Of a stretch of 64,000 nt of DNA, positions 1 through 64,000 are shown one piece after another. This DNA comes from a virus: the IMG/VR virus record IMGVR_UViG_3300015373_000003, positions 1-64,000 of that record, one strand, 5' to 3'. The notes under the pieces were generated by a model that worked only from the letters and a program-made list of their open reading frames with translations, ran no database searches and had not been told where the DNA came from. How positions within the stretch are numbered: the stretch's first letter is position 1; each line of letters starts with the position of its first letter. The position numbers and the translations under genes are program-made.

Positions 1-383
1 CGTGCCGTTGCCGCGAGATCACCGGCGACGAGCAGCGCTGCGCGCTGAGCCGCCGCATCGACTGCGTTACGCCACTTCGCGAGGTCTGGCTTCTCCGGCA
101 ATCGTTGCACGAGTGAGAGGAGCGTCTCGCCCGTCGCGCGCGTCAGTCGCTTTTGCAGCTCGGCCGCGATCTGATTCGTGGCCTGCTCGAGCTCTGGCCG
201 CGCCGCGCGCGACTTGAGACCGACCGCGAGGGCAGCGCCGACAGCGGTAGAAATAGTCCACCACTGCTTGAAGTCAATCTCATCCGGGTCAACCAGCGAA
301 ACCACACCGGCTGCAAGAACAAGCAGCACAATTAAAACAGTTGCGGCTGGCCCTTGATTGAGAAAGCTTTTGATCGGCGACAT
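1..383 (-). CDS. Partial two-helix membrane protein, holin candidate
   Basis: The frame is open to the left edge, so only about 127 residues are visible. An AGGAGG Shine-Dalgarno lies just before the ATG at 383 and overlaps the stop of the endolysin gene upstream. Two hydrophobic stretches are visible, about residues 13-30 (ATVLIVLLVLAAGVVSL) and 42-57, followed by a soluble Ala/Glu/Arg-rich tail. Two short helices directly behind a peptidoglycan hydrolase fit a holin or another lysis factor; this rests on position only. Bases 1-240, coding the soluble tail, are about 70% G+C by hand count, clearly above the rest of the window. Confidence 0.7.
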   Translation of the reverse strand, partial: MSPIKSFLNQGPAATVLIVLLVLAAGVVSLVDPDEIDFKQWWTISTAVGAALAVGLKSRAARPELEQATNQIAAELQKRLTRATGETLLSLVQRLPEKPDLAKWRNAVDAAAQRAALLVAGDLAATA

Positions 384-392
384 ACTCACCTC

Positions 393-1160
393 CTAGATAT
401 TGTATTTACCTGCAATTACATCAATCAGAACATGCCTGCGCTTCCGGCGATGTTCACGCTTCCCGCTTAGCTTCGCGGCTTGACGGCGCAGGACTTCATC
501 ATAATGCTTGGCCCAATGATTATGGGCACGCCATTTAGGCCCTTTACCTGAGCGTCCTTCTTCCTCCCTTTCATGCCGATGGAAAATGAGAAGCTTGGCC
601 CACTTGGTTTCGTTGTCGCTGAGAACCTTAGGCAATTTAATACGTGGCTTCGGCTTGTACCCGCCCACGTAGTTGTAATGCCACCACTCGTTAAATGCCT
701 CAACCTTGCGCCAACCGAAGCGAGCGCCGTATTTACGAATGTAGTAAACCATCGTGGGCGTTTGAACATCGACAGCTTTACCCCACCCGTGATTACTTGA
801 GCCCGGATACGCCGCCAGGTTTCCGCGACCTGACTTATATAAATTCCAAAAATACTGCTGCGCCGAGTAGGTGCGATAAGAAGAGTTCGGTCCAAGTGGT
901 CTGATCCAAACGCCATGCCTACGGCCAATAAATTCCCGCATGTCATTCCATGCGGCTGCGGCTCCATGTTCGAGCCGACCGTAAGGAATTGCTGTAAGCG
1001 CTCCCCCAGGCAATCGGCCATTGGAGTAGGCCGTAAGCTCAGCAATAACTGGCATTTCCGGCCAGAGAGCTTCCATATCATCGCGTAGTGCGACGATCCG
1101 GCGAGCATCGATGTAATTACCTAGCTGCGCCTCAAGATTGTGAATATCTTCTTGGCTCAT
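393..1160 (-). CDS. M15 (VanY-like) D-Ala-D-Ala carboxypeptidase-type endolysin
   Basis: Predicted zinc peptidase that cleaves peptidoglycan stem peptides at lysis. The M15 signature is visible: SNHGWGKAVDV gives the zinc ligands His124 and Asp131, and EWWHYNY gives Glu158 and His161. A basic tail (about residues 190-255, with KREHRRKRRH) could help it bind the wall. I start at the ATG at 1160, which shares one base with the upstream stop (TGATG) and has GGAGG before it; the frame stays open to 1217, but that stretch lies over the previous gene. Position between fibre genes and a holin-like gene supports an endolysin. No signal peptide is seen, as expected if a holin releases it. Confidence 0.9.
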   Translation of the reverse strand: MSQEDIHNLEAQLGNYIDARRIVALRDDMEALWPEMPVIAELTAYSNGRLPGGALTAIPYGRLEHGAAAAWNDMREFIGRRHGVWIRPLGPNSSYRTYSAQQYFWNLYKSGRGNLAAYPGSSNHGWGKAVDVQTPTMVYYIRKYGARFGWRKVEAFNEWWHYNYVGGYKPKPRIKLPKVLSDNETKWAKLLIFHRHEREEEGRSGKGPKWRAHNHWAKHYDEVLRRQAAKLSGKREHRRKRRHVLIDVIAGKYNI

Positions 1161-1795
1161 CAATCCTCCAACAGAAGCAGAAGTTCTTCGTCTTCTTGCA
1201 TTAATTGAACGAGCCAACTAGCAGGCTCACGTTCCGCTGAGAATACGAACTGACCATCCCTGCGCAATCTAATACGCGAAGGAATTTCCACGTGCTGCAC
1301 TCGCTTAAGCTCGACCCATGCCGGATATCTGACATGGAGTGTGCGAGTGAGCTTGACCCGCGCCTTGAAAGTAAATCGCTTAGTGCGCCGACGCTTCCTT
1401 GGTGCCGGTATCCGGGCCGCATAGGGAGGGAGATGCACGACCGGAGGCGGTTCACCAAGATCGCGTGTGTACGTCGCCTCATTGCCAACCGAATCAATGA
1501 CTGTTATTTCAATAAATGCATCATTGATGGTGACGTTCGGCACCGACGCACCAAGCGAGTACGTATCATCGCCCAACGGACTGGCGAGAAGTTCAACCTC
1601 ATCGTCATCCGACAGGACTAAGAATGCTTCAACTATCTGAGGCTCGTGTGGATCAATTAACTTAACTTGAGCCGTATAGAGCCCTGGTGCTGCATCCGGC
1701 GTAGACAACCACTCAAGCGTAGGCGCATGAGTATCAAGGTTGATCGTAAAGGAGTTCGGAAACTCCCCATACCGGATGATAAATGAGCTAGACAC
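1160..1795 (-). CDS. Ig-like beta-rich virion-associated protein
   Basis: 211 residues, predominantly beta-type sequence with Ig-like features (LDTHAPTLEW near the start, then repeated Val/Ile/Thr strands). The last third is basic and rich in Arg/Lys, unlike the two neighbours. The GTG start shares its G with the TAG stop of the upstream gene (TAGTG), so translation is probably coupled. It is the last of three Ig-like genes between the fibre gene and the endolysin. A tail-tip or surface decoration role is inferred from position; no enzyme motif is seen. Confidence 0.65.
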   Translation of the reverse strand: MSSSFIIRYGEFPNSFTINLDTHAPTLEWLSTPDAAPGLYTAQVKLIDPHEPQIVEAFLVLSDDDEVELLASPLGDDTYSLGASVPNVTINDAFIEITVIDSVGNEATYTRDLGEPPPVVHLPPYAARIPAPRKRRRTKRFTFKARVKLTRTLHVRYPAWVELKRVQHVEIPSRIRLRRDGQFVFSAEREPASWLVQLMQEDEELLLLLED

Positions 1796-2487
1796 TAGGA
1801 ATTAATTGACCAGTTGCCTGCTGCATCCTGCACGAATACTTTAACTCGTTTATTGCCGTCACCGGCTGATGCAGTTTCTAGGTCCGCACCATCTATTGTA
1901 GATGTGATCGGTGTTGTTGCCGGATAGCCGCCAGCCGAGCCCGACATATTTGTAGATCCAGCAGTAGTGGGTATTTGGGTTCCGGCAGTATGAGCATCCG
2001 AGGCATTCGTGACGACTTTGATTTTGTAAGCTTCGAACGCTGCATCAGCCTGCCAATCAAATGTCGATGTACGTTTACCAGTCTGCTTAGAAATAGTGTT
2101 GGGCGTCGGGCCGGAAGTGACCGTAACTTGAGGCGCAGTCGTATCGAGCGTGATCGAATCTGTCGCTTCAGAAGATACGTTATTAACATCATCACGGATC
2201 TTGACGCGAACTGTTTTCGAACCGTCTGTAGCCGAAAGCCGGACAGACTTGGTGCCGTTAAATGTAATCCAAGGCGCATTCGCTTCGGACGCTCGATACT
2301 CAGAAGTAGCAAATGAATCATCAACGTCACCGTAGATCTTCATCGAATAGCCGGTGGTATCACCGTCGCTAGTCGATATTCCTAAAGTTACGTCGTCATC
2401 AATTGTGAAGGTAGCACCGCTGTTAATTGATACAGCGGGACTACCAGGGGCAGTGGTATCTAGCTCTAAGAGAAATGAGCTTGCCAT
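1795..2487 (-). CDS. Tandem Ig-like domain protein, tail-associated
   Basis: 230 residues with two Ig-like modules, each opening with an LDTTAP motif (about residues 9 and 114) and ending in VQDAAGNWS-type sequence. Such LDTTAP/GNW modules are typical of bacterial Ig-like repeats on cell-surface and phage tail proteins. The second module resembles the whole of the 122-residue upstream protein (QTGK at its start and KVFVQD.AGNWS at its end in both), which indicates duplication. Probably a host-surface-binding or fibre accessory protein. Confidence 0.7.
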   Translation of the reverse strand: MASSFLLELDTTAPGSPAVSINSGATFTIDDDVTLGISTSDGDTTGYSMKIYGDVDDSFATSEYRASEANAPWITFNGTKSVRLSATDGSKTVRVKIRDDVNNVSSEATDSITLDTTAPQVTVTSGPTPNTISKQTGKRTSTFDWQADAAFEAYKIKVVTNASDAHTAGTQIPTTAGSTNMSGSAGGYPATTPITSTIDGADLETASAGDGNKRVKVFVQDAAGNWSINS

Positions 2488-2856
2488 TTATACACTCCAA
2501 TTGCCAGCTATGTCTTGGACGAATACTTTTATTCTATGCTGCCCTTCGCCCAGGCTAGCGGCTGCAAGCTCTGCGGCCGTAACGTTGAGAGGGATCGGGC
2601 TACTAGCGGTTCCACCGCCGCCTGATTCAATCAATGTTCCTTCTGTCACCGTGCTGTCATCAGCCGGGACTTTGCGTATTTGATACGCCTGGAAGTCTTC
2701 ATCTGAAGTTAAATAAAAGTCGGCTGAGTCTTTGCCGGTCTGCGCACTGATTTTACCTGGCGTTGAACTAACATCTACAGTAACCCCTGGTGGGGTTATA
2801 TCAAAGCTGATCTGTTGAGCTACAGCAGCTTGTCCTATGTAAACGCCAGAAACCAT
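2488..2856 (-). CDS. Single Ig-like domain protein, paralogue of the next gene
   Basis: 122 residues: a short hydrophobic N-terminal segment, then one Ig-like module (DITPPGVTV at the start, RIKVFVQDIAGNWSV at the end). It aligns by eye along its length with the C-terminal module of the downstream 230-residue protein. The ATG at 2856 overlaps the TGA of the fibre gene (TGATG). A virion surface role is inferred from the module type and place. Confidence 0.65.
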   Translation of the reverse strand: MVSGVYIGQAAVAQQISFDITPPGVTVDVSSTPGKISAQTGKDSADFYLTSDEDFQAYQIRKVPADDSTVTEGTLIESGGGGTASSPIPLNVTAAELAAASLGEGQHRIKVFVQDIAGNWSV

Positions 2857-4031
2857 CAGGTGTAAACCGCATAGACATAGGCATGAACAACAGCTTTAGG
2901 GTTGGTCGCTGCCATTGCTCCTGAAGTAAGAACAGTTAAAATATATGGACCGTCAGAAGGAAGAGAGAAAGGCGAAGAAGTATTTTGAGTCCAACTATTA
3001 GCCGATGGAGATGCAACGGCGGCTGTAGTTCCTGCTGTTTGTGACGCCCATCCATAAGTGAATGCGTTAGCGCCACCAGAAGCCGAGTTCAAAGAAGATA
3101 ATCCAGCAGTAAATGTAATAGCTGGCGCTGTGCCGTTTGTTCCTACCAGCAATCTAGTTACAAATTTGGGCGTTCTACCAGAAAGAGTCCAGTCATTTGC
3201 TGCATCTACGATAAAAACTCCGTTGGCGTTTGAACCAACAGTGGTACCAGCGGCACCGCTCATATTGAATCCGTAGTTACCTGCTGCCGTGCTCGCTGGA
3301 ATCAGACCTACAGTGTTAGCGACAAGAGTTTTATGACGGACTGCTGCTAATGGTATTCCAGTTTTTAATCCAGGCGTCTGAGTGGAATCGTAAATAGGTA
3401 CTAATTCATTAGCACCTGCTGCCAAAATGGCGGGGCTATCATTCGCGCTAGCCGCAAAAATGTCACCCTTTCCAGTAGCAATTGTACGATCCACATAAGT
3501 CGAAGTAATAAAAGTAATCTGCGATGTCGAATATACGTCCAACGTCGCGCGTTGAGCCGTAGCATCAGCGTCATCTAAAATTGCTCTACCGGCTGCGGTT
3601 AGGTCGGATACCTGATAAATACCTGACCCATCGCGGTAGATCATTTTGTTATTGCCGCTCAAAGCAGCAAAGTCTGTTAGATCAGAATCAGCATCTTGCT
3701 TTGCTGCTATTGAAGTATTTATATCGTCATAATACTTTTTGCTGAATGGGATATAGATACGATCCCCTACAGCAATTGATCTAGCCGATGTTCCCTCTTG
3801 TGCTCTTACGATTGTGCTCAGCGTATCGCTGCTTTTCGCCGTACAGCGAATGATTTCTGAATTAGCTAAGCTGGGGCGAGCTACATTCGCTGGACATACA
3901 ACTGCATTAAATGGAGGCGTGGGGAAATTAGCCCCATCGCCCGTAGACATTACAAGCGAAGTTCCCGAACTAGCCGGGGACGGCGCAGTAGCTACTAATG
4001 AATCAGCGAAATTAGCAAGTGCGTCGGCCAT
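2856..4031 (-). CDS. Tail fibre or receptor-binding protein candidate
   Basis: 391 residues, Ala/Ser/Thr/Gly-rich with little charge, as in many phage fibres. The N-terminal part (RAQEGTSARSIAVGDRIYIPF near residues 76-96) resembles the conserved N-terminal region of many tail fibre proteins, followed by heptad-like AIAAKQDADSDLTDFAAL, a common trimeric fibre stalk motif. The C-terminal half is beta-rich and presumably forms the tip. The neighbours are Ig-like proteins and the endolysin. No chaperone or autocleavage motif is recognised. Confidence 0.65.
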   Translation of the reverse strand: MADALANFADSLVATAPSPASSGTSLVMSTGDGANFPTPPFNAVVCPANVARPSLANSEIIRCTAKSSDTLSTIVRAQEGTSARSIAVGDRIYIPFSKKYYDDINTSIAAKQDADSDLTDFAALSGNNKMIYRDGSGIYQVSDLTAAGRAILDDADATAQRATLDVYSTSQITFITSTYVDRTIATGKGDIFAASANDSPAILAAGANELVPIYDSTQTPGLKTGIPLAAVRHKTLVANTVGLIPASTAAGNYGFNMSGAAGTTVGSNANGVFIVDAANDWTLSGRTPKFVTRLLVGTNGTAPAITFTAGLSSLNSASGGANAFTYGWASQTAGTTAAVASPSANSWTQNTSSPFSLPSDGPYILTVLTSGAMAATNPKAVVHAYVYAVYT

Positions 4032-4393
4032 TAGGGAGTCTTCACCTCAAAGCCGTAATCAAATGGCAGATTCAAATGCGCGTCATCTTCAGAGAATGCC
4101 GCTCGACTCCAAAAACGGACCTTAGATCCTTTGCGGAGATTCAAGTTTTTCATTACTATCTCTTCGCCGCGTGCTGCAAATACACCTGGCTGATTCTTTT
4201 TATCAACTGCAAGCTGCACAAAGCCAGCACCAGGGCCACCAAGGCCCACGGTTATCTCAGCTATTTGTTCATCGCCAGTATTAGTTATCTCAAGCTGCTT
4301 GAGTTGACCTGTACCGGCTTCGCCTGTCTCTAGCTCTTCAGACAGATTGAGCGTATCGCTATCGACTGGCTCGAATTCAATCGCTACTGTCAT
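4031..4393 (-). CDS. Beta-sandwich structural protein of unknown role
   Basis: 120 residues, acidic and beta-rich (QLKQLEITNTGDEQIAEITV). No family is recognised. It overlaps the end of the upstream gene by 17 bases and abuts the fibre gene, so it belongs to the same transcription unit. A small fibre-attachment or head-fibre adaptor is possible, from position only. Confidence 0.6.
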   Translation of the reverse strand: MTVAIEFEPVDSDTLNLSEELETGEAGTGQLKQLEITNTGDEQIAEITVGLGGPGAGFVQLAVDKKNQPGVFAARGEEIVMKNLNLRKGSKVRFWSRAAFSEDDAHLNLPFDYGFEVKTP

Positions 4394-5489
4394 TTGACTC
4401 CACTATTTCTGAAATATATCCGCGCTCATCACGGATGACTTTACGATTGGTCGTGCCACGCTCAACAGTCACGGGCACTTCTACATTCACCTGAGGCGGT
4501 GGCATACTCTTCATTGCATCCATAAAGAATTGTTGTACGTCTTTTTGCCATTGGCTTTCTTCAGTAGTCTCAGCTATCTGAAGATCCTCAAGCTGCACTG
4601 GCGCTGGCTCTGGTATCTGCGGCTCTTCGCCAAGCTTTTGTTCAAGATCAGTCCGCCGCGACTCATCCTTGATCTTCGCCAATACCTTTGATTTAAGATC
4701 CTCGTCAGACCATCCACGAGCCTGAAGACGATTGGCAAGCTTGAGGATTTCATGATCCTCTAGCCCCTGCATGTTGTCATTGATCCATTTCTGCGGAGCA
4801 GCTACACGGACTTGTCCACGCTTCTCTTGCGCAGTCATCTGGTTCGTGTTTATCGCATCAGCTAGATCGTCAAGCCGATGGGCTCTTACATCTCGAATAA
4901 ATTGATCAATATCGATACTACTGATTTCCTTGGCTCGATCTTCAAGCCATTGTTTAACATCTTCTGGTTCCAGGGTGTCGGAGGTTCGGGCCAAGTCTCT
5001 AACTGCGTCAAGGCGGCGTTCCCATTGGAGTTCATCAATTCCATCGGGTAAGTCAGATCTATTCTTAGGTCCAGTAGGATCACCGAGGCCAGCCTGCCCT
5101 TCTAGTTCCGCGACATTAAATTCATCTTCCGGCGTATCTTCTGACGGTACTTGGAAGGAAGCTCGTGGCGAGCCGTTCACAAGCAATACAACCTTGATGC
5201 TGTTGCCGACTTGATAGAGCGCGATCTGATCAGCCTTGGTCATCTCGATATTGCGCTGAATTAGTTGACGAGAAACATTGATCAGCTTCTCAAATAACTG
5301 ACCACCCGCAACTATTTTCATATTGGCAGGCCCGTTGCTGAAGCGCCCTGTCTTAGGATCGAACCAAGGGTTACCGTGCTGAGTGTCGCGCTGTACTGAT
5401 GCACCAGACGGCACACCTTGATCGGCTACCTGGCCCGGAGCTTGGGCCAGCAGAATCGGAAAGCCGTTTTTATCAACCGGCATGGCCAT
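4377..5489 (-). CDS. Conserved-looking virion protein downstream of portal-MuF
   Basis: Hydrophilic, largely helical protein of about 370 residues. The N-terminus (about 1-70) is extended; the middle is Asp/Glu/Arg-rich; the end has VEVPVTVERGTTNRKV and RDERGYISEIVE, which resembles the C-terminal tails of some phage head-morphogenesis proteins. I choose the ATG at 5489 because GGAG lies 7 bases upstream; the ATG at 5516 would deepen the overlap with the portal gene and lacks a ribosome site. An internal head or portal-associated protein is likely but unproven. Confidence 0.6.
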   Translation of the reverse strand: MAMPVDKNGFPILLAQAPGQVADQGVPSGASVQRDTQHGNPWFDPKTGRFSNGPANMKIVAGGQLFEKLINVSRQLIQRNIEMTKADQIALYQVGNSIKVVLLVNGSPRASFQVPSEDTPEDEFNVAELEGQAGLGDPTGPKNRSDLPDGIDELQWERRLDAVRDLARTSDTLEPEDVKQWLEDRAKEISSIDIDQFIRDVRAHRLDDLADAINTNQMTAQEKRGQVRVAAPQKWINDNMQGLEDHEILKLANRLQARGWSDEDLKSKVLAKIKDESRRTDLEQKLGEEPQIPEPAPVQLEDLQIAETTEESQWQKDVQQFFMDAMKSMPPPQVNVEVPVTVERGTTNRKVIRDERGYISEIVESNDSSD

Positions 5490-8151
5490 TGACGCGCTCC
5501 ATGGATTCCGTAGCAATTAATTGGCGGACCACTTCAATGGCGTACTGTGCTCGCTGATCATCGTCAACCCCATCGCTGAGGAATACGATCCGACTATTAT
5601 CTGAATCGAAGAAAGCCAGTGCTCCCTCGGGTGCATCCTCTGGCATTATCTCAACATCTTCGAAGACCAGATTGGCACGCGGCACAATTTCTAATTCGAG
5701 CGTGTCATTCGGATGCGTATGCTTCGGGCCGATCTGTGCCCATGCCTCGCGCACGGTGTAGAGCTTGCCGTCCCGATCCTCGCATTCCTTATCGGTCGGC
5801 CCAGGAAGCTGAGCATCACGCGCGGCTACATAACGAGCCCCAACAGCTTGCGCCGTCAGCAGCGTGGCAGCATTTACTGCATCCCGAGTTTCCGAACGAG
5901 CTATCTGCGTTGTCTTCCAGTCAGGAAATTCATCAAAATGCTCGCGTATCCCCTGGCTCATCTCGCCCATCGTTTTACCATCACGAATAGCACCAACGAG
6001 GTAATCGTGAAGCTGATCACGAACAGTGCCATGAACTGACTTAATGAGCCTTCCAGTCTGAGACTCAATCCAATTATTAAATGCATCCTCAGGAAGCTCG
6101 ACTTCGGTATTCAGTCTTAGCGCTTCCTGTCGTACCTGGCGTTTAACAATTCGATCCAGAGCGTTTCGACTGGCTGTGGTGATAGATTCAAGTTTACTTG
6201 TTGCGAATTCCCAATGCTTGAGAAGTTCTGTTGCGATATCTTTTGCGCGCGTAAGCGAGATACCGATCTTTGTTTTATCAGCAAACTCCAAATCTGGCTG
6301 AGTAGCCATATAAGTTGCGAACGATGTGTAAAGACTAGCCAGATGATTCTTCCAAGCAAGGCGCATTTGTATAGCCAGCGCCTTAATTGCTTCATCGGCG
6401 TAATGCTTGGTCGGCGGAAGACCTGAGATAAAGTCACTGTTGTCATCCAAGAATATTGGCGGCTCGTGCTGAATATATAAATTAGGCGGCTCACTGAAGC
6501 CAAGGTTGCCTGCGCCATTCGTAGCGTTAGGCACGCTGCCGCCATTTGATGCACCGGTAGAGGGAAGCGGCACGTTATTGGTTCCCGCTTGAGCAATCGA
6601 CAGACCAGGAACAGCGGTCGGGCCGGTCGGAGGTTGTGCTGCGGCAGCATCAGCAATTGCCCGTAAACGTTCCTGCTGTTGTGCGACAGGATCTAAGACC
6701 GGCGTGCGTAGTTCTTCCAGAATTGCCTTGATATCTACGCCAAGCTTCTCAGGATCATTCTGGCCTATTAATTGAATTAACTGCTTGACGAATTCCTGAT
6801 CGGCGGCAGACATACCATGAGACACCTTCCTAACGATGCCTCCATCAGCCATAAATTCAGGGAAGTTGACTGCGGCGATCTGTGGAAATACGTATTGATT
6901 CTGTTCTTGATCAACCTGTTGCTGAAGTGTTCCTTCAGATTGAATGAATATGTCGGCGAATTGCTCAGCGACATTTCTAGATGAAGTTCCACCTTCACCC
7001 TCCATCAGTGCTTGCTCAGGGATGAACATGCTGATCAACTTCATCTTGTCGAGATACCCGAACGATTTATCTAATAGTTCGAAGTTACGACCAGATGGCT
7101 CAATAAAAGAAAATTCCCACTCACGAAGCTGAGTACCACGCTCGTCTAAACCAGTGGAGGCCAGTGTGGATGGTACTGCGGCGATTGAATTAGAACGCAA
7201 GGCACGTGCAGCTTCCAGTGCGATGGTCCAGTTTGGAATTGATTCAGATCCAGGCTCTTCGGGATCGCTGTATGAGCCGACGGGATGATACGCAACCATG
7301 GGCGGGATGGCCATTCGCTCGAAGGCACGATCTGCCATCGCCCAACGGAACCAGTAGCTCCACCAGTAGGGATATGAGTAGGAAATTCGAGGAAACCCGT
7401 AGATGGAACCCCAGAATTTATGTTTCTCGTTGGTAATCCAGAGCGAGTGATAAACATCAATTTCAAGAGTCTGCTTAGTCTTGCCCCCGCCGCGAGAGCT
7501 AGCGCCCTGGAAACCCTGTCCAGCTTGAGCAGACCTTTGGGGTAATTCATAAAGCATCCCATCAAAGTTGCCGTCCTTATCCCATACCGGATCAACCTTC
7601 TCTGGAATTAATCCGATGAACGGCTTCCAGATAATCGGCTCAATCGTTCCTTCACTCCACGTGGGCTTGATTTTATTTTCATCATTTTCTTCAGCAGTAT
7701 CTACGAAAAGACCGCCAGGGTTTTTATGCTGGAAGCGCTTCGACATTGCCTGAAAGCCGAACTCAAGTGCGCCCTGACGCTGATCCATATAAGGCCCGTG
7801 AATCATTTTGTACGCCTCGTGCATGAACGCGGCGACCTGAGCATTAGGGCCTTGATTATTGAAAGCTTCGAAGTGATACGGCGCTCGAATGAGCGGGACC
7901 ATGATGTAGTGAAGCGCAAAGGCAATCATGGTATCGATCCGCATCTGCCTTAATTTAGTAAAAGGGATGCGTTCTCGGTTGAACGGGTCACCAAGTTGAT
8001 CCCTTACCCTGCGCCAATCGACAATGCTCTCGGACTGTTCCTCCATCCGAGGCGCTTGCTCTTTTTGCTTAATAGACTTCTCAATTGTGGCCTTCTCTTC
8101 AGGCCCAATTTCCCCGCTCTCTAGGGAAGACTTAATCTGTTCGTCAGGCAT
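5473..8151 (-). CDS. Portal protein fused to MuF-type head morphogenesis domain
   Basis: 892 residues. The N-terminal ~480 residues fit a portal: a long Trp/Tyr-rich body (SYPYWWSYWFRWAMADRAFER near residue 275) and FIPEQALMEGEGGTS near 385, a region typical of Mu gp29/DUF935-like portals. A Pro/Ala/Gly/Asn linker (about 495-570) leads to a MuF-like C-terminal domain (about 600-820) with IARSETRDAVNAA, DKECEDRDGK and PKHTHPND, the usual conserved stretches. Portal and MuF are separate genes in many phages; here they are one polypeptide. The portal is the dodecameric DNA gate; MuF-type proteins are minor head proteins. The start directly overlaps the terminase stop. Confidence 0.85.
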   Translation of the reverse strand: MPDEQIKSSLESGEIGPEEKATIEKSIKQKEQAPRMEEQSESIVDWRRVRDQLGDPFNRERIPFTKLRQMRIDTMIAFALHYIMVPLIRAPYHFEAFNNQGPNAQVAAFMHEAYKMIHGPYMDQRQGALEFGFQAMSKRFQHKNPGGLFVDTAEENDENKIKPTWSEGTIEPIIWKPFIGLIPEKVDPVWDKDGNFDGMLYELPQRSAQAGQGFQGASSRGGGKTKQTLEIDVYHSLWITNEKHKFWGSIYGFPRISYSYPYWWSYWFRWAMADRAFERMAIPPMVAYHPVGSYSDPEEPGSESIPNWTIALEAARALRSNSIAAVPSTLASTGLDERGTQLREWEFSFIEPSGRNFELLDKSFGYLDKMKLISMFIPEQALMEGEGGTSSRNVAEQFADIFIQSEGTLQQQVDQEQNQYVFPQIAAVNFPEFMADGGIVRKVSHGMSAADQEFVKQLIQLIGQNDPEKLGVDIKAILEELRTPVLDPVAQQQERLRAIADAAAAQPPTGPTAVPGLSIAQAGTNNVPLPSTGASNGGSVPNATNGAGNLGFSEPPNLYIQHEPPIFLDDNSDFISGLPPTKHYADEAIKALAIQMRLAWKNHLASLYTSFATYMATQPDLEFADKTKIGISLTRAKDIATELLKHWEFATSKLESITTASRNALDRIVKRQVRQEALRLNTEVELPEDAFNNWIESQTGRLIKSVHGTVRDQLHDYLVGAIRDGKTMGEMSQGIREHFDEFPDWKTTQIARSETRDAVNAATLLTAQAVGARYVAARDAQLPGPTDKECEDRDGKLYTVREAWAQIGPKHTHPNDTLELEIVPRANLVFEDVEIMPEDAPEGALAFFDSDNSRIVFLSDGVDDDQRAQYAIEVVRQLIATESMERVNGHAG

Positions 8152-10094
8152 TACCTAAGGCTCCCATTTTGGCGCTCCCAATCAGTCATATGGCGGTCTA
8201 TTGTAACCGCTCCTACACGCTCTGTGACCGGCATGTTCTTCTCGTCCATCTCGGCCGGTGTGAGGCGCTTTACACCACTCACACGGCGCATCTCAGCCTC
8301 ACGAGCCTTGCGTTCCTTGACTTCCTTATCGCGCTCTGGATTTTCTAGTAATTCAGCATTGGCGATGGCATACCGCCAGGCTGACATGAGGTGGTTCATC
8401 TGATCGACTTCAAGTTTTGTGTTGGGGTTCTGCTGCCAAACTTCTATCTCTTCACAAAACATCTCGCAACTGGCATCGACAACCCATCGATCATCAATAA
8501 CAAGATTTTGTACTGCACTGATGAATCGATCCTTTTGGCGAGTCTTGATCGGCCAGGTTGTCTTGAGCCCCTTGCGCTGGAATAAAAGCCTGTCGCCTCG
8601 ACCCTGCATATCAGCGAAGCGGTTCTTTACATTAAAGCCAGGAAATTCTTCACGATAGGCGTTCTCGATACGGACTACCTGTGAAGCGAGTAAGCCTGTG
8701 TCCATTGTGGAGGCAGCATAAATTTCTCTAAATCCAACATAGGTATCTTTACTGATCCAAATGGGGTCATAATTAAAGTCCCACGCTGGCACATCAACTC
8801 TGAGATATTGAATCCACAAAACAGCATAAGGGTTGGTACCGCCCCAGTCGATCCCCATGTAGATCGGTCCGTACTCTGGACGAGGCTCGTAATTTCTGAT
8901 TCCATACGTACTTAGGTCCCACTCATCAATGTAAACATTTTCATCTCGGCCTTCTCTACATTCATGCTGTAGAACCCAGTTGCCAGGTGGGTTTTCCTTA
9001 AATGCTGTGACTAAATCCTGATAGGGCTTAACGCCGCGAGCCCTAAATGCTTTGCCTTCACAAACACCTTCAAGAGTGCGCGTTACAAAAGTCTCATCAC
9101 CATCTTCACCCTTAACCTTGATGCGCCCCTTATTAACTTTATTGCACATGCAAAGCTCTTTGGGGTCACGGCCAAGTTCTTTAAGGCGAGCTTCACGTTC
9201 CTTAGCTGGTGCCTGCCGACAATTAGGCACTTCAGCGATGGTTTCCCAAATGCACCAGATGTAGACGATGTATCGAGGGATATTGCCAGACGCAATATCT
9301 TCATCTATTTCATCTAATAGCTCCTGCATCAAGCCCTTGAGGCTGTTGCGCGTGGAGGTGGCGATGTTCTGCGGAGGAATGACGCCATGCATATGCTCCA
9401 TAAAGGCGGGTAGTGGACCTGTCGCTGCACGAGATACCGCCATGCCGCGCGACTGGTTCCACTGGCCATGAGTCATTTGATCAATTTCATCCGCGTGGGC
9501 TTTCTGCGGGTGAGGACCGGAGACTGATTCTTCAGTACCAGACACAACCTCAATTTCCGAACCAGTCTTCCATTCTGTATGTGACTTCTTCGGAGCGTCC
9601 CTAAGGAAATCCTGAACTTTATCGGTTCGCCGTCCGGTGTCCGGGTCATGCTCGTAGCCCCACTCTTCTACATTTGTGTAAGTACGCATACCCTGTGGTT
9701 GGGTAGCGCCGAAGCTCAGGCAGCCGCAACCTGGCTTGAAGGTACAATTAGTAAAATGGAGAGCCGCTACAGAAGTTGTCTTGAAACCGCCGCGATTCGC
9801 CAGCGCGAGCGCACCGTTAACAGGATAGGTTTCCCCATCAATTTCTACATGCAGGCGCTCGAAATACAGGTCTGCAAAGAAATCAAAAGGCGACTGGTGA
9901 TCCTCACAGACAGAGTGCCGTGGGATATCCAGCCGCAGGTTTTTCTTTAACCAAGTATGTAGCTCTTCATCGTTTTGCGGGCCGTCGTCTTTTAACTTTT
10001 TTGAGAGACTTCGGGCGCGCTTTACTAACTCCCTCAGATCCTCCACCGGCATCTGCTGAAGCCGCTCCATTGTGTACCCCATTGCTGCCAGCAT
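8151..10094 (-). CDS. terL: Terminase large subunit (ATPase-nuclease)
   Basis: DNA-packaging motor. Visible motifs, numbered from the 10094 start: a Walker A-like ANRGGFKTTS near residue 100, Walker B HADEID near 200, then an RNase H-like nuclease domain from GIDWGGTNPYAVLW near 414 to HLMSAWRYAI near the end. Cys-rich CMCNK and GVCEGKAF between ATPase and nuclease could bind a metal. The frame is open to a TTG at 10238, but that start has no ribosome site and lies 270 bases inside the small subunit gene. The ATG at 10094 has GGAG 9 bases upstream, so I prefer it; overlap with the upstream gene is then about 128 bases. Confidence 0.9.
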   Translation of the reverse strand: MLAAMGYTMERLQQMPVEDLRELVKRARSLSKKLKDDGPQNDEELHTWLKKNLRLDIPRHSVCEDHQSPFDFFADLYFERLHVEIDGETYPVNGALALANRGGFKTTSVAALHFTNCTFKPGCGCLSFGATQPQGMRTYTNVEEWGYEHDPDTGRRTDKVQDFLRDAPKKSHTEWKTGSEIEVVSGTEESVSGPHPQKAHADEIDQMTHGQWNQSRGMAVSRAATGPLPAFMEHMHGVIPPQNIATSTRNSLKGLMQELLDEIDEDIASGNIPRYIVYIWCIWETIAEVPNCRQAPAKEREARLKELGRDPKELCMCNKVNKGRIKVKGEDGDETFVTRTLEGVCEGKAFRARGVKPYQDLVTAFKENPPGNWVLQHECREGRDENVYIDEWDLSTYGIRNYEPRPEYGPIYMGIDWGGTNPYAVLWIQYLRVDVPAWDFNYDPIWISKDTYVGFREIYAASTMDTGLLASQVVRIENAYREEFPGFNVKNRFADMQGRGDRLLFQRKGLKTTWPIKTRQKDRFISAVQNLVIDDRWVVDASCEMFCEEIEVWQQNPNTKLEVDQMNHLMSAWRYAIANAELLENPERDKEVKERKAREAEMRRVSGVKRLTPAEMDEKNMPVTERVGAVTIDRHMTDWERQNGSLR

Positions 10095-10674
10095 CGGAGG
10101 AATCTCCATTTGCTTCGGCTGAGGGGTTTCCGTTTCCGGTTGTGAGCGCTTCCGTTTTAATTTCTTGCGCGGTGCCGGGGATGAAGTCTTTAATTGTTTC
10201 TTGGGTGTCTTCTCGGTTGAGGACTTCAAGGAAGGCAACTATCAAATCCTCTCTATCCATCTGGTCGATATCAGACTGATGCTCCTTAAGTTCAATCTCG
10301 ACATTCTTTGTCTCTAGATCGAGCAGGCGATTAGCTGCATCCATGGCAGTGCGTTCATTGTCACTGTCAAGCGCTTGGTTATAAGCGGCCTTGATTTGCT
10401 CAATCTTCTTGTCTCTTGCCCAATCCGAGACAATTTGTGAAGCGCGCTTTTTCCTAACTCCCGTGCGACCGGCGCGTTGATTTCCTCCAAGCCGACCTTC
10501 AGCTACAAGCTGTAGCGCGCGTATCTTAGGGTCCGAGTGGTATGGGCCTTTGCCCCCATATGGTTCGGCTCCTAGCTCAGCCAATTTGTCGAGAGCCTGA
10601 ACCTGCTGGACAGTTATTCCAACGTCCAGATCATCCTCGCCCCCAATTGGCTCTAATGCCTGCTCTGTAGCCAT
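9967..10674 (-). CDS. Terminase small subunit candidate
   Basis: 235 residues directly before the large terminase gene. The first half has a helix-turn-helix-like arrangement (ALQLVAEGRLGGNQRAG, then an Arg/Lys helix), as expected for the DNA-recognition subunit. A helical middle is followed by a low-complexity Gly/Ser/Ala/Asn tail ending in KKVKRRRPAKR. It overlaps the terL frame by over 120 bases, with this low-complexity tail lying over the terL start. Assigned by position and architecture, not by a diagnostic motif. Confidence 0.6.
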   Translation of the reverse strand: MATEQALEPIGGEDDLDVGITVQQVQALDKLAELGAEPYGGKGPYHSDPKIRALQLVAEGRLGGNQRAGRTGVRKKRASQIVSDWARDKKIEQIKAAYNQALDSDNERTAMDAANRLLDLETKNVEIELKEHQSDIDQMDREDLIVAFLEVLNREDTQETIKDFIPGTAQEIKTEALTTGNGNPSAEANGDSSDAGSNGVHNGAASADAGGGSEGVSKARPKSLKKVKRRRPAKR

Positions 10675-10694
10675 TTGCGCGGCAGTATAGCAGC

Positions 10695-10958
10695 TTAACC
10701 AAACTGGTCAATAAAAGGCTGAATTGCGTTATTCATCTCAGAGAAGCCCCTATCTGATTCAACAAATATAGAGCCTTCCCTAAATATTACATCATACGGG
10801 CTTCCGTCGCCAGTATGAAGGGTAACTCTAGCCTCAGAAGCTTCACTTTCTCTACAAATTGCGCCTAAGTTTTTATGCAAATTGTATAAAGTGAAGCCAA
10901 AGGCATATTCATTATTGCTCAGCGACAGAAGGCGCTGCGATTGCGAGGATCGCGGCAT
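10695..10958 (-). CDS. Small unknown protein
   Basis: About 87 residues from the ATG at 10958 (MPRSSQSQRLLSL), with a GGAGGGG stretch about 9-11 bases upstream. The frame continues open to 11063, but that part lies over the resolvase gene. Contains an acidic middle with ARVTLHTGDGSPYDVIF. No family recognised. It sits between the resolvase and terminase genes in the same transcription unit. Confidence 0.5.
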   Translation of the reverse strand: MPRSSQSQRLLSLSNNEYAFGFTLYNLHKNLGAICRESEASEARVTLHTGDGSPYDVIFREGSIFVESDRGFSEMNNAIQPFIDQFG

Positions 10959-11391
10959 CTGATTCGTCCCCTCCCCCTTGGTCAAAGTGTCTAAATTTAT
11001 GCTTCGGAAATAGACGCTTGACCTGCTTGAACGAATCTTCCTTTGATAGATTGCCCTTGCCAAGCGTATGAGCGCGTGCAGTCGAAACCATGATTGACTT
11101 TACGATTGCTACTCGTTTTGCACAAACAAGGAGACTGACGCCCTCATAATACGAAATTACTCGTACTACATCTATCCTGCGTGTTGCATAATTTAATTGC
11201 TCTACTGCTGCAATATCTGGATTAGCTAACTTGACCTGAAATTTTAGCCAGCCCTCGTACTCTTTTAATTTGTTTGCGTGAGTATCCTTGGGCTTGCTTG
11301 GTTTCCAGATCCGTGTATAAGCCAATTCCCCATCTACGACTAGGGCTAAACCAACGCAAGAGCTAGATGGATCAATACCTAACACCCGCAT
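10912..11391 (-). CDS. RuvC-like Holliday junction resolvase
   Basis: 159 residues of RNase H fold. The acidic catalytic set is visible: Asp6 in VLGIDPSSSCVG, Glu in IAAVEQLNY near residue 64, and the Asp pair in GGGDESDAAILA near 142-146. Length and order match RuvC-family resolvases. It would cut branched DNA from recombination before packaging, which fits its place just upstream of the terminase genes. Confidence 0.85.
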   Translation of the reverse strand: MRVLGIDPSSSCVGLALVVDGELAYTRIWKPSKPKDTHANKLKEYEGWLKFQVKLANPDIAAVEQLNYATRRIDVVRVISYYEGVSLLVCAKRVAIVKSIMVSTARAHTLGKGNLSKEDSFKQVKRLFPKHKFRHFDQGGGDESDAAILAIAAPSVAEQ

Positions 11392-11414
11392 TGGTTTAGC
11401 CTCTAGCCTATTAA

Positions 11415-12095
11415 CTAACTAGGGCAATTGCCCATGACGATTTGCCGAGAGTGATAGGCACCCTTCGGCCCGCAAACATAAGCACAAATCCTTGTCGCCG
11501 CACACCTGCTAGTTGATTGAATCCATGCTTTTCCAGCACAACAACCAATTATCCCAAGTGCTCGATACACGCAGCTAGTCGGATAAGTGTCACTTGGATG
11601 AGCGTAGACACAATAATTGTGCCCCCACTGATCTACAGCGACGAACCGGAGCAGGAAATGGCCCCAGTCATTTACGCTCACTGATTTAGTTGAATTTCGC
11701 TTGACAATTCGGCCATTCTTAAAGCACCAATCATGAACACTCTGACCCACAGCCATCGTTTTAAAATAAGCAGTCAAACTCCACTTATTCTTAAGGCCGT
11801 ACTTACAGGCTGCACCTGCGTTCGGTCCCGAGGCAATCGCTCCGGCCGATGGTGTGTTTTCCTCAGGCCAAGTGACAATCCCTAAAGAAGGGCAGCCTCC
11901 GGGCACTGCCATACAATAATTTACCTGATCTATTTGTTGCTGCGTCGGCCCTGCTGCATTCGCGTTAGTTCCGATGAAAAAGGAACCGATCCAAAATAAC
12001 AGGAACGCGACGATTAAAACAATTACTACCTTCGCAAAAACAGGAATTCGCTGCCACCATTGACTAGCGGAAAACTGACTGCTCGAATCTTCCAT
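11415..12095 (-). CDS. Membrane-anchored Cys-rich exported protein
   Basis: About 226 residues. I start at the ATG at 12095, with GGAGG 8 bases upstream, not at the upstream in-frame start at 12125. A single strong transmembrane helix (VIVLIVAFLLFWIGSFFIG, about residues 25-43) follows a short cytoplasmic segment. The exterior domain has more than ten cysteines (including GCCAGKAW and RICAYVCGPKG), which suggests several disulfides outside the cell. No enzyme motif recognised. It could alter the envelope during infection or belong to lysis; its function is unknown. Confidence 0.65.
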   Translation of the reverse strand: MEDSSSQFSASQWWQRIPVFAKVVIVLIVAFLLFWIGSFFIGTNANAAGPTQQQIDQVNYCMAVPGGCPSLGIVTWPEENTPSAGAIASGPNAGAACKYGLKNKWSLTAYFKTMAVGQSVHDWCFKNGRIVKRNSTKSVSVNDWGHFLLRFVAVDQWGHNYCVYAHPSDTYPTSCVYRALGIIGCCAGKAWIQSTSRCAATRICAYVCGPKGAYHSRQIVMGNCPS

Positions 12096-12243
12096 GACAC
12101 ATTCCTCCGCGCTTTTCTTGCACATCTAGTATTGGGGTGTAAACGTTGCAACGCATTAGGTGAAAGCGCCGCACACGCTTTTGGATGATGATTATTTATA
12201 TGGCCACCACTAGAAAAGACCATTAATGTTATTACTAAAAGCC
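12096..12243 (-). promoter_or_regulatory. Short intergenic stretch with weak promoter-like sequence
   Basis: Noncoding gap before the Cys-rich membrane protein gene. Reading leftward there is a small hairpin (AAAGCG, 7-base loop, CGCTTT), then TTGCAA and, 17 bases on, TAGATG, a weak sigma70-like pair. A 73-codon frame covers the gap but has no independent support. Confidence 0.25.
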
Positions 12244-12597
12244 TCACTCTCCTTTTCTCTCTTCCCCCTCAGGGCCATACGGACCGTGCCGCGTTGGCTT
12301 GTCGCGTTCCAGGCAAGGGAACGGTGGCTTGTCCTCTGGCTTCACAGGCATAGGAGAAGAAGCCAAAGCCTCACGAAGCGCCTGCCATGCCGGTTCCTTA
12401 GCCGTCTGGTAAGCATCGTCGCGTGGCCCATCCTTAAGCCGTAAAAGTTCACTGGCGGCTTCTCTCAACCTCTTCGCAGGATCATCAGACATATAAAATT
12501 TAAATGTATGATCAATCGTGGGGTCTACTACAAAAGGCTTATCGTCTATCGATAAACTAAATTGGCCTGCGCGTATACGCAACTCATAGAGAGCCAT
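12244..12597 (-). CDS. Small unknown protein
   Basis: 117 residues. The start ATG overlaps the upstream stop as TAATG. The N-terminal half looks like a small beta fold (MALYELRIRAGQFSLSIDD), followed by a helix (RLREAASELLRL) and a Pro-rich charged tail. No family recognised. Confidence 0.6.
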   Translation of the reverse strand: MALYELRIRAGQFSLSIDDKPFVVDPTIDHTFKFYMSDDPAKRLREAASELLRLKDGPRDDAYQTAKEPAWQALREALASSPMPVKPEDKPPFPCLERDKPTRHGPYGPEGEERKGE

Positions 12598-12779
12598 TAC
12601 GCCTTCTCGCCTTCACGGATATATACAACCTTCGGGCAACCATGAGGCAAATCGCAAGCTCGAACATTGCTTGAGCCGACTCCGCAGTAATGCCGTACTA
12701 AATCACCAATGTCTTGGCAGTGGATCATCACCAGGCGGTCAGGAGGAATTGGGCTAACTGTGTCTGGCTCTTCATCCAT
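12597..12779 (-). CDS. Small Cys/His-containing protein
   Basis: About 60 residues from the ATG at 12779, which overlaps the upstream tiny gene by 8 bases. The frame extends to 12818, but that would give a 47-base overlap. Cys and His are spaced as MIHCQD, RHYCGVG, RACDLPHGCP, compatible with a metal site. No family recognised. Confidence 0.5.
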   Translation of the reverse strand: MDEEPDTVSPIPPDRLVMIHCQDIGDLVRHYCGVGSSNVRACDLPHGCPKVVYIREGEKA

Positions 12780-12894
12780 CCCAATACCCATAGGCCTTAC
12801 ACAGTGGGCAGTAGTCATGGCGACCTACAAATACCCATCCGTGCAATGGACATTTAGTCCAATAGTTCAAGATCAAACTCCTGAACCAATTCAT
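12772..12894 (-). CDS. 40-residue zinc-ribbon-like peptide
   Basis: A tiny gene whose ATG overlaps the stop of the upstream membrane protein gene (ATGA). The product has a CPLHG...DYCPLC arrangement, that is CxxH and CxxC 14 residues apart, typical of a single zinc knuckle. Coupled overlap at both ends plus the metal motif support it as a real gene. Confidence 0.55.
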   Translation of the reverse strand: MNWFRSLILNYWTKCPLHGWVFVGRHDYCPLCKAYGYWDG

Positions 12895-13103
12895 GAGAAA
12901 ACCCATTCAATTGTGTCAGTGCCAGCCTGTCTGACCGCTGGCAGTATTTCCTCGCCCATGCCGTAGACGAATGCGGCGAGCGTGAACACGACCAATGCGA
13001 ACAGCATTAAAACAAATACCGTGATGGTCGTGCCCACAATGCGGGAGGCGAGCGAAGTGCCCGCCTCCCTCTCCATCTCGTCTTTCTTCGGTGTGCCGTT
13101 CAT
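12891..13103 (-). CDS. Small single-pass membrane protein
   Basis: 70 residues: a charged N-terminus (MNGTPKKDEMEREAG), one long hydrophobic helix (about residues 24-48, ITVFVLMLFALVVFTLAAF), then a short acidic tail. It directly abuts the acidic-protein gene upstream. Function unknown. Confidence 0.6.
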   Translation of the reverse strand: MNGTPKKDEMEREAGTSLASRIVGTTITVFVLMLFALVVFTLAAFVYGMGEEILPAVRQAGTDTIEWVFS

Positions 13104-14594
13104 TTACTTAGAACGGCTGCGAGTCCTGCGTCCCTTGGGCTTTGCCGGTGCCGACTGAGCCTCAGCGTCATCCGCATCGACCTTGAATCCGCCCACACGG
13201 CTAATTGTCTCTATACGCCGCTTGAGCGTGTCCTTCACATCGCGCATGACAACGTACTGGTTGTATGCCTTTTTCTGCTGGCTGCGGAAGTAGACCACCC
13301 GGCCGTCAGTCTTGGCCGACGCCTTCTTAGTGGCCTCGCTACCATCGGCCTCAAGGAATGCGGCATTTTCATAATAGTCTGCCACTTCCTCATACCCGCT
13401 CGAAAGCGTGTACTGCTGAGCCCCAAGCCAAGCAGCCGTTCCATGCGCTGCTGTGTACTGAGCCATGAGATTAGACAATTCCCCGCGATCCTCTGCGGCG
13501 ATATCGTCAGGCATAGCCGGAAGCTCTTCCTGCTCATATTCGTCATCAGCAGGCTTCAGGCCAAGTTCCTCGGCCACGCCGATAGCGTGATCCTCGGAGA
13601 TTAATTCAGCGAAGTGCGGCGGGAGATTTTCCTCAAGCTCGTCGCCATCAATTTCCTCTGCATCAACCTTCTTAGCCTTCTTACCGCCACGCTTCTTAGC
13701 GGGCTTCTCTTCCGGCTCTTCCTCAGGCTCTTCCTCGCCCTCGGCCTCTGGCTCTTCACTTAATTCCTCAATGCGGTCATTGACACGCTTGAGAATGGTA
13801 GAGCGATTTTTGTGAGCCTCTTCGTATCCGGCGATGTACTCAAGCTCTTCGGCCGTGCGATCTTCGTCATCAATGACTTCCTTCAGATCCCCAACCTTGG
13901 CTTCGTCGTAGCCCTCATACGGCTCTTCATCAAATTCGCCTTCGGGCTCTTCCTCTTCGCCTTCCTCTTCAGACTCTTCGCCCTCTTCCTCGCCTTCAGG
14001 TTCTTCCTCTTCCTCACCCTCGAATTCCTCAAGGGCTCCCTCAAGCAGAGTGACGATGGACTTGCGAGGCTTGTCCTGCTCGTTCTCATATTCGAGCAGC
14101 GCGGTAATTTCCTCAAACGAAAGCTGCTCTTCTTCGTCTTCCTCTGCCAGAAGCTCAGTCAGAGTTTCCTTGGCATCCTTCAACTTCATTGACGACCAAT
14201 CTTCAATTATGTCGTCAACATCAAAGGCGACTTCCTCTTCCTCGTCGCCCTCTTCTTCCTCGTCACTTTCTTCAAATTCGAACTCAACTTCATGCTCCGA
14301 GAGAAGTTCTTCAAGCTCATCCTGATCAGGAGCTTCGCCGAAAGTAACTAATTCCGCGTCGTCGCCGTCTACTTCAACGCCACCAGCCGCGAGGATGGCA
14401 TTAATTTGTTCAACGACTTCCTCATCATCTGTGCCGCCTTGCAAACCCTCAATTCCAAAGGCGACTAATTTATGAGCCTCTTCCATCCGATCCTTCGGAG
14501 ACTCAGGAATGTCATCATCAAATACATCAAATGCGATTCCGAGTGCCAGAATTGCCTGGGCATTTACATCGGAAATCTTGAGACTGTCAAGCAA
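13104..14594 (-). CDS. Very acidic protein with basic tail
   Basis: 496 residues dominated by Glu/Asp runs (for example FEGEEEEEPEGEEEGEE), with basic patches in the middle (EKPAKKRGGKKAKK) and at the C-terminus (KPKGRRTRSRSK). The C-terminal ~160 residues are less biased (YTAAHGTAAWLGAQ, KRRIETISRVGGF) and may be folded. The start is TTG at 14594 with GGAGG 6 bases upstream. It has its own promoter candidate and lies beside the Cas4-like nuclease and RecA-like genes. A DNA-mimic, histone-like or scaffold function is possible; no family is recognised. Confidence 0.65.
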   Translation of the reverse strand: MLDSLKISDVNAQAILALGIAFDVFDDDIPESPKDRMEEAHKLVAFGIEGLQGGTDDEEVVEQINAILAAGGVEVDGDDAELVTFGEAPDQDELEELLSEHEVEFEFEESDEEEEGDEEEEVAFDVDDIIEDWSSMKLKDAKETLTELLAEEDEEEQLSFEEITALLEYENEQDKPRKSIVTLLEGALEEFEGEEEEEPEGEEEGEESEEEGEEEEPEGEFDEEPYEGYDEAKVGDLKEVIDDEDRTAEELEYIAGYEEAHKNRSTILKRVNDRIEELSEEPEAEGEEEPEEEPEEKPAKKRGGKKAKKVDAEEIDGDELEENLPPHFAELISEDHAIGVAEELGLKPADDEYEQEELPAMPDDIAAEDRGELSNLMAQYTAAHGTAAWLGAQQYTLSSGYEEVADYYENAAFLEADGSEATKKASAKTDGRVVYFRSQQKKAYNQYVVMRDVKDTLKRRIETISRVGGFKVDADDAEAQSAPAKPKGRRTRSRSK

Positions 14595-14632
14595 GAGGTA
14601 CCTCCATTCGTACCGGGTTTAGCCTGAGCGCG

Positions 14633-14661
14633 ATCATAGCACGGTTCTCAGGCCGCGTCTA
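14633..14661 (-). promoter_or_regulatory. Leftward promoter, TAGACG-N17-TATGAT
   Basis: On the minus strand, TAGACG (14656-14661), a 17-base spacer and TATGAT (14633-14638) preceded by TGC, an extended -10. The element ends in TATGATCGCG, close to the TATGATCCCG found at 24.1, 28.7 and 55.1 kb. It lies in the gap before the acidic-protein gene. Confidence 0.5.
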
Positions 14662-15742
14662 GTAGCCCCCAGCGCCGTAGAACGCGCTCGCGGGCCTGTT
14701 CGTAGCTGTAGTCCTTTCGAACCTTTTGACCGTGAAAAATTGCGTGACTATCCTCTAGATTAATTAATTTACCGCTTTCTAGAGCATCGTTATGGTCTTC
14801 TTGGCAGACCTTTTTCATGTCGCAATACTGGCAAGGGAATTCCGGCTTAGACCACTGCCAATTAAATGGGTGGGACCAGCGTTTCTTTTGGAAATTGGTC
14901 TGCGGAAGGGTGCTGTTGAGGAAGTGTTCCTTCCAGCCTTGAAGGATTTCCCGCCCCTCTTGAATAAAAGCCTCGTCATATTCGTAGTACCACTCAAAGG
15001 TTTTCTTGGGATCATCGAAACTGACGTAGTACAGCGAGCCAGAATAGGGACGCTCTAGCTCTTCCTCGACCACGCATTCTGGATTCTGTCCATGCTGCGG
15101 GCAAACTTCAATCCGCTCATCACCATTTATCAATTCAAAGATGAGTCGCCTGCTATTGAAGCAACGCTTGACCTTCCGCCAAGGATGCTCTTCATGGGCA
15201 AAAGCAATATAAACTTTTAACTGAGCTACATGCCGTGGAGTGGCTTGACGAATCAGATTCCGCATTTCATCAACTGTATTATCGCGGACACATTTAACAT
15301 CTACTACGTGCGGCGAGGTTTCTCGCGGTTTGATGATGACTCCATCCGGCGAACCGGTAAGCCAGGAGTCGGAGTCTTCGAAACGATATTGCGTTGGCGC
15401 TTCAGGGGGAGGTGTGAGTAGAAAGCCAGCCCGATGCCAGCGGCGAACAATTTGATCCTCCATGTCTTTGCCCATGTCCATGAATTGCCGTGAGCGGCGG
15501 CTGAACTGGAATTGTTTAGGAACGTCCATCAATGAATAAATAGCTGCGCGGCCACAAGCGGTATTCTCGCCACCAGGGAAGCTCGACGCATGAAAGGACA
15601 CATGCCAAGGCTCGCCGTGAGGATCATCGCCGCCAGCTTCCCATAACTGCTGCTCAAGCATTTTATAGGCAGCTTCGGTTACCTCATCTACCTGCTGCAT
15701 CACGCCAAAGCGTGCAAACATTTCGCTTCTCGTGATTCCCAT
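14648..15742 (-). CDS. Cas4-like PD-(D/E)XK nuclease with iron-sulfur cluster
   Basis: 364 residues. The nuclease core is visible as GSPDGVII (near residue 134) and HVVDVKCV (near 147). Four cysteines match the Cas4/AddB iron-sulfur pattern: one at about residue 62 (TACGRAAIY) and three near 304-313 in CQYCDMKKVC. Cas4-type exonucleases resect DNA ends; in phages they often accompany RecA-like or annealing proteins, and a RecA-like gene lies two genes upstream. Not a CRISPR gene here: no array or other cas gene is seen. Confidence 0.85.
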   Translation of the reverse strand: MGITRSEMFARFGVMQQVDEVTEAAYKMLEQQLWEAGGDDPHGEPWHVSFHASSFPGGENTACGRAAIYSLMDVPKQFQFSRRSRQFMDMGKDMEDQIVRRWHRAGFLLTPPPEAPTQYRFEDSDSWLTGSPDGVIIKPRETSPHVVDVKCVRDNTVDEMRNLIRQATPRHVAQLKVYIAFAHEEHPWRKVKRCFNSRRLIFELINGDERIEVCPQHGQNPECVVEEELERPYSGSLYYVSFDDPKKTFEWYYEYDEAFIQEGREILQGWKEHFLNSTLPQTNFQKKRWSHPFNWQWSKPEFPCQYCDMKKVCQEDHNDALESGKLINLEDSHAIFHGQKVRKDYSYEQARERVLRRWGLLDAA

Positions 15743-15951
15743 TACAGAACTTCTAACTTGTGAGGGATCTTCTTGAAGAAATAAAGCATCACGCCTTGAG
15801 CATTACGCACGTGCAGGTGTTTCTTGTCTTCAAATACGACCTTGCCTACGTGCTCGCTCTCGCCATAGGAGTGCTGCCATGTAACTCGCACGCGCTTCTT
15901 TTTCTTAAAGAAGGGGTTGTTGGCTTTCTCAAGGAATGGATTGGTCACCAA
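15742..15951 (-). CDS. Small basic unknown protein
   Basis: 69 residues, Lys-rich near the start (NNPFFKKKKRVRVTW), then beta-rich (VGKVVFEDKKHLHVRNAQG), reminiscent of a small SH3-like fold. It overlaps both neighbours by a few bases. No family recognised. Confidence 0.6.
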   Translation of the reverse strand: MVTNPFLEKANNPFFKKKKRVRVTWQHSYGESEHVGKVVFEDKKHLHVRNAQGVMLYFFKKIPHKLEVL

Positions 15952-16169
15952 TGCCTACCTTTGCACCAACGTACATATTCACCGTCTGTAATTGAAATAT
16001 GTTTAGTACACATATCCCTATAGTCTTCGCGCTCACAATGAGGGTTGCCCCAATCACAACCGGGTTCAAAGAGATTGCCATCAAAATTCTTCAACGGTAA
16101 ATTAGTAGCTGTAAGAATAACTAGAACAGCTAATAAACCTACTATTGGGACTAGCAATCTAAGCATCAC
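15945..16169 (-). CDS. Small membrane-anchored or exported protein
   Basis: 74 residues. A hydrophobic N-terminal helix (LRLLVPIVGLLAVLVILTA, about residues 3-21) acts as anchor or signal, followed by a short exterior part with four Cys (GCDW, PHCER, DMCTK, RWCKG). Probably disulfide-bonded outside the membrane. Function unknown. Confidence 0.6.
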   Translation of the reverse strand: MMLRLLVPIVGLLAVLVILTATNLPLKNFDGNLFEPGCDWGNPHCEREDYRDMCTKHISITDGEYVRWCKGRHW

Positions 16170-17383
16170 ATATCTCGATACATGCGCGTGAGGATTCGAT
16201 CCTGCAAATCTTCATCTTCTGCCAGTGCTACACGCATAGCTGATTCGCCTTTGTACTTCTCGCCGGTCTGATCAAAATCTTCATCAAGGACGTAATGCAT
16301 TCCACCACCGCCCTTCTCGATTATGTCAAAGTGAAGACCTATTTCAAGTAATTCCCAGACATGATCAAAACCAATTGGGAATCTAACCTCACCGGTCCTG
16401 TGATCCATCACTGGAAATGCGAAACGCATCTTGGCATTGCGCCACGGTCGCCCGGTTGAATTTTTTACGATCTTGCAACTCATCTGTACTCCGTGTGGCT
16501 CTTTGCCGTCGGTACCTAATGAGCGGATATCAGGATCGGCTTTTTCCCAATCGTCTGTGAGGTTTCCGTTCTTATCCCGATACAGGCGCTTGGCAGCTTC
16601 ATACTCAATTGCTACGGACGCCTGATGGCGCAGAGCGCGGATGCCCGGAGGCGCTGTCGCCGGTCCCTTGTTTCGAGCTTGACCAAGCTGGCTCCGAAGC
16701 TGATCTACCATAATTAATACGTTCTCGTTACGGTCGCGGTCCTTGAGCGCCTGCTTGAGCCATTTAGTCCAAGCTTGTGGGCCAGCGCCTTGAGTATATT
16801 CGCCAGGTTTGATGCCAGCTTCCATCACCGCTTGCGTAGCTGAGGCACTATCGACTATCTGGATATGGAATGAATTCCAGCCATCGTGAATGCCCGCACA
16901 AATTTCCTCAATGATCGTGTGATTCGATAGCTCGATCTGCTTAGCATCGATACCGATCGCTTCAGCAAAATGGGGATCGAATCTGCCCTCGGTATCCCAC
17001 ATCATTACTGAAAGCTGTTCGGGGTATCTATCGAGCAGCTTCTTAAGTTCGGCCTTCTTATTCTTCGCCTTGAACTTATTATTTCCTTCAACTGCTTTGA
17101 TCTGATATTCGTACTGCTCTTCAAGTACCTCGTGGTAATGCTGAGCTACCCAAATTAATCCAAGGTTTGTGAGGCTCTTGCCTGAGTGCTCTGGCCCATA
17201 CCAGCGGCAGACATGCCCCCACGGGATTCCTCCTGTAGTCGCCCAAGTGAGCATCGGGGACATAAACGGCAGCTTGATCGGCGGCAGAGCAATTAATTCA
17301 GCGCCACGGATGACGCTCTCTGGCCCAAGCGACCTTTGCATTTTGGCAAGGAAATCATCCTTGCGGCTAGGATCTACCGGCAA
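16166..17383 (-). CDS. RecA-like recombinase ATPase
   Basis: 405 residues. Walker A is GPEHSGKS near residue 63-70. The strands and Walker B-like MMWDTEGRF and HIQIVDSASA follow, then NVLIMVDQLRS and a loop GIRALRHQASVAIEY, as in RecA/UvsX-like proteins. A Lys-rich insert (about 100-120) is unusual. The start is TTG with AAAGGA upstream. With the Cas4-like nuclease, RuvC-like enzyme and candidate SSB it would form the recombination set. Confidence 0.85.
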   Translation of the reverse strand: MPVDPSRKDDFLAKMQRSLGPESVIRGAELIALPPIKLPFMSPMLTWATTGGIPWGHVCRWYGPEHSGKSLTNLGLIWVAQHYHEVLEEQYEYQIKAVEGNNKFKAKNKKAELKKLLDRYPEQLSVMMWDTEGRFDPHFAEAIGIDAKQIELSNHTIIEEICAGIHDGWNSFHIQIVDSASATQAVMEAGIKPGEYTQGAGPQAWTKWLKQALKDRDRNENVLIMVDQLRSQLGQARNKGPATAPPGIRALRHQASVAIEYEAAKRLYRDKNGNLTDDWEKADPDIRSLGTDGKEPHGVQMSCKIVKNSTGRPWRNAKMRFAFPVMDHRTGEVRFPIGFDHVWELLEIGLHFDIIEKGGGGMHYVLDEDFDQTGEKYKGESAMRVALAEDEDLQDRILTRMYRDM

Positions 17384-17394
17384 CTTATTCCTTT

Positions 17395-18108
17395 CTAAAG
17401 TCCAGGGAGATGGCGGAACTTAAATTGTGCGTATCCGCGCTCACCATCTCTCAAACGAGCACCACTTTCGCCATCACCCCACGGCGATGTGTCAAAGCGA
17501 TAATAGTCGCCCTTGTTAGGCAAGTTATAGAATTCAATAAATACATGCCCGCTGTGCCAACAAACAGTGAACCAATCACCCTTGCCCTCTTGGCCCCAGC
17601 CACCGAACATGCCGGATACCCAAGCGATAGGAAAACTGAACATGCCTGCACGCTTGAGCGCGAGTGAGGTAGATGATGAGCAATCCATATTGGCATTGGA
17701 CCGCATTAATCTAAGCAGTGGCCCATGTCCACCGCCGTATACATAACGTGGCCGCGCATCAGAAATTTTGCTACAGACACGGAATAACTTCATCGCTATA
17801 CCACGAGCCGTATTGTTGCGTCGCCGCCTACGCCTGACTCTGCCACGGATCAATTGCCCACGAGTATTTAGATGAGCCGCATTAGGATGATCTAGTCGGC
17901 GTAGGAAATGACTATCGAAATCGCCAGTCTGATCCTTCTCGATATCACCTAAATAAAAATGAGCTTTCTTGATGCGATGACGTATATCCTGCTTGGTCGC
18001 ATTCTTAGCTAGCGGCTCAACTTCAAGCTCCATCTCTCTAAAGAAATTACCTAGCGCCTGTTTAACTTTACGGCGCGCGTGCATAGTTTCTAAGCTGCCT
18101 TCAGCCAT
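17395..18108 (-). CDS. NlpC/P60-type cysteine hydrolase
   Basis: 237 residues. The N-terminal half is basic (RGRVRRRRRRNN near residue 90) and may bind nucleic acid or the wall. The C-terminal half carries the papain-like set: YVYGGGHGPLL, then catalytic Cys in NMDCSSSTSLALKRAG (near 142) and His in HSGHVFIEFYN (near 189). NlpC/P60 enzymes usually cut gamma-D-Glu-mDAP bonds in peptidoglycan. No signal peptide is seen and the gene lies between dnaE-like and recA-like genes, far from the lysis genes. A tail-injected hydrolase or a non-wall amidase are alternatives. Confidence 0.75.
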   Translation of the reverse strand: MAEGSLETMHARRKVKQALGNFFREMELEVEPLAKNATKQDIRHRIKKAHFYLGDIEKDQTGDFDSHFLRRLDHPNAAHLNTRGQLIRGRVRRRRRRNNTARGIAMKLFRVCSKISDARPRYVYGGGHGPLLRLMRSNANMDCSSSTSLALKRAGMFSFPIAWVSGMFGGWGQEGKGDWFTVCWHSGHVFIEFYNLPNKGDYYRFDTSPWGDGESGARLRDGERGYAQFKFRHLPGL

Positions 18109-21100
18109 GGGTTAGTCCCCGCCTTCTTCCGCGTTGTTTTCTTAAGACTTGCCTTCGTCTTCCGCCGCTGTTCGCCCACTGCAATTGTCTCAACATCATC
18201 TATGTGCTGAGCTACAATCTGATTGCGATTGTCCTTAAAGCCTGCCACCAAGATCACTGATGCGTCTTTAATCTTGTGCTTGTTCTCGGCCCATGCCTTC
18301 GGGAATATCGTGATCGCATATTGATCTGCTCCGAAGGCAAGATCAACAAAAGCCATTTCCTTCTTTTGCTTCTTAGTGACAATAGGCTTGACCGCCAATA
18401 TCTCGCCGCCCACCACGATATTTGCTGCCTCGCATTCATCACAGTCGCACCAGGGTTTGTGATCCTCAGGCTTGTGCGGCAGATCCTCTATCTCTGCTGT
18501 AGAGAAAATACGATCTTCAATGAATTCCTGATAGCGATGCACCACAGTCTCACGCGACACAACATTACCGAGCACTTCTTTTTCCATCTCAAGGATTTCG
18601 TTCTGAGAAGGCTCGATCAATTCCTGCTCAGGCGGTTCCTTGTCCTTCATGTAGTGGAACTTAATGTGCTCCGCATAGGTGTAGTACGGATCGACTTCAA
18701 TCATTTCCTTAATCTCAGTCGAATCGTGCTTCTCACAAATGGCAGGTTTCTTCCATTCCTCTGGCTCGCCCGTCCGCATCTTCTTACACCCGCACGCCAT
18801 CACCACGTTGTATTTGTTCTTTGCCCAGCGCCGAGTCTTGGCTAGTAACGCTTCCCGATCTTCTCCAAGGGAATCGAATGCGCCAGCTTTAACAAGTGCG
18901 GCGGCATTATCGGCTCCGAAGTTGCTTGGGGTACGCCTAGCAAAATCATCAAATGAAGAGACTGGACGTACCTCTTTGACTTGATCAACTGTCAATCCTC
19001 CTAAGCCCTTGACGCTGACTAGTCCATAACGCAGCCGGTCGCCATCGATAATGAATCCGCGCTCGCTGGCATTTACATCGGGCGGATCAATCTTTACGTC
19101 GAATAATTCTGCTTCGCGGAAGATCCCTCGCTTCCATTCGGCATCCTCTTCGGCTTTTGCTTTTCGTTCGATGGTAAGAGTGGCCGCATAAAACGCAAGG
19201 GGATAATTAACTTTGAGCCACATATCCTGATATGCCTGCAAGGCGTAGCTGGCGCTGTGGGATTTGTTGAATCCGTATCCGGCGAATTCAAGGATGGCAT
19301 CCCAGATAACCCCGGCAGCGGTTTCGTCCAAGCCATTTGATTCACACCCCTCTAACCATTGATCCTTGAAGCCCTGCATGAATGCTCGTGCCTGGTCACC
19401 AGGGAGCCGGTAGAGCTTCGAGATTGCCTTACGCATTGAGTCTGCTTGCCCACCCGTGAAATTACCGATGACCTTAGTAATTTCCATAACCTGCTCTTGG
19501 AAGGCAATCAGGCCACAGGTTTCTTTTAAGATGGGCTCGACGGCATCGTGCCAATACCAATCGGCCTCGGGTATCTTCCCGTTCTTTCGATCCCCATATT
19601 CAAATGCAATTTTAATAGGGCCAGGCCGATAAAGGGCATTAGCAACGGCAATGTCGATGGTGCTGTCTGGTTTGATGTGGCGCAGGAGATTTGTGATCCC
19701 TCGCCCGGAGAACTGGAAGACACCTAGAGTCAATCCTTGAGTAAATGCGTCTAGCGCTTTTTGATCTGCGTTGTATGGATCGCGCAGAGCCGGTAGATCA
19801 TTCGGTTCAACTATGTCGCCATAGTGATCAGCAATTAAATCTACGCATAGTTGCTGCTTCGCTAATCCCTTGACACCGAGTACGTCAATCTTTACAAATC
19901 CGTAATCACTGATAATTTGGAAATCGGCACGATCCGCCCATGCTGTGACTGTTGTAATCTCATCATTTCCGATCTGAGTAGGCATATACTCATTTGTTGG
20001 CCGGGGGGTAATGAGCACGCCGCCTGCATGTCGGGTATCTCGGAGTATTTGATCTTCGAGCCGTAAGCACTGTTCCCATACGTAGGGGTGTTCTGTCTTG
20101 AGTTTACGAACCAATCCATTTTCTGCTGCAATCTTTTCAAGATCGCGCTCTGTATCTCCGATTGAATCTGTGACTTTTTTGATGAATCCATAAGGAAGAT
20201 CCTGTGTAGCTGCAACCTCTTTGATTGTCACGCGCGGAGCGAAGGTCTGATAGGCAATGATATCCGCTACGTGATCGTCACCATACTTGGCCTTGAGATA
20301 TTCCTTGACCATCTCGCGGCCGTCCACCATTTTGCCGTCGAGAGTTTCGAAATCATTTAAGTCAGTCTCGAAGTCAAGATCAATATCCGGCATCCCGACA
20401 CGATCAGGATTCAGAAACCTCTCAAACAACAGACCCCAGGCAATTGGATCAATTGCGGTGATGCCGATGAGATACGAGATAAGACACCCTGCCGCAGAAC
20501 CTCTTCCAAGACCCACCCGGATAGGCCGCTTACGCTTGTCAGAACCGGGTAACGCATCTCTGCTCTTTGCCCAGCGGACCATATCTCCGACCAAGATGAA
20601 ATAGTCCAACACACCTTTGTCTCGGAGCACTTTGAATTCATAGTTGTATCGGTCACGATATTCCTGCCAATTCTTTGGCTTGCCCGTTGGGTATTGACTC
20701 TCTTTGCACCAACGCTTGACGATACGCTCTGCATCTAGTGAAGTCTTAGCTACCTTGGGCAGCTTAGTGGCATTACTGATAACAAAATGCTTGACTGAGC
20801 GAGCCAACACTTCAGTATTTGCTATCGCCTCATCGACAATATCCTCATCGATATCCTCGTGGTACTCAGCAAACTGCTCGCGGAACTCGTCTTCCGGGCT
20901 TAAGTAAATGGTGTCGATCCGCTCTCCGTATACGTCTTCGCCAGCCTCTTGCTTTTTGGCGCGCTTGGAGAGCGTCTGTTTTGTGCTGACCATCTTGAGC
21001 ACAAGCGCCGTATCTTCCCACTCTTGATACGGAATATGCACATCACCTGTTGCGACGACGCCAAAGCCATGCTCCTGAGATAAGTTTATTACGCCTTCAT

Positions 21101-21713
21101 TGATTGAACGCTGCTCATCTAGATCGTGAGGCATTATCTCGCCCCAAAAGCGATCACCTAGAAGGTTCTGCATGCGTGAGCAATACTCATCTGCGCCTGA
21201 TTGATCACCGGCCAGGATTAATTGAGAAAGTGGACTAGCGAAACAGCCAGAACAAACAATTAAATCCTCGTGGTCTGCCTCTAGCATTTCCCAATCGATG
21301 CAGGGTTTGCCCTTGAAGCCGCCCTTGCGGTCGATAGGAATCCACCCCTTGCTCGATAGACGCATCAATGTCCGCCAACCACGGAGACTGCCAGCGATCA
21401 GAGTTAAATGATTTGCACTGCTGTAACTCTTCTGTTCCTGAAAGCGGTTATCGCGCCAGTACGCTTCCATCCCGAGCAGCGGTATTAACTTTTCGTCTTT
21501 ACCGCGCTTCTTAGTCGGGTCGTCTGGATCGTCAAACTTATCAGGATTCTGACAAACGTAGACATGATCCAATACGCCGCCCAATCTACCATGGTCGGTA
21601 ATAGCCATAAATTCTTGCTCGAATTTATAGCCTTGCTTGGTATATTGATTAGCGTTGCCGGTCCCATCAATGGATGAAAATTCCGAGTGTTTATGAAGGT
21701 GAGCTAGACCCAT
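18090..21713 (-). CDS. dnaE: DNA polymerase III alpha subunit (DnaE-type replicase)
   Basis: 1207 residues, close to bacterial DnaE length. An N-terminal PHP domain (LAHLHKHSEFSSIDGTGN) is followed by the polymerase core: GLGRGSAAGCLISYL near 415, the catalytic pair PDIDLDFE near 441, and KIDVLGVKGL near 610. A helix-hairpin-helix and OB-fold region follow. Two unusual Cys groups in the C-terminal part (MACGCKKM...AICEKH and WCDCDECEA) may bind zinc. DnaE-type phage replicases are known in actinobacteriophages. It is the largest gene of the replication block and overlaps the next gene by 19 bases. Confidence 0.95.
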   Translation of the reverse strand: MGLAHLHKHSEFSSIDGTGNANQYTKQGYKFEQEFMAITDHGRLGGVLDHVYVCQNPDKFDDPDDPTKKRGKDEKLIPLLGMEAYWRDNRFQEQKSYSSANHLTLIAGSLRGWRTLMRLSSKGWIPIDRKGGFKGKPCIDWEMLEADHEDLIVCSGCFASPLSQLILAGDQSGADEYCSRMQNLLGDRFWGEIMPHDLDEQRSINEGVINLSQEHGFGVVATGDVHIPYQEWEDTALVLKMVSTKQTLSKRAKKQEAGEDVYGERIDTIYLSPEDEFREQFAEYHEDIDEDIVDEAIANTEVLARSVKHFVISNATKLPKVAKTSLDAERIVKRWCKESQYPTGKPKNWQEYRDRYNYEFKVLRDKGVLDYFILVGDMVRWAKSRDALPGSDKRKRPIRVGLGRGSAAGCLISYLIGITAIDPIAWGLLFERFLNPDRVGMPDIDLDFETDLNDFETLDGKMVDGREMVKEYLKAKYGDDHVADIIAYQTFAPRVTIKEVAATQDLPYGFIKKVTDSIGDTERDLEKIAAENGLVRKLKTEHPYVWEQCLRLEDQILRDTRHAGGVLITPRPTNEYMPTQIGNDEITTVTAWADRADFQIISDYGFVKIDVLGVKGLAKQQLCVDLIADHYGDIVEPNDLPALRDPYNADQKALDAFTQGLTLGVFQFSGRGITNLLRHIKPDSTIDIAVANALYRPGPIKIAFEYGDRKNGKIPEADWYWHDAVEPILKETCGLIAFQEQVMEITKVIGNFTGGQADSMRKAISKLYRLPGDQARAFMQGFKDQWLEGCESNGLDETAAGVIWDAILEFAGYGFNKSHSASYALQAYQDMWLKVNYPLAFYAATLTIERKAKAEEDAEWKRGIFREAELFDVKIDPPDVNASERGFIIDGDRLRYGLVSVKGLGGLTVDQVKEVRPVSSFDDFARRTPSNFGADNAAALVKAGAFDSLGEDREALLAKTRRWAKNKYNVVMACGCKKMRTGEPEEWKKPAICEKHDSTEIKEMIEVDPYYTYAEHIKFHYMKDKEPPEQELIEPSQNEILEMEKEVLGNVVSRETVVHRYQEFIEDRIFSTAEIEDLPHKPEDHKPWCDCDECEAANIVVGGEILAVKPIVTKKQKKEMAFVDLAFGADQYAITIFPKAWAENKHKIKDASVILVAGFKDNRNQIVAQHIDDVETIAVGEQRRKTKASLKKTTRKKAGTNPWLKAA

Positions 21714-21934
21714 TAAACTAACTGCAAATCATGTGTGCGGAAACCTCGCTCGTGGCCATCCTTGAACCTCAAGCGAGCATGGCGATGGCCAAAGAGTGTC
21801 TCGCTAGTGCTGATGCAATTACCTACTTTTCCTTTATCCCATTCATGGAGAACCCTGTACCACTGACCTACCTCGCACTCTGGCCAGGTACCAGGCGTCG
21901 GCAATTTTTCTTCATATGCTTTCTCGTCGCTCAT
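21713..21934 (-). CDS. Small unknown protein
   Basis: 73 residues, beta-rich after an acidic N-terminus (GQWYRVLHEW, HARLRFKDGHERGFRTHDL). It overlaps the DnaE start. No family recognised. Confidence 0.6.
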   Translation of the reverse strand: MSDEKAYEEKLPTPGTWPECEVGQWYRVLHEWDKGKVGNCISTSETLFGHRHARLRFKDGHERGFRTHDLQLV

Positions 21935-22203
21935 ACTCCGATATCCACTGGATCGAGATTCAGAACAGACCCTATTTTAATGGCATTGTCAATCGTAAGT
22001 GATTTAGCAAATGCCTTCCTGCTGTTGTAGGAATTGTAATACGGAGCTAAGCCTAGAACTCTCTGTACGCGCTGAGTATCTGGCTTCCTCTTTGGTCCTT
22101 TGCGCCAGTCAATCGCAATAGCTAAATCATAAGCTCTCATACCGCTGTTCTCGAATGCCTCGCGCAAAGGCGCATTGCTAACTAATTCTTCTTGCTTGGG
22201 CAT
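21931..22203 (-). CDS. HTH-type DNA-binding protein candidate
   Basis: 90 residues. APLREAFENSGMRAYDLAIAI looks like the start of a Cro/XRE-type helix-turn-helix, followed by a basic insert and IDNAIKIGSVLNLDPVDIGV, the usual last helices of that fold. It could regulate the replication operon in which it lies; this is inference from sequence shape. Confidence 0.5.
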   Translation of the reverse strand: MPKQEELVSNAPLREAFENSGMRAYDLAIAIDWRKGPKRKPDTQRVQRVLGLAPYYNSYNSRKAFAKSLTIDNAIKIGSVLNLDPVDIGV

Positions 22204-22589
22204 TAGTTGTTCTCAGAGAGTGGTGTCAATGGAGTAAACTCGCGGGTCACCTCTTCTGCTCCTGTGATGCGTTCTTCTTCAACTTCAATGGTGCCATCTT
22301 CAATTAAACCAAGCAGAAGGAAACAATAAAGAATCACATCTTGGATTCGTCCCTCAATCGGCTCACTGTGAACCTGGCCTTCACGGATAAAACTCTGGAT
22401 CGCCTTCCAGTGTTTTGATGTATAAACGCCCCAAGCCTGTTCGGGGGTAATACCATGTTCCTTAGCCACTTCTTTGAAGTTAGCAAGAGCGTCTTCATCA
22501 CCGGCATATTCATGGCCTTTAGTTTTATTCAGGCCCATAATATCCTGATAGTGGCCTTCAACAAAATCTTCAAACTCGTTACGATCCAT
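22203..22589 (-). CDS. Nucleotide-modification-associated domain protein (Nmad1/DUF1599-like)
   Basis: 128 residues. KTKGHEYAGDEDALANFKEVA near residue 22-42 and a following Trp-containing helix match the pattern of the Nmad1/DUF1599 family, found in phages and linked by genome context to base modification. The start has AGGAGG upstream. No recognisable base-synthesis enzyme lies beside it, so whether this phage has modified DNA is open. Confidence 0.65.
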   Translation of the reverse strand: MDRNEFEDFVEGHYQDIMGLNKTKGHEYAGDEDALANFKEVAKEHGITPEQAWGVYTSKHWKAIQSFIREGQVHSEPIEGRIQDVILYCFLLLGLIEDGTIEVEEERITGAEEVTREFTPLTPLSENN

Positions 22590-22613
22590 AAAAACCTCCT
22601 TTGAAAGTAGAAC

Positions 22614-22637
22614 GGGGACCGGCCGAAACCGATCCCC
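22614..22637 (-). terminator. Leftward hairpin terminator after AT-hook gene
   Basis: Inverted repeat GGGGACCGG / CCGATCCCC with a 6-base loop. In leftward RNA all 9 pairs form, one of them G-U; in rightward RNA that position is a mismatch. It lies between the stop of the AT-hook gene and the ribosome site of the next gene. The following tract is only moderately U-rich. Confidence 0.55.
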
Positions 22638-22664
22638 ATCCTTCCTCGGGCACGAGTTTATTTA

Positions 22665-23174
22665 TTACTCGTCGTCCGAGCCGCCGCCCTTGAACGGAGA
22701 CTTACGGGTTTTGTTCTTGCTCCCCTTCGGGCGACCCGGCCCACGCCCGCTCTTTTTAGGCGCTGACTTTGTGGTGGTCTTTTTATTAGTCGAACCCTTG
22801 GGGCGACCGGGACCGCGCTTCTTACCGCTACCCGGTGGGCGACCACGCCGCTTCGGAGCTTCCTCAGCCGTTTCCTTCTTAGGCCGACCAGGCTTACGGC
22901 CAGAACCCTTCGGACGGCCACGCTTCGGCTTAGCAGCCGCGCTACCCACGCTAACAATCAGCTTGGGCGGCTGTGGCTCTTCCTCAACATCAACATGCTC
23001 GATGCTAGATTCCTCAATTACTTCAAATCCAGCTTCGTAGTCAACTTCCACACCTTGCTCTGTCGCTGCATCAAGAAACCCTTCAAGGGCCTCAGCGCTA
23101 TCCGCCGCGTCAACCTCACCTAAAGACTCAAGGTTTTCGTCGTCATCGGCGACATAGATTTTATAAATAGGCAT
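22665..23174 (-). CDS. AT-hook DNA-binding protein
   Basis: 169 residues. The N-terminal ~70 residues are acidic (MPIYKIYVADDDENLESLG). The C-terminal ~90 residues carry five GRP-core AT-hook motifs (KRGRPKGS, KPGRPKK, RRGRPPGS, GPGRPKGS twice) in a Lys/Arg-rich background. AT-hooks bind the minor groove of A/T-rich DNA. A nucleoid-like, packaging or xenogeneic-silencer-countering role is plausible. Confidence 0.8.
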   Translation of the reverse strand: MPIYKIYVADDDENLESLGEVDAADSAEALEGFLDAATEQGVEVDYEAGFEVIEESSIEHVDVEEEPQPPKLIVSVGSAAAKPKRGRPKGSGRKPGRPKKETAEEAPKRRGRPPGSGKKRGPGRPKGSTNKKTTTKSAPKKSGRGPGRPKGSKNKTRKSPFKGGGSDDE

Positions 23175-23209
23175 TATGTACCTCCTTTGCTGGTTAAATG
23201 CCCTGTCGC

Positions 23210-24028
23210 CTACCGGCGGCGACGAACTTTAGTGGTGCCTTTAGAGCGCTTTCGCCCGGAGCGCACCTTTGTTTCTCCATCCTCGCCGCTACTACGGCTA
23301 CTACGGAATTTTGCTTTTGTCTTCCCACCAGACTTTTTACGCTCTCCCCATGGATTTGCTTTCTTGCCTTCCTCTACTGCTTTGGCATCTCCGCGATCCT
23401 TCGGAGAGACATAAAACTCTTCGAACTCTGGCGGCTTCACATAGAAGGTTAAATCAGGCTTTGTTTCTGCCAGTTGCTTGTCTTCCTTCGACATTGGCTC
23501 AGCGCCATCACCGGCAGGCTCAATTTCATATTCGGTCTTGAGCTTAACGCCATCACGGGTGATTTCCCAATCCCGCGACATAAGACCATATCGAGAATGC
23601 TTCTTAGCTAATTTATCTCCAACCTTGACGCCACCAGTCCAGACAACAACCTGATCTTTTTCATCAAGAACCTTGCCGTTGTCATCGACTTCAGGATAAT
23701 CACGGACGATAGCGCAGACATAGAATTTATATCTAATATCTAGCTCGTCGCGGCAGCCAGGGCAAGGCACACCTTTTTCATCCTGATCGAGACAGGGAAC
23801 GTCGAGATAATACGTACTTCCATCGTCGCGCTCGAAAGGCGTGTTATGCACATATGCATCCTTGAAGTCTTCGCCCTCTTCAAGAAAACGCATGACAACA
23901 GTTTCGCCGTCTTCAATCGTCAAAAATTTCTTGCCGCCGCTCATTTTGCTATCGACGCGCTTTTTGGCACGTGCAACTTTTCCTAAAGTGCGGCCTGGCT
24001 TTTCTGTGCGGGATCTTGTTCTTGCCAA
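23210..24028 (-). CDS. Single-stranded DNA-binding protein candidate (gp32-like)
   Basis: 272 residues. Opens with a basic tail, then KKFLTIEDGETVVMRFLEEGEDF, a zinc-type Cys group (VPCLDQDEKGVPCPGC) and YKFYVCAIVRDYPEV, an arrangement like the OB-fold ssDNA-binding proteins of T4 gp32 type. Unlike typical SSBs it ends in a basic tail (GRKRSKGTTKVRRRR), not an acidic one. The start is TTG with AGGAG upstream, and a promoter candidate precedes it. Placed next to the primase gene. Function inferred from pattern and neighbours. Confidence 0.6.
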   Translation of the reverse strand: MARTRSRTEKPGRTLGKVARAKKRVDSKMSGGKKFLTIEDGETVVMRFLEEGEDFKDAYVHNTPFERDDGSTYYLDVPCLDQDEKGVPCPGCRDELDIRYKFYVCAIVRDYPEVDDNGKVLDEKDQVVVWTGGVKVGDKLAKKHSRYGLMSRDWEITRDGVKLKTEYEIEPAGDGAEPMSKEDKQLAETKPDLTFYVKPPEFEEFYVSPKDRGDAKAVEEGKKANPWGERKKSGGKTKAKFRSSRSSGEDGETKVRSGRKRSKGTTKVRRRR

Positions 24029-24083
24029 TTTATTTACTCCTAAGCTTTAATAAGCTGTCCGAAGACGTTTCGTACTTGACGGG

Positions 24084-24113
24084 ATCATAGCACGGGACTA
24101 TCGGGGATTGCAA
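24084..24113 (-). promoter_or_regulatory. Leftward promoter, TTGCAA-N18-TATGAT
   Basis: TTGCAA (24108-24113), 18 bases, then TGC-TATGAT (24084-24089, extended -10) followed by CCCGTC, all on the minus strand. It drives the candidate SSB gene whose TTG start lies 56 bases downstream. Same TATGATCCCG core as at 28.7 and 55.1 kb. Confidence 0.6.
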
Positions 24114-25212
24114 CGTAGTTTGTACTGGCCTCGGCATTATCGATTAGCTGCTGAGCTTCATCGTCCTTGCCATCCCGCATCATATCTGCCGGATCGCCTT
24201 CATGCGGACCGACGATATAGACCTTCATGAACGGTTCTAAAAGGTCCACAATTCCACGATGCTCTGTGCCGTCCTTGCTTGTCCATCCCCAGGTCGCGGC
24301 GTGTCCTGCATTGTCGTGATCCAGAAATAAATACGCCAAAGTAAAATGATCGCGGATCAGTTTAGCTTGCCTATCGCTCATGCTAGAACCGCTGATCGAA
24401 ATGGCGTTATGTAAACCCATCTGATTCATTGCTATGACATTTAATTCTCCTTCGCAAATAATCGCTGAAAAGCTTCCTGCTGCTCTGTGGAGCCCGAAGA
24501 CATGGTGAGACTTGTCAAAAGTTGAAAAATCATAGCTACGTCCGCCCAGGACGAGGTACTTAGGTTTATGACCTTCTCGCCAGGCACGTGCCTTGAACCC
24601 CACAAGTAATCCATCCTTATCCCGCACGGGGATAACCCATCTTTCGGAGGTTGCGTCATAGCCGATTTCCCATTCCTTGAGAGTATCTATCTCGAATCCA
24701 CGACCAATTAAATACTGAGCGGCATCAGAATCATCCTGCTGTACCTTATCCCAATTCACCGCAAAAGGATATAGACAAGCTTCGTCTAGGTATGGATCAG
24801 CTTCGTAGGAGCGCTGTCGCATTTCCTCGAACTTCCTACGCCGCTGTTCAAACTCTGCCGAGATAGTGCCGCCCTTTGGAGAACGGAAATCGCTGGCATA
24901 CTCTCGCCGCAGCCAGGTAGCAGCTTCAAATTTACTTATATCCTCGTGCTCTGAGAGGAACGAGATGGCATTGCCTGAGCGATTGCAGCCGTGGCACTTC
25001 CATTTAGTAGCTCGCTCTGGCTCGACTACACCCGTGTTCATGTAGGCCGATGGGTTCTCGTCGCCGTGCGAATGGCCTGAGAAGGGGCAAGAGAATTTAA
25101 GCTCATCGGTACGCGCCTGAGATATATTCATTATGTCAAGCGTTTCAAGGAAGTCCTGCACATCGACCTTGTGCAGCCATTCGCTTGCTTTGAGTCTACG
25201 TCTACGCGGCAT
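24085..25212 (-). CDS. DnaG-type DNA primase
   Basis: 375 residues. The CHC2-type zinc finger is visible (CPFSGHSHGD near residue 42 and KCHGCNRSG near 73). The TOPRIM catalytic domain follows with ICEGELNVIAM near 255 and LFLDHDNAG near 297. Shorter than bacterial DnaG (about 600) because no helicase-interaction domain is seen, as usual in phages. It makes RNA primers with the DnaB-like helicase encoded nearby. Confidence 0.9.
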   Translation of the reverse strand: MPRRRRLKASEWLHKVDVQDFLETLDIMNISQARTDELKFSCPFSGHSHGDENPSAYMNTGVVEPERATKWKCHGCNRSGNAISFLSEHEDISKFEAATWLRREYASDFRSPKGGTISAEFEQRRRKFEEMRQRSYEADPYLDEACLYPFAVNWDKVQQDDSDAAQYLIGRGFEIDTLKEWEIGYDATSERWVIPVRDKDGLLVGFKARAWREGHKPKYLVLGGRSYDFSTFDKSHHVFGLHRAAGSFSAIICEGELNVIAMNQMGLHNAISISGSSMSDRQAKLIRDHFTLAYLFLDHDNAGHAATWGWTSKDGTEHRGIVDLLEPFMKVYIVGPHEGDPADMMRDGKDDEAQQLIDNAEASTNYVAIPDSPVL

Positions 25213-25684
25213 TTAATTCTTTGCGGATCTTCATCAGGATCTTGCCCAAATGATTCTCGCCGATCCTATAGAAATGCTTACGCTCGTAGCACGTGCAGTT
25301 GCCCCAATACTGATCGTGCCACGTATTGTCTTCCCGTAGAATCGCCTCGCCGGTAGCCAGTAGCCAGGCGGCAAGCTCAGGATGGTCATTGAACTTCTGA
25401 CGGACCAGGCCCTCCATCACCTTTACTTTAATACCATCCCAATTCTTCAGTAACGTGACTTCTTTGCCGCGCTGCTTGGCGACTCCCGGCGTAGGCGAAG
25501 AAAAAATGTATTTCTTTTCAAATGGGTTCTTTGTCTTAGCAGCCTGAAACTCCATCTCAACAGACGTACCATCAGGCTCAATATAAAAGTTGCTAGGAAC
25601 GCCATGTATCCAGCGTTGTCCATCGCGCCAGGTGAATTCATTAATCTCTTTAGCGTCTTCTGGCGGGGGATCATAGGCTTTCAT
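25202..25684 (-). CDS. NADAR-family (YbiA-like) N-glycosidase
   Basis: 160 residues covering a whole NADAR domain: PSNFYIEPDG, VEMEFQAAKT with the conserved Glu, AWLLATGEAILRE, YWGNCTC and GENHLGKILMKIRKEL, in the family order. NADAR enzymes cleave N-glycosidic bonds of ADP-ribose-type or riboflavin-precursor nucleotides, and some remove ADP-ribose from guanine bases, reversing DarT-type DNA ADP-ribosylation. In a phage the likely use is protection from NAD- or ADP-ribose-based defence. It overlaps the SLOG gene upstream by 4 bases. Confidence 0.85.
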   Translation of the reverse strand: MKAYDPPPEDAKEINEFTWRDGQRWIHGVPSNFYIEPDGTSVEMEFQAAKTKNPFEKKYIFSSPTPGVAKQRGKEVTLLKNWDGIKVKVMEGLVRQKFNDHPELAAWLLATGEAILREDNTWHDQYWGNCTCYERKHFYRIGENHLGKILMKIRKELNAA

Positions 25685-26268
25685 AGATTATTCGCCACCA
25701 CGCCCCAAGGATCATCGTCTTCATTGATGATCTGCCGCATAGCACGCATTTTATGTTGCACCCAATATAAATTAAAGACTGGTATCTCGTACATATTGGC
25801 CAGCCGAATCGCTTGACCTGTGCCGCCTGTACTAGTGCCAGTTTCGTCTGTAGCTCCATCAGGCGTCCAGCAAATAACCATCTTCACCGGATCGTCTAAA
25901 TCCCATCCGAGTACCTGATGCATGTTGCGGGCATGTAGCTTTTGCGCTGCCTCACTGCACTTTAGCCAAGCCGGATGGATTTCTGCGGCAAGCTCATATG
26001 CCTCGCGCTTGGGCGGACACCACTTGGAGTGCAATCCATTAAATCCATCCCACGGCAGGTATAGCTCCAACACACCGCCGCGACCGGAGTAATCAATTAA
26101 ATCAGACTCACAGCCCATGGCAAATGCATGATCAGCGCCATCAGCACCGCCTGTTCTGAGTATCCAGTCATGATCGGCAAATGACTTGCCGAGTAGACAC
26201 ATTAAGTTAAGGATCGACTGCGGGGTTTTGCGCGAGCCGATCCCCGCATACGCTTTCTTGGCTTCCAT
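25681..26268 (-). CDS. SLOG/DprA-like Rossmann protein
   Basis: 195 residues. YAGIGSRKTP at the start and WILRTGGADGADHAFAMGC are the nucleotide-binding motifs of the SLOG (LOG/DprA-like) superfamily. ICWTPDGATDETGTSTGGTGQA supplies the second conserved Gly-rich stretch. Such proteins bind or process NAD-, ADP-ribose- or CDP-type nucleotides. Sharing an overlap with a NADAR gene suggests that the two act on one nucleotide pathway; the substrate is unknown. Confidence 0.8.
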   Translation of the reverse strand: MEAKKAYAGIGSRKTPQSILNLMCLLGKSFADHDWILRTGGADGADHAFAMGCESDLIDYSGRGGVLELYLPWDGFNGLHSKWCPPKREAYELAAEIHPAWLKCSEAAQKLHARNMHQVLGWDLDDPVKMVICWTPDGATDETGTSTGGTGQAIRLANMYEIPVFNLYWVQHKMRAMRQIINEDDDPWGVVANNL

Positions 26269-27605
26269 GGATTATCTTCGCCTTTGAGTTCATCCGCGAC
26301 CTGCAATTTATCTTGCTCTCGCCTAGTCTTACGTCCCTTGAACTTGGGATTCTTCAGCTTACCATCATCATTTCTTTCAGGGAAGCGTTCGGCCACGCCT
26401 TTTTCTTGGATGACATGGCGCTCTAACTGCCAGCGCAGTTTCGTACTGGTCTTGCGACCGTCCCTGTTCTTGAGCAGCATAGCCTTCATTTCCTGCTGCG
26501 CTTCGTCTTCCTCGTCCTGATTGAGTCCAATAAGTAAATCGGAGTCCTTGCCAACAGATTGATAGGAAACGTTCGCAAGGCTAGCCTCACCCTTGCCGCC
26601 CTCGCGGTTAAGCTGAGCAGCCGAGATATGAGGGACGCGAAAGAGTCTCGCATTTTGCTTAAGACCCTGCGTCGTGTATTGGACCTGTTCCCAATGCGCT
26701 CCCCCAATTCCTTTCGGCGTCCGCATTAATTCCATGTAGTCCGTAATTACTACATCTGGCTTGTACCGCAAGAGTTTTGCTGCCACATTATCGACAGTGC
26801 AGTTTCGGATATCGTCAATGATGTAGATATCGCGCTCGTGTCGATCCTCGTGAGCCTGTTCGGCCAGCTTTTCCCATTGCTCACGATCCCCAATATCAAG
26901 TTCGAGGGCTTTGAGCGAATGGTATTTAAAATTAGTGGCCATAGTGTCAAGCGAACGTAGGATTGCTTCGGCTTCCATCTCAAGGGAGATATATACAGCC
27001 GTCTTTTTCTGCAAATAAGCTGAATACGCGACATGCTGTAGAAGCTTTGATTTTCCCACGCCTAGATAGGCGACTACAGTAACCAATTCATGCGGCTGTG
27101 CTCCAAGCGTTTCCCGGTCAAAAGAGGGAATACCCATCATCACACCTGGCGGCATCCCTTCCTTCTTACGCTTATCGTATTCCTTTATCCGCTCAAGCCC
27201 CTCAGAAAATTTCTTGACGCGGGGTGCTGGCACTACATCTACCAGCTTGCGAGCCATCTCAAGCGCAACTAGCTCTATTTCATTAATCTGCTCTGGATCT
27301 TCTAGAGCTTCGTGGAAGTCGCGGACAAGATCAATTGCCTCGCGCTCCTTGACAGTCGTTACGAATTGATCAATGAAATAGGGGAGGGTGTTGCGATCTA
27401 CCGCTACCTTGAAATCAGGGAATTCTTTGCGGACAACCTTGGCTGTTGCGGTAGATTTGTACTTCCGCCAATGGTCTAGCAGGAAATCATATATCTCTTC
27501 GCATTCCTCATCAGCGAAATGATCTAACTCAATTCCTCGTGCAATCGCTGTATCAAGATCGCCAGATTGAATTATTTTGCTGATTAGCCCCCGCTCAGCA
27601 TCCAA
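26202..27605 (-). CDS. DnaB-like replicative helicase
   Basis: 467 residues. An N-terminal helical domain (about 1-130) is followed by the RecA-fold helicase: MGIPSFDRETLGAQPHEL, Walker A YLGVGKSK near 181, Walker B-like PDVVITDYMELM near 290, ISAAQLNREGG and KNRDGR. A basic C-terminal tail (KPRKRMRGSARAKPRSRS) is extra. The start is TTG (27605), two bases past the upstream stop. It unwinds the fork for DnaE and primase. Confidence 0.9.
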   Translation of the reverse strand: MDAERGLISKIIQSGDLDTAIARGIELDHFADEECEEIYDFLLDHWRKYKSTATAKVVRKEFPDFKVAVDRNTLPYFIDQFVTTVKEREAIDLVRDFHEALEDPEQINEIELVALEMARKLVDVVPAPRVKKFSEGLERIKEYDKRKKEGMPPGVMMGIPSFDRETLGAQPHELVTVVAYLGVGKSKLLQHVAYSAYLQKKTAVYISLEMEAEAILRSLDTMATNFKYHSLKALELDIGDREQWEKLAEQAHEDRHERDIYIIDDIRNCTVDNVAAKLLRYKPDVVITDYMELMRTPKGIGGAHWEQVQYTTQGLKQNARLFRVPHISAAQLNREGGKGEASLANVSYQSVGKDSDLLIGLNQDEEDEAQQEMKAMLLKNRDGRKTSTKLRWQLERHVIQEKGVAERFPERNDDGKLKNPKFKGRKTRREQDKLQVADELKGEDNPWKPRKRMRGSARAKPRSRSLT

Positions 27606-27606
27606 T

Positions 27607-28068
27607 TTACTTCTTATCCTTCTGGTTCTGCTTCCGCACAGATTCCTCGACAGCTTCCCGATCTTCCGCGATTACTTCCTCAAGTAGAGCTTGCCCGACC
27701 GCGATGTTGTTTTTGTGGGCAGCGGCAATCGATTCCTGCTCATCATCAAAGTCGTCAGGATCGACACCGGTAATTTTATGAAGACCAGGATCTTCAACCC
27801 AACGGGTGACAGCAACAGGCCCAATCGTAACATTCGCGTACTGTGCAACAGGGACAAGCTCCGAGCCCTGATTGGTAATTTTAATCGCCGGAAGACCGTT
27901 CTCGCCGATAACATGGCCCTCTTCTATTTTAACGCCGCGATGCTCCACTGATTTAACAACTTTATTCCGGCTAGATTCCGTGTCTTCTACTCGTGGCTTC
28001 GTCCTGCTGACCTTGGCCTTTCCTTTAGCCGGAGCAGTACGACGCCTGCGCTTAACTGTTTGCGCCAA
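27607..28068 (-). CDS. Unknown protein of the replication operon
   Basis: About 153 residues from a TTG at 28068, with AAAGGA upstream; the longer frame to 28149 lies over the HTH gene. Basic N-terminus (KRRRRTAPAKGKAKVSRTK), beta-rich centre (AIKITNQGSELVPVAQYANV) and acidic helical end. No family recognised. Its place before the helicase gene hints at a replication accessory function. Confidence 0.6.
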   Translation of the reverse strand: MAQTVKRRRRTAPAKGKAKVSRTKPRVEDTESSRNKVVKSVEHRGVKIEEGHVIGENGLPAIKITNQGSELVPVAQYANVTIGPVAVTRWVEDPGLHKITGVDPDDFDDEQESIAAAHKNNIAVGQALLEEVIAEDREAVEESVRKQNQKDKK

Positions 28069-28081
28069 AACGATCCTTTCT

Positions 28082-28684
28082 CTATGCCGCGTTTTGTTTA
28101 GCGGCTTCTGCTTTACGTTGCGCCCGCAAACGACGCTGTGCCTTAGCACCAGAAGTCTGAGAATAATTCTTTTTCTTCTGCTTCTGTCGCTCTTCTCTTA
28201 AAGCACTTGGCGGAATCTCAAATCCCTCTAACTTAAATGCTTGGGTAAGAGCGCGAATCAAACCTTCAATCGACTGATAGCGAGTGATCGGTAAAAGCTC
28301 TTCTGCAATCTGCTCGATATACCAGCCACGATTTGCCCATTGTCTTGCCATGTCCATATGAACAGGCTGCAAATAACGAGGCTTACGCATGTGGCTTACA
28401 TGCTTTTTAATATCATCCTCATCAGGTTGGTATCGAGATAAAGCAGAACCGGGATGAAGATTGTTTTTCTTCATCCATTCAACAATTCCGTTCTTGCCAT
28501 GGACTTGCTTGTGTGTCCAAGCTCGCCAATTCCTGATTCGACGCTGAGGCATTAGCCGTTTAGGTAGCCGACCTTCGCGTTCCCATTTACGGACAGTCGA
28601 GTTTCTGCGATGGATTATTTCGCATAGCTCGTCTATATAAATAAATCCATCCTCTTTGGGAGGGGTCCATTGCCGTGACGCCAT
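28082..28684 (-). CDS. Winged-HTH (MerR-like) DNA-binding protein
   Basis: 200 residues. GFIYIDELCEIIHRRNSTVRK and WEREGRLPKRLMPQ form a MerR/excisionase-like winged helix-turn-helix. A helical body and a basic tail (RRLRAQRKAEAAK) follow. It is the first gene of the leftward replication operon. The ATG lies 8 bases after a TATGAT -10 element, with no ribosome site, so the mRNA is probably leaderless. A regulator or origin-binding role is inferred. Confidence 0.7.
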   Translation of the reverse strand: MASRQWTPPKEDGFIYIDELCEIIHRRNSTVRKWEREGRLPKRLMPQRRIRNWRAWTHKQVHGKNGIVEWMKKNNLHPGSALSRYQPDEDDIKKHVSHMRKPRYLQPVHMDMARQWANRGWYIEQIAEELLPITRYQSIEGLIRALTQAFKLEGFEIPPSALREERQKQKKKNYSQTSGAKAQRRLRAQRKAEAAKQNAA

Positions 28685-28692
28685 GACGCGGG

Positions 28693-28722
28693 ATCATAGC
28701 ATGAAGCAGCACACCCCCGCTA
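28693..28722 (-). promoter_or_regulatory. Leftward promoter of replication operon, leaderless start
   Basis: TGC-TATGAT (28693-28698), an extended -10, with a weak -35 (TAGCGG, 28717-28722, 18-base spacer), followed by CCCGCGTC and the ATG at 28684. The predicted +1 is within 2-3 bases of the start codon. The -35 falls inside the hairpin of the preceding terminator. Confidence 0.55.
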
Positions 28723-28788
28723 CCGCGCTTCAGGGGTCTGCCTTCGGAGTGAGGGTACAAAGGCAGTGAGGGGTAACGGGGGTGTGCT
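28708..28788 (-). terminator. Long nested hairpin downstream of RNase H gene
   Basis: Outer arms 28708-28724 and 28772-28788 pair over 17 bases (one G-U in leftward RNA, a mismatch in rightward RNA). An inner 7-base stem CTGCCTT/AAGGCAG (28738-28744, 28760-28766) is nested within. It lies between the RNase H gene and the replication-operon promoter. A terminator is likely; there is no U-tract, so a DNA-level or processing role is also possible. Confidence 0.5.
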
Positions 28789-28946
28789 AGGGTGTCGCCT
28801 GTGTCGAGAGCGACTGCCGCAGTGTAGCACTCTCGCGGGCGATACCTCAAGGTTGACCGAATTTGTCGCCAAGGACTCGTCGCTTATCCCGTTAGAGGGG
28901 ATATTAGCCCGTGGTGAAACACGATGGGCATGGGTTCAACTAATTA
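28789..28946. other. Noncoding region with further inverted repeats
   Basis: No gene is supported here. Arms 28791-28803 and 28834-28846 pair over 13 bases; three G-U pairs form only in rightward RNA. An AGAG/CTCT extension and an ACTG/CAGT mini-stem lie inside. TTCAACT/AGTTGAA (28935-28941, 28950-28956) spans the RNase H stop. With the nested hairpin next to it, this is the most structured noncoding DNA of the window and an origin or regulatory candidate. Confidence 0.4.
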
Positions 28947-29435
28947 TTAAGTTGAAGGGCGGCTAAAGGGGTCCATAGACCTAATATCTGCGGCTGTGAC
29001 CGCAGTTTTTCTAACAAATGGATTCGCTAGCTGCCCAGCTAAGATAGCTTTGGTACAGAGTTCATCTGCCAGAGAATTATTCTCTCTTCTGTGCCAGTTT
29101 AATTCCCAGCTATCTTCGAAATGTTTACGTAAAACATCTTCTGCTTCTGCTGCAAGACATTTCATCTTGAAATCTTTTCTCTTCCAACCCTGATTGATTT
29201 GCCCTTCAACCAGTTTTGAATCAGTAAAAATCTCAAGTTCTGTAGCTCCACACTCAGCAGCATATTTAACTCCTACAATGAGGCCATAATATTCGGCTTC
29301 GTTATTGGTTTTGAAACCGATGTGTCGAGCTAGGGTGTACTCGTCGCCATTCTCCATTTGAATGACGCATGCAAATCCCGCAGGACCGGGGTTAGAAGGT
29401 CGGCAGCCGCCATCAAAAAACAGTTTTCCGCGCAT
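28947..29435 (-). CDS. rnhA: Ribonuclease HI
   Basis: 162 residues. Catalytic acids are visible in order: LFFDGGCRPSNPG (Asp8), NNEAEYYGL (Glu), IFTDSKLV (Asp) and NNSLADEL (Asp). It degrades RNA in RNA-DNA hybrids, for example primers of the encoded primase. The start overlaps the stop of a tiny membrane-peptide gene (TAATG). Confidence 0.9.
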   Translation of the reverse strand: MRGKLFFDGGCRPSNPGPAGFACVIQMENGDEYTLARHIGFKTNNEAEYYGLIVGVKYAAECGATELEIFTDSKLVEGQINQGWKRKDFKMKCLAAEAEDVLRKHFEDSWELNWHRRENNSLADELCTKAILAGQLANPFVRKTAVTAADIRSMDPFSRPST

Positions 29436-29509
29436 TAGATGAATTGTTTAAGCACTATGACCACTATCAATAGTGCGAAGGCTAGCAGGGAAATAAAGAA
29501 AATAAACAT
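29435..29509 (-). CDS. 24-residue transmembrane peptide
   Basis: Tiny gene starting with MFIFFISLLAF and running hydrophobic to LKQFI. Its TAA overlaps the ATG of the RNase H gene (TAATG). Nearly the whole peptide would span a membrane. The ribosome site is weak, so support rests on composition and exact overlap. Confidence 0.4.
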   Translation of the reverse strand: MFIFFISLLAFALLIVVIVLKQFI

Positions 29510-29510
29510 G

Positions 29511-29601
29511 GGTGAACCAGGGGGCGCGACCGTATCTAGTAACGAGGGTTAGGCTGCACATGAATTTAACCCGCCCTCCGACGCGATTCCCCCTGGTCAC
29601 C
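29511..29601. repeat. Long imperfect inverted repeat
   Basis: GGTGAACCAGGGGG (29511-29524) faces CCCCCTGGTCACC (29589-29601): 13 pairs with one bulged A. Inner short repeats (GGGTTA/TAACCC) are present. It lies between the tiny membrane-peptide gene and the terminator of the collagen-like gene. Role unknown; an operator, origin part or RNA structure are possible. Confidence 0.4.
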
Positions 29602-29665
29602 TGATAAGACCCTGAACACCCTATTTTGTTGGGTATTGTTAGGGCCTTACGATTGTATCAAAAGA

Positions 29666-29735
29666 AGAGCCGAGGCTGTATCTGCTCTTCTAAGGCTAGG
29701 TGAAGAATCCCAGCCACAGATACAACCCCGGCTCT
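29666..29735 (-). terminator. Strong terminator of the collagen-like gene
   Basis: Arms 29666-29684 and 29717-29735 form a 19-base stem in leftward RNA (two G-U pairs, which are mismatches in rightward RNA), then UCUUUUGAU. It follows the collagen-like gene stop by 14 bases. Stem plus partial U-tract fits intrinsic termination. Confidence 0.7.
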
Positions 29736-29749
29736 ATTAGTCTACCTAA

Positions 29750-30325
29750 TTAGGCAGTCTGCGGCACGCACGCGATATGCGGGGTAGCCACATCTTCATC
29801 GAAACCGTCTGGATTAAAGACGATTGCGAAATACGACTGAGCGTCGGGCGAGTCAAGCACTAACGTCGCAAACACGACGAAAGAGTTGGGCTCGTTATCC
29901 CCGGCCTGCTCGAATGAAGTCCAGCCACCAACAGCAATTTCGCCAGGATCGCAAGATGCCGACACCTGAACGATATTCGAGCCGTTAGCTCCGTTAACTC
30001 CAACTTCCTCAGACTCACCCACATGATAAGTTAAACCAGGCAGTGCGGGCTGATCGGTACCCGGACCCTGAGGGCCAGTATTACCGAGTTCACCCTTGCT
30101 GCCAGGCACACCCTGCGGGCCAGCCGGTCCCTGCGGACCACGCGGACCAGTAATAGATCCCTTGAAATCTTTCTTCGTGAGGGATTTATTCTTAATGTCC
30201 TTGCCGGTCAGAGAACTATTCTTGACCGACTTGCCGGTGATTAAATTAGCCGCACCGGCAGGCACAGCGATAGCGGCTGCCACTAAGGCAAGTCCGACTA
30301 TCCAAAGAATCCTTCGTTGAAACAA
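29750..30325 (-). CDS. Exported collagen-like protein
   Basis: About 191 residues from a TTG at 30325 with GGAGG 5 bases upstream; the longer frame to 30442 has no ribosome site. Signal peptide or anchor (ILWIVGLALVAAAIAVPAGA), then ITGKSVKNSSLTGKDIKN and SLTKKDFKG repeats, a short collagen stretch (GPRGPQGPAGPQGVPG, about residues 60-90) and a compact C-terminal domain with two Cys. This SLTGKDIKN-collagen design is familiar from Thermoleophilia surface proteins. Monocistronic, with its own leader and terminator: probably a host-type gene used for surface change or a virion fibre. Confidence 0.75.
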   Translation of the reverse strand: MFQRRILWIVGLALVAAAIAVPAGAANLITGKSVKNSSLTGKDIKNKSLTKKDFKGSITGPRGPQGPAGPQGVPGSKGELGNTGPQGPGTDQPALPGLTYHVGESEEVGVNGANGSNIVQVSASCDPGEIAVGGWTSFEQAGDNEPNSFVVFATLVLDSPDAQSYFAIVFNPDGFDEDVATPHIACVPQTA

Positions 30326-30346
30326 AACTACCTCCGTACTTTTGCA

Positions 30347-30406
30347 CCTCAAGCCCTTTGCCCGAGGCTGCGAGTCCAGCGGGTCTGAGCACCGCTGAGG
30401 GCAGCC
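30347..30406 (-). promoter_or_regulatory. Structured 5' leader of collagen-like gene
   Basis: Two adjacent stems precede the TTG start. Stem 1: GGCTGC (30366-30371) with GCAGCC (30401-30406), and CAGCGG (30377-30382) with CCGCTG (30392-30397). Stem 2: 30347-30354 with 30360-30367, 8 pairs in leftward RNA including two G-U. Then GUGCAAAAGUAC and the ribosome site. No known riboswitch class is recognised. Confidence 0.45.
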
Positions 30407-30438
30407 TAACACACTTCCGCGTATTTCGCCACTGTGAC

Positions 30439-31926
30439 TCAATTACTGAAATCAAGTATCTCTACTTCTAACCCTAGTGGCTCATAACATTTCCACCTCC
30501 GCGATTTGAACTGTTTTGCTAAAACTCGAACAAGAGTATCCGCATAATCGATGATAGTTGCACCAGGCTTACCCTCATGAATACGCACAGCACGCCCTAA
30601 TTTCTGCTCTGTCGCCTTGGCATTCTTGGTTGGGAAGGCCAGATGAGCACAATCAATCTCAGGAATATTTAATGCCTCGCCAGCTACCGTAGAAAACAAC
30701 ACGCCTTGTGGCGCTTCCACAAACATTTTGCGAATCTCTGCTCTACGTCCGCGCGCATCATTGCCAGTGAGCTTGAAGCAATCTTCCATCGCAAGCCCCT
30801 GGTCAACCGTCGCAGAAATCATTTCATCTAAATGCTTGGTTTCTGAACTGACCACAAGTTGATGCTTGCCATGCCATTCCATGATCGTGCTGGCAATCAG
30901 CCTATTACGCTCAAGATCTTGGACGATATCTGCCCGAAGCTTCCCGTAATTATTCTTGTGTGAGTGAGGCGTGCCGATCTTTGGGCAGTTGGGGATATCA
31001 CATTCCTCATTTGCCTTAACAGTGTGATCGCCCCAATAATTAAAGCGGTATGGAGTATGGATCACTTTCACCTTAGGGGTGAGAATAAATCCGGCCTCTC
31101 TAATTTCGTCGTATGTATCTTCATGGAAGACCGGCCCAAGGACGTTTAGGGCTATGGCGAAATCCCCTGTTTGGTCAGGAGTGGCGCTCATGCCGATTCT
31201 GATCCTCGCCGGGAACAGACTCACTAGCTCTCGATACATCTGTGCTGTTGCGTGATGGCTCTCGTCCAAGAACATCGCGCTGAATTGATTGAACCAGCCT
31301 TCCTTCTTTAAGTGCTCGCGCCGCTTGTGCAGCGTTTGCACGGTAGCTATAGTCACCTGGCCTTCGGACCACTGCCCGGAACCAATTGCCCCAATGTTTA
31401 GTTTGTCTCCACATAATTTTTTAAAGTCCGCAATCCACTGATCTACGAGATTAATACGGTCAACCATAACAATCGCACGCTTAGGATGATGAAGCCAAAG
31501 GAATCCAGCAACAGCACCGCTCTTGCCGCTTCCAGTAGGTGATTTGTAAATTCCCTGGCGGTGCTTCCAAAACGCTTCAGCAGCATCCAACTGGTGATTA
31601 CGGAATTCAAACTCTTCTGCGCCAAAGTGCGGACCCTCTTCCCATACTGTGCGATCTATCCAGCGCACCCGTGTATCCCAATCCTCGCGCAGCCATTGCT
31701 TTAGCTTTAGCGCAAAGCCCCGAGGAATAACTAAATGATCATCCTCAATACTGTAGAGAGAAATGGTCTTAGGGATATTCTGCCAATCCCAGCGGTTCGC
31801 CGCTCGTGCTTTGTAGTGCTTCTCGTTGTCGAGCGTCATCACTTCCATGCACAATTCATGAAATGGCACAGAAAAGTCTTCGCCCAAGCGAAGATGACTG
31901 TCCACGACCACACGCGCACGCTTCAC
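30439..31926 (-). CDS. Superfamily 2 DNA/RNA helicase
   Basis: About 495 residues. Walker A SPTGSGKSGAVAG, the DEAH-type box LDESHHATAQ, motif III IGMSATPDQTG, and motifs V-VI AHLAFPTKNAKATEQKLGRAVRIH are all visible, as in UvsW- or type-III-restriction-like helicases. I give the GTG at 31926 because a TATGAT -10 ends 6 bases upstream, which would make a leaderless mRNA; the ATG at 31944 lies inside that promoter but remains possible. Likely roles are branch migration or recombination-dependent replication. Confidence 0.85.
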   Translation of the reverse strand: MKRARVVVDSHLRLGEDFSVPFHELCMEVMTLDNEKHYKARAANRWDWQNIPKTISLYSIEDDHLVIPRGFALKLKQWLREDWDTRVRWIDRTVWEEGPHFGAEEFEFRNHQLDAAEAFWKHRQGIYKSPTGSGKSGAVAGFLWLHHPKRAIVMVDRINLVDQWIADFKKLCGDKLNIGAIGSGQWSEGQVTIATVQTLHKRREHLKKEGWFNQFSAMFLDESHHATAQMYRELVSLFPARIRIGMSATPDQTGDFAIALNVLGPVFHEDTYDEIREAGFILTPKVKVIHTPYRFNYWGDHTVKANEECDIPNCPKIGTPHSHKNNYGKLRADIVQDLERNRLIASTIMEWHGKHQLVVSSETKHLDEMISATVDQGLAMEDCFKLTGNDARGRRAEIRKMFVEAPQGVLFSTVAGEALNIPEIDCAHLAFPTKNAKATEQKLGRAVRIHEGKPGATIIDYADTLVRVLAKQFKSRRWKCYEPLGLEVEILDFSN

Positions 31927-31932
31927 GCCGCT

Positions 31933-31961
31933 ATCATAGCTCATAGGCAGTGACTAGTCCA
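31933..31961 (-). promoter_or_regulatory. Leftward promoter with shared TGGACT/GATAGCGGC element
   Basis: On the minus strand TGGACT, 17 bases, TATGAT, AGCGGC, then GTG. The longer block CTTGGTGGACTAGTC-N16-GATAGCGGC recurs at 60475-60507 as CTTGATGGACTAGTC-N15-GATAGCGGC. Two copies with the same spacing in front of leftward genes argue for a phage promoter or operator. Confidence 0.5.
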
Positions 31962-31965
31962 CCAA

Positions 31966-32001
31966 GACAAAGGACGGCCCTTTTTGGGACCGCCCCTTGT
32001 C
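31966..32001 (-). terminator. Leftward terminator hairpin before the helicase gene
   Basis: Arms 31966-31980 and 31987-32001 form 15 pairs in leftward RNA (three G-U, which are A-C mismatches in rightward RNA) around a CAAAAA loop. Followed by UUGGUGG. It ends the unit of the membrane-protein cassette; the helicase promoter follows at once. Confidence 0.6.
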
Positions 32002-32112
32002 ACCCTCCGAACAGCGTCATGGTCATTAGCTGCCGGATATGTGAACGCGCTCAGATCCCCTTTGACTCGCTACCGCCCCGGTAGTTTGATCGCTTGAACC
32101 TTGAGCGCAGCG
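32002..32112. other. Intergenic stretch, little recognisable
   Basis: No gene seen. One small hairpin, CTACCG-CCC-CGGTAG (32070-32084). No tRNA-like fold found by eye. Confidence 0.3.
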
Positions 32113-32334
32113 TCAGTGTAGCAGCCAGCCGCCGTCTTCGCCAGCTTCTATCCAACCGGCTCTGCATAGCTCTTCTACGGCCTCGTGATCGTCCATGCCC
32201 GCGCATTTTCTGGCAGTGGCTAACGCCAAGGTATTCGTTAAGTTAATTAAGCCACCATCAGAATAATTTACCATGGACATAAATAGATGCCTGGCCTCTC
32301 GGCTTGGCGTAATTTTTGTGGGAATAAGTGTCAT
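32113..32334 (-). CDS. Small soluble unknown protein
   Basis: 73 residues from the ATG at 32334 (MTLIPTKITPSREARHLFMS) with AAAGGAGAG upstream; the frame to 32451 runs over structured noncoding sequence. Helical, ending DDHEAVEELCRAGWIEAGEDGGWLLH, which resembles a small winged-helix or ribosome-associated tail. No family recognised. Confidence 0.55.
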   Translation of the reverse strand: MTLIPTKITPSREARHLFMSMVNYSDGGLINLTNTLALATARKCAGMDDHEAVEELCRAGWIEAGEDGGWLLH

Positions 32335-32354
32335 CTCTCTCCTTTTGCGCTCAA

Positions 32355-32436
32355 CCCCGGAGGCGCATCGACCCACGGCGCGGCGAAGAAACCATGGGGA
32401 GCAACCTCCGGGGGAGCGGCACCTGTCCCGATGCGC
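32355..32436 (-). promoter_or_regulatory. Leader with two interleaved inverted repeats
   Basis: CCCCGGAGG (32355-32363) pairs with CCTCCGGGG (32405-32413); GCGCATCG (32363-32370) pairs with CGATGCGC (32429-32436). The order A-B-A'-B' allows either a pseudoknot or two mutually exclusive hairpins. It lies in the 120-base gap just upstream of a well-started gene, so it could control that gene's expression. Confidence 0.45.
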
Positions 32437-32454
32437 GGACCACCGGAACAAGAC

Positions 32455-33159
32455 TTAACATTGTAGACCTGGCTGAACTAAATCAATATCAACGCACACC
32501 TTTGGAGTTTCTACTTTTGGGAGTAAATTCTGGTCGGGGACTTGTGGGACTAGCCGTGGCACTTGGATTGGAGGAACATGAATCGGAGGAACATCTACCG
32601 GTGGTAAATTAATTGGAGGAACGTCTACCGGTGGAACGTCTACGCTAGGAGGATTATTAGGATTACTAGGGTTCCTGCTGTTAGGAGGAACAGTAGGGTT
32701 ACTAGGATTGCTAGGCGTTTGTTGATTTGGTTGTCCCGGCGTTCCCGGCGTGAGGTTTCCTCCCCCTCCATCACCGCCTCGCGGATTAATTTGCCCGCCT
32801 GATCCTCCGGTTCCACCACCGGTTCCTCCTGTCCCTCCGGTGCCTCCATCCTGATTAGCTAATTGCTGACGACGATCCACTACCAGTCGCTTAGCTAGTT
32901 CTTTATTTATATCCTGCTGATACTGGCGCTCTATCTGGTGGCGCTCCTTGACTGGCAGAGCAGCCAATAACTTAAACGCGCATTGCCGGGTGGTTAGCCC
33001 GAGACATGGCGATGATTGCTCTACCTTGATCACTTTGGTTCTGATTTGCACCACATTTACAACTGCAAATACGAAAATCGCAAGTCCTATTATTGCGCCA
33101 ATTAGGGCCAGTGGGCGATCCTTAACGGTTACCCAAAAATGTGAGGCCCGATCCATCAT
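32455..33159 (-). CDS. Single-pass membrane protein with Gly- and Pro-rich repeats
   Basis: 234 residues. One helix (LALIGAIIGLAIFVFAVVNVV, about 18-38), an outer helical part with Cys pair (SSPCLGLTTRQCAF), then low-complexity GGTGGTGGTGGG (about 105-130), Asn/Pro stretches and a VDVPPVDVPPINLPP repeat (about 170-205), ending with two more Cys. Extended and outward-facing; possibly spans the cell wall. Function unknown, first-stop gene of the membrane cassette. Confidence 0.65.
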   Translation of the reverse strand: MMDRASHFWVTVKDRPLALIGAIIGLAIFVFAVVNVVQIRTKVIKVEQSSPCLGLTTRQCAFKLLAALPVKERHQIERQYQQDINKELAKRLVVDRRQQLANQDGGTGGTGGTGGGTGGSGGQINPRGGDGGGGNLTPGTPGQPNQQTPSNPSNPTVPPNSRNPSNPNNPPSVDVPPVDVPPINLPPVDVPPIHVPPIQVPRLVPQVPDQNLLPKVETPKVCVDIDLVQPGLQC

Positions 33160-33162
33160 TAT

Positions 33163-33525
33163 TTAATCTAAAATCCCAGGCAGAACAGAAGGGAATGCTT
33201 CATGACACCCTTCGTCTACCACATTTAGATCTTCACCTCTCCTTCCGTCTTTCTCTTCGGTCCAGTCACTTGGCATTGGAATTGTTAACCTAATTTGCCT
33301 AGCTGTAGCCGTATAAGTTGCTGCTGTGCCTAGTTCACCTTCCCTAGTACGAGCCCGCGCAGCCTCTTCCCAGGCGCGAGCTTCTGTTGCTTTGAAATCA
33401 CCATTGCGTTTACAACCGTTGATTAGATTGTCACGGTTCGTTTCTGAACCTATGATCAGAGCAATCACCACAGACAGAATTACTGCGGAGGCCCACCAGA
33501 TGAAGCGTTGAGTAGAAATAGTCAT
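33163..33525 (-). CDS. Single-pass membrane protein with exterior Cys pair
   Basis: 120 residues: helix at about 9-27 (WWASAVILSVVIALIIG), then an exterior helical domain with two Cys (INGCKRNG and DEGCHEAF), probably a disulfide. The start overlaps the upstream stop by one base. No family recognised. Confidence 0.65.
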   Translation of the reverse strand: MTISTQRFIWWASAVILSVVIALIIGSETNRDNLINGCKRNGDFKATEARAWEEAARARTREGELGTAATYTATARQIRLTIPMPSDWTEEKDGRRGEDLNVVDEGCHEAFPSVLPGILD

Positions 33526-33926
33526 TAAATACCTATGAGCGGCAGAATCGGGTACTCATCATTACAATTGATATCACCAGAATCATGAAGCAATTTAAGT
33601 TGCGTCTGGTAATTCTTTAATGCAGCCTCAGCAGTCGGACGCAAAGGATCATTTGGCCCTAGCTTCTTATTGGCTTCCTTCCTGAACTCGACTTGCTGCT
33701 CAAGGAATTGGGCATAAAGACCGACGAACGCTTTGCTCTGCTCACACCGGTCGCGCTCTTTGGTCTGAATAAATCCTGTAACCGAAACAAAGGCAATCAA
33801 TATCGTCAGGATGAATCTGACAAAGCGCGTTAGACCGTGCCGAGATAACCACGCCTCTTGCAGCGCGTATTCAACATCATCTATTACATCGTCTTCTCGG
33901 TGTCTACGCTTTAACGGCCAAATCAT
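33525..33926 (-). CDS. Single-pass membrane protein with exterior Cys pair
   Basis: 133 residues: basic cytoplasmic start, helix near 36-53 (FVRFILTILIAFVSVTGF), then a coiled-coil-like exterior domain with Cys in RDRCEQS and DINCNDE. Same architecture as its two neighbours, which suggests a family of paralogue-like proteins acting together. Confidence 0.65.
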   Translation of the reverse strand: MIWPLKRRHREDDVIDDVEYALQEAWLSRHGLTRFVRFILTILIAFVSVTGFIQTKERDRCEQSKAFVGLYAQFLEQQVEFRKEANKKLGPNDPLRPTAEAALKNYQTQLKLLHDSGDINCNDEYPILPLIGI

Positions 33927-34244
33927 TTATTCTCCTGACTTTATTAGCTCCTTCAACTTTTGCCGCTGTGAATGGGTCGGAGTTTCAAGAAGCTTGTCAA
34001 ACAATTCATTACAACGCTTCTCATTTTCTATATCAGTCATCGGCCTGGGGCCAGCACAAAATTGTTCACGAATCTCATGCAGGGTTGCTGTGTTCTCGAT
34101 ACTTCTGGTAAACAAAATAGTGAATGCAATGACTACTGCGATCACTCCAACAGTAGTCAGAATAAATTGAATTGGGCGCCTATTAAGAATATTGCCCAGT
34201 TTGTCCCACCACTCTGCTCCTTTGTCTATCCAACTACTTTTCAT
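33927..34244 (-). CDS. Single-pass membrane protein with exterior Cys pair
   Basis: About 105 residues from the ATG at 34244 (MKSSWIDKGAEWW), which overlaps the TGA of a tiny membrane-protein gene (ATGA). The same frame is open to 34331, but that stretch is the tiny gene read in another frame. Helix near 24-46 (FILTTVGVIAVVIAFTILF), then EQFCAGP and EKRCNELF. Confidence 0.65.
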   Translation of the reverse strand: MKSSWIDKGAEWWDKLGNILNRRPIQFILTTVGVIAVVIAFTILFTRSIENTATLHEIREQFCAGPRPMTDIENEKRCNELFDKLLETPTHSQRQKLKELIKSGE

Positions 34245-34354
34245 GGCAGAATCACCAACAGGTAGATCAGGAGTCCCAGCATCCACCCGGCCCACGTGAA
34301 AGGATGATCTTTTAGCCAATTTATTAGCCATGGATATGTTCGCCTAAGCTCCAT
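34241..34354 (-). CDS. 37-residue membrane protein
   Basis: Tiny gene from the ATG at 34354 within the end of the upstream gene, stopping in ATGA overlap with the downstream gene. Product starts MELRRTYPWLINWLKDHPF and ends in a hydrophobic helix (GWMLGLLIYLLVILP). Exact overlaps at both ends and a clear helix support it. Possibly a small lysis or holin-accessory protein. Confidence 0.55.
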   Translation of the reverse strand: MELRRTYPWLINWLKDHPFTWAGWMLGLLIYLLVILP

Positions 34355-34619
34355 CTTCCACTTCCTCGTCCCGCCTCTCAAGCGGCCGAACAGAAGCAGC
34401 CTTCGCCTCTAGATATTTTTCAAACAGAACATCTATTCGCCAACCCAATGCGCCTAATCCGAACACGAGCAGCGCGCCTAATACGTATTTATCGATCTTG
34501 CCTTGAGTCACCTGCTGATAGCTAGCGATGGTGATAAAGAAGAATGGGATAATAAATCCAACAACAGCATCACTTCGCCGCGCGCTCTTGCTTCTTCTTC
34601 TCGAAGGCTGATCGGGCAT
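34344..34619 (-). CDS. Two-helix membrane protein, holin-like
   Basis: 91 residues: basic start (RRRSKSARR), helix 1 about 18-35 (AVVGFIIPFFFITIASY), helix 2 about 45-62 (YVLGALLVFGLGALGW), then a charged tail. Size and topology match class II holins, but the endolysin gene is 34 kb away in this window and a second holin-like gene lies at the left end. It directly follows the collar-fibre gene. Confidence 0.6.
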   Translation of the reverse strand: MPDQPSRRRSKSARRSDAVVGFIIPFFFITIASYQQVTQGKIDKYVLGALLVFGLGALGWRIDVLFEKYLEAKAASVRPLERRDEEVEDGA

Positions 34620-35326
34620 TAGGTTTTAATTATTGTAGTCTCAGGAGCCCCTGCATTTGATGCCTTGAAAATGGTTCCATCCAAGTAATAGAAGCAACCA
34701 TTTGCGGCACCTCCTGATCCTAAGAACTGCTTGTTATTCGTTCCTTGCTCTTGATCAATAACCGCCACCCCTGTAGTCGCATTTATAAACATACGAAGCT
34801 GAGCAAAGTTAGCGCCAGTATCTTGGTGACCACGCCAGATAAAGAAGTTTTTCTCTGGCAGATATCCGGCTGGTAAAGTATAAATTGTCGATGGCAGCGT
34901 ATAAACAGAATTTGTGCGCTCGACAATCCCACGCAATAAAACTAAACCGTCAGCTAGCTTCAGGCATTGAGGCTGATAAATAGGATCATTACTTAACCTG
35001 CGCCAGTTAGTGCCTAGCGTTAGATCTTTCCACCCGCCAGGCAAAGCAAATGTAGTAGATCCATCACCCGCGCCATGGCTTGTCCCAATCTCAGCAAATA
35101 AGCTATTAAAGGTGGTGCGTGAGAGGGTGTCGCCATTTCTCTCTAACCATCCATCAGGCGGACGATTAGCTGTGTTTTCATTTATGTTTCCGCTTTGATC
35201 GATTAAACGCGGCCAACGCATCTCTGCGCCAACAGGTATGGCAGCACCACGTTTAAGCTCATCGATTTCCTTCTGCATTTCACGCAGCATGCGTTCGAGC
35301 GTGTCTGTGAGAATTACTGTACTCAT
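34619..35326 (-). CDS. Tail fibre protein with phage collar domain
   Basis: 235 residues. An N-terminal helix (LERMLREMQKEIDELKRG) is followed by the collar domain: DGWLERNGDTLSRTTFNSLF and GAGDGSTTFALPG are its hallmark stretches (about residues 57-96). The C-terminal beta-rich part probably binds the host surface. It follows the tail hub gene, as short tail fibres often do. Confidence 0.85.
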   Translation of the reverse strand: MSTVILTDTLERMLREMQKEIDELKRGAAIPVGAEMRWPRLIDQSGNINENTANRPPDGWLERNGDTLSRTTFNSLFAEIGTSHGAGDGSTTFALPGGWKDLTLGTNWRRLSNDPIYQPQCLKLADGLVLLRGIVERTNSVYTLPSTIYTLPAGYLPEKNFFIWRGHQDTGANFAQLRMFINATTGVAVIDQEQGTNNKQFLGSGGAANGCFYYLDGTIFKASNAGAPETTIIKT

Positions 35327-37731
35327 GGCGACACCTGTAGTGAACTCACACGCTCAGTCCCGTCATCACTGATATCGATATTGATGCCGAAGATCCTCAC
35401 CGGCAGTCCTTCTATTTTGATGCGCTCGCCATGCTTGGCAAAGAGACTGATCTGATCGCCGACTGTGTAATCAACAAATGGTTCAGGAACAGAACTATCC
35501 TGTGTCCACGCGAATGGTATGAATGAATAAATTTTACGTGGCGTATCTCGAAGCGCCACTTCTCCCGCCGCGAAAGTGACTAACACATTATTGTCAACGA
35601 CTTCAGAAAGCTGAGCAGTCTCTTCCATCACGATGTTGTACGCATCTTCTGATGCCGCGCTTTCTTGGAGCCCCGTTCCATACTTGCCCTTAGCAGTAAA
35701 TCTATTCCTGACCACAGAGAAGTCATTCTCGCGGTCAAACTTTTGAATATTACGTGGCCCCCAGTTGTAACCAAATACCACTCCGGGCTTCTTACGCGAA
35801 TCTACTGTTTGCAAAGAACCTGGCTTAGTGTTCATCTGCCGCGTTATGGGATCGATAGTAAAATCAATACCATTTTCGATATCCACAGCGTTATTAATCA
35901 AGTTCTGAATAACATCATCTTTAGAATATTTAGTCCAACGAGTAGCGGAGTTATCACCTTGGGTTCCGCGTGATACGTAGCTCGGTTGCAGCGGCTCAGG
36001 TTCGCCAATCCTAATAAAGTTAATATTGAAGAATTGACGATTGTTATTGGTCGGCGGGTTGTAAAGGCTACCCCAAGCCCTAGTGAAAAGCTGGCCACCA
36101 GCCGACACGCCATCGAGCATATCCCACGGCGCAGCAAAGGTAGCGATGGTCGTCCAGTCAATATTGTCCTTAGACCATTGGCCTATTAAATTAGTTCCCT
36201 GCCTAAGGATACGAACATAAGCCGGGAAAACACCTGTTATTACTCCTGTGGTGCCTTGGACATTTCCAGCGGGTGCTGCTGCTCCGCTAGGTGTCGAGCC
36301 AGGAGTATAATTAGCCCAAAAAGTTATTTGAGTTGCGTCATTAGGTATAGCGGGCGGGATAGCTTTTACGTATTGAACAGTTACATAAAAGTTTCTCTGT
36401 GCATAAACATTGGCACCAGAAGGCGGCGCAGAATCATTCTTGATTCCTAATGCACTAATGATGTTGCCCTCTAAGCCAACCGTAAAGCTAGGCAATGTGA
36501 AAAAGGCATGAAGAGCCATTCCATCTGGAATGCCAAATAAGCTATTCGGGGTTCCGCCAGCAGTATTGCCGGGAGCATTAGTGATATCTGTAACTCCCTG
36601 AGCAACAGAACCAGCTTCTTGTTGAAGAGCTACAGAAAAAACTGGATTAGAGCCTGGTCTGCTGTTTGTCGCTGACCAATGCCGCCGCTGCTTTAAATTA
36701 ACCTCATCCAGAATCCTCAATACTATTTCGCCAGGAATGACTTTAGAAGCCTCTGAGCCGATCACTAAGTCACGACGCAATTGGCGGTTATTAAGTGTGT
36801 CGTACCAACCAACTGCACTGACCGACATTTGATTCTCAGGCAGACCTTCTTTCATATTCCAGATGATGCCTGACCAAATCGGTACACCCTTGCGATAACA
36901 AATTATCGCGTGCTTACCTTCTTCTATGCCTATCCAGTCTTCATGATCAACCGGCACAGAAAAACTACACGAGCCAGCTTTATTGCCGATCACGCTAAGC
37001 TGCTTACCTTTTGCGTAATGAGTTACATCAGCTATTGGCGTTAACGTCTTGCTATCGGCGAGAATATATTTCCAAATATGATCAGGAGTGCTGATCGGAA
37101 TCGTGTCTAGCGTTTCAGCTAAAGGGTCAAGCCCTCGGAAAACGACTAATGAGATTCCAGAATCCTGCTGCTCAGAGTCAAACAAACGAACACCGAATTG
37201 CCCGTTTACTCCTGCGCCCAGCTCAGCTTGATCACCAGCAACAATGTCATAGCTGAATTCGTAGGTCGGCAGCACCGAAGACAAGAACGGATCACTGATG
37301 AAAAGCTGAGCCGTTATTTTATTGCCTTCAACTCGCCCTCTGATCCAATATGTCTCTTCTGGATCGGTGCTTATTTTGTTGCCTGTGTACTCAGCTACCT
37401 GTGAAGCAGAGTTAGCATCATTTACTTTATATAGGATGAGCTTACCATCGCCTTGGAAAGCCAGCATCCACATCGATGCCTGTCCTGCGCTCAGACTCGC
37501 GCGCCGGAATAGCAGTGCCCTATACGTATTGGGATCACGGCTTAGCTTGAATTTAAGCGTGCCGTCGCCATCATCATCGACAAGTCCATTCAGAAACCAG
37601 CTAGCGCCGCCAGTGCCAACGATCTGAAGCTGATTATTGTGAGTCTGTACTACTGTGCCTGGATCTACTGTGGTCCAGCGAGTACGGAAAGACTCGTCAA
37701 AGAAATTTTCGCCAGTTCTAAAGTCAGCCAT
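35323..37731 (-). CDS. Tail tip/hub protein with lectin-like insertions
   Basis: 802 residues. N-terminal ~200 residues look like a concanavalin/laminin-G-type fold (FRRASLSAGQASMWMLAFQG). Then a tail-hub-like domain (WKYILADSKTLTPIADVTHYAKG near 220 and AVGWYDTLNNRQLRRDLV near 315), a second lectin-like insert (FYVTVQYVKAIPP to WSKDNIDWTTIATF, about 435-545) and the rest of the hub (about 590-802). It resembles siphovirus tail proteins that close the tail below Dit. Carbohydrate-binding roles are inferred. Confidence 0.75.
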   Translation of the reverse strand: MADFRTGENFFDESFRTRWTTVDPGTVVQTHNNQLQIVGTGGASWFLNGLVDDDGDGTLKFKLSRDPNTYRALLFRRASLSAGQASMWMLAFQGDGKLILYKVNDANSASQVAEYTGNKISTDPEETYWIRGRVEGNKITAQLFISDPFLSSVLPTYEFSYDIVAGDQAELGAGVNGQFGVRLFDSEQQDSGISLVVFRGLDPLAETLDTIPISTPDHIWKYILADSKTLTPIADVTHYAKGKQLSVIGNKAGSCSFSVPVDHEDWIGIEEGKHAIICYRKGVPIWSGIIWNMKEGLPENQMSVSAVGWYDTLNNRQLRRDLVIGSEASKVIPGEIVLRILDEVNLKQRRHWSATNSRPGSNPVFSVALQQEAGSVAQGVTDITNAPGNTAGGTPNSLFGIPDGMALHAFFTLPSFTVGLEGNIISALGIKNDSAPPSGANVYAQRNFYVTVQYVKAIPPAIPNDATQITFWANYTPGSTPSGAAAPAGNVQGTTGVITGVFPAYVRILRQGTNLIGQWSKDNIDWTTIATFAAPWDMLDGVSAGGQLFTRAWGSLYNPPTNNNRQFFNINFIRIGEPEPLQPSYVSRGTQGDNSATRWTKYSKDDVIQNLINNAVDIENGIDFTIDPITRQMNTKPGSLQTVDSRKKPGVVFGYNWGPRNIQKFDRENDFSVVRNRFTAKGKYGTGLQESAASEDAYNIVMEETAQLSEVVDNNVLVTFAAGEVALRDTPRKIYSFIPFAWTQDSSVPEPFVDYTVGDQISLFAKHGERIKIEGLPVRIFGINIDISDDGTERVSSLQVSP

Positions 37732-39279
37732 TTATAAAAAGGTATGGCGGTACGCCATATCTATCCGCGTTACAGTTCCAGTTACAAAGTTCACTGAGAT
37801 TGCATTATTGCCTGGTTGCAGCTTGATCATGTCGCTGTCAATCGAGATACGATCAAACCGGTTGCCAACCAAAGAATCGCCCGCTACAAGGAATTCTTGG
37901 ATCTTGCGTCCACCTGTGTCGCGCGTATCGATCTTCAGATATGCATTCGACGGTACAGCGGTCGTACTCCCCGCAGGAGATTTAATCGTGATCGATTGAC
38001 CAGTAGCGTTATTTGTGATGGTCGCCGCTGTACCACCGGCTACAGTCGAGTTAACCGGCCCATATATTTTAATAGTAGGCTCAGCTAGCCAGTCACCTTT
38101 GTTAGGAACCGTGAATATCGTTCCAGCAAAAGCACCGTTCTCAGCCACACGCCAAGTAAGTATTTTAACTAAAGCAGTTGAGTCGCTGCCGATCCAAGCA
38201 GCAGAAGGTCCGCCCTTGCCGGATACTCCCGTACCTAACGCTGTAGCTGCTGTGCCCGTAAGCGTTTTTGTCGCTGTATGAATCATGGTGCTGCCGCCTA
38301 CATCTGGATCGCCAGTCCAGAGTTGAACAGTTAATACGTTGCCTATCATCGTGCTTCTCATCCATCGTAATGAGTTATTTGACCAGCCAGTTATTTGAGC
38401 AGCAGTCTGAGAATCAAATGAAAGAGCTTGGTTGGTGCCTCCGACAGTTACTTGCAGAACAAGCGTAGACACACCGGCTGAGTCTCGCTGTACGTTGGCA
38501 TAAACATGATTATTTGCATCAACGTACTTGGCCATGTGGCCCCACTGATAACTCTGACCAGCACCAGGAGTAGGCGTCTGGACACCAGTTGAAACCTTAG
38601 GATCTAAAAAGTTCTGGCCGTTATAAACAATTCGACGGTTAACACCTGCTGAACCGGTAGCAGTTAAATCGCCACCAACCACCGAGACATTAGCTTGGCC
38701 AGATACAAAGGTGTATTTAGTTAGATCGGCAAAGTTGGCATCAGCAAAGCCAATATTGAAACTCCGGTTCTCTTCTATGTAGCTCACGAAACGTGGATCG
38801 GACGCACGCAGGAAAATCTGGAATGGCCGCTTGATGTAGAAACCGTCTTGCTGATCATCCATCGCCATCGGTTGACCCTTACGGCAATTGATCATCACAT
38901 CGCGCGCTGGATCGCCAGTACGGAAGACTAGCGGACCTTCAGTTAAATCATTGAACATGGCCTTGAGGCCACGCTTCATTGTTTCGAGCTTTGAGAATTT
39001 AGCTGCTTCGATTTGTCCATTGAGAGTAAGTGTGCGTCCGCCATAAAATGAATCAAATGGAGTCTCGCCATGAGCACCAGGATTAGATTCATTCACTAGC
39101 CTCAGATCAGGATCGCCTAAACCACTGATGCTTTTAATGAACACACGATCTACAACACCAGCTTGATTGATTATGTCGCCCTTGTACTCAAGCTTCGCCT
39201 GAATGCCAAGCTCGGGCATACTCAAATCGCCATCTAGTAATAGCTTGGGATCGCCAGATAGATACTGCGCAATATCCAT
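37732..39279 (-). CDS. Distal tail (Dit-like) protein
   Basis: 515 residues from the ATG at 39279, sharing a base with the tape measure stop (TGATG); the longer frame to 39564 lies over the tape measure gene. Residues ~1-190 match the Dit N-terminal domain (RVFIKSISGLGDPDLRL, GGRTLTLNGQIEA, ASDPRFVSY). A beta-rich insert (about 200-370) resembles a carbohydrate-binding module, then the C-terminal Dit half (GDWLAEPTIKIYGPV, NNAISVNF). It forms the hexameric ring at the tail end. Confidence 0.85.
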   Translation of the reverse strand: MDIAQYLSGDPKLLLDGDLSMPELGIQAKLEYKGDIINQAGVVDRVFIKSISGLGDPDLRLVNESNPGAHGETPFDSFYGGRTLTLNGQIEAAKFSKLETMKRGLKAMFNDLTEGPLVFRTGDPARDVMINCRKGQPMAMDDQQDGFYIKRPFQIFLRASDPRFVSYIEENRSFNIGFADANFADLTKYTFVSGQANVSVVGGDLTATGSAGVNRRIVYNGQNFLDPKVSTGVQTPTPGAGQSYQWGHMAKYVDANNHVYANVQRDSAGVSTLVLQVTVGGTNQALSFDSQTAAQITGWSNNSLRWMRSTMIGNVLTVQLWTGDPDVGGSTMIHTATKTLTGTAATALGTGVSGKGGPSAAWIGSDSTALVKILTWRVAENGAFAGTIFTVPNKGDWLAEPTIKIYGPVNSTVAGGTAATITNNATGQSITIKSPAGSTTAVPSNAYLKIDTRDTGGRKIQEFLVAGDSLVGNRFDRISIDSDMIKLQPGNNAISVNFVTGTVTRIDMAYRHTFL

Positions 39280-42200
39280 CAAACACCTGCTGTCTTGACC
39301 TTGCGCGCAATTGTTTCGCCAAGGAATTCGTAGTCGGTTTCTGTTGGCTGTTCCGTAATATCGAACATGAAGGTATTTCCACCCTGATTGTCCATTGCGT
39401 TCCAGCGCGGGCGGGAGAGCGTAGCTGGCCGGATAGATTCGCCAGAGTGACCCATTAATAGGCCGGAATTTGTGATCATCGCTCCGCTGGCAGCACCAGG
39501 GATCTGATACTGAGGAAGCGGTTGACCAAGGCCAGTGAACAGAGCTTGCCGGAACCACTGCCACGAAGTTGAAGTAAATGTCTGTGGCTCATTAGCCGTG
39601 CCATTAAGTTCATTAATAGCGACAGTGTTTTGCAGGACAGCAACCTGATTCTCAAGTAATGCCTGCGTCAGATCATTTATGTCTTGCTGATTACCTGTTG
39701 CCCTAGCCTCAGCCAGAAGTTGTTCAAGTGATCCACGCTGCTCACCGAGAATATTCCCGCGCTCTTGGGCTAGACGTAAAAGCTCAGTCTGATTTACCTG
39801 GCCAGAGATTTGGCCGGTCAGATCCACGACTTGCTTATTCAGATCATTGATGCTGAGCTTGAAGCTCGCTCGCTGATTTACTTCCTCAACACGCGCATCG
39901 AAGAACGCCGCAGTATTTTCCTTGATAGTTACATCTAGCTCAGCAAGCTGATCGGTCAGATCTTGAACTAATTGCAAGTTGCCAGCCCTACCAGCACTGA
40001 AGATTAATCCCTGTAGCTCGCCACGTTGCTGCTGAAGTGCAGCTTGCCGCTGCTGGAAAACTGCGGCACGAGATAATGTCTCACCGCCAACAGAAACTCC
40101 ACCTTGTAGACCAACCGTGCCAAGGGCTTGTGCCATTCGCTCAAATAAATCGAGCCTACCAAGCCTACGCTGAGCCCTGTTGTTGATCCTGTCTGCCGCA
40201 TCCCGCAATTCCTGCTGAATCGAATCAGCTATAGCCGTCTGCAACTCCGCTATCTGGTCTTCGATTTGATCAGCTAAATCGTTGGCACCGATCTTGCGGG
40301 CCGAGAAAAGCTGCCGTTGCAATTGGCTTATTTGATTCTGCATTACCGAACGGCCACCCTGAGCAGAAGCCCGGAACAAATCTTCACGGCCAGTCAGATC
40401 AGCCAGACGTTGTACGGCATCTACAAATCGATTGGCACGCTCGGCATTGCGATTAATTTTATCTACGATGGCCTGCTGAGCATTGACTTGGGCTTCCCAA
40501 ATAGATTGCAGAAGCTCAGCCACCAACTGCTGCTGTGCCAGCATGCGATCACGGATATTCTTTAGACCGGCACGCGAAGTATCGGCACGCTTTTGAGCTT
40601 CACTACCGGTGCGCCGGATATCAGCAAGCTCATTTTGAAGATTCTTGATCTTGTTCTTTTGATCTTTGTCTTCCTCGCCGCGCTGAAGCCGCTTAATCCT
40701 TTTTTCAACTGCCTTAGCTTGGCGCTCAGAACGATCCGCCACACGCTGCTCAGCCATCGTTACATCACGAGTTTCATCTTCGGCCCGACCCAACCGGCGC
40801 AGGAAAGTACGCTCGCGCGGTAGACGAGTCCTTAAATCACGAAGTTCTCGACGGGAAACCTGCTCATCAGTTAATGCACGAGTGACACGACCGCCACGGC
40901 CACCAACAAATGTGGCAGACAAAGTACGGCGAGCAAGATTTTCTGCAAATGCTGTCAGCGCATCTTGCTGCTGCTGAAGCAAACCATTATCACCGGTTAA
41001 TCCTTCTAGGTGAAGCTGGTAGAGCTTCCATGATTCATCTTGGCGATTTTTGATCTTGTTTAAGCGATTAGTGAATTGCGTGATCGCTCGCCGCTGCTGT
41101 TGATTCTCATCGCCCTTGCGTAAATTGTGGATCGCATTCGTCAGCCGCTCAATCTCATTCTGGTCACTGCGCATCGATTTAATCGACTCAGTGACCGCGC
41201 TGGCAGACTTGAAGACGAAGCGCATGAAGTCGCCAAGATCCTTCGTGATTGAACGAAGTTCTGTGCGAACGAAACTACTATCAATTAATAATGGTCCGAA
41301 AGGAACATTACTATTCGAAAAAGACCCACGACCACTGGGGCCAGAAGTGGTGCTCGGTCCAAAGCCACCGATGATTCCACCGCCAGCGAATCCACGAATA
41401 GCTCCTGCAAACATAGAAGCACGCCGTCTGTAGCCAGCGGTATTTGGATGAATTCCATCTCCGCGCACATAAGGGCCAGCTATTCGTGCCCAATCAACTA
41501 CACGATCAGCACGGTTGCGAATTAAACGATTTTTTGCTGCTGCATCTGTTGCAGCACGAACGATAGTAGCCATGACCAATGGCTTCCCGCGCAGCATCCG
41601 TTTAGCTGCATTGATTGAACCAGCTAAATTACCCGCAGCGGTCCCGTCGTTAGTGCCCATGTCAAGCACACCTACATCTATGCCAGGATGATCGCCTAGC
41701 ATTTGCCGCAATTGACCGACACCCCAGATTGAAGGTTTACCACCTTGGACTGCTGAGAATAATCTAACGCCTTGTAGCCGTCCACGAAGACCACCGAATT
41801 GAGTAGTGCCTACACCGAGGCTATCGCCAGCGTATGCAGCTTGATTTACTCCGCCGCGCTTGGTGCCGCCACCACCAATTTCTTCTCCACCAACGCCTAG
41901 CCCTAGTAATTTGGCAATTGCTTCTCTAGTTAAACCAAGCGCACGTGCAAGTAATTCCTGATGACGCTCAGTTAATACCCATTCGCCAACGTGCCCAAGG
42001 AAAAGCTGACCATCGCCCTTTTTGTTACCATCGATTTGCCCGCCTTGAGCAAATCCACGTATCCTGCCACCGAGAGCCAGACCATAGCGCTTCATCCAGG
42101 CGCGAGCATTTCCCTCTTGAGCTTTGTAGTTCGAGCCATCAGCAAATGCAGATCCCTGCGTGCTCTGAGCAACCATATGGGCAGGCAAGCCCTGACGCGC

Positions 42201-45200
42201 AAGTTGGTTGGCACCGCCTCTTCCATAAAATCCTCGTGTGAGGAACAGAGAGGCAACAGCTTTTTCATCATGTGGATCTACGCCTAGACCCTGCGCTGTA
42301 GATGCAAGTAATTGCAAAGAACCTTCGGAACTACGATCCCCGCCAGGCGAGTCTGTCATTCCCGATTCAGCAAAGCCAGCTTCACCAAGCGCCAGCGTTG
42401 CAACGCGAGAAGTAGAAAGTCGCTTGGCTACTTGAGCAAATGCGCGCTCGACATTTCCTGACCCATGCAGAACTGTGCCGCCACCGGGAGTAAATTCACC
42501 AGCAAGACTACGAAGACGACGATTGGCTGCCTTGCGAACTACATCAAGGCCGCGTTGAGTAATTTGTCCAAGTGCGCTGTCCTTGCCAGTACCCTCAACT
42601 TGCAAGCGCTTGATCCCTGCAATAGTCGCTGCAACTGTACCTGCTGCACGAGCAGCGAACCGTCCACCCTTAACGCGCTTCGTATTTAATGCACCAGCAA
42701 TGGCAAGATGGATATGGTCAAGGTGCTCAGTCCACGTATGGCCAGCAAACCGGCCAGGAGGCGCTTGAATTTGTCCATCCTGAATCGCCAGGTTCGGGTT
42801 ATGAATACCTTGCTTAATCTGGCGGTACAAACCAGAAAGCCGAACCCACTGAGCCGCCGCGTTCATGTAAGCGTAATCAGGAGAAGAAAGGTCAACCGCA
42901 TGGCCGACACCCGAAGCATCGGGCGTATGGTCAGAACGATTTCCTGAAGTCGTATTTACTGAGTGATCTGTAGTTGAACTAACTCCAAGGCCAGGCCAGC
43001 GTCCCTTCATCACCGCGATTAATTTTTTAAGACCCGGCGAGACATTAGAGGGGTGGCCGTCAAACAAATCTCCACCACGAGCAAAGCCTTGAGGAAGCTC
43101 GCCAGCATGAGCACCACGTATTTTCCTATGTAGCTCATCGATGCCATAGCCGTACTGTGCATGCAGAGCAGCATCAATTACACCGGCCTGCGGACCATTG
43201 GCAATTACTAATTCGCCACGGCCGACAGGATGACCCTTAATCATGCCAGCCGTACCATCGGCTCCGCGCTCACCGCGCATACCAAGCCAACCACCGCCAG
43301 CGTGACCGCCAAGAGTCTCAGGTGATTTACCTGTAAGCGGATCACGACGCTCGCCAGCATCAGTCAGACGCAAGGAACGCTGGATTTGCTCTTCACTAAA
43401 TCCAAAACCACGCATTTGCTCAGCCATGAGCTTTCGCATCGCTCGCATTCCCTTGCGAGTTAATCCTTCGGCATTGCTCATCGTGCGAGCAATGGTGTTC
43501 TGAGCAGAAAGGAAACTGCTCGACATGGCATCGACGCCTGCTTTGGACTGCACTCTCAGCAGACGGCGAATTTCTTGCATACCCTCAGATGTGCTGATCG
43601 TGCCATTACGCATCATCCTACGGATATTCTTTGATGCTAAATCAAAGTTCTTGGAAAGAGCTTCTTGGCCTTCCTTGGAATGAAGCCCCATGTTGGCCGA
43701 TATCGAAGCAATATTGGCATTGACTGTTTTCTTTAAATCCTCGAGATTTGTGTCAGAACCAAGCCTGAGGCGGCGGAATCCAGACCGAAGCTTCTCAAGC
43801 CCTTCGGTACCCTTAATCGCCATTTTCTCAATAGTGTCAGCGAAGTTATCGAGCAAACGACCACGGCCACCACCGATTTCTTCGCCCATGTTACGAATGC
43901 GCTCAACTAAACGCCGCAGGCCAGGAAGATCGCCAGCTTGCTGAAGCCGACGTACCTTTTTCTCGATGCCCTCAATATTGTCAGCTAATTTGTTAGCCTT
44001 GCCAGAGTCATTAAATAAACCAAAGGCGGTTTCAAAGAACCCTGGTCGAATCGCCTCAGACAAAGTACGAGCCTGAGCCCCGAATATATCTTCAAGAATC
44101 TGATCCGGTTTACTTCTATTCTCACGCGCTTGTCGTTGTAACTGTGGAGTGAGCCGCTGCGGTCGCTGAGAGAATGACTCTTTGCTAGTCATTAAATCAG
44201 TAACGATCTTGGTGGCAATAATTGATCCAACAGTCAGAGCGATAGTGCCACCAACTGCGCTGAAAATTCCACCGCCACCAGTAGCAACTACTCCGCCGAA
44301 TCTTCCGCCGCGTGTACCAGCAGCAGGAGGCCGTCGTCCGCCAGCTACAGGCGGGGGAGTCCTGCCAGTCCTGCTAACTACCGTTCCCTCTGATGCTGCT
44401 GTACGGGCTCCACGAATTCGGCCAGGCAAGCCACGAAGAAAATCAAGCAGCGGCGTGAAGCTGCGGGTAGTAAAAGCTGTTTTAATTGCAGCGCCAAGAG
44501 TAGAAAAAGACCCGCGTAATCCGCTGACCTGAGTACCCATCGTTCCCAGGCCACGATTCATGCCAGGGAACAGATCTATTAATTGGACAAAGTGCGAAGT
44601 AAGACCAAGCGCACCAGCAAAAGCAGCCGACAATCCTGTAACTGCCTTGGCGACAAGCAAGAATGTAACAGCATACTTAGTTAAATCACCAATGACAGGA
44701 ATGTCTAGGAATTTAAGAAGAATATCTGTGAAGAAACCAAGAACATCGGCAGCTTGAGCAATCGCTGGAACAAGTGTTTCTTCAAATAACTTGGCGAATT
44801 GTTCGACTCTATCAGCGCCATTGGCCTGGAAAATCTCGAAGAAAACAACTCCTACAGCTTTAACTACTTCCCAAAGCGCATAGGTAACGCGACGAGCATC
44901 CTCAAAGAATTGAGTAGCTTCCTTGCCGTTCTTGCGTAGGCTCTCGGCCCATCCATTTATTCCACGAGTAGCATCTTCGATGGTACGAAGACCCGTACCA
45001 GCACTCGCACCTGTGAGAGCAGCGAATAGATTTACAACAGCCAGCGCAAGTTTTACCCAAGCCTCAAGATGTTTCTCTCCACGCAGGAAGAAACTCTCCA
45101 TCTCTTCCCGGTTGCCGGTAAGCTCGCGGAAGTCTTGAGCTAATTCTTTTGCGAACTCAAGGAATTTGCTAAGCGCAGGACCAGCAAACTCAGCAATGTT

Positions 45201-46733
45201 GGCAAACGCATGGCCGATATCAATTGCAATATCTGCTATCGGTTCAAGATTCTCTCGACTATCCTTGGTGATCCGCTCGAACTGACGAAGCTGGCGCGGT
45301 GAAGTAAATGAATCGAAAACACGATTCATCTGCCTTGCCAATTGATTAGCTAAACGCTGAGCAGAACGAAGAACATCTGGCCGCTGAAGGATCTGATCTG
45401 CTCGATTTACTCCACGAGTGAACGAATCGACTATTACATCAGTGACGCCACGGAAATCAGTATTAAATGTCCTGAGAATGCGACGGCTTGCTTCATACAA
45501 ACGCCGTTCTGCTGGCGACATTTGTTGAAGCATGAATTGAAGAGCACCAGCAGCAGCAAATGTATCTTTAGCTGCGGCTTGTGCTCCACGACGAGCAGTA
45601 TCGACAGCGCGCTGAGATTTAACTACTGCTTGCTCTGCCTCCGTGACTTGCCGACGAGCATCTTGCAAACTGCGCCGTGCATCGACAACCTGGGGGCTAC
45701 CACGAACACCTTGGCGGCGAGCTTCATTTGCATCTTGTACCGCACGCTGCCGACGAATGCGTGCCTCGTCTGCATCAAGGCGTAATTGTTCTAATTGACC
45801 AACGTTACCTTCACGTACAGCTTCAGAAACTCGCCGCTGAGCTTCCTCTTCAGATAAACGAGCACCCCGCTCAGCTAGAACCAAATCCTCGATATCACGC
45901 TTGGCTTGTTTGCGCGCTTCATTTAATGCTTCCTGAGACTGAACAGCAGCATCTTGAGCATCGCTGACTCTCTGTAGTGCGCTTACAACTCCATCTTGAG
46001 CATTCGCCAAAGTGTCTGCGGAATCAGCAGTGCTCTTTGCCGCCTTATCTTGCCTGGCGAATTTCTGAAGGTTTACATCTTGCAGCTTGCCGACCGCATC
46101 AAAAACTTGATTGACACGAAGCAACGCACCAGCTAGCAGGCCGATGGCCGGGAGAGCCTGAGCAACACCGGCGACAAGTCCACCACCGATTGCTCCCCCG
46201 GCATATACAGCAGATCCGCCGAGAGAAACGAGCGAGCCACCAAGGCCAATAGCAGCACTCGTTAATTGATTGAAGAAAACCAGAGCACCGAGAACCGCCA
46301 TACCACGCAGACGGTTATCGAGCGAGGCGATGTTGTCGCCTGTCGAACCAATCGTATTAGCAAATCTATTTAATGTACGTGAAACTACATTAACGTCACG
46401 GTCTACGTCTCGTGTAGCTCCACTGAGCCGACGGGTAGAACGCTCTTGCTTATCGATGTTTGGTACAACAGCTTCGGTTAAATTACCTAATCGTCCCTGC
46501 TGATCGCCGAAGCGTTTTAATCGTCCTTCAACATCATCGAGCCGATTGCCAAGAGCATGCAGACGAGTGTTAAATCCGCCTAACCGGTTACTTAATTTGG
46601 TTAGGGATTGCTCTGCCTTATTTGATTCACCAGTGAATGCCCGAAGCTCTGTCTTAGCCTTCGCCAAAACAGCGGCCATCTCATCGCGTGCGCGAAGGAT
46701 GATCCGAAGAATATACTCAACGTCGGGATTCAT
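39279..46733 (-). CDS. Tape measure protein with three hydrolase-like domains
   Basis: 2484 residues, the longest gene. N-terminal coiled coils, a hydrophobic zone (about 140-205) and long helical stretches are typical. Between about 1245 and 1765 lie three enzyme-like domains. An M15-type peptidase: SDHTPD, VGHAVDLSSP near 1278 and HLDHIHLA near 1339. A lysozyme/transglycosylase-like domain: LALGEAGFAESGMTD near 1447 to MKRYGL near 1549. An SGNH/GDSL hydrolase: YAGDSLG near 1634, DMGTND near 1690 and GDGIHPN near 1757. The rest is Arg/Gln-rich coiled coil. It sets tail length (roughly 370 nm at 0.15 nm per residue, inference). Confidence 0.9.
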   Translation of the reverse strand: MNPDVEYILRIILRARDEMAAVLAKAKTELRAFTGESNKAEQSLTKLSNRLGGFNTRLHALGNRLDDVEGRLKRFGDQQGRLGNLTEAVVPNIDKQERSTRRLSGATRDVDRDVNVVSRTLNRFANTIGSTGDNIASLDNRLRGMAVLGALVFFNQLTSAAIGLGGSLVSLGGSAVYAGGAIGGGLVAGVAQALPAIGLLAGALLRVNQVFDAVGKLQDVNLQKFARQDKAAKSTADSADTLANAQDGVVSALQRVSDAQDAAVQSQEALNEARKQAKRDIEDLVLAERGARLSEEEAQRRVSEAVREGNVGQLEQLRLDADEARIRRQRAVQDANEARRQGVRGSPQVVDARRSLQDARRQVTEAEQAVVKSQRAVDTARRGAQAAAKDTFAAAGALQFMLQQMSPAERRLYEASRRILRTFNTDFRGVTDVIVDSFTRGVNRADQILQRPDVLRSAQRLANQLARQMNRVFDSFTSPRQLRQFERITKDSRENLEPIADIAIDIGHAFANIAEFAGPALSKFLEFAKELAQDFRELTGNREEMESFFLRGEKHLEAWVKLALAVVNLFAALTGASAGTGLRTIEDATRGINGWAESLRKNGKEATQFFEDARRVTYALWEVVKAVGVVFFEIFQANGADRVEQFAKLFEETLVPAIAQAADVLGFFTDILLKFLDIPVIGDLTKYAVTFLLVAKAVTGLSAAFAGALGLTSHFVQLIDLFPGMNRGLGTMGTQVSGLRGSFSTLGAAIKTAFTTRSFTPLLDFLRGLPGRIRGARTAASEGTVVSRTGRTPPPVAGGRRPPAAGTRGGRFGGVVATGGGGIFSAVGGTIALTVGSIIATKIVTDLMTSKESFSQRPQRLTPQLQRQARENRSKPDQILEDIFGAQARTLSEAIRPGFFETAFGLFNDSGKANKLADNIEGIEKKVRRLQQAGDLPGLRRLVERIRNMGEEIGGGRGRLLDNFADTIEKMAIKGTEGLEKLRSGFRRLRLGSDTNLEDLKKTVNANIASISANMGLHSKEGQEALSKNFDLASKNIRRMMRNGTISTSEGMQEIRRLLRVQSKAGVDAMSSSFLSAQNTIARTMSNAEGLTRKGMRAMRKLMAEQMRGFGFSEEQIQRSLRLTDAGERRDPLTGKSPETLGGHAGGGWLGMRGERGADGTAGMIKGHPVGRGELVIANGPQAGVIDAALHAQYGYGIDELHRKIRGAHAGELPQGFARGGDLFDGHPSNVSPGLKKLIAVMKGRWPGLGVSSTTDHSVNTTSGNRSDHTPDASGVGHAVDLSSPDYAYMNAAAQWVRLSGLYRQIKQGIHNPNLAIQDGQIQAPPGRFAGHTWTEHLDHIHLAIAGALNTKRVKGGRFAARAAGTVAATIAGIKRLQVEGTGKDSALGQITQRGLDVVRKAANRRLRSLAGEFTPGGGTVLHGSGNVERAFAQVAKRLSTSRVATLALGEAGFAESGMTDSPGGDRSSEGSLQLLASTAQGLGVDPHDEKAVASLFLTRGFYGRGGANQLARQGLPAHMVAQSTQGSAFADGSNYKAQEGNARAWMKRYGLALGGRIRGFAQGGQIDGNKKGDGQLFLGHVGEWVLTERHQELLARALGLTREAIAKLLGLGVGGEEIGGGGTKRGGVNQAAYAGDSLGVGTTQFGGLRGRLQGVRLFSAVQGGKPSIWGVGQLRQMLGDHPGIDVGVLDMGTNDGTAAGNLAGSINAAKRMLRGKPLVMATIVRAATDAAAKNRLIRNRADRVVDWARIAGPYVRGDGIHPNTAGYRRRASMFAGAIRGFAGGGIIGGFGPSTTSGPSGRGSFSNSNVPFGPLLIDSSFVRTELRSITKDLGDFMRFVFKSASAVTESIKSMRSDQNEIERLTNAIHNLRKGDENQQQRRAITQFTNRLNKIKNRQDESWKLYQLHLEGLTGDNGLLQQQQDALTAFAENLARRTLSATFVGGRGGRVTRALTDEQVSRRELRDLRTRLPRERTFLRRLGRAEDETRDVTMAEQRVADRSERQAKAVEKRIKRLQRGEEDKDQKNKIKNLQNELADIRRTGSEAQKRADTSRAGLKNIRDRMLAQQQLVAELLQSIWEAQVNAQQAIVDKINRNAERANRFVDAVQRLADLTGREDLFRASAQGGRSVMQNQISQLQRQLFSARKIGANDLADQIEDQIAELQTAIADSIQQELRDAADRINNRAQRRLGRLDLFERMAQALGTVGLQGGVSVGGETLSRAAVFQQRQAALQQQRGELQGLIFSAGRAGNLQLVQDLTDQLAELDVTIKENTAAFFDARVEEVNQRASFKLSINDLNKQVVDLTGQISGQVNQTELLRLAQERGNILGEQRGSLEQLLAEARATGNQQDINDLTQALLENQVAVLQNTVAINELNGTANEPQTFTSTSWQWFRQALFTGLGQPLPQYQIPGAASGAMITNSGLLMGHSGESIRPATLSRPRWNAMDNQGGNTFMFDITEQPTETDYEFLGETIARKVKTAGV

Positions 46734-47132
46734 TTACATCTGGTCAATGCTCTTGATCATTTTGTCGGCTGCGGCTATACGCTCTTTAGTTTCTTCTTCT
46801 TGCTCAGCTAAATCAATTATCGAACGCTTATCGTTTGGTCGCCCATATCGTTCATGGGTCCGTTGGATATTGCGCTTAGCTGCTTGCCAGAAAGGATGGC
46901 TCCAATCGATGACTTCCTCTTTTTTCTTCCGATCCCGTTCAATTAACTCGGGATGGTAGATGTACTCCATCGCTTGATTAAAGCCATACTCAAGGTTCTT
47001 GAAAAATCCTTCCTTGTCGTTTCCTTCTTCATCCCAATTAGGATTGGAATGGACTGCCGCGACGATGAGGTTTTTGCGTTGCACCATTTCCTCGACGGCT
47101 TGCCGCCGAACCATAGCGTTATAAAACGCCAT
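46734..47132 (-). CDS. Tail assembly chaperone, T part (frameshift product)
   Basis: The 132-codon frame from the ATG at 47132 is the C-terminal part of a GT-type fusion. The same frame is open upstream through the end of the G gene, reading AIEALEAYTSCHPERIDEV and KRWPYNKF, back to the T TTT TTC slippery site at 47318-47324. A -1 shift there would fuse most of G to this helical Gln/Glu/Lys-rich part. Place between G and tape measure genes is the standard one. Confidence 0.75.
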   Translation of the reverse strand: MAFYNAMVRRQAVEEMVQRKNLIVAAVHSNPNWDEEGNDKEGFFKNLEYGFNQAMEYIYHPELIERDRKKKEEVIDWSHPFWQAAKRNIQRTHERYGRPNDKRSIIDLAEQEEETKERIAAADKMIKSIDQM

Positions 47133-47164
47133 GAATTTATTATATGGCCAACGCTTGACTTCAT

Positions 47165-47995
47165 CTATTCGCTCGGGGTGGCAGGAGGTGTAGGCTTCAA
47201 GGGCTTCGATGGCGCTGGTTCGGATTCGGGACGCTTGGATTCCTTCGCCTTCATCGCTTCCTGCCTGCGCCGCTCCGCGTGAACCGTTCGCTTCGCTATC
47301 GCGGGCAGACTCTCTACGAAAAAACGGCGAATATCCTCGAAGTTCTGATCAACAAAACGTTCAAGAATTTCCTGACTCTGCTCTGCCGTCAGTCCCCATT
47401 TATCTTCCTCAGGGCGATAAGGCATGCTCATCACCGCACGTGCCCATTGCCGCTCAGAATTAGGAACCTCAAGAGCGATGCAATTAAAGTCCAGCACGAA
47501 ATCAGGAGAGAATGCCATCACCTTGAACAGCACTGTGGCGAAACCACTGGCATCTGTTAAATCCTGATTGGTGAGAGCGCCGATCCGCTGGCGAATCGAG
47601 CCAGCATCCGGCCCGAACACATCATCCATCCCCATCACAGCCGTACCGCCTGCCTTGATGGACTCAGAAATGACATTCCCGATCAGCGCATAGAACTTAA
47701 GTAAATCAATATGGCCAAGCGGTTGCTGAGTGTAAACCTCGTACTCGTTTTTCTTGCCACCATGCTCGGGCGGCTTGCCAATCGTGTACGACTTCTTCTC
47801 AGCAATCGGATCAAGTAATTCAATTACTTCATCCTCGGTGTGGGTCGGATCAGGTTGTGGCCGATCATCACCCTTTTCTTCAGACGCTTCAGCCTGGGGC
47901 TCTTCCTCCACCTGGGGCTCAGGCTTTTTGGGAAAATCAGTAACCTCTTCGTCTTGTTCTTGCACTTCTTCGTTTGGCTTAGTATCGATTTCCAT
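47165..47995 (-). CDS. Tail assembly chaperone, G part
   Basis: 276 residues. An acidic Glu/Pro-rich start (about 1-60) leads to a folded helical core (LGHIDLLKFYALIGNVISES, GFATVLFKVMAFSPDFVLDF), then IRRFFVESLPAIAK and a Pro/Lys tail. Situated between a tail-completion gene and the tape measure gene, as lambda gpG and equivalents. It carries the -1 frameshift site. Confidence 0.75.
   Translation of the reverse strand: MEIDTKPNEEVQEQDEEVTDFPKKPEPQVEEEPQAEASEEKGDDRPQPDPTHTEDEVIELLDPIAEKKSYTIGKPPEHGGKKNEYEVYTQQPLGHIDLLKFYALIGNVISESIKAGGTAVMGMDDVFGPDAGSIRQRIGALTNQDLTDASGFATVLFKVMAFSPDFVLDFNCIALEVPNSERQWARAVMSMPYRPEEDKWGLTAEQSQEILERFVDQNFEDIRRFFVESLPAIAKRTVHAERRRQEAMKAKESKRPESEPAPSKPLKPTPPATPSE
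47318..47324 (-). promoter_or_regulatory. Programmed -1 frameshift site, T TTT TTC
   Basis: On the minus strand the heptamer TTTTTTC is in frame as T TTT TTC (codons Arg-Phe-Phe of G). The -1 frame is free of stops from here through the T gene. It fits the X XXY YYZ rule used by dsDNA phages to make G and GT. Confidence 0.75.
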
Positions 47996-48019
47996 GGTTG
48001 TTCGGCCTCCTTTGCTGGC

Positions 48020-48544
48020 CTAGACGCCGTGCAGTAGCTCGACGCCGACTCGGTGCGTGGTCGCACGTGAATAAAGTAAAACCTGCTGCCACGAGAGATA
48101 CAGGAACGGCTGCGCCCTTTGCCCTCGTGTGAACCTAACGAACCTACGTGGCTCGCCTTTCTTCTGGAAAGTCATTACTCGTCCTGGCTTGGCACGAATT
48201 AAAGAAGGTGCATTAACTCGGTAAAGACCTGTACCGCTATTAACGTAAATAGGGTAGCGGCCTCCACCTTGCTGAACGCCCGTGACGACTTCCCATTCTC
48301 CGCCCCCACCTAGACCACCCGGACGCCATTGAGAACCACTTGATTTAATCCTGCTAGTTAGGCTCCGGCCACCGGCAAAAGCAGTTTCTCCATCTGGTGC
48401 ATAGAAACGCATCCAATATGCACCGGTCTGGCCGACACGCTCAATGTAATTACGCAAGACTCGGCTGCTGCGGTTACCAACACGGTCAATCGCCAATAAA
48501 ATATGGCCAAGTCCTTCGAATGTAATTTCTATTTCCTGTGCCAT
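48020..48544 (-). CDS. HK97 gp10-like head-tail/tail-completion protein candidate
   Basis: 174 residues. APDGETAFAGGRSLTSRIKSS, RYPIYVNSGTGLYR and QPFLYLSWQQVLL follow the pattern of gp10-type proteins (P.G.LR.S, YA.YVE.GT, PFL.PA). Usually located between connector genes and the major tail gene; here it follows the major tail gene. Confidence 0.6.
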   Translation of the reverse strand: MAQEIEITFEGLGHILLAIDRVGNRSSRVLRNYIERVGQTGAYWMRFYAPDGETAFAGGRSLTSRIKSSGSQWRPGGLGGGGEWEVVTGVQQGGGRYPIYVNSGTGLYRVNAPSLIRAKPGRVMTFQKKGEPRRFVRFTRGQRAQPFLYLSWQQVLLYSRATTHRVGVELLHGV

Positions 48545-48558
48545 CTGCTTTTAGACGC

Positions 48559-48588
48559 AGAGAAGGGAGCGCATTGGCCCCCTTCTCT
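48559..48588 (-). terminator. Hairpin after the major tail gene
   Basis: AGAGAAGGG/CCCTTCTCT, 9 perfect pairs with a 12-base loop, 91 bases after the major tail stop. No U-tract. Possibly a partial terminator or mRNA 3' end protecting the abundant tail transcript. The remaining gap (48589-48678) holds no supported gene. Confidence 0.5.
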
Positions 48589-48678
48589 TGTCATAGCTCC
48601 CGTGCTTCATCAATCGCCTCTATTGGTCTGGATCTGAAGCGAGAGCCGTCCTAATGACTGACCCTCTTATTTAATTTA

Positions 48679-49335
48679 TTACTCAGGAATCTGTTCGAAA
48701 ATCTCACCGAAGCGAGTATCTTCGTCAGTCACAGCGGTATCAGCGAGAGCACGCCAACGGGTCGGAAGCGAAACCTGCTCGCCAGTCTTCTGATAAGTGA
48801 AGCCCGACTCTTGTGGCATGCGCTGGCAGACGCGGAAAACAAATGCGCGAATCCAGCCGCCTGGGAATTGGAAGAGCACCGCCACGCGCTTCTGCACGTA
48901 ACTAATTGGTGCGCCCATACCCACGTGACGCTCATCCGGTTGAGGATCGGTCTTGGTGACCGTAGAAATTGGTCCAAGCTCCCACGCCATTTTATAAGTC
49001 TCAAGCGTGGCCTCTGCAAGCTGGGTACCAACGTTCATATCCCAGTTCGTCGGGCGAGAAGAAACCGCCGTCGGAATTTGGTCAACGTCGTACTCTTCCT
49101 CAGCGTTGTTACGGACGATGTTGATGCCGGTTTTAGTGAAACCGCCCTCATCCCATCCAGTAACGGGATCGTACTGCGTCCCCGCTGGTGAATCGACTAA
49201 TTTAATGATATCTTCGATGCCATCAGGCCAAGCCTGATCGACAGGAGCGATAAGAAGTCGCGCCGGTCCCTGGACGAATCCAAGGGAATCCTCGTCGATA
49301 TAGTTAACAGTCTGAGCACCCCTAAGAAATGCCAT
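48679..49335 (-). CDS. Major tail protein
   Basis: 218 residues, beta-rich with a single compact fold (RLLIAPVDQAWPDGIEDII at the start, later QKRVAVLFQFPGGWIRAFVF and SLPTRWRALAD). Size, isolated strong ribosome site and place upstream of the chaperone and tape measure genes match siphovirus tail tube proteins. Confidence 0.8.
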   Translation of the reverse strand: MAFLRGAQTVNYIDEDSLGFVQGPARLLIAPVDQAWPDGIEDIIKLVDSPAGTQYDPVTGWDEGGFTKTGINIVRNNAEEEYDVDQIPTAVSSRPTNWDMNVGTQLAEATLETYKMAWELGPISTVTKTDPQPDERHVGMGAPISYVQKRVAVLFQFPGGWIRAFVFRVCQRMPQESGFTYQKTGEQVSLPTRWRALADTAVTDEDTRFGEIFEQIPE

Positions 49336-49354
49336 CTATTGATTCACCTCCCTA

Positions 49355-49597
49355 TTAATTCCGTCCGCGACCACTCGCGGGCTTTTCTTCTGCCTCAGCA
49401 GAAGCGGCTGATTTGCTCTGTTCATCGACCTGGGTTAAGCGATGATGCTTATTAAGCTGCTGAACTTCCTTATCACTTAATTCAATCTCGCCACCAAGAT
49501 CAACGTAGCGCTTGGGGTCAGACGACGATCCTTCAAGAATGATTCGCGTAGTCTGGTCATCCGCACGCTTGTTGCTGGTGTACCGATAATTAGCCAT
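49355..49597 (-). CDS. Small head/tail-module protein
   Basis: 80 residues from the ATG at 49597 with AGGAGG 5 bases upstream. RYVDLGGEIELSDKEVQQL resembles small proteins often found just upstream of major tail genes. Tail is disordered (Ala/Glu/Gly/Arg). Confidence 0.6.
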   Translation of the reverse strand: MANYRYTSNKRADDQTTRIILEGSSSDPKRYVDLGGEIELSDKEVQQLNKHHRLTQVDEQSKSAASAEAEEKPASGRGRN

Positions 49598-49606
49598 ATG
49601 CACCTC

Positions 49607-50203
49607 CTAAAAACTCGGCTGCTTGTAGCTCTTAATTAAATAGCGAATGCGCGCTGCCCGCCACCACCACTTTTCCCCGTGGCCGCCAGGCTCCCAATCA
49701 AAAGGAGGCGATTGCTGAACTATTTGAGGGTTGGATACCCCGCGTAGCTTCGCCGACAGCTTCCTGTCGCTCGAAATTAATAGATCGAGCGCTTCGGCTG
49801 TCCTTACCGCGCGCCAATAAGTGTAATTTGCCCCCTCGGTTGAATCAGCCTTGACCAGTGCATGAATGTCTACAGCATTTTGTAAAACATCGTACTGATC
49901 AATGGACGGGTCTTCGGGATCAGGTTGCGTGGTGTCAGGAATCACGCAGACGTTTGGGTAATGAGTCGTTGGAAGATCTTCTTGGACTAAAGAAGGAATA
50001 TCACCAGTAACTATATTCTCTGGCAATACATGCTCGACTAGATGATTTACAATTGGAATTCCTAAACGAGTAGCACGAGCACTATCCCGTGCATCCCATA
50101 TCGGTTGCAATTCATCTATCTTGTCATTAATTCCTTCGGCTATAGCGAAAATTATTTCGTCTATAACCTGCTCTAATCCGATTCCATCTTGCAACGTGGG
50201 CAT
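49607..50203 (-). CDS. Tail terminator-like protein
   Basis: 198 residues with LEQVIDEIIFAIAEGINDKI, NVCVIPDT and VDIHALVKAD, followed by a helix-rich end. Place and mixed alpha/beta layout fit tail terminator proteins, which cap the finished tail. Not a motif-based call. Confidence 0.5.
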   Translation of the reverse strand: MPTLQDGIGLEQVIDEIIFAIAEGINDKIDELQPIWDARDSARATRLGIPIVNHLVEHVLPENIVTGDIPSLVQEDLPTTHYPNVCVIPDTTQPDPEDPSIDQYDVLQNAVDIHALVKADSTEGANYTYWRAVRTAEALDLLISSDRKLSAKLRGVSNPQIVQQSPPFDWEPGGHGEKWWWRAARIRYLIKSYKQPSF

Positions 50204-50715
50204 TATTGAGGCACCTCTGTCGGATCTGCATAGGGGCGCTCAAAGTCATACGGGTTAGGCGTCGTGTGTCCACTATCCAGAAGCGCTACCTGGGGGACAC
50301 TTCCATGATGAGTACGCCTAACGGGAAGCAACTGTTCGACTTCCGGCCAAAGTTCTGCCTTTTTATCAACGAGTAATTTCCTTAATTCTCGAAGCTCAGC
50401 AGCGCGATTGGCCCAGGTCTTTACTTCTTCCCTACCACGAGCCGCAGTAGAAAGTGTCGCTTCGTTTGCCCAATAATCAAGCCCCGGAGTTACTACCTCA
50501 AGGGCTAAACAAATACCTGCATATTCCTTAACAAGGGGATCTAATTGGCTTTCTTCGGTGTCAGTGAGATTGATATCACCGAATAAACTCAGAGCTACGT
50601 TGTCACGAAGCTGCTGTAGATAATCGGTGCCGTAGAAGGAAGCGCTTTCTAGAGCACGCCAAGTCGAGGGCAAATAAGCCCTGGCATTCTTGGCAATTAT
50701 TCCTTCTACTGGCAC
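50203..50715 (-). CDS. Head-tail connector candidate
   Basis: 170 residues, largely helical (DYLQQLRDNVALSLFGDI, LRELRKLLVDKKAELW). Sits between capsid and tail genes where adaptor or stopper proteins are coded. Function inferred from position. Confidence 0.5.
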   Translation of the reverse strand: MPVEGIIAKNARAYLPSTWRALESASFYGTDYLQQLRDNVALSLFGDINLTDTEESQLDPLVKEYAGICLALEVVTPGLDYWANEATLSTAARGREEVKTWANRAAELRELRKLLVDKKAELWPEVEQLLPVRRTHHGSVPQVALLDSGHTTPNPYDFERPYADPTEVPQ

Positions 50716-50744
50716 CGATTAACCTTTCCCCCTTGCTCCGCGAA

Positions 50745-51464
50745 TTAATTGTCCGCGGAGTCGCCAGACGAGGACTCCCCATCCCCGCCAGCTTTACGGC
50801 CACGCGACGATCCGCCAGAGCTAGAGCGCGTGCGACGGCCACGCCGCTTAGCACTCTTCTTTGGCTTATCCTCTTCGGATTCTCCGTAGGGGACTTGTGG
50901 ATCGCCAGTGCCGGTATAGCCCTCGCCTGCCTCAACTTCCGTATCGGTCACGCGGCGAGTTTTAATTCGGCTGACGGCCTTATCTTCACCTTCTCCGTCT
51001 TCAACGTCGGAGCCAACGTTGCCATCCACAAAATCATCGTTATTAATTCCATAGCCGATGTTGTAGGTGACAATGCTGTCGCGGTTTTCGTTCTGCCTCT
51101 CGTAGGTCTGAATTGCAACAACCGTAGGAGATGGCAGCACGCGCATGGCGTCGAGAATATCTTCCTCGTCCATGTCATCGTAACCGTCGAATGGCAGACC
51201 AAGGCGAACAGCCAGATTCTCGTGAGCATCGCCCGAGCCGAGCTTGAGCTTTTTGCTTAAAGAATCATGGTTGCGGTGGTCACTGTCTTCAAGAGCCTCA
51301 AGGACCGGTGGCGAAACCTCGTCAGTCGGAACCTTGTCTCCCTTGAAATAAGTAGTGCCGACTTGCTGGTGATAAGTATTACCATCATCCTGAGTCAGTG
51401 TACGCACCGACTTAGGGATAGTAATTTCATCAACCAGCACTTCGACAACTTTACCCTTAGCCAT
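50745..51464 (-). CDS. Capsid-module protein with disordered tail
   Basis: 239 residues. Compact N-terminal half (VVEVLVDEITIPKSVRTLTQ, GTTYFKGDKVP), then an acidic stretch and a basic/Ser-Gly-rich tail (KKSAKRRGRRTRSSSGG). It follows the capsid gene. A head-associated or adaptor role is possible; no family recognised. Confidence 0.5.
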   Translation of the reverse strand: MAKGKVVEVLVDEITIPKSVRTLTQDDGNTYHQQVGTTYFKGDKVPTDEVSPPVLEALEDSDHRNHDSLSKKLKLGSGDAHENLAVRLGLPFDGYDDMDEEDILDAMRVLPSPTVVAIQTYERQNENRDSIVTYNIGYGINNDDFVDGNVGSDVEDGEGEDKAVSRIKTRRVTDTEVEAGEGYTGTGDPQVPYGESEEDKPKKSAKRRGRRTRSSSGGSSRGRKAGGDGESSSGDSADN

Positions 51465-51481
51465 TAATTAATTCACCTCCC

Positions 51482-52543
51482 CTACGGCAGAATGTCGGCG
51501 TAAAGGAAAGCCTCCGGCCGACGCAGGCGGACAATTCGACGGGACGCCTGACGCAGCATGCGCTGGTAGGCACCCTCGCCCTTCATGATCACTTCCGACT
51601 GCGGACCCTTCAGCAGAGCGGTGGTGTTGTAGCCCGTGGCAATTTCCACATCACCGTTCGGCGTATCAGCAATCGGAACTCCATCCAGCGTGTAGGCGGT
51701 CGTAACTAATACCTTGCCCACAGGCAGGTAGCGCGTGTGATCGGCGGGAGCCTTAGCGGCACCAACCGACTCGGCGCGATACGCAGCGTCCTGCTGCACG
51801 ATGGAGCTACCCGGCGGCAGAAGACGTTCAACATCTTCCTGAGTCGGGAGGAACGGCTGCCCAGCCTCAACATTAAAGTAAAGGCGGAGCTTTTCGTTAT
51901 TAATTACATTCTCAAGGTCATCACCAGTCATATGGAAAATCGTGCCTGGCGTGCCACTTGAATTACCGATCTGCCTCGACCAAGCGCGCATATCTGCAAC
52001 CGGGTCGGAGTCAGTTAAATCGTCCCAGCCTGTAGTCACGGTCGGCTTGTGACCGGACGGCAGCGGGTAATCAATAACGAGAGCGGTATTGCGCTCCTGA
52101 TACTCAATGGTTAATTGGCCACTAAATGCCTGCCAACGCATCCATTCAGTCAGGCGCTCATTACGACGCTCAAGGATCTGGCCGATTTCAATGAGGCGGC
52201 GGGCTTCTTTCGAAACAACCGCTTCGTCCGTCGAATTAAGCCGCTCCCACCTAATTGGAGAAATGCGGTGCATTTCGTCCAGGTGCGCAAGCTCAATGAC
52301 TTCCTCGCGCTCTTCTCGACCAGTGATATCCATCAGGGGCGGCGTTGCTTCCGGTGCCCTGAATTGACCAATACCGAATGCATGCAGGTCTTCGACTCGC
52401 ATAGAAACGTACTGGCCGTCGATATCTTGAATAGGAGCGATCTGATCCCCAAGCCGGGGAGCAGTCTCCATCTCAGTCTCAAGCGGACCAACAATTGCGT
52501 CGGTCAGGTTGGACTGTTCGAGAATATCGTCAATAAATGCCAT
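51482..52543 (-). CDS. Major capsid protein (lambda E-like)
   Basis: 353 residues. Layout matches the phage capsid E family: N-terminal DILEQSNLTDAIVGPL, a long helix (RRLIEIGQILERRNERLTEW), and late WSRQIGNSSGTPGTIFHMT and RYLPVGKVLVTT. It has a strong ribosome site and follows the decoration gene, as in lambda D-E. Confidence 0.85.
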   Translation of the reverse strand: MAFIDDILEQSNLTDAIVGPLETEMETAPRLGDQIAPIQDIDGQYVSMRVEDLHAFGIGQFRAPEATPPLMDITGREEREEVIELAHLDEMHRISPIRWERLNSTDEAVVSKEARRLIEIGQILERRNERLTEWMRWQAFSGQLTIEYQERNTALVIDYPLPSGHKPTVTTGWDDLTDSDPVADMRAWSRQIGNSSGTPGTIFHMTGDDLENVINNEKLRLYFNVEAGQPFLPTQEDVERLLPPGSSIVQQDAAYRAESVGAAKAPADHTRYLPVGKVLVTTAYTLDGVPIADTPNGDVEIATGYNTTALLKGPQSEVIMKGEGAYQRMLRQASRRIVRLRRPEAFLYADILP

Positions 52544-52563
52544 ATCGGGAATTCACCTCCCCT

Positions 52564-52944
52564 CTACTGGAATAAGCACGTGGGCAGATCTGTACGAATA
52601 TCTGTACCAAGCGTGCCATAGTCAACAATACGGTTCGCACGGAAAACCTCTCCGTGGAATGCAAGCGCAGCCGGAAGGTCGGAAGCAGAGGTACCGTCAG
52701 GAACCTCAACATCGTGAGCGAGAATACCCGCGCACGTTTCCGTACCAACAGTCATACGCTTAAACTGGTTCGTCACTCCATCTTTAGTTAATGGAGTACC
52801 GGCGACCAGCTTGCGAACGCCTGAAACCGCAGTAATTGCGGTCGCATCGATCACGATTGAATCAAAGCCCTGAGCATTCGGTGGCTTCTTGAAAATCTCA
52901 AGGCTAGGAGTAACAACACGCGAAGTGCGAATATTCCATGCCAT
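52564..52944 (-). CDS. Head decoration protein (lambda D-like)
   Basis: 126 residues, beta-rich, with GVRKLVAGTPLTKDG, TETCAGILAHDVEVPDGT and a final RIVDYGTL stretch, the pattern of D-type decoration proteins. It sits directly before the capsid gene and would stabilise the expanded head. Confidence 0.75.
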   Translation of the reverse strand: MAWNIRTSRVVTPSLEIFKKPPNAQGFDSIVIDATAITAVSGVRKLVAGTPLTKDGVTNQFKRMTVGTETCAGILAHDVEVPDGTSASDLPAALAFHGEVFRANRIVDYGTLGTDIRTDLPTCLFQ

Positions 52945-53489
52945 TAGGCGTCTTCACCTCCCCGGCCCTTGCGAGTGATCGGACGGCCAATAAGCTTCGA
53001 AGCGCGCTTACGCGATTCAGCCTTAGCCTTTTCTTCGTCCGCTCCCTCTTCTTCCTCGGGCTTTTCCTCAATGTCATCCGAAGCAAGGATCTGGTCGCTG
53101 AGCGCCAGCTTGCCATCGTCATCACGAGGAATCAAGGAAATGAATTTACGGAGCACATCGGCCGTGGAGACTTCCTCACGGGATTTAGCTCCAATTTGTT
53201 CATCCTTGTCAAGCTCAAGATCACCATCGCTGAGCAGGACGATACCCGGCTCCTGATCATCCGAGAGAAAAACTCGACGCGCATACTTGAGCATCCCTGG
53301 TTGATCGGAAAAACCGAGCTTGCCTAATTCCTCAATTTCCTTATCGACGGCTGCCCTCCGCGCCTGAGCGGCGGAAAGACGCTGAGCCTCCTGAAGAGGG
53401 GTTAATTCCTCATCATGCCCCTGACGAAGCTGTTCCTTCTGCTCGTCAGTAAGCTCAAGAGCGTCGAGGGTTTCAAGAAATCCGGCCAT
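52944..53489 (-). CDS. Capsid scaffold candidate
   Basis: 181 residues, highly charged and helical (LTPLQEAQRLSAAQARRAAV), with acidic middle and basic C-terminus (KLIGRPITRKGRGG). Place between protease and decoration genes is the usual one for scaffolding proteins. Confidence 0.6.
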   Translation of the reverse strand: MAGFLETLDALELTDEQKEQLRQGHDEELTPLQEAQRLSAAQARRAAVDKEIEELGKLGFSDQPGMLKYARRVFLSDDQEPGIVLLSDGDLELDKDEQIGAKSREEVSTADVLRKFISLIPRDDDGKLALSDQILASDDIEEKPEEEEGADEEKAKAESRKRASKLIGRPITRKGRGGEDA

Positions 53490-53507
53490 TAGCTACACCT
53501 CCTTCAA

Positions 53508-54758
53508 TTAAATAGTGCGGCCCATTAATTGAGCACGTTTGCGGCGAGCCTCAGCAAGAGTCCCACCAACTTTGGGTTTACTGACTGAGGGCTCGCGGGG
53601 CTTATCGCTAAGCTCGAACTTCTTGCCCTCTGAGATTTTATGCCAGTTAGCGGAGGGAGAAATACGGACTTCCTCATCACTTGCATAAAACCGTGCCAGC
53701 CAGGCAGCATCCGTAACCTTGCTGACAATTTTTACGCGGTCATCATGAGTTACATCATCAATTCGATAACCGCTCGCTTCTTTGCCGACGACCGATTCAA
53801 GTGCATCTGTAAGCTTAAGCCTCAGATCATTCGAATAAATAGGATCGTCGTCCGAAGCTGCAACCATCGCCTGATGAACCTCAGTCCATCGGATCGGCGG
53901 TGCAAGCCTCACTTCCCCACCTTCAATGGAGTAGGGAACTATGAAGCGATTAACTTCTCCCTGCCCCTCCTGGGAAATTAATGCAGAATCCTCAGCGATA
54001 TCTTCAACGAAGATCATGAAGGGACTAGGCGCATCGTCTTCTCCACGCTGAGGTTCAAGGATCGACCGAATTTGATCACGACGCCAATTCATAGATTGGG
54101 TTTCATCCCAAACTAATTCGGCCGTCTTGCCGTCCCCTCCACCTTCCTCTTCAGCGAAGGTGTACGCCTCAACATCGATATCTTCTGCATCGATGCCGTC
54201 GCTAGCCGCAATGGCCGGGAACGGATCAAGGTTATTGATAAAAGGAGTGTTGGTCAGACAAACGTGCTTGAGAGCGGCACGGAATTTCTTCGCATCAGCT
54301 TTGCGAGTGAAATTAGTGAAAATACCGCTAGACACATTCGGAATGGTCCCGCGTTCTACCTTGCCTTTTACATCTGGCTCAGTGAACTCAAGACCGGCCT
54401 GCAATACGGTGCGAGGTACACCGCCGATTTGCTTGGTGACCCGGCGAAGTCCTTTTACAAAACCCGTATTGTCAAGTTCTTTGTCTTTGTGGTTGAGCGG
54501 AATAGTTACATGCTCGAACGAGCGATTCTTAAACGAATCCTCGATATCGGCCATGGAGATGATCTTATTGGCCGGATCAGTCTCACCATCCGCTACCACA
54601 GTGAAGGGCTGTTTAATTGCGCCGCCCGGTGTGGGCGTCATCGCAAACGTCCCCTCACGTAAACAATCCTTCCAAATGAGGCCGTTGTCATCAGGTTCCG
54701 AGACAGCGCCATCATCTGAAAGGAATAATTCAAAAAGCTCTATGCGCTCATGCTCCAC
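53508..54758 (-). CDS. Capsid maturation protease
   Basis: 416 residues. FEHVTIPLNHKDKE near 84 and GTIPNVSSGIF near 140, with KHVCLTNTPFI near 165, match Mu gpI-like prohead protease regions carrying the catalytic His and Ser. The C-terminal ~200 residues are charged and end in KRRAQLMGRTI, similar to the end of the scaffold protein, so it may act as or bind the scaffold. Confidence 0.75.
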   Translation of the reverse strand: MEHERIELFELFLSDDGAVSEPDDNGLIWKDCLREGTFAMTPTPGGAIKQPFTVVADGETDPANKIISMADIEDSFKNRSFEHVTIPLNHKDKELDNTGFVKGLRRVTKQIGGVPRTVLQAGLEFTEPDVKGKVERGTIPNVSSGIFTNFTRKADAKKFRAALKHVCLTNTPFINNLDPFPAIAASDGIDAEDIDVEAYTFAEEEGGGDGKTAELVWDETQSMNWRRDQIRSILEPQRGEDDAPSPFMIFVEDIAEDSALISQEGQGEVNRFIVPYSIEGGEVRLAPPIRWTEVHQAMVAASDDDPIYSNDLRLKLTDALESVVGKEASGYRIDDVTHDDRVKIVSKVTDAAWLARFYASDEEVRISPSANWHKISEGKKFELSDKPREPSVSKPKVGGTLAEARRKRAQLMGRTI

Positions 54759-55038
54759 TAGCCGCTACCTCCTGAGGCTTCCCATTTGATTGAGGTGGCG
54801 CTAGTACGGAGAGCAACAGGGAGTGATCGCCGGGGGAGAAAATGTGACCGCAGCCTGTCGGCTTGTAGTGCGGGCATTGAAGGATTGGATTTGTCTCCAT
54901 GGCGTACTTCTCGATCTGCTCCAAGCGCTTGTACCACATCAAGTGCCTGGGGATTTCACAATTGGGACAGGTCACCCTGCCACGAGCGTCAATTAGTGAA
55001 GATCCATCAGAGGATTGATTGCCTGTTGCGGCCACCAC
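54748..55038 (-). CDS. Small zinc-ribbon protein
   Basis: 96 residues with VTCPNCEIPRHLMW and LQCPHYKPTGCGHIF, a four-ligand zinc ribbon. First gene of the leftward head-tail operon, overlapping the protease by 11 bases. Possibly a late-gene regulator or head cofactor. Confidence 0.6.
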   Translation of the reverse strand: MVAATGNQSSDGSSLIDARGRVTCPNCEIPRHLMWYKRLEQIEKYAMETNPILQCPHYKPTGCGHIFSPGDHSLLLSVLAPPQSNGKPQEVAASGA

Positions 55039-55108
55039 GGGCTAGCTTACGGCAAATACAGGCAATCAAATGGAAGTCAAGTAACAAAATATAGTAGAAT
55101 TCTGCAAA

Positions 55109-55128
55109 TGTGGCTTGAATAAGCCACA
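55109..55128. promoter_or_regulatory. Perfect palindromic operator candidate
   Basis: TGTGGCTT-GAAT-AAGCCACA, two 8-base arms around 4 bases. It covers the -35 of the rightward promoter in the divergent gap between the head-tail operon and the rightward HTH gene. A regulator bound here could switch both directions. Confidence 0.55.
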
Positions 55129-55142
55129 GAACCAGATATGAT
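55115..55142 (+). promoter_or_regulatory. Rightward promoter, TTGAAT-N16-TATGAT
   Basis: TTGAAT (55115-55120), 16 bases, TATGAT (55137-55142) then CCCG, the same core as three leftward promoters. It precedes the rightward HTH gene by about 20 bases. Confidence 0.6.
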
Positions 55143-55163
55143 CCCGCTGTGAAAGGAGGAATC

Positions 55164-55400
55164 ATGTCACAGGCACTTGACACCCTCACGATGCTCTCTC
55201 ATGGGCTCATTCGAGCGGAAGTGATGACCGCTGGTAAGCGCTCCATGCTTGAGCAGGCGGCTATTTCGATGGTCCGCGACTCGGGCTACTCGATTGACGA
55301 AGTGTCTGCGGCCTCTGGCCTGACTCCTTCTGAAATCAAGGAATTACTGACTCAGCCGAAGCCCATCGAAAGCCTCGCTGAGCTAATGGGTTTAGTTTAA
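55164..55400 (+). CDS. Small HTH protein, lone rightward gene
   Basis: 78 residues from the ATG at 55164, behind AAAGGAGG; a GTG 15 bases upstream includes the ribosome site itself and is rejected. YSIDEVSAASGLTPSEIKELL is a helix-turn-helix. Flanked by leftward genes, with promoter, palindrome and terminator of its own. Likely a regulator, perhaps of the early-late switch. Confidence 0.75.
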   Translation: MSQALDTLTMLSHGLIRAEVMTAGKRSMLEQAAISMVRDSGYSIDEVSAASGLTPSEIKELLTQPKPIESLAELMGLV

Positions 55401-55420
55401 GCGGTTGCCCGTGAAGTGTG

Positions 55421-55447
55421 GAAGGCCTGTCCTAGTGGCGGGTCTTC
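55421..55447 (+). terminator. Rightward terminator hairpin
   Basis: Arms 55421-55431 and 55437-55447 form 11 pairs in rightward RNA (three G-U, which are A-C mismatches in leftward RNA) with a CUAGU loop, 21 bases after the HTH stop. No U-tract follows. Confidence 0.55.
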
Positions 55448-55451
55448 TGCA

Positions 55452-55625
55452 TTAATAGCCGCCGTTGTAGTGCGACCAGATCCGGGCGCGCTCGTATTCC
55501 TCTTGCTCAGCCTCGGTAAGCGGCGACTTGTGACGCTTGGCGATCCAATACATCAGCGCAGTCCATACGACTCCACCAATGATTAAATGTATAAAAGCTA
55601 CAAGCGTGCTAGTTGCTATCAGCAT
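55452..55625 (-). CDS. Small single-pass membrane protein
   Basis: 57 residues from the ATG at 55625 (AGGGG upstream); helix about 1-27 (LVAFIHLIIGGVVWTALMYWI), then a charged tail ending HYNGGY. Last gene of the leftward 55-60 kb run. Function unknown. Confidence 0.5.
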   Translation of the reverse strand: MLIATSTLVAFIHLIIGGVVWTALMYWIAKRHKSPLTEAEQEEYERARIWSHYNGGY

Positions 55626-55848
55626 CAGGTACCCCTCTCGTGGACTTGTCTTCATTCCATTCAAGAGCGCCACTGGCGATCACAATGCTGACGAGGTGAG
55701 GGAGAGTCTTCGCGCTCGCGCGGGTGCGAGCTTTGTCTAGTGTCTGCTGCACAGAGCTTTGAGACAAATGCATATGTTCCGCTATCTCAGCGGTCGTTAA
55801 GCCATTGGCCACATGCACGACCATCTCAAGCTGGCGGAACGTGAGCAT
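55609..55848 (-). CDS. LuxR-type HTH regulator
   Basis: About 79 residues. LTFRQLEMVVHVANGLTTAE and IAEHMHLSQSSVQQTLDKAR are a clear GerE/LuxR DNA-binding domain without a sensor domain. It sits across from the rightward HTH gene; both may control the divergent region. Start taken at the ATG at 55848; a TTG 9 bases upstream is possible. Confidence 0.75.
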   Translation of the reverse strand: MLTFRQLEMVVHVANGLTTAEIAEHMHLSQSSVQQTLDKARTRASAKTLPHLVSIVIASGALEWNEDKSTRGVPDADSN

Positions 55849-56161
55849 TTCGTTCAAAAATCTTTCTGGCTATATACGCCGATTCTTCTTTTATATCCTG
55901 CACGATTCTGATCATCACACGGTTGGTTGCATCGGAGACTGCACCGTGGGAATCCTTCTCGTGACCGATCATGCGCCTACAACGTGCTCGCTTGCCACGT
56001 AACTGTTGAAGCCTATCCGTGGTGTAATTAATGTCGCGCTCCATGCGACACATATTGCACCGAATAAATTCCCGCTTAATTCCCTCGCCCATGTCTTCTG
56101 TGCGGAGAGGGAAACGCTGTTTAGATCCGCAGCGCGGGCAACTAGTCTTCGGCTGCTTCAT
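55826..56161 (-). CDS. Zinc-finger protein
   Basis: 111 residues: CPRCGSKQRF and RCNMCRMERD give a CxxC-CxxC zinc ribbon, then a helical, basic part. Possible transcription-associated factor. Overlaps the next gene downstream by about 20 bases. Confidence 0.6.
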   Translation of the reverse strand: MKQPKTSCPRCGSKQRFPLRTEDMGEGIKREFIRCNMCRMERDINYTTDRLQQLRGKRARCRRMIGHEKDSHGAVSDATNRVMIRIVQDIKEESAYIARKIFERNAHVPPA

Positions 56162-56426
56162 AGGTTCCTGACTCGAAACACCAAATCAGCATCCCAAGCC
56201 ATTCCTCATCTTCAAGGTTCTTTGGCAAATAAATAGAGCAATCTGCCAGACCTTCATCGGTAGCGATTATGATTCTCGCTTCCGACCAGTTGTCAGGATT
56301 ATTAAATTCGCAGGCTGCCTCGACTTCGGCCCATCGGTCGAAAACAAAATCCCTAAGAGCCACGGAATTGGAGGCGGCGGCGCGGTGGCGAGCTTCACAA
56401 TCCTCCCACAAAGCAAAGTCGATCAC
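56142..56426 (-). CDS. Small acidic unknown protein
   Basis: 94 residues with a helical first half (DCEARHRAAASNSVALRDF) and beta-like ARIIIATDEGLADCSIYL. Trp-rich end. No family recognised. Overlaps both neighbours. Confidence 0.6.
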   Translation of the reverse strand: MIDFALWEDCEARHRAAASNSVALRDFVFDRWAEVEAACEFNNPDNWSEARIIIATDEGLADCSIYLPKNLEDEEWLGMLIWCFESGTYEAAED

Positions 56427-57361
56427 CTCTTCCTCTCCTTCTTTATGTCGCGTATCAGGCGTGCCATTGCATCCAGCGTTTGCGTGTTGGCAGCCTTCAT
56501 TCTACCGCGCATCAGATCCTTCGTGGAGAGGCCGAATTCTTCCCTGGTTTGGTCGAGCTTGATTAATTCTTCATCCTCTTGCTTCTTAACCTCTTCCCAA
56601 GCCTCATAATCAAAGAATTCGTCCAGCGCTTCCTTGTAAAGACCGCGCATAGTTTCAGGTGGAAGTGCATCTAATTCAACCTGCATTAGCTCGCCATATT
56701 GAGCCATGAAGCTTTCTGCTCGTGAATCCCACTCTTTACCAGGCAACGGAGGTAAATTATATTTCTCAAGCTGGTCTTCTCTTAACGCGACTCGCCTAAC
56801 ATCAGTGAAAATACCCGTGCGATCCAAAAAATCACGGTCGATATCCACTCCGCTTGGATCAAAGTCGCCAGCGTAGAGCAGAACACTGTTGCGGCCTTGA
56901 TTAATTACGTCATCCGCGACAACATCAACAAAAGTTTGCGACGAATAACCTCCGAGCGCCAGGATAGGTAAACCATAATCACCAAACCAATCTTGTAGCT
57001 GGACAACCATACCGTGCTTTTCAACGCCGAGATAAACAGACCATTCTTGATTTTCTGTTCGATCACGACGATAGATTTTCCAAAGCCAGTACAGCGCATC
57101 GTTAGGGTCATCAAATGATTGATTAACTTCAATGGCGCGTGTTCTATCGATGAGCGATGGAAACCATCCCTCTCGGCGAGCCTCTGCGGTTTTGCGAGAC
57201 AAAACCTTGTACGCGCTCACGGAGTTAGGAATCATCTGCTCCGAAACAAGCCTGTAGAAAAGCTGGCGCAGCGTCACGCCAGTATCGTAGGACTTGACAA
57301 TCGCGCTGGCCGACAGCAGCACGTTCTGCCAATTAATTTGCGTATTCGCCTTGGTCGGCAT
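56423..57361 (-). CDS. Spo11/topoisomerase VI A-like TOPRIM protein
   Basis: 312 residues from the ATG at 57361. TLRQLFYRL places a Tyr (residue 36) where Spo11/TopoVI-A proteins carry the DNA-cleaving Tyr (RxLYY-type motif). A TOPRIM follows: Glu in YLGVEKHG (114) and the Asp pair in LLYAGDFDPSGVDIDRDF (166, 168). Length and order resemble the small stand-alone A-like proteins (Mini-A type) of bacteria and viruses. No TopoVI B-like ATPase is visible here. It may nick or relax DNA, or initiate recombination; activity unproven. Confidence 0.75.
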   Translation of the reverse strand: MPTKANTQINWQNVLLSASAIVKSYDTGVTLRQLFYRLVSEQMIPNSVSAYKVLSRKTAEARREGWFPSLIDRTRAIEVNQSFDDPNDALYWLWKIYRRDRTENQEWSVYLGVEKHGMVVQLQDWFGDYGLPILALGGYSSQTFVDVVADDVINQGRNSVLLYAGDFDPSGVDIDRDFLDRTGIFTDVRRVALREDQLEKYNLPPLPGKEWDSRAESFMAQYGELMQVELDALPPETMRGLYKEALDEFFDYEAWEEVKKQEDEELIKLDQTREEFGLSTKDLMRGRMKAANTQTLDAMARLIRDIKKERKR

Positions 57362-57740
57362 AGTGCTCGCCAACTGCTTTCGTAAGAGCGCCAATCACGA
57401 CTTCACGATTAGACATTTGACTAATTTGGCTATAAGATTCCCGTGTAATGTCAGTAGGTTTATGCCGAATGATGACTCCACGTGGTTCTTCTTTAATAGT
57501 TTGTCCCGGCGCTCTGTAAAAAGTAATTTCTAAATCGTCTTCGTGAAGCTCCCCATTCCAGGGTGAACGCCGGGGAGCTATCTTAATTAACTCACGAAGC
57601 TGCTCAACTTCTGCCAGCAAACCATCCTTCCAGACCGGATTTTCTACTTTGTCTGAAAAGACCACGGCCGTAGCACACAGTTTCTCCGCTTGCTCCGCGA
57701 GCGCAGCATAGTTTCTCTGCATCTGTTCTGCACTAGGCAT
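57333..57740 (-). CDS. Release-factor-like (RF-1 domain) protein with altered GGQ
   Basis: 135 residues. The C-terminal half, RAPGQTIKEEPRGVIIRHKP then QISQMSNREVVIGAL, lines up with the class I release factor/ArfB core (GGQ-N-x-x-ESAVRLTHIPTGI then SQHxNRExALxxL). The catalytic GGQ reads APGQ here, so the first Gly is replaced. The N-terminal half is helical. It could be a peptidyl-tRNA hydrolase or ribosome-rescue-type factor, or a catalytically altered binder. Overlaps the Spo11-like gene by 29 bases. Confidence 0.55.
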   Translation of the reverse strand: MPSAEQMQRNYAALAEQAEKLCATAVVFSDKVENPVWKDGLLAEVEQLRELIKIAPRRSPWNGELHEDDLEITFYRAPGQTIKEEPRGVIIRHKPTDITRESYSQISQMSNREVVIGALTKAVGEHYADQGEYAN

Positions 57741-58584
57741 CTCTATCGCCCTTCAATATATTCATCGCATCAACAGCGAGAGTATTGACTTTATCCCAAT
57801 CATCATTGATATCGGCAGTGTTATCAGCAGATATATTACGAATTCGCTTAATATAACTAAAAGCATTGCCGCGATCAATAGCGTCTGCCGCTGCATCTAT
57901 AACAGGAGCGGTTACATCGCCCTCATCAGATACATCGATATCAATTACGTTCTCGCGCTCATCAGGAAGATCAAGCCAAAGTTTGCCGTCTGCATCATGC
58001 CTGTATGTCCAACCGTCTGGAACGCCTTTGAAATCAGGATAATCGTCCCGTTTAATTGTTCTGCCATCGGCAGGAAGCGTAAATGCAGCAGCTTGAGGCG
58101 GAAAAATATCCACAGTCCCGACAGGAACAAGCTGATCTGAAGCGTTACCAGCTTTTTTGACTTTCACACTCGGCATGCTAGGCCACGTGAGCCTAGTAGT
58201 ACCAGGCGTCCAATGCCGTCCTTCAGTGTGATCATGAACAAAATCATCGATCTTCTCGCCCTTGAGCAGAGAAGAAACTTGCTGAAGACAATCACGCAAA
58301 GTAACGAGCCGTCGCATCTGACTCGAATCATCATCAGCGATAACGTGCTCGAACTTTAATGCTTCGTTTGCGAGCTTAGAAGCATTTTCAATAATACTAG
58401 GCAAGCGACCATCTAGCATCGCCTGACGTACAAGGTATTCGGTTTCTACATCTTCAGGAGCCGGGTAAGGCTTCGTGGTTCTATCTAATTTATCGTAGGC
58501 ACCCCGAACGAGTGGGGACCGCAGAAGATCTTCCACGGCCCCCAGCACATTCGATGCCACCTTATCGAATGGCGGCAGTTCCAT
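57733..58584 (-). CDS. Unknown protein
   Basis: 283 residues. Helical N-terminal half (LPSIIENASKLANEALKFEH), then a Pro/Thr-rich middle (FTLPADGRTIKRDDYPDFKG) and an acidic end. The middle has a collar-like flavour (LPADGRTIKRDDYPDF), but the rest does not fit a fibre. No firm assignment. Confidence 0.6.
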   Translation of the reverse strand: MELPPFDKVASNVLGAVEDLLRSPLVRGAYDKLDRTTKPYPAPEDVETEYLVRQAMLDGRLPSIIENASKLANEALKFEHVIADDDSSQMRRLVTLRDCLQQVSSLLKGEKIDDFVHDHTEGRHWTPGTTRLTWPSMPSVKVKKAGNASDQLVPVGTVDIFPPQAAAFTLPADGRTIKRDDYPDFKGVPDGWTYRHDADGKLWLDLPDERENVIDIDVSDEGDVTAPVIDAAADAIDRGNAFSYIKRIRNISADNTADINDDWDKVNTLAVDAMNILKGDRDA

Positions 58585-58589
58585 TTTGT

Positions 58590-58820
58590 TTACTCTTCTT
58601 CGGCCTGATCGGTGCGAAGCGTAGAGTGAATCGCAATGACCTTATCGGGGTTAATCGAGATACGACCACCCTGCTCATCGTGAAACTGGAAATGAGTAAA
58701 AGGATCGTCTTCGTGCTCACCAGCCGCCAGATCGTTCAGACGCTTACGAACCTTATTGAACTTCTCATCGTCGCTAAGCTCAAACTCGCCGCCGCCCATC
58801 GTATAAATCGTAGTGCTCAT
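58590..58820 (-). CDS. Small unknown protein
   Basis: 76 residues, acidic (GGGEFELSDDEKFNKVRKRL and THFQFHDEQGGRISINPDKV). Possibly a small PH-like or beta-grasp fold. No family recognised. Confidence 0.55.
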   Translation of the reverse strand: MSTTIYTMGGGEFELSDDEKFNKVRKRLNDLAAGEHEDDPFTHFQFHDEQGGRISINPDKVIAIHSTLRTDQAEEE

Positions 58821-58822
58821 AT

Positions 58823-59053
58823 TTACTCCTTTACCTTGATATCTACATCTTGGTCAGCGCTGCAAATATCTTCAAACTGACCAATGCTGTTGGATGCCTG
58901 CCATTTAACTGTGTCTTCCCGATTCGGATCATCTGTCTGATCGGGAATTACTTCAACGCGATCTACTTCGAAATAATCATCCCCTCCTGCAAATCGCAGG
59001 TGGAGTTCATCCCCCACCTTAATGTCCCTGGCCTTGATCGTTTTATCGGCCAT
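58823..59053 (-). CDS. Small unknown protein
   Basis: 76 residues. TIKARDIKVGDELHLRFAGGDDYFEV resembles Hint-like or small beta-barrel starts but lacks catalytic Cys/His. Acidic end. No firm assignment. Confidence 0.55.
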   Translation of the reverse strand: MADKTIKARDIKVGDELHLRFAGGDDYFEVDRVEVIPDQTDDPNREDTVKWQASNSIGQFEDICSADQDVDIKVKE

Positions 59054-59301
59054 TAAATTAGCTCCAATTCCTTCGCTTTATCTGTGCTTTCGTATGCAAT
59101 TTCTGTCTTGCCTACCCTCCTGACTAGACCCATATCGATAAGACTCCTAACAATAAATAACGCCGCAATGGTTGTCTTTGGCAATACAGACCGAGATTCC
59201 TCTTGAGGAAACACAAACCGATCCAGCTTCACCGGCTCGCCCTTGGTCACAAGGAACCTCAAACATGCCTGCTGCCGCTCATTCAGATCTGTTTTTAGCA
59301 T
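59053..59301 (-). CDS. Winged-helix-like small protein
   Basis: 82 residues. LNERQQACLRFLVTKGEPV, TTIAALFIVRSLIDMGLV and GKTEIAYESTDKA suggest a winged helix with two helices and a hairpin. Could bind DNA. Overlaps both neighbours. Confidence 0.5.
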   Translation of the reverse strand: MLKTDLNERQQACLRFLVTKGEPVKLDRFVFPQEESRSVLPKTTIAALFIVRSLIDMGLVRRVGKTEIAYESTDKAKELELI

Positions 59302-59479
59302 TTAGCTCTAAGTAATAACCTAAATCGCGCATTCGAGCTTGAAGCTCATGCCAACGATCAATCTCAAGAAATTTTTGAGCAGGATTTTCTACGGCTACTC
59401 GTCTTGCAGCTATATATTCATCAAAAGCGATATGTGCTCGCTCCGCTGAATTAACTAAGAGTTCCTGATTCTCACTCAT
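59279..59479 (-). CDS. Small helical unknown protein
   Basis: 66 residues, mostly one or two amphipathic helices (AHIAFDEYIAARRVAVENPA). Overlaps the previous gene start by 23 bases. No family recognised. Confidence 0.55.
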   Translation of the reverse strand: MSENQELLVNSAERAHIAFDEYIAARRVAVENPAQKFLEIDRWHELQARMRDLGYYLELNAKNRSE

Positions 59480-59739
59480 GGCTGCGTCAGTGCTGGCCGT
59501 GCGCTAAGACGTAGATCCTCATCAAGTCCGCCGCCTGGGATAACGTCACCGCGCTCCATCGGCATTATATAACCAAATTCTAAGTGCATGCCTAACTTCT
59601 CAGCCGTTTCAATCATACGTTCATAGACTTCAGTGAATTCAGCAAGATCTTCATCATCGACACTGACAGCCGCACTGAAGTTTAATTGCACTCGGAACGG
59701 TACACGAGTTTCTATTTGGTTATTAAGATCAGGTTCCAT
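59476..59739 (-). CDS. Small unknown protein
   Basis: 87 residues: strand (FRVQLNFSAAVSVDDEDLAE), helix (VYERMIETAEKLGMHLEFGY), Pro-rich end. ATGA overlap downstream. No family recognised. Confidence 0.55.
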   Translation of the reverse strand: MEPDLNNQIETRVPFRVQLNFSAAVSVDDEDLAEFTEVYERMIETAEKLGMHLEFGYIMPMERGDVIPGGGLDEDLRLSARPALTQP

Positions 59740-59763
59740 CAGACACCAGGCATTTTCTTTTCT

Positions 59764-60249
59764 TTAGCCGTCTTCTCCCCCGGAATCGTCTTTTGCTTCG
59801 CCGCTATTTTCTCGGCTCGATCCGTTCTTTGGTTGTGCTTCTTCTTCGCTTGCCGTTCGTGGAAGGATAATTTGCGGAGCTTCCTCCCCTTGCGCCTCTT
59901 GCTCAATTGGCACCTCAAATTCCTGCTCGCGGGCTAAGATCGCTTGAATTGAATAAATCTTGGTGAGAATGGTGCCGTCACCGTTCGGCTTCTCGACGCG
60001 GCGGATGGTTTGATCATTAGTTCCACCCTGACACCAGACAACGTGCTCGCCCGGAACAGTCTCAAGCGTCATCTCACCGCCGAATAAAGGAAACTGGATC
60101 TGTGGCTGAGCATCAACCGGGCTGCTGGCGGGATCAACAAATTCGCGGGTCTGAAGGAAACGCTCTGCCATCTCGACCATGCGAAAGGTAATGGCAGTGA
60201 CTCTGCGAGTCTTGATTTCCTTTTGTGGCATTCCTGCTTCGTCTGACAT
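59764..60249 (-). CDS. Unknown protein with acidic tail
   Basis: 161 residues. Residues 15-110 are compact beta-type (VTAITFRMVEMAERF, MTLETVPGEHVVWCQGGTND), then a Glu/Gln/Ser-rich disordered tail. A small tudor/KOW-like fold is possible. No firm assignment. Confidence 0.55.
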   Translation of the reverse strand: MSDEAGMPQKEIKTRRVTAITFRMVEMAERFLQTREFVDPASSPVDAQPQIQFPLFGGEMTLETVPGEHVVWCQGGTNDQTIRRVEKPNGDGTILTKIYSIQAILAREQEFEVPIEQEAQGEEAPQIILPRTASEEEAQPKNGSSRENSGEAKDDSGGEDG

Positions 60250-60255
60250 ATCTAC

Positions 60256-60447
60256 CTAACCTATTAGCTTTTTATTCTGAACGATGGTGATGTTCTCCCT
60301 CTTGATGGCTTGTTCGATCCAATCTTTCGTATTCCTCCTAAGCTCGCCCTCAAAGACTAGAACTAATTCGTGCCCATTGCCTTGAGTGATACGCGGGATA
60401 CGTTCTATCTCGGTTATTTTACAAATAATCTTGTGTTCTAGAGGCAT
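60256..60447 (-). CDS. Small unknown protein, first of leftward run
   Basis: 63 residues from the ATG at 60447 with GGGGGG 5 bases upstream. Basic; beta-type KIICKITEIERIPRITQ then a helix. Directly behind the leftward promoter of the 60.5 kb divergent region. Confidence 0.55.
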   Translation of the reverse strand: MPLEHKIICKITEIERIPRITQGNGHELVLVFEGELRRNTKDWIEQAIKRENITIVQNKKLIG

Positions 60448-60458
60448 GTCCACCCCCC

Positions 60459-60487
60459 TTGACAGCTTGCCGCTATCACAGTAGCAT
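60459..60487 (+). promoter_or_regulatory. Rightward promoter, TTGACA-N17-TAGCAT
   Basis: Perfect -35 TTGACA (60459-60464), exactly 17 bases, TAGCAT (60482-60487). It precedes the rightward 60.5-64 kb run; the first ribosome site is at 60506. Good sigma70-type match. Confidence 0.7.
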
Positions 60488-60507
60488 ACGGGGACTAGTC
60501 CATCAAG
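60475..60507 (-). promoter_or_regulatory. Leftward promoter/operator with shared element and palindrome
   Basis: Read leftward: CTTGATGGACTAGTC, N15, GATAGCGGC, with TGTGAT as -10 and TGGACT as -35, matching the copy at 31933-31966. The centre GGACTAGTCC (60492-60501) is a perfect 10-base palindrome lying just past the -10 of the rightward promoter. One protein could repress both directions. Confidence 0.5.
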
Positions 60508-60516
60508 GGAGGTTCG

Positions 60517-60678
60517 ATGAAGAGGATTCTGCTGGTAGTGGCCTGTTTCTACATGGGGAGGCTATGGGAACGGGCGATTTGGAACGTGCAAATGGACAAG
60601 CTCAAGGCCGATCTGGCGGCTGACGCTGAGCAGGACGAAAACGAAGCTGTCATCACGCAGCCGATCAGCTTGAATTAA
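60517..60678 (+). CDS. 53-residue small protein with N-terminal helix
   Basis: ATG behind AGGGAGG. MKRILLVVACFYMGRLWERA forms a short hydrophobic start, then a helical acidic part (KADLAADAEQDENEA). Possibly a membrane-anchored small regulator. First gene of the rightward run. Confidence 0.6.
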   Translation: MKRILLVVACFYMGRLWERAIWNVQMDKLKADLAADAEQDENEAVITQPISLN

Positions 60679-60709
60679 TGGAAGGGTGGATAGTTCTAGG
60701 GATATGCCT

Positions 60710-61480
60710 ATGGATATCAAACAAAATGGTGCGATGGATTGGGCTACGGCTGAAGGAATAGCCAAATATGCCGTCCGTGAACTTCAAGCGCTTCAGAAAG
60801 AGAAGGAGCTAGCCACGCTCCTACAGATTTTATCTATTCTGAAGCCGAAGATAGTTGTAGAAATCGGCCTGCATCGGGGCGGAACGATGTGGGCTTGGAT
60901 GCAAGCTTGCCCACAAGGGTCTTTATTTATTGGTATAGATGATCCCGGTGCTCCCGGTGGCGCATTTGATGTTCATGTTGCTACACAGCTAGAGATTTTT
61001 GCAGTTAATCGTAGCCAAGAATTTAGGATGCTGGTTGGTGATTCTCATTCAGCGGCTATGCTGGTTGCTTTGACAAATCAATTACAGGGGCACCAGATCG
61101 ACTTTCTTTTTATCGACGGCGATCACAGCTATCCCGGTGTCACCCGAGACTGGATGATGTACGGTCCACTGTCTCGGTTTGTTGCATTTCATGACATTCT
61201 TGATGTGCAATCTCAGGCAATGGGCGATATGGGCGTACATAAATTGTGGCGACAGCTTCGTACAACCAAACAAGCCTTTGAAATTTGTGAAGACTTGCAC
61301 CTGCCAGAGCCATTAACTGAAACTGTTCCTTATGCGGGTATAGGATGCGTTGTCCCTGAAGGTAAATTTGTACCTGAATTTACTATCAAGGACAGTTGCA
61401 TGGAGTGTTTCACGCTAGCTAGTTGCATAATCAAAGGTAGCTGTCGGCAGTATCACAGGCCAGATCACGAACCGGTATAG
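60710..61480 (+). CDS. SAM-dependent methyltransferase-like protein
   Basis: About 257 residues. Motif I VVEIGLHRGGTMWAWM near 50 and the DFLFIDGDHSYPGVTRDW block near 138 match the Methyltransf_24/cephalosporin-hydroxylase-like class I fold, which acts mostly on sugars or small molecules. A C-terminal Cys group (CMECF, ASCII, GSCRQY) may bind metal. Start taken at the ATG at 60710 (AGGG upstream); a GTG at 60686 is possible. Substrate unknown. Confidence 0.7.
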   Translation: MDIKQNGAMDWATAEGIAKYAVRELQALQKEKELATLLQILSILKPKIVVEIGLHRGGTMWAWMQACPQGSLFIGIDDPGAPGGAFDVHVATQLEIFAVNRSQEFRMLVGDSHSAAMLVALTNQLQGHQIDFLFIDGDHSYPGVTRDWMMYGPLSRFVAFHDILDVQSQAMGDMGVHKLWRQLRTTKQAFEICEDLHLPEPLTETVPYAGIGCVVPEGKFVPEFTIKDSCMECFTLASCIIKGSCRQYHRPDHEPV

Positions 61481-61487
61481 GAGGGAT

Positions 61488-61868
61488 ATGCAAGAGATAA
61501 TTAAATGTAGGGCTGGAATCTCAGAAGATTGCCTTGACGGCCATCTATTTTATGAAGATGAAGAACTTCTGAGTGACGATGCCACCTGGGATGGCGATAC
61601 GATCATCTGTGATGCCTGCCATCTGGCGGCAATGCCATTTAGTAGCTCAGGAGCGATGCTCAATCATGAATTTAATGACGCAATCAGGATTTACAGGGAG
61701 AACCTTGAATTCGCTATGAACCATCCTCACCCGGCAGAGCTAGTCAAGCTTTCTCAAGAAACAGCAGACTTGGCTCTTGAAGGTACTCCGCGCCATCGCT
61801 CTGCGCTCGCCTGTAAGGAAATAGCTCTGCGCGAGATTGAAAGGAGAAAGATCAGTGGAAGAAAATAA
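61488..61868 (+). CDS. Small protein with zinc-type Cys pairs
   Basis: 126 residues after AGGAGGGAT-ATG. KCRAGISEDCLDG and IICDACHLAAM could form a zinc site; the rest is helical (HPAELVKLSQETADLALEG). No family recognised. Confidence 0.6.
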   Translation: MQEIIKCRAGISEDCLDGHLFYEDEELLSDDATWDGDTIICDACHLAAMPFSSSGAMLNHEFNDAIRIYRENLEFAMNHPHPAELVKLSQETADLALEGTPRHRSALACKEIALREIERRKISGRK

Positions 61869-62064
61869 TGAATCTCTGATTCGTGAGCTAGACGAATCGG
61901 TAAATACGGTCCAGAACTGTGAAAAGAAGCTGAAAAAGTCCCGCGATGACCGCGATGAAGTGATTAAAAGAATGGTCAATGCCGGATTTACCTACAGAAA
62001 GATCGCTGTACGGGCCGGTGTCTCGCCCACGCACGTAGGAGATGTGGTGAATGGACAAAATTAG
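61855..62064 (+). CDS. Small HTH protein
   Basis: 69 residues from a GTG at 61855 (GGAG 8 bases upstream). A coiled coil (NTVQNCEKKLKKSRDDRDEV) then FTYRKIAVRAGVSPTHVGDVV, a helix-turn-helix. Likely DNA-binding regulator. Confidence 0.65.
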   Translation: MEENNESLIRELDESVNTVQNCEKKLKKSRDDRDEVIKRMVNAGFTYRKIAVRAGVSPTHVGDVVNGQN

Positions 62065-62275
62065 GCCACTTACCAAGATCAAGCCGGGGCACTGGCAGAC
62101 CAAAAACGGTGAATATGAATTCAAAGAGGGTCGTGGCAAGCGCTGGTTTGTCTATGGGCTTGGCGGGACGGTTGGCTTTCCTGAGACAGCTATCACGCCT
62201 GTTGGTCATCGATCCTTAGAAACGGCCATCATTTTTATGGAAAAGTACGTACTGCCCTATGAGGATGAGAAATAA
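62051..62275 (+). CDS. Small unknown protein
   Basis: 74 residues, basic. KPGHWQTKNGEYEFKEGRGKRW then FVYGLGGTVGFP. Overlaps both neighbours. No family recognised. Confidence 0.55.
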   Translation: MDKIRPLTKIKPGHWQTKNGEYEFKEGRGKRWFVYGLGGTVGFPETAITPVGHRSLETAIIFMEKYVLPYEDEK

Positions 62276-62472
62276 TGGGATATTCAGTTAAAGCTATTTA
62301 CGATGAAGGCCAGAATCAAGCTATCGAGACTTTCCACTCTGGAATTTTCTCTGCGGTGGGCGATGTTCACGATAAGCTCGTGGGCTTACCTGAGAAAATA
62401 GTGATCGAGCAGGTTGAATGGGAAACATGGTCTGCCATGAACCCAAGGGAGCGCACCAGTGACCGTACTTGA
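62275..62472 (+). CDS. Small unknown protein
   Basis: 65 residues, mixed alpha/beta (SVKAIYDEGQNQAIETFHSG). Shares its first base with the upstream stop (TAATG). No family recognised. Confidence 0.55.
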   Translation: MGYSVKAIYDEGQNQAIETFHSGIFSAVGDVHDKLVGLPEKIVIEQVEWETWSAMNPRERTSDRT

Positions 62473-62794
62473 GTATGTAAATAAGGAACGCAGGGAGCGT
62501 AAGAAAAAGCCGCTCAAAAAGGGTCGGCTGCTCCGTTTATCGGCCCGGCGCATGGCCAAAAAGTTAAATAGGACGCATGTTCTGAAGCATGATGCTGTGA
62601 TCCATGTCAATAAGAAATTCTGGTGGGCCGGTGAGGTACTTGGCGATGGCCAGAAAAGCTCTAAGCAAATCGTAGAAGAATGGATGGCAAGTCGCGCACA
62701 CTACGACATAATCATGTCTGACAAAGCTAGGCGATTAGGCGCAGCGCACGTAGGCAAGTATTGGGTAGCTCACCTGGGCCGGATTGGGCCGTGA
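62459..62794 (+). CDS. CAP/SCP-domain-like protein
   Basis: 111 residues. VLEYVNKERRERKKKPLKKG opens like a YkwD-type CAP domain; WWAGEVLGDGQKSSKQIVEEW, MASRAHYDIIMSDKARRLG and KYWVAHLG follow in order (GEN, W-x-SxxHxxI, G, W). Usual CAP His in the first helix is less clear. CAP proteins are mostly exported; no signal is seen here. Starts at GTG. Confidence 0.6.
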   Translation: MTVLEYVNKERRERKKKPLKKGRLLRLSARRMAKKLNRTHVLKHDAVIHVNKKFWWAGEVLGDGQKSSKQIVEEWMASRAHYDIIMSDKARRLGAAHVGKYWVAHLGRIGP

Positions 62795-62868
62795 CTTACG
62801 CAATTACGGTAATAATAGCATTAATTTTACTAGCAATTATGTGTCGAATCTATTGGGGACGGTGGTAA
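62791..62868 (+). CDS. 25-residue transmembrane peptide
   Basis: GTG start overlaps the CAP gene stop (GTGA) and the TAA overlaps the next ATG (TAATG). The product TYAITVIIALILLAIMC plus RIYWGRW is one helix with a basic end. Exact two-sided overlap supports a real gene. Confidence 0.5.
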   Translation: MTYAITVIIALILLAIMCRIYWGRW

Positions 62869-63065
62869 TGACAAGCAAATGGAGAATATTAGCTAACGCA
62901 CTAGCGTATGGAGCATTTCTAGTTGCTGTTTGGTATCTCGTCGGGGCAATTTTTGGAGATGTTCAAAGCGCAAAGACATATTTCTACACGGGCGCAGCCG
63001 CAGCAACAGGATTCTACGTAGGCGGATCTATTTGGGGGCCAATTTATGCCAGCAGAACCTATTGA
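62868..63065 (+). CDS. Small two-helix membrane protein
   Basis: 65 residues: helices about 8-29 (LANALAYGAFLVAVWYLVGA) and 38-58 (YFYTGAAAATGFYVGGSIWG). Holin-like shape but no lysin gene beside it. Coupled to the tiny peptide gene upstream. Confidence 0.55.
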   Translation: MTSKWRILANALAYGAFLVAVWYLVGAIFGDVQSAKTYFYTGAAAATGFYVGGSIWGPIYASRTY

Positions 63066-63327
63066 TCTAGCAAAGCAGAAGCAAATAGTTAAAAAAGAGA
63101 TGATCGCGCTGGTAGAGCACTTCATGTATACCCGCGCGGGACTCCACCTACTTGCTGATGAAGCATTCGAAGACTGGCAAGATGAGCGCTACCAGGGAGC
63201 CGAGCAATGTCCGAATTGCCGCGACTGGTTCCAAAAAGGCGTTCGTAACAAAGGCAAGCGTTGTTTAGTTAATCATGCCGAAGGTGCCTGCTGCCATTAT
63301 CACGATATTAGAGTGGAGGCAAACTGA
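63046..63327 (+). CDS. Small Cys-rich protein
   Basis: 93 residues; EQCPNCRDW, KRCLVNH and GACCHYH suggest a zinc site after a helical N-terminus. No family recognised. Confidence 0.55.
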   Translation: MPAEPIDLAKQKQIVKKEMIALVEHFMYTRAGLHLLADEAFEDWQDERYQGAEQCPNCRDWFQKGVRNKGKRCLVNHAEGACCHYHDIRVEAN

Positions 63328-63524
63328 TGGCCGACGTACAAATCTATGTCAACGCCGAATTTGATGAAGAAGGCGAAGAAAAGTATTGGGATCTACCATT
63401 CCGCGAGCAAAGCCGTCTAGACGACGCAATCAAAGCTCACGTTAAAGGGTTTGTTGCTGATCTGGATATGTCAACTGAAGAAATAGAAGGATTTAACGTC
63501 GATTTTAACGTGGAGGTGAGTTAA
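63327..63524 (+). CDS. Small acidic unknown protein
   Basis: 65 residues, alternating strands and one helix (VQIYVNAEFDEEGEEKYWD). Starts at ATG overlapping the upstream stop (TGATG). No family recognised. Confidence 0.55.
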   Translation: MADVQIYVNAEFDEEGEEKYWDLPFREQSRLDDAIKAHVKGFVADLDMSTEEIEGFNVDFNVEVS

Positions 63525-63724
63525 TGCCAGCATTCGAGGTGCATTTTGCGGATAGTTCTACGCTGAAATCACAATATATTGAAATACAGAAATCTATCCT
63601 CATTATGGCCGAGAACTCAATCGAAGCGATCACCTTGGCCAGCGGCAAAGAAGAGATACGCAAATTCTACCGGCGCTATGACGGTGAGCTAGTTGCTAGC
63701 GCTCACCCCTATATACCAGACTGA
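63524..63724 (+). CDS. Small unknown protein
   Basis: 66 residues, similar size to both neighbours. MAENSIEAITLASGKEEIRK resembles phage-coded small acetyl- or nucleotide-free fold modules. No family recognised. TAATG overlap with the upstream gene. Confidence 0.5.
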   Translation: MPAFEVHFADSSTLKSQYIEIQKSILIMAENSIEAITLASGKEEIRKFYRRYDGELVASAHPYIPD

Positions 63725-63736
63725 TTAGGATAATAA

Positions 63737-63919
63737 ATGAAGCTAGAAGCATTAATTTGTGTCGAGGTACCTGATCAGGTCGCCGATGCGATGCTGGCCG
63801 AACGCAAAAGCATCCGATCCTCCTATCAGGTCGTATTTAAAGACGAAAACGACGATCAATACTCATATCGGGTCGAATTCAGGATGCCCTGGAAGAAAAT
63901 CGATGCGGTGGAACAATAA
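63737..63919 (+). CDS. Small unknown protein
   Basis: 60 residues, beta-rich (LEALICVEVPDQVADAML, YQVVFKDENDDQYSYRVEF). No family recognised. Confidence 0.5.
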   Translation: MKLEALICVEVPDQVADAMLAERKSIRSSYQVVFKDENDDQYSYRVEFRMPWKKIDAVEQ

Positions 63920-64000
63920 CAATAAAATATTCGTAGACCCTGAGACATACGATGTAGATCAGATCATTACTTATCATTCGCCTTATCGTTCACCAGAAGA
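63903..64000 (+). CDS. Partial gene at right edge
   Basis: ATG at 63903 with GGAAG 7 bases upstream; the frame (MRWNNNNKIFVDPETYDVD) is open to the window end. Overlaps the previous gene by 17 bases. Too short to assign. Confidence 0.4.
   Translation, partial: MRWNNNNKIFVDPETYDVDQIITYHSPYRSPE

Follow-up and report, generated by a model that had tools for sequence, protein, structure and literature searches.

Phage gene neighbourhoods and fusions that combine SLOG and NADAR domains have been described as units that process ADP-ribose derivatives (Iyer et al. 2022, PMC9503650). The NADAR superfamily has several branches, which differ at the position of E125 in the Phytophthora nicotianae protein: YbiA-type members carry Glu there, DarT1-linked antitoxins carry Asp and phage gp30.3 carries His (PMC11543638). 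YbiA and the NADAR of phage T4 hydrolyse guanine-ADP-ribose in vitro without rescuing cells from DarT1, and thymidine-ADP-ribose is reversed by none of the NADARs tested in the same study, which also describes one E. coli NADAR whose operon includes sigma-70, primase and S21 (Cihlova et al. 2024, PMC11125620). Guanine-ADP-ribosylated RNA is a further NADAR substrate (PMC11833690), and a passage of PMC13092281 mentions defensive NADAR proteins. Two phage factors that counter DarT, AdfA and AdfB, are believed to target DarT itself instead of taking off ADP-ribose (PMC11481870).

The NADAR-SLOG pair considered here is encoded in a window of 64,000 nucleotides, bases 1-64000 of the 66,511-base IMG/VR record of an uncultured phage. 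On the coding (minus) strand, a DnaB-like replicative helicase (26202..27605; DnaB_C 1.5e-27, phrog_19 3e-59) is followed by a SLOG-fold protein of 195 aa (25681..26268), a YbiA-type NADAR protein of 160 aa (25202..25684; phrog_1017 1.4e-27) and a DnaG-type primase with a CHC2 zinc finger and a Toprim domain (24085..25212; DNAG_N 2e-11, Toprim_2 3e-8, phrog_47 1e-51). The same minus-strand module continues with an SSB-like protein (23210..24028; phrog_14578 2.5e-9) and a DnaE-type DNA polymerase III alpha (18090..21713; phrog_405 1e-244), beyond which lie a UvsX-like recombinase (16166..17383, minus strand; phrog_97 1.9e-22) and a Cas4-like exonuclease. All four central genes overlap. The 3' end of the helicase gene runs 67 nt into the SLOG gene, the stop of SLOG and the start of NADAR share the 4-nt sequence ATGA (25681..25684, minus strand), and the 3' end of NADAR extends 11 nt into the primase gene. 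The earlier note had placed both reading frames at 25202-26268, overlapping each other between the primase and helicase genes, and this arrangement stands. Judged from the sequence, the ATGA overlap could possibly couple translation of the two genes. This locus recurs in a second contig, IMGVR_UViG_3300015374_000001, at 99.98% identity; the region is therefore no assembly oddity of one contig, and an assembly artefact is ruled out. Promoter and terminator scans returned results at or near shuffled expectation, and searches with the helicase, polymerase and NADAR did not indicate a host. Adjoining the SSB-like gene, positions 22665-23174 of the window encode a small protein whose basic, low-complexity C-terminal tail carries GRPKGS-like repeats (AT-hook-like).

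The NADAR protein scores 72.4 bits against PF08719 in a profile search (cut-off 35.1, E=7e-20) and lies above the cut-off again in a repeat search. Its relatives in the PDB include YbiA (1.5e-12) and 8BAU (3e-4), the ADP-ribose-bound NADAR of P. nicotianae. An AlphaFold2 model (pLDDT 86) matches the same two proteins in Foldseek, with 2B3W (YbiA) at 1.6e-7 and a TM of 0.73 and 8BAU at 7.7e-6 and a TM of 0.65. Against NF053876, the family of the DS32_2 NADAR anti-phage protein, the score is 42.5, below the cut-off of 240. For residue mapping, 8BAU served as the reference, using alignments to its chain, whose numbering offset of two was derived by counting, and the residues named for the P. nicotianae protein, namely E43, K50, R79, W89, R93, E125, D130 and W133 (PMC11543638). 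Their equivalents in the window protein are E43, K50, K74, W82, K86, E118, D124 and W127, such that R79 and R93 are both replaced by Lys. The catalytic set is kept as E43, K50, E118, D124 and W127, and the matching P. nicotianae residues (E43, K50, E125, D130 and W133) sit at the ADP-ribose site in 8BAU. Within an alignment of 61 phage sequences, none departs from E43, W82, D124 or W127, and 60 of the 61 keep K50 and likewise E118. The earlier note had pointed to conserved active-site Glu, Trp and Asn residues; their loss was looked for in an alignment and the residues are present (E43, E118, W122, W127 and N144). By its residues, the window NADAR apparently is catalytically intact, and E118 assigns it to the YbiA (Glu) type. 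Residue 79 is Leu in the window protein, at a position just before a conserved Trp that is Arg in 56 of the 61 phage NADARs.

Two more specific identities were considered for this protein and rejected. A DarTG1 antitoxin would be expected to carry Asp where the window protein has Glu, and no ART adjoins the gene, whose neighbours are SLOG and primase. An orthologue of T4 gp30.3 is likewise discounted, as gp30.3 lacks the E118-x-N-x-W-x-D-x-x-W-G stretch, its own sequence there aligning poorly, and the window protein has Glu rather than His.

The sole strong family match of the SLOG protein is PHROG 768 ('DprA-like'; 6e-58). Pfam SLOG models give only sub-threshold scores, with LDcluster4 at 18.9 bits against a cut-off of 26.3 (E=0.0012), and PF02481 (DprA) is not matched at E<=0.1. 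Its relatives show weak Pfam matches to DprA (PF02481) in 54 of 61 and to SLOG cluster4 in 15 of 61. The predicted structure (pLDDT 88) is Rossmann-type, with strands alternating with helices, and its best Foldseek matches, all weak with a TM <0.5 on the query, are HpDprA at the top, a Moco carrier protein, ShosA, the LOG-like TT1887 and the SLOG domain of ThsA. Conserved features comprise G9-x-G11-S-R13, R38-x-G40-G-A42-D-G-A-D46, H98, R114-N115, Q118, C133 and G148-G-T150, and the pocket-type motifs G9xGSR13, G40xA42, D46, H98, R114, C133 and G149T150 are invariant across 61 phage homologues. The Rossmann core and the GSR-type and GGAxGxD-type motifs place the protein in the SLOG superfamily, an assignment based on PHROG and fold and not on a Pfam score above cut-off. 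It belongs to a subfamily nearest DprA and has a SLOG fold with a conserved putative ligand site. LOG phosphoribohydrolases are marked by the motif PGGxGTxxE, which contains the catalytic Glu. The corresponding region here reads GGTGQAIR, and 48 of the 61 sequences carry Arg in place of the Glu; with the catalytic Glu absent, a LOG enzyme was rejected, and the protein is probably not of LOG type. Family searches thus agree with the earlier note on both proteins, through PF08719 and PHROG 1017 for NADAR and through PHROG 768 and fold for SLOG. Its remark that SLOG members bind or cut NAD-, ADP-ribose- or CDP-type ligands applies to the superfamily in general; this subfamily is nearest DprA and is without the LOG catalytic Glu.

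Searches run outward from NADAR and from SLOG separately show that the two domains meet repeatedly. Their genes overlap in two further loci (L120 and L184), are separated by 194-540 bp in three (L090, L098 and L068) and lie 1-4 kb apart in others, with a gene order that varies among loci. Single-chain fusions occur with SLOG preceding NADAR (L077 and L087) and with NADAR preceding SLOG (L086). A tree built from 165 NADAR domains scatters those linked to SLOG, placing them beside different sisters. The link recurs independently in unrelated phages as adjacency and as fusion, which supports the functional connection proposed in the earlier note and had been published before (PMC9503650). Several of these loci have features of their own. 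For instance, one fusion protein (L077:3919-6435) has 838 residues, a long N-terminal region that matches no Pfam family being followed by a SLOG-like and a C-terminal NADAR domain, and is possibly an injected multi-domain phage protein. In IMGVR_UViG_3300049014_000001 (L068:5959-7392), three genes stand in a row, for a NADAR, a DUF4326-like protein (a by-eye assignment) and a YspA-type SLOG protein, the same domain set as reported in PMC9503650 (SLOG, NADAR, DUF4326). In a bacterial contig of Clostridium porci (L274:4668-5796), a YspA-type SLOG gene is overlapped by the gene of a NADAR that is extended at its N terminus.

The strength of this link can be gauged from counts. Of about 80 viral NADAR loci, 9 have a SLOG within the flank, and of 80 cellular loci 1 does (Fisher p = 0.018). 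The numbers compared are small, the flanks were of unequal length (6 kb for viral loci, 5 kb for cellular ones) and the comparison is without a random-gene control. One of the nine viral loci (L100) is a weak match, and p = 0.034 without it; counting only fused pairs and those within 600 bp weakens the viral excess to p = 0.21. About 90% of NADARs have no SLOG nearby. A family tally of the genes adjoining 90 NADARs, taken without a baseline, includes replication and nucleotide genes as well as three SLOG neighbours, one being the window itself and two coming from the SLOG search. The NADAR-SLOG link is here taken as real but loose.

How the pair came to lie within the replisome genes can be approached from phages that have the module without it. 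Viral-contig searches for relatives of the helicase and primase returned only the near-identical contig, leaving no close pair-less relatives for comparison, and distant phages were therefore used instead. The helicases of Gordonia phage Skog and Streptomyces phage GiJojo are distant matches to the window helicase, and in both phages the helicase and primase genes overlap directly with nothing between them. This layout agrees with the pair having been inserted into an already existing module of the window phage. Elsewhere, in the two further loci with overlapping NADAR and SLOG genes, the pair has other neighbours and no recognised replication gene adjoins it, as judged by eye. Since the link persists outside the replisome, the replisome site is probably incidental, and it suggests timing of expression rather than mechanism. 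The earlier note had taken placement with replication genes to give early expression. That placement holds for the window phage but does not accompany the pair as a conserved trait; early expression from there is a plausible prediction. A partial parallel is Vibrio phage 501E54-1 (L025:4554-7343), in which NADAR is overlapped by a helicase gene and a YspA-type SLOG gene lies 485 bp downstream; the record labels this SLOG gene a 5'-3' DNA helicase-like protein, a name that is probably mistaken.

The explanation favoured here, tentatively and as one that falls a little short of probable, is that NADAR and SLOG form a portable two-protein unit handling ADP-ribose-type molecules made by host anti-phage immunity. 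The NADAR would be an active N-glycohydrolase, binding ADP-ribose and cleaving the link that joins its distal ribose to a base or a group of that kind, the basis for this step being homology and the intact residues. The SLOG protein may hold a nucleotide ligand in the conserved pocket and work with the NADAR, either by recognising or sequestering a signal or by presenting it. Early in infection, the two proteins would jointly clear a diffusible ADP-ribose derivative or take off adducts, and the place of their genes between helicase and primase in this phage would have them expressed along with the replication proteins. The intact catalytic residues, the fold match to YbiA and 8BAU, the invariant pocket-type residues of SLOG and the recurrent link support such a counter-defence unit. 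Against it stand the resemblance of the SLOG subfamily to DprA, a DNA-binding protein, by profile and fold, and the looseness of the link, seen in the small counts with unequal flanks, in the weaker viral excess within 600 bp and in the many NADARs that stand apart from any SLOG. The earlier note had likewise proposed a counter-defence unit, and the families, the NADAR site and the SLOG link uphold that part. Its suggestion that the pair reverses DarT-type DNA ADP-ribosylation finds no support in these results, given a YbiA-type NADAR and the findings that YbiA and T4 NADARs do not protect cells from DarT1 and that thymidine-ADP-ribose is removed by none of the NADARs tested (PMC11125620).

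DNA repair at the fork offers another account of the same genes. The NADAR could strip guanine ADP-ribose from phage ssDNA exposed by the helicase before primase or polymerase reaches it, recruited by a DprA-like SLOG bound to ssDNA, with a DarT1-like or other ART as the source of attack. The position of the pair between helicase and primase, the hydrolysis of guanine-ADP-ribose in DNA and RNA by several NADAR types (PMC11125620, PMC11833690), the affinity of SLOG to DprA and the helicase-NADAR overlap of Vibrio phage 501E54-1 would all suit it. It is nonetheless unlikely, as the pair also occurs away from recognised replication genes, YbiA and T4 NADARs do not relieve DarT1 toxicity in cells, and the window protein has the YbiA Glu in place of the antitoxin Asp. 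A more elaborate form, in which the SLOG holds ssDNA or the ADP-ribosylated base behind the helicase and passes it to NADAR, which strips the ADP-ribose before priming, is very improbable; if true, the phage fork would mend DarT-type damage while moving. The DprA resemblance can also be read to mean that the two genes are unrelated neighbours, with a DprA-like SLOG that anneals single strands or loads the recombinase within the replication-recombination module, and a NADAR that is an independent accessory gene. Such a role would accord with the PHROG 768 name, the weak PF02481 matches and HpDprA fold match noted above, and the nearby UvsX-like recombinase, SSB and Cas4-like nuclease. But the window SLOG itself lacks a PF02481 match, its fold similarity to DprA is low, its conserved residues make a ligand-pocket pattern, and the two domains are repeatedly adjacent or fused, all of which leaves this account doubtful. 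Finally, the NADAR might serve metabolite housekeeping, hydrolysing damaged nucleotides or reactive intermediates of the riboflavin pathway, a role that has been put forward for YbiA-type proteins of cells. TIGR02464, the NCBIfam model for riboflavin-intermediate N-glycosidases, does match at E=2e-16, but its score of 60.5 is below the cut-off of 73.7, no riboflavin gene appears among the part of the window's ORFs searched against families, and the benefit to a phage is hard to see; this role is distinctly unlikely.

An ADP-ribose-centred counter-defence is plausible for the pair and has already been published for these two domains, a combination described in phages as a likely means of blunting NAD-based bacterial immunity. 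Among the known systems, E. coli YbiA and the orphan YbiA-family NADARs (2B3W, 8BAU) share with the window NADAR their fold, the catalytic E/K/E/D/W set and a single domain, at 33% and 28% identity, respectively, in structural alignments. The window protein differs from the YbiA family in a shortened first beta region before E43, in L79 and in lacking the YbiA genomic context. The DarTG1 antitoxin NADAR (BC4488 family) has the superfamily and the E43 and K50 equivalents in common with it, and T4 gp30.3, also phage-encoded, aligns at the equivalents of E43, K50 and W82. For the SLOG protein, the SLOG domain of Thoeris ThsA, LOG and DprA share the SLOG/Rossmann core and the GSR and GGAxGAD motifs; unlike ThsA, it has no SIR2 partner. 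T4 NADAR cuts guanine-ADP-ribose in vitro without shielding cells from DarT1, and the window supplies a compact pair, 355 residues in all, with which the substrates of phage NADARs could be tested. The closest parallel is the phage SLOG/NADAR/Macro/DUF4326 neighbourhoods (PMC9503650), where, as in the window, SLOG and NADAR stand side by side or fused in tailed phages, occur as small standalone proteins and are predicted to act in early counter-immunity. Primase and DprA go unmentioned in that account, whereas the window pair lies between helicase and primase and its SLOG is of the DprA-like PHROG 768 type, such that PHROG 768 proteins join the NADAR link as well as YspA-like SLOG proteins. 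Since SLOG/NADAR neighbourhoods were already described there, the window pair adds an example of a known combination, as an independent and, by its residues, catalytically intact addition to the recurrent phage SLOG-NADAR link.
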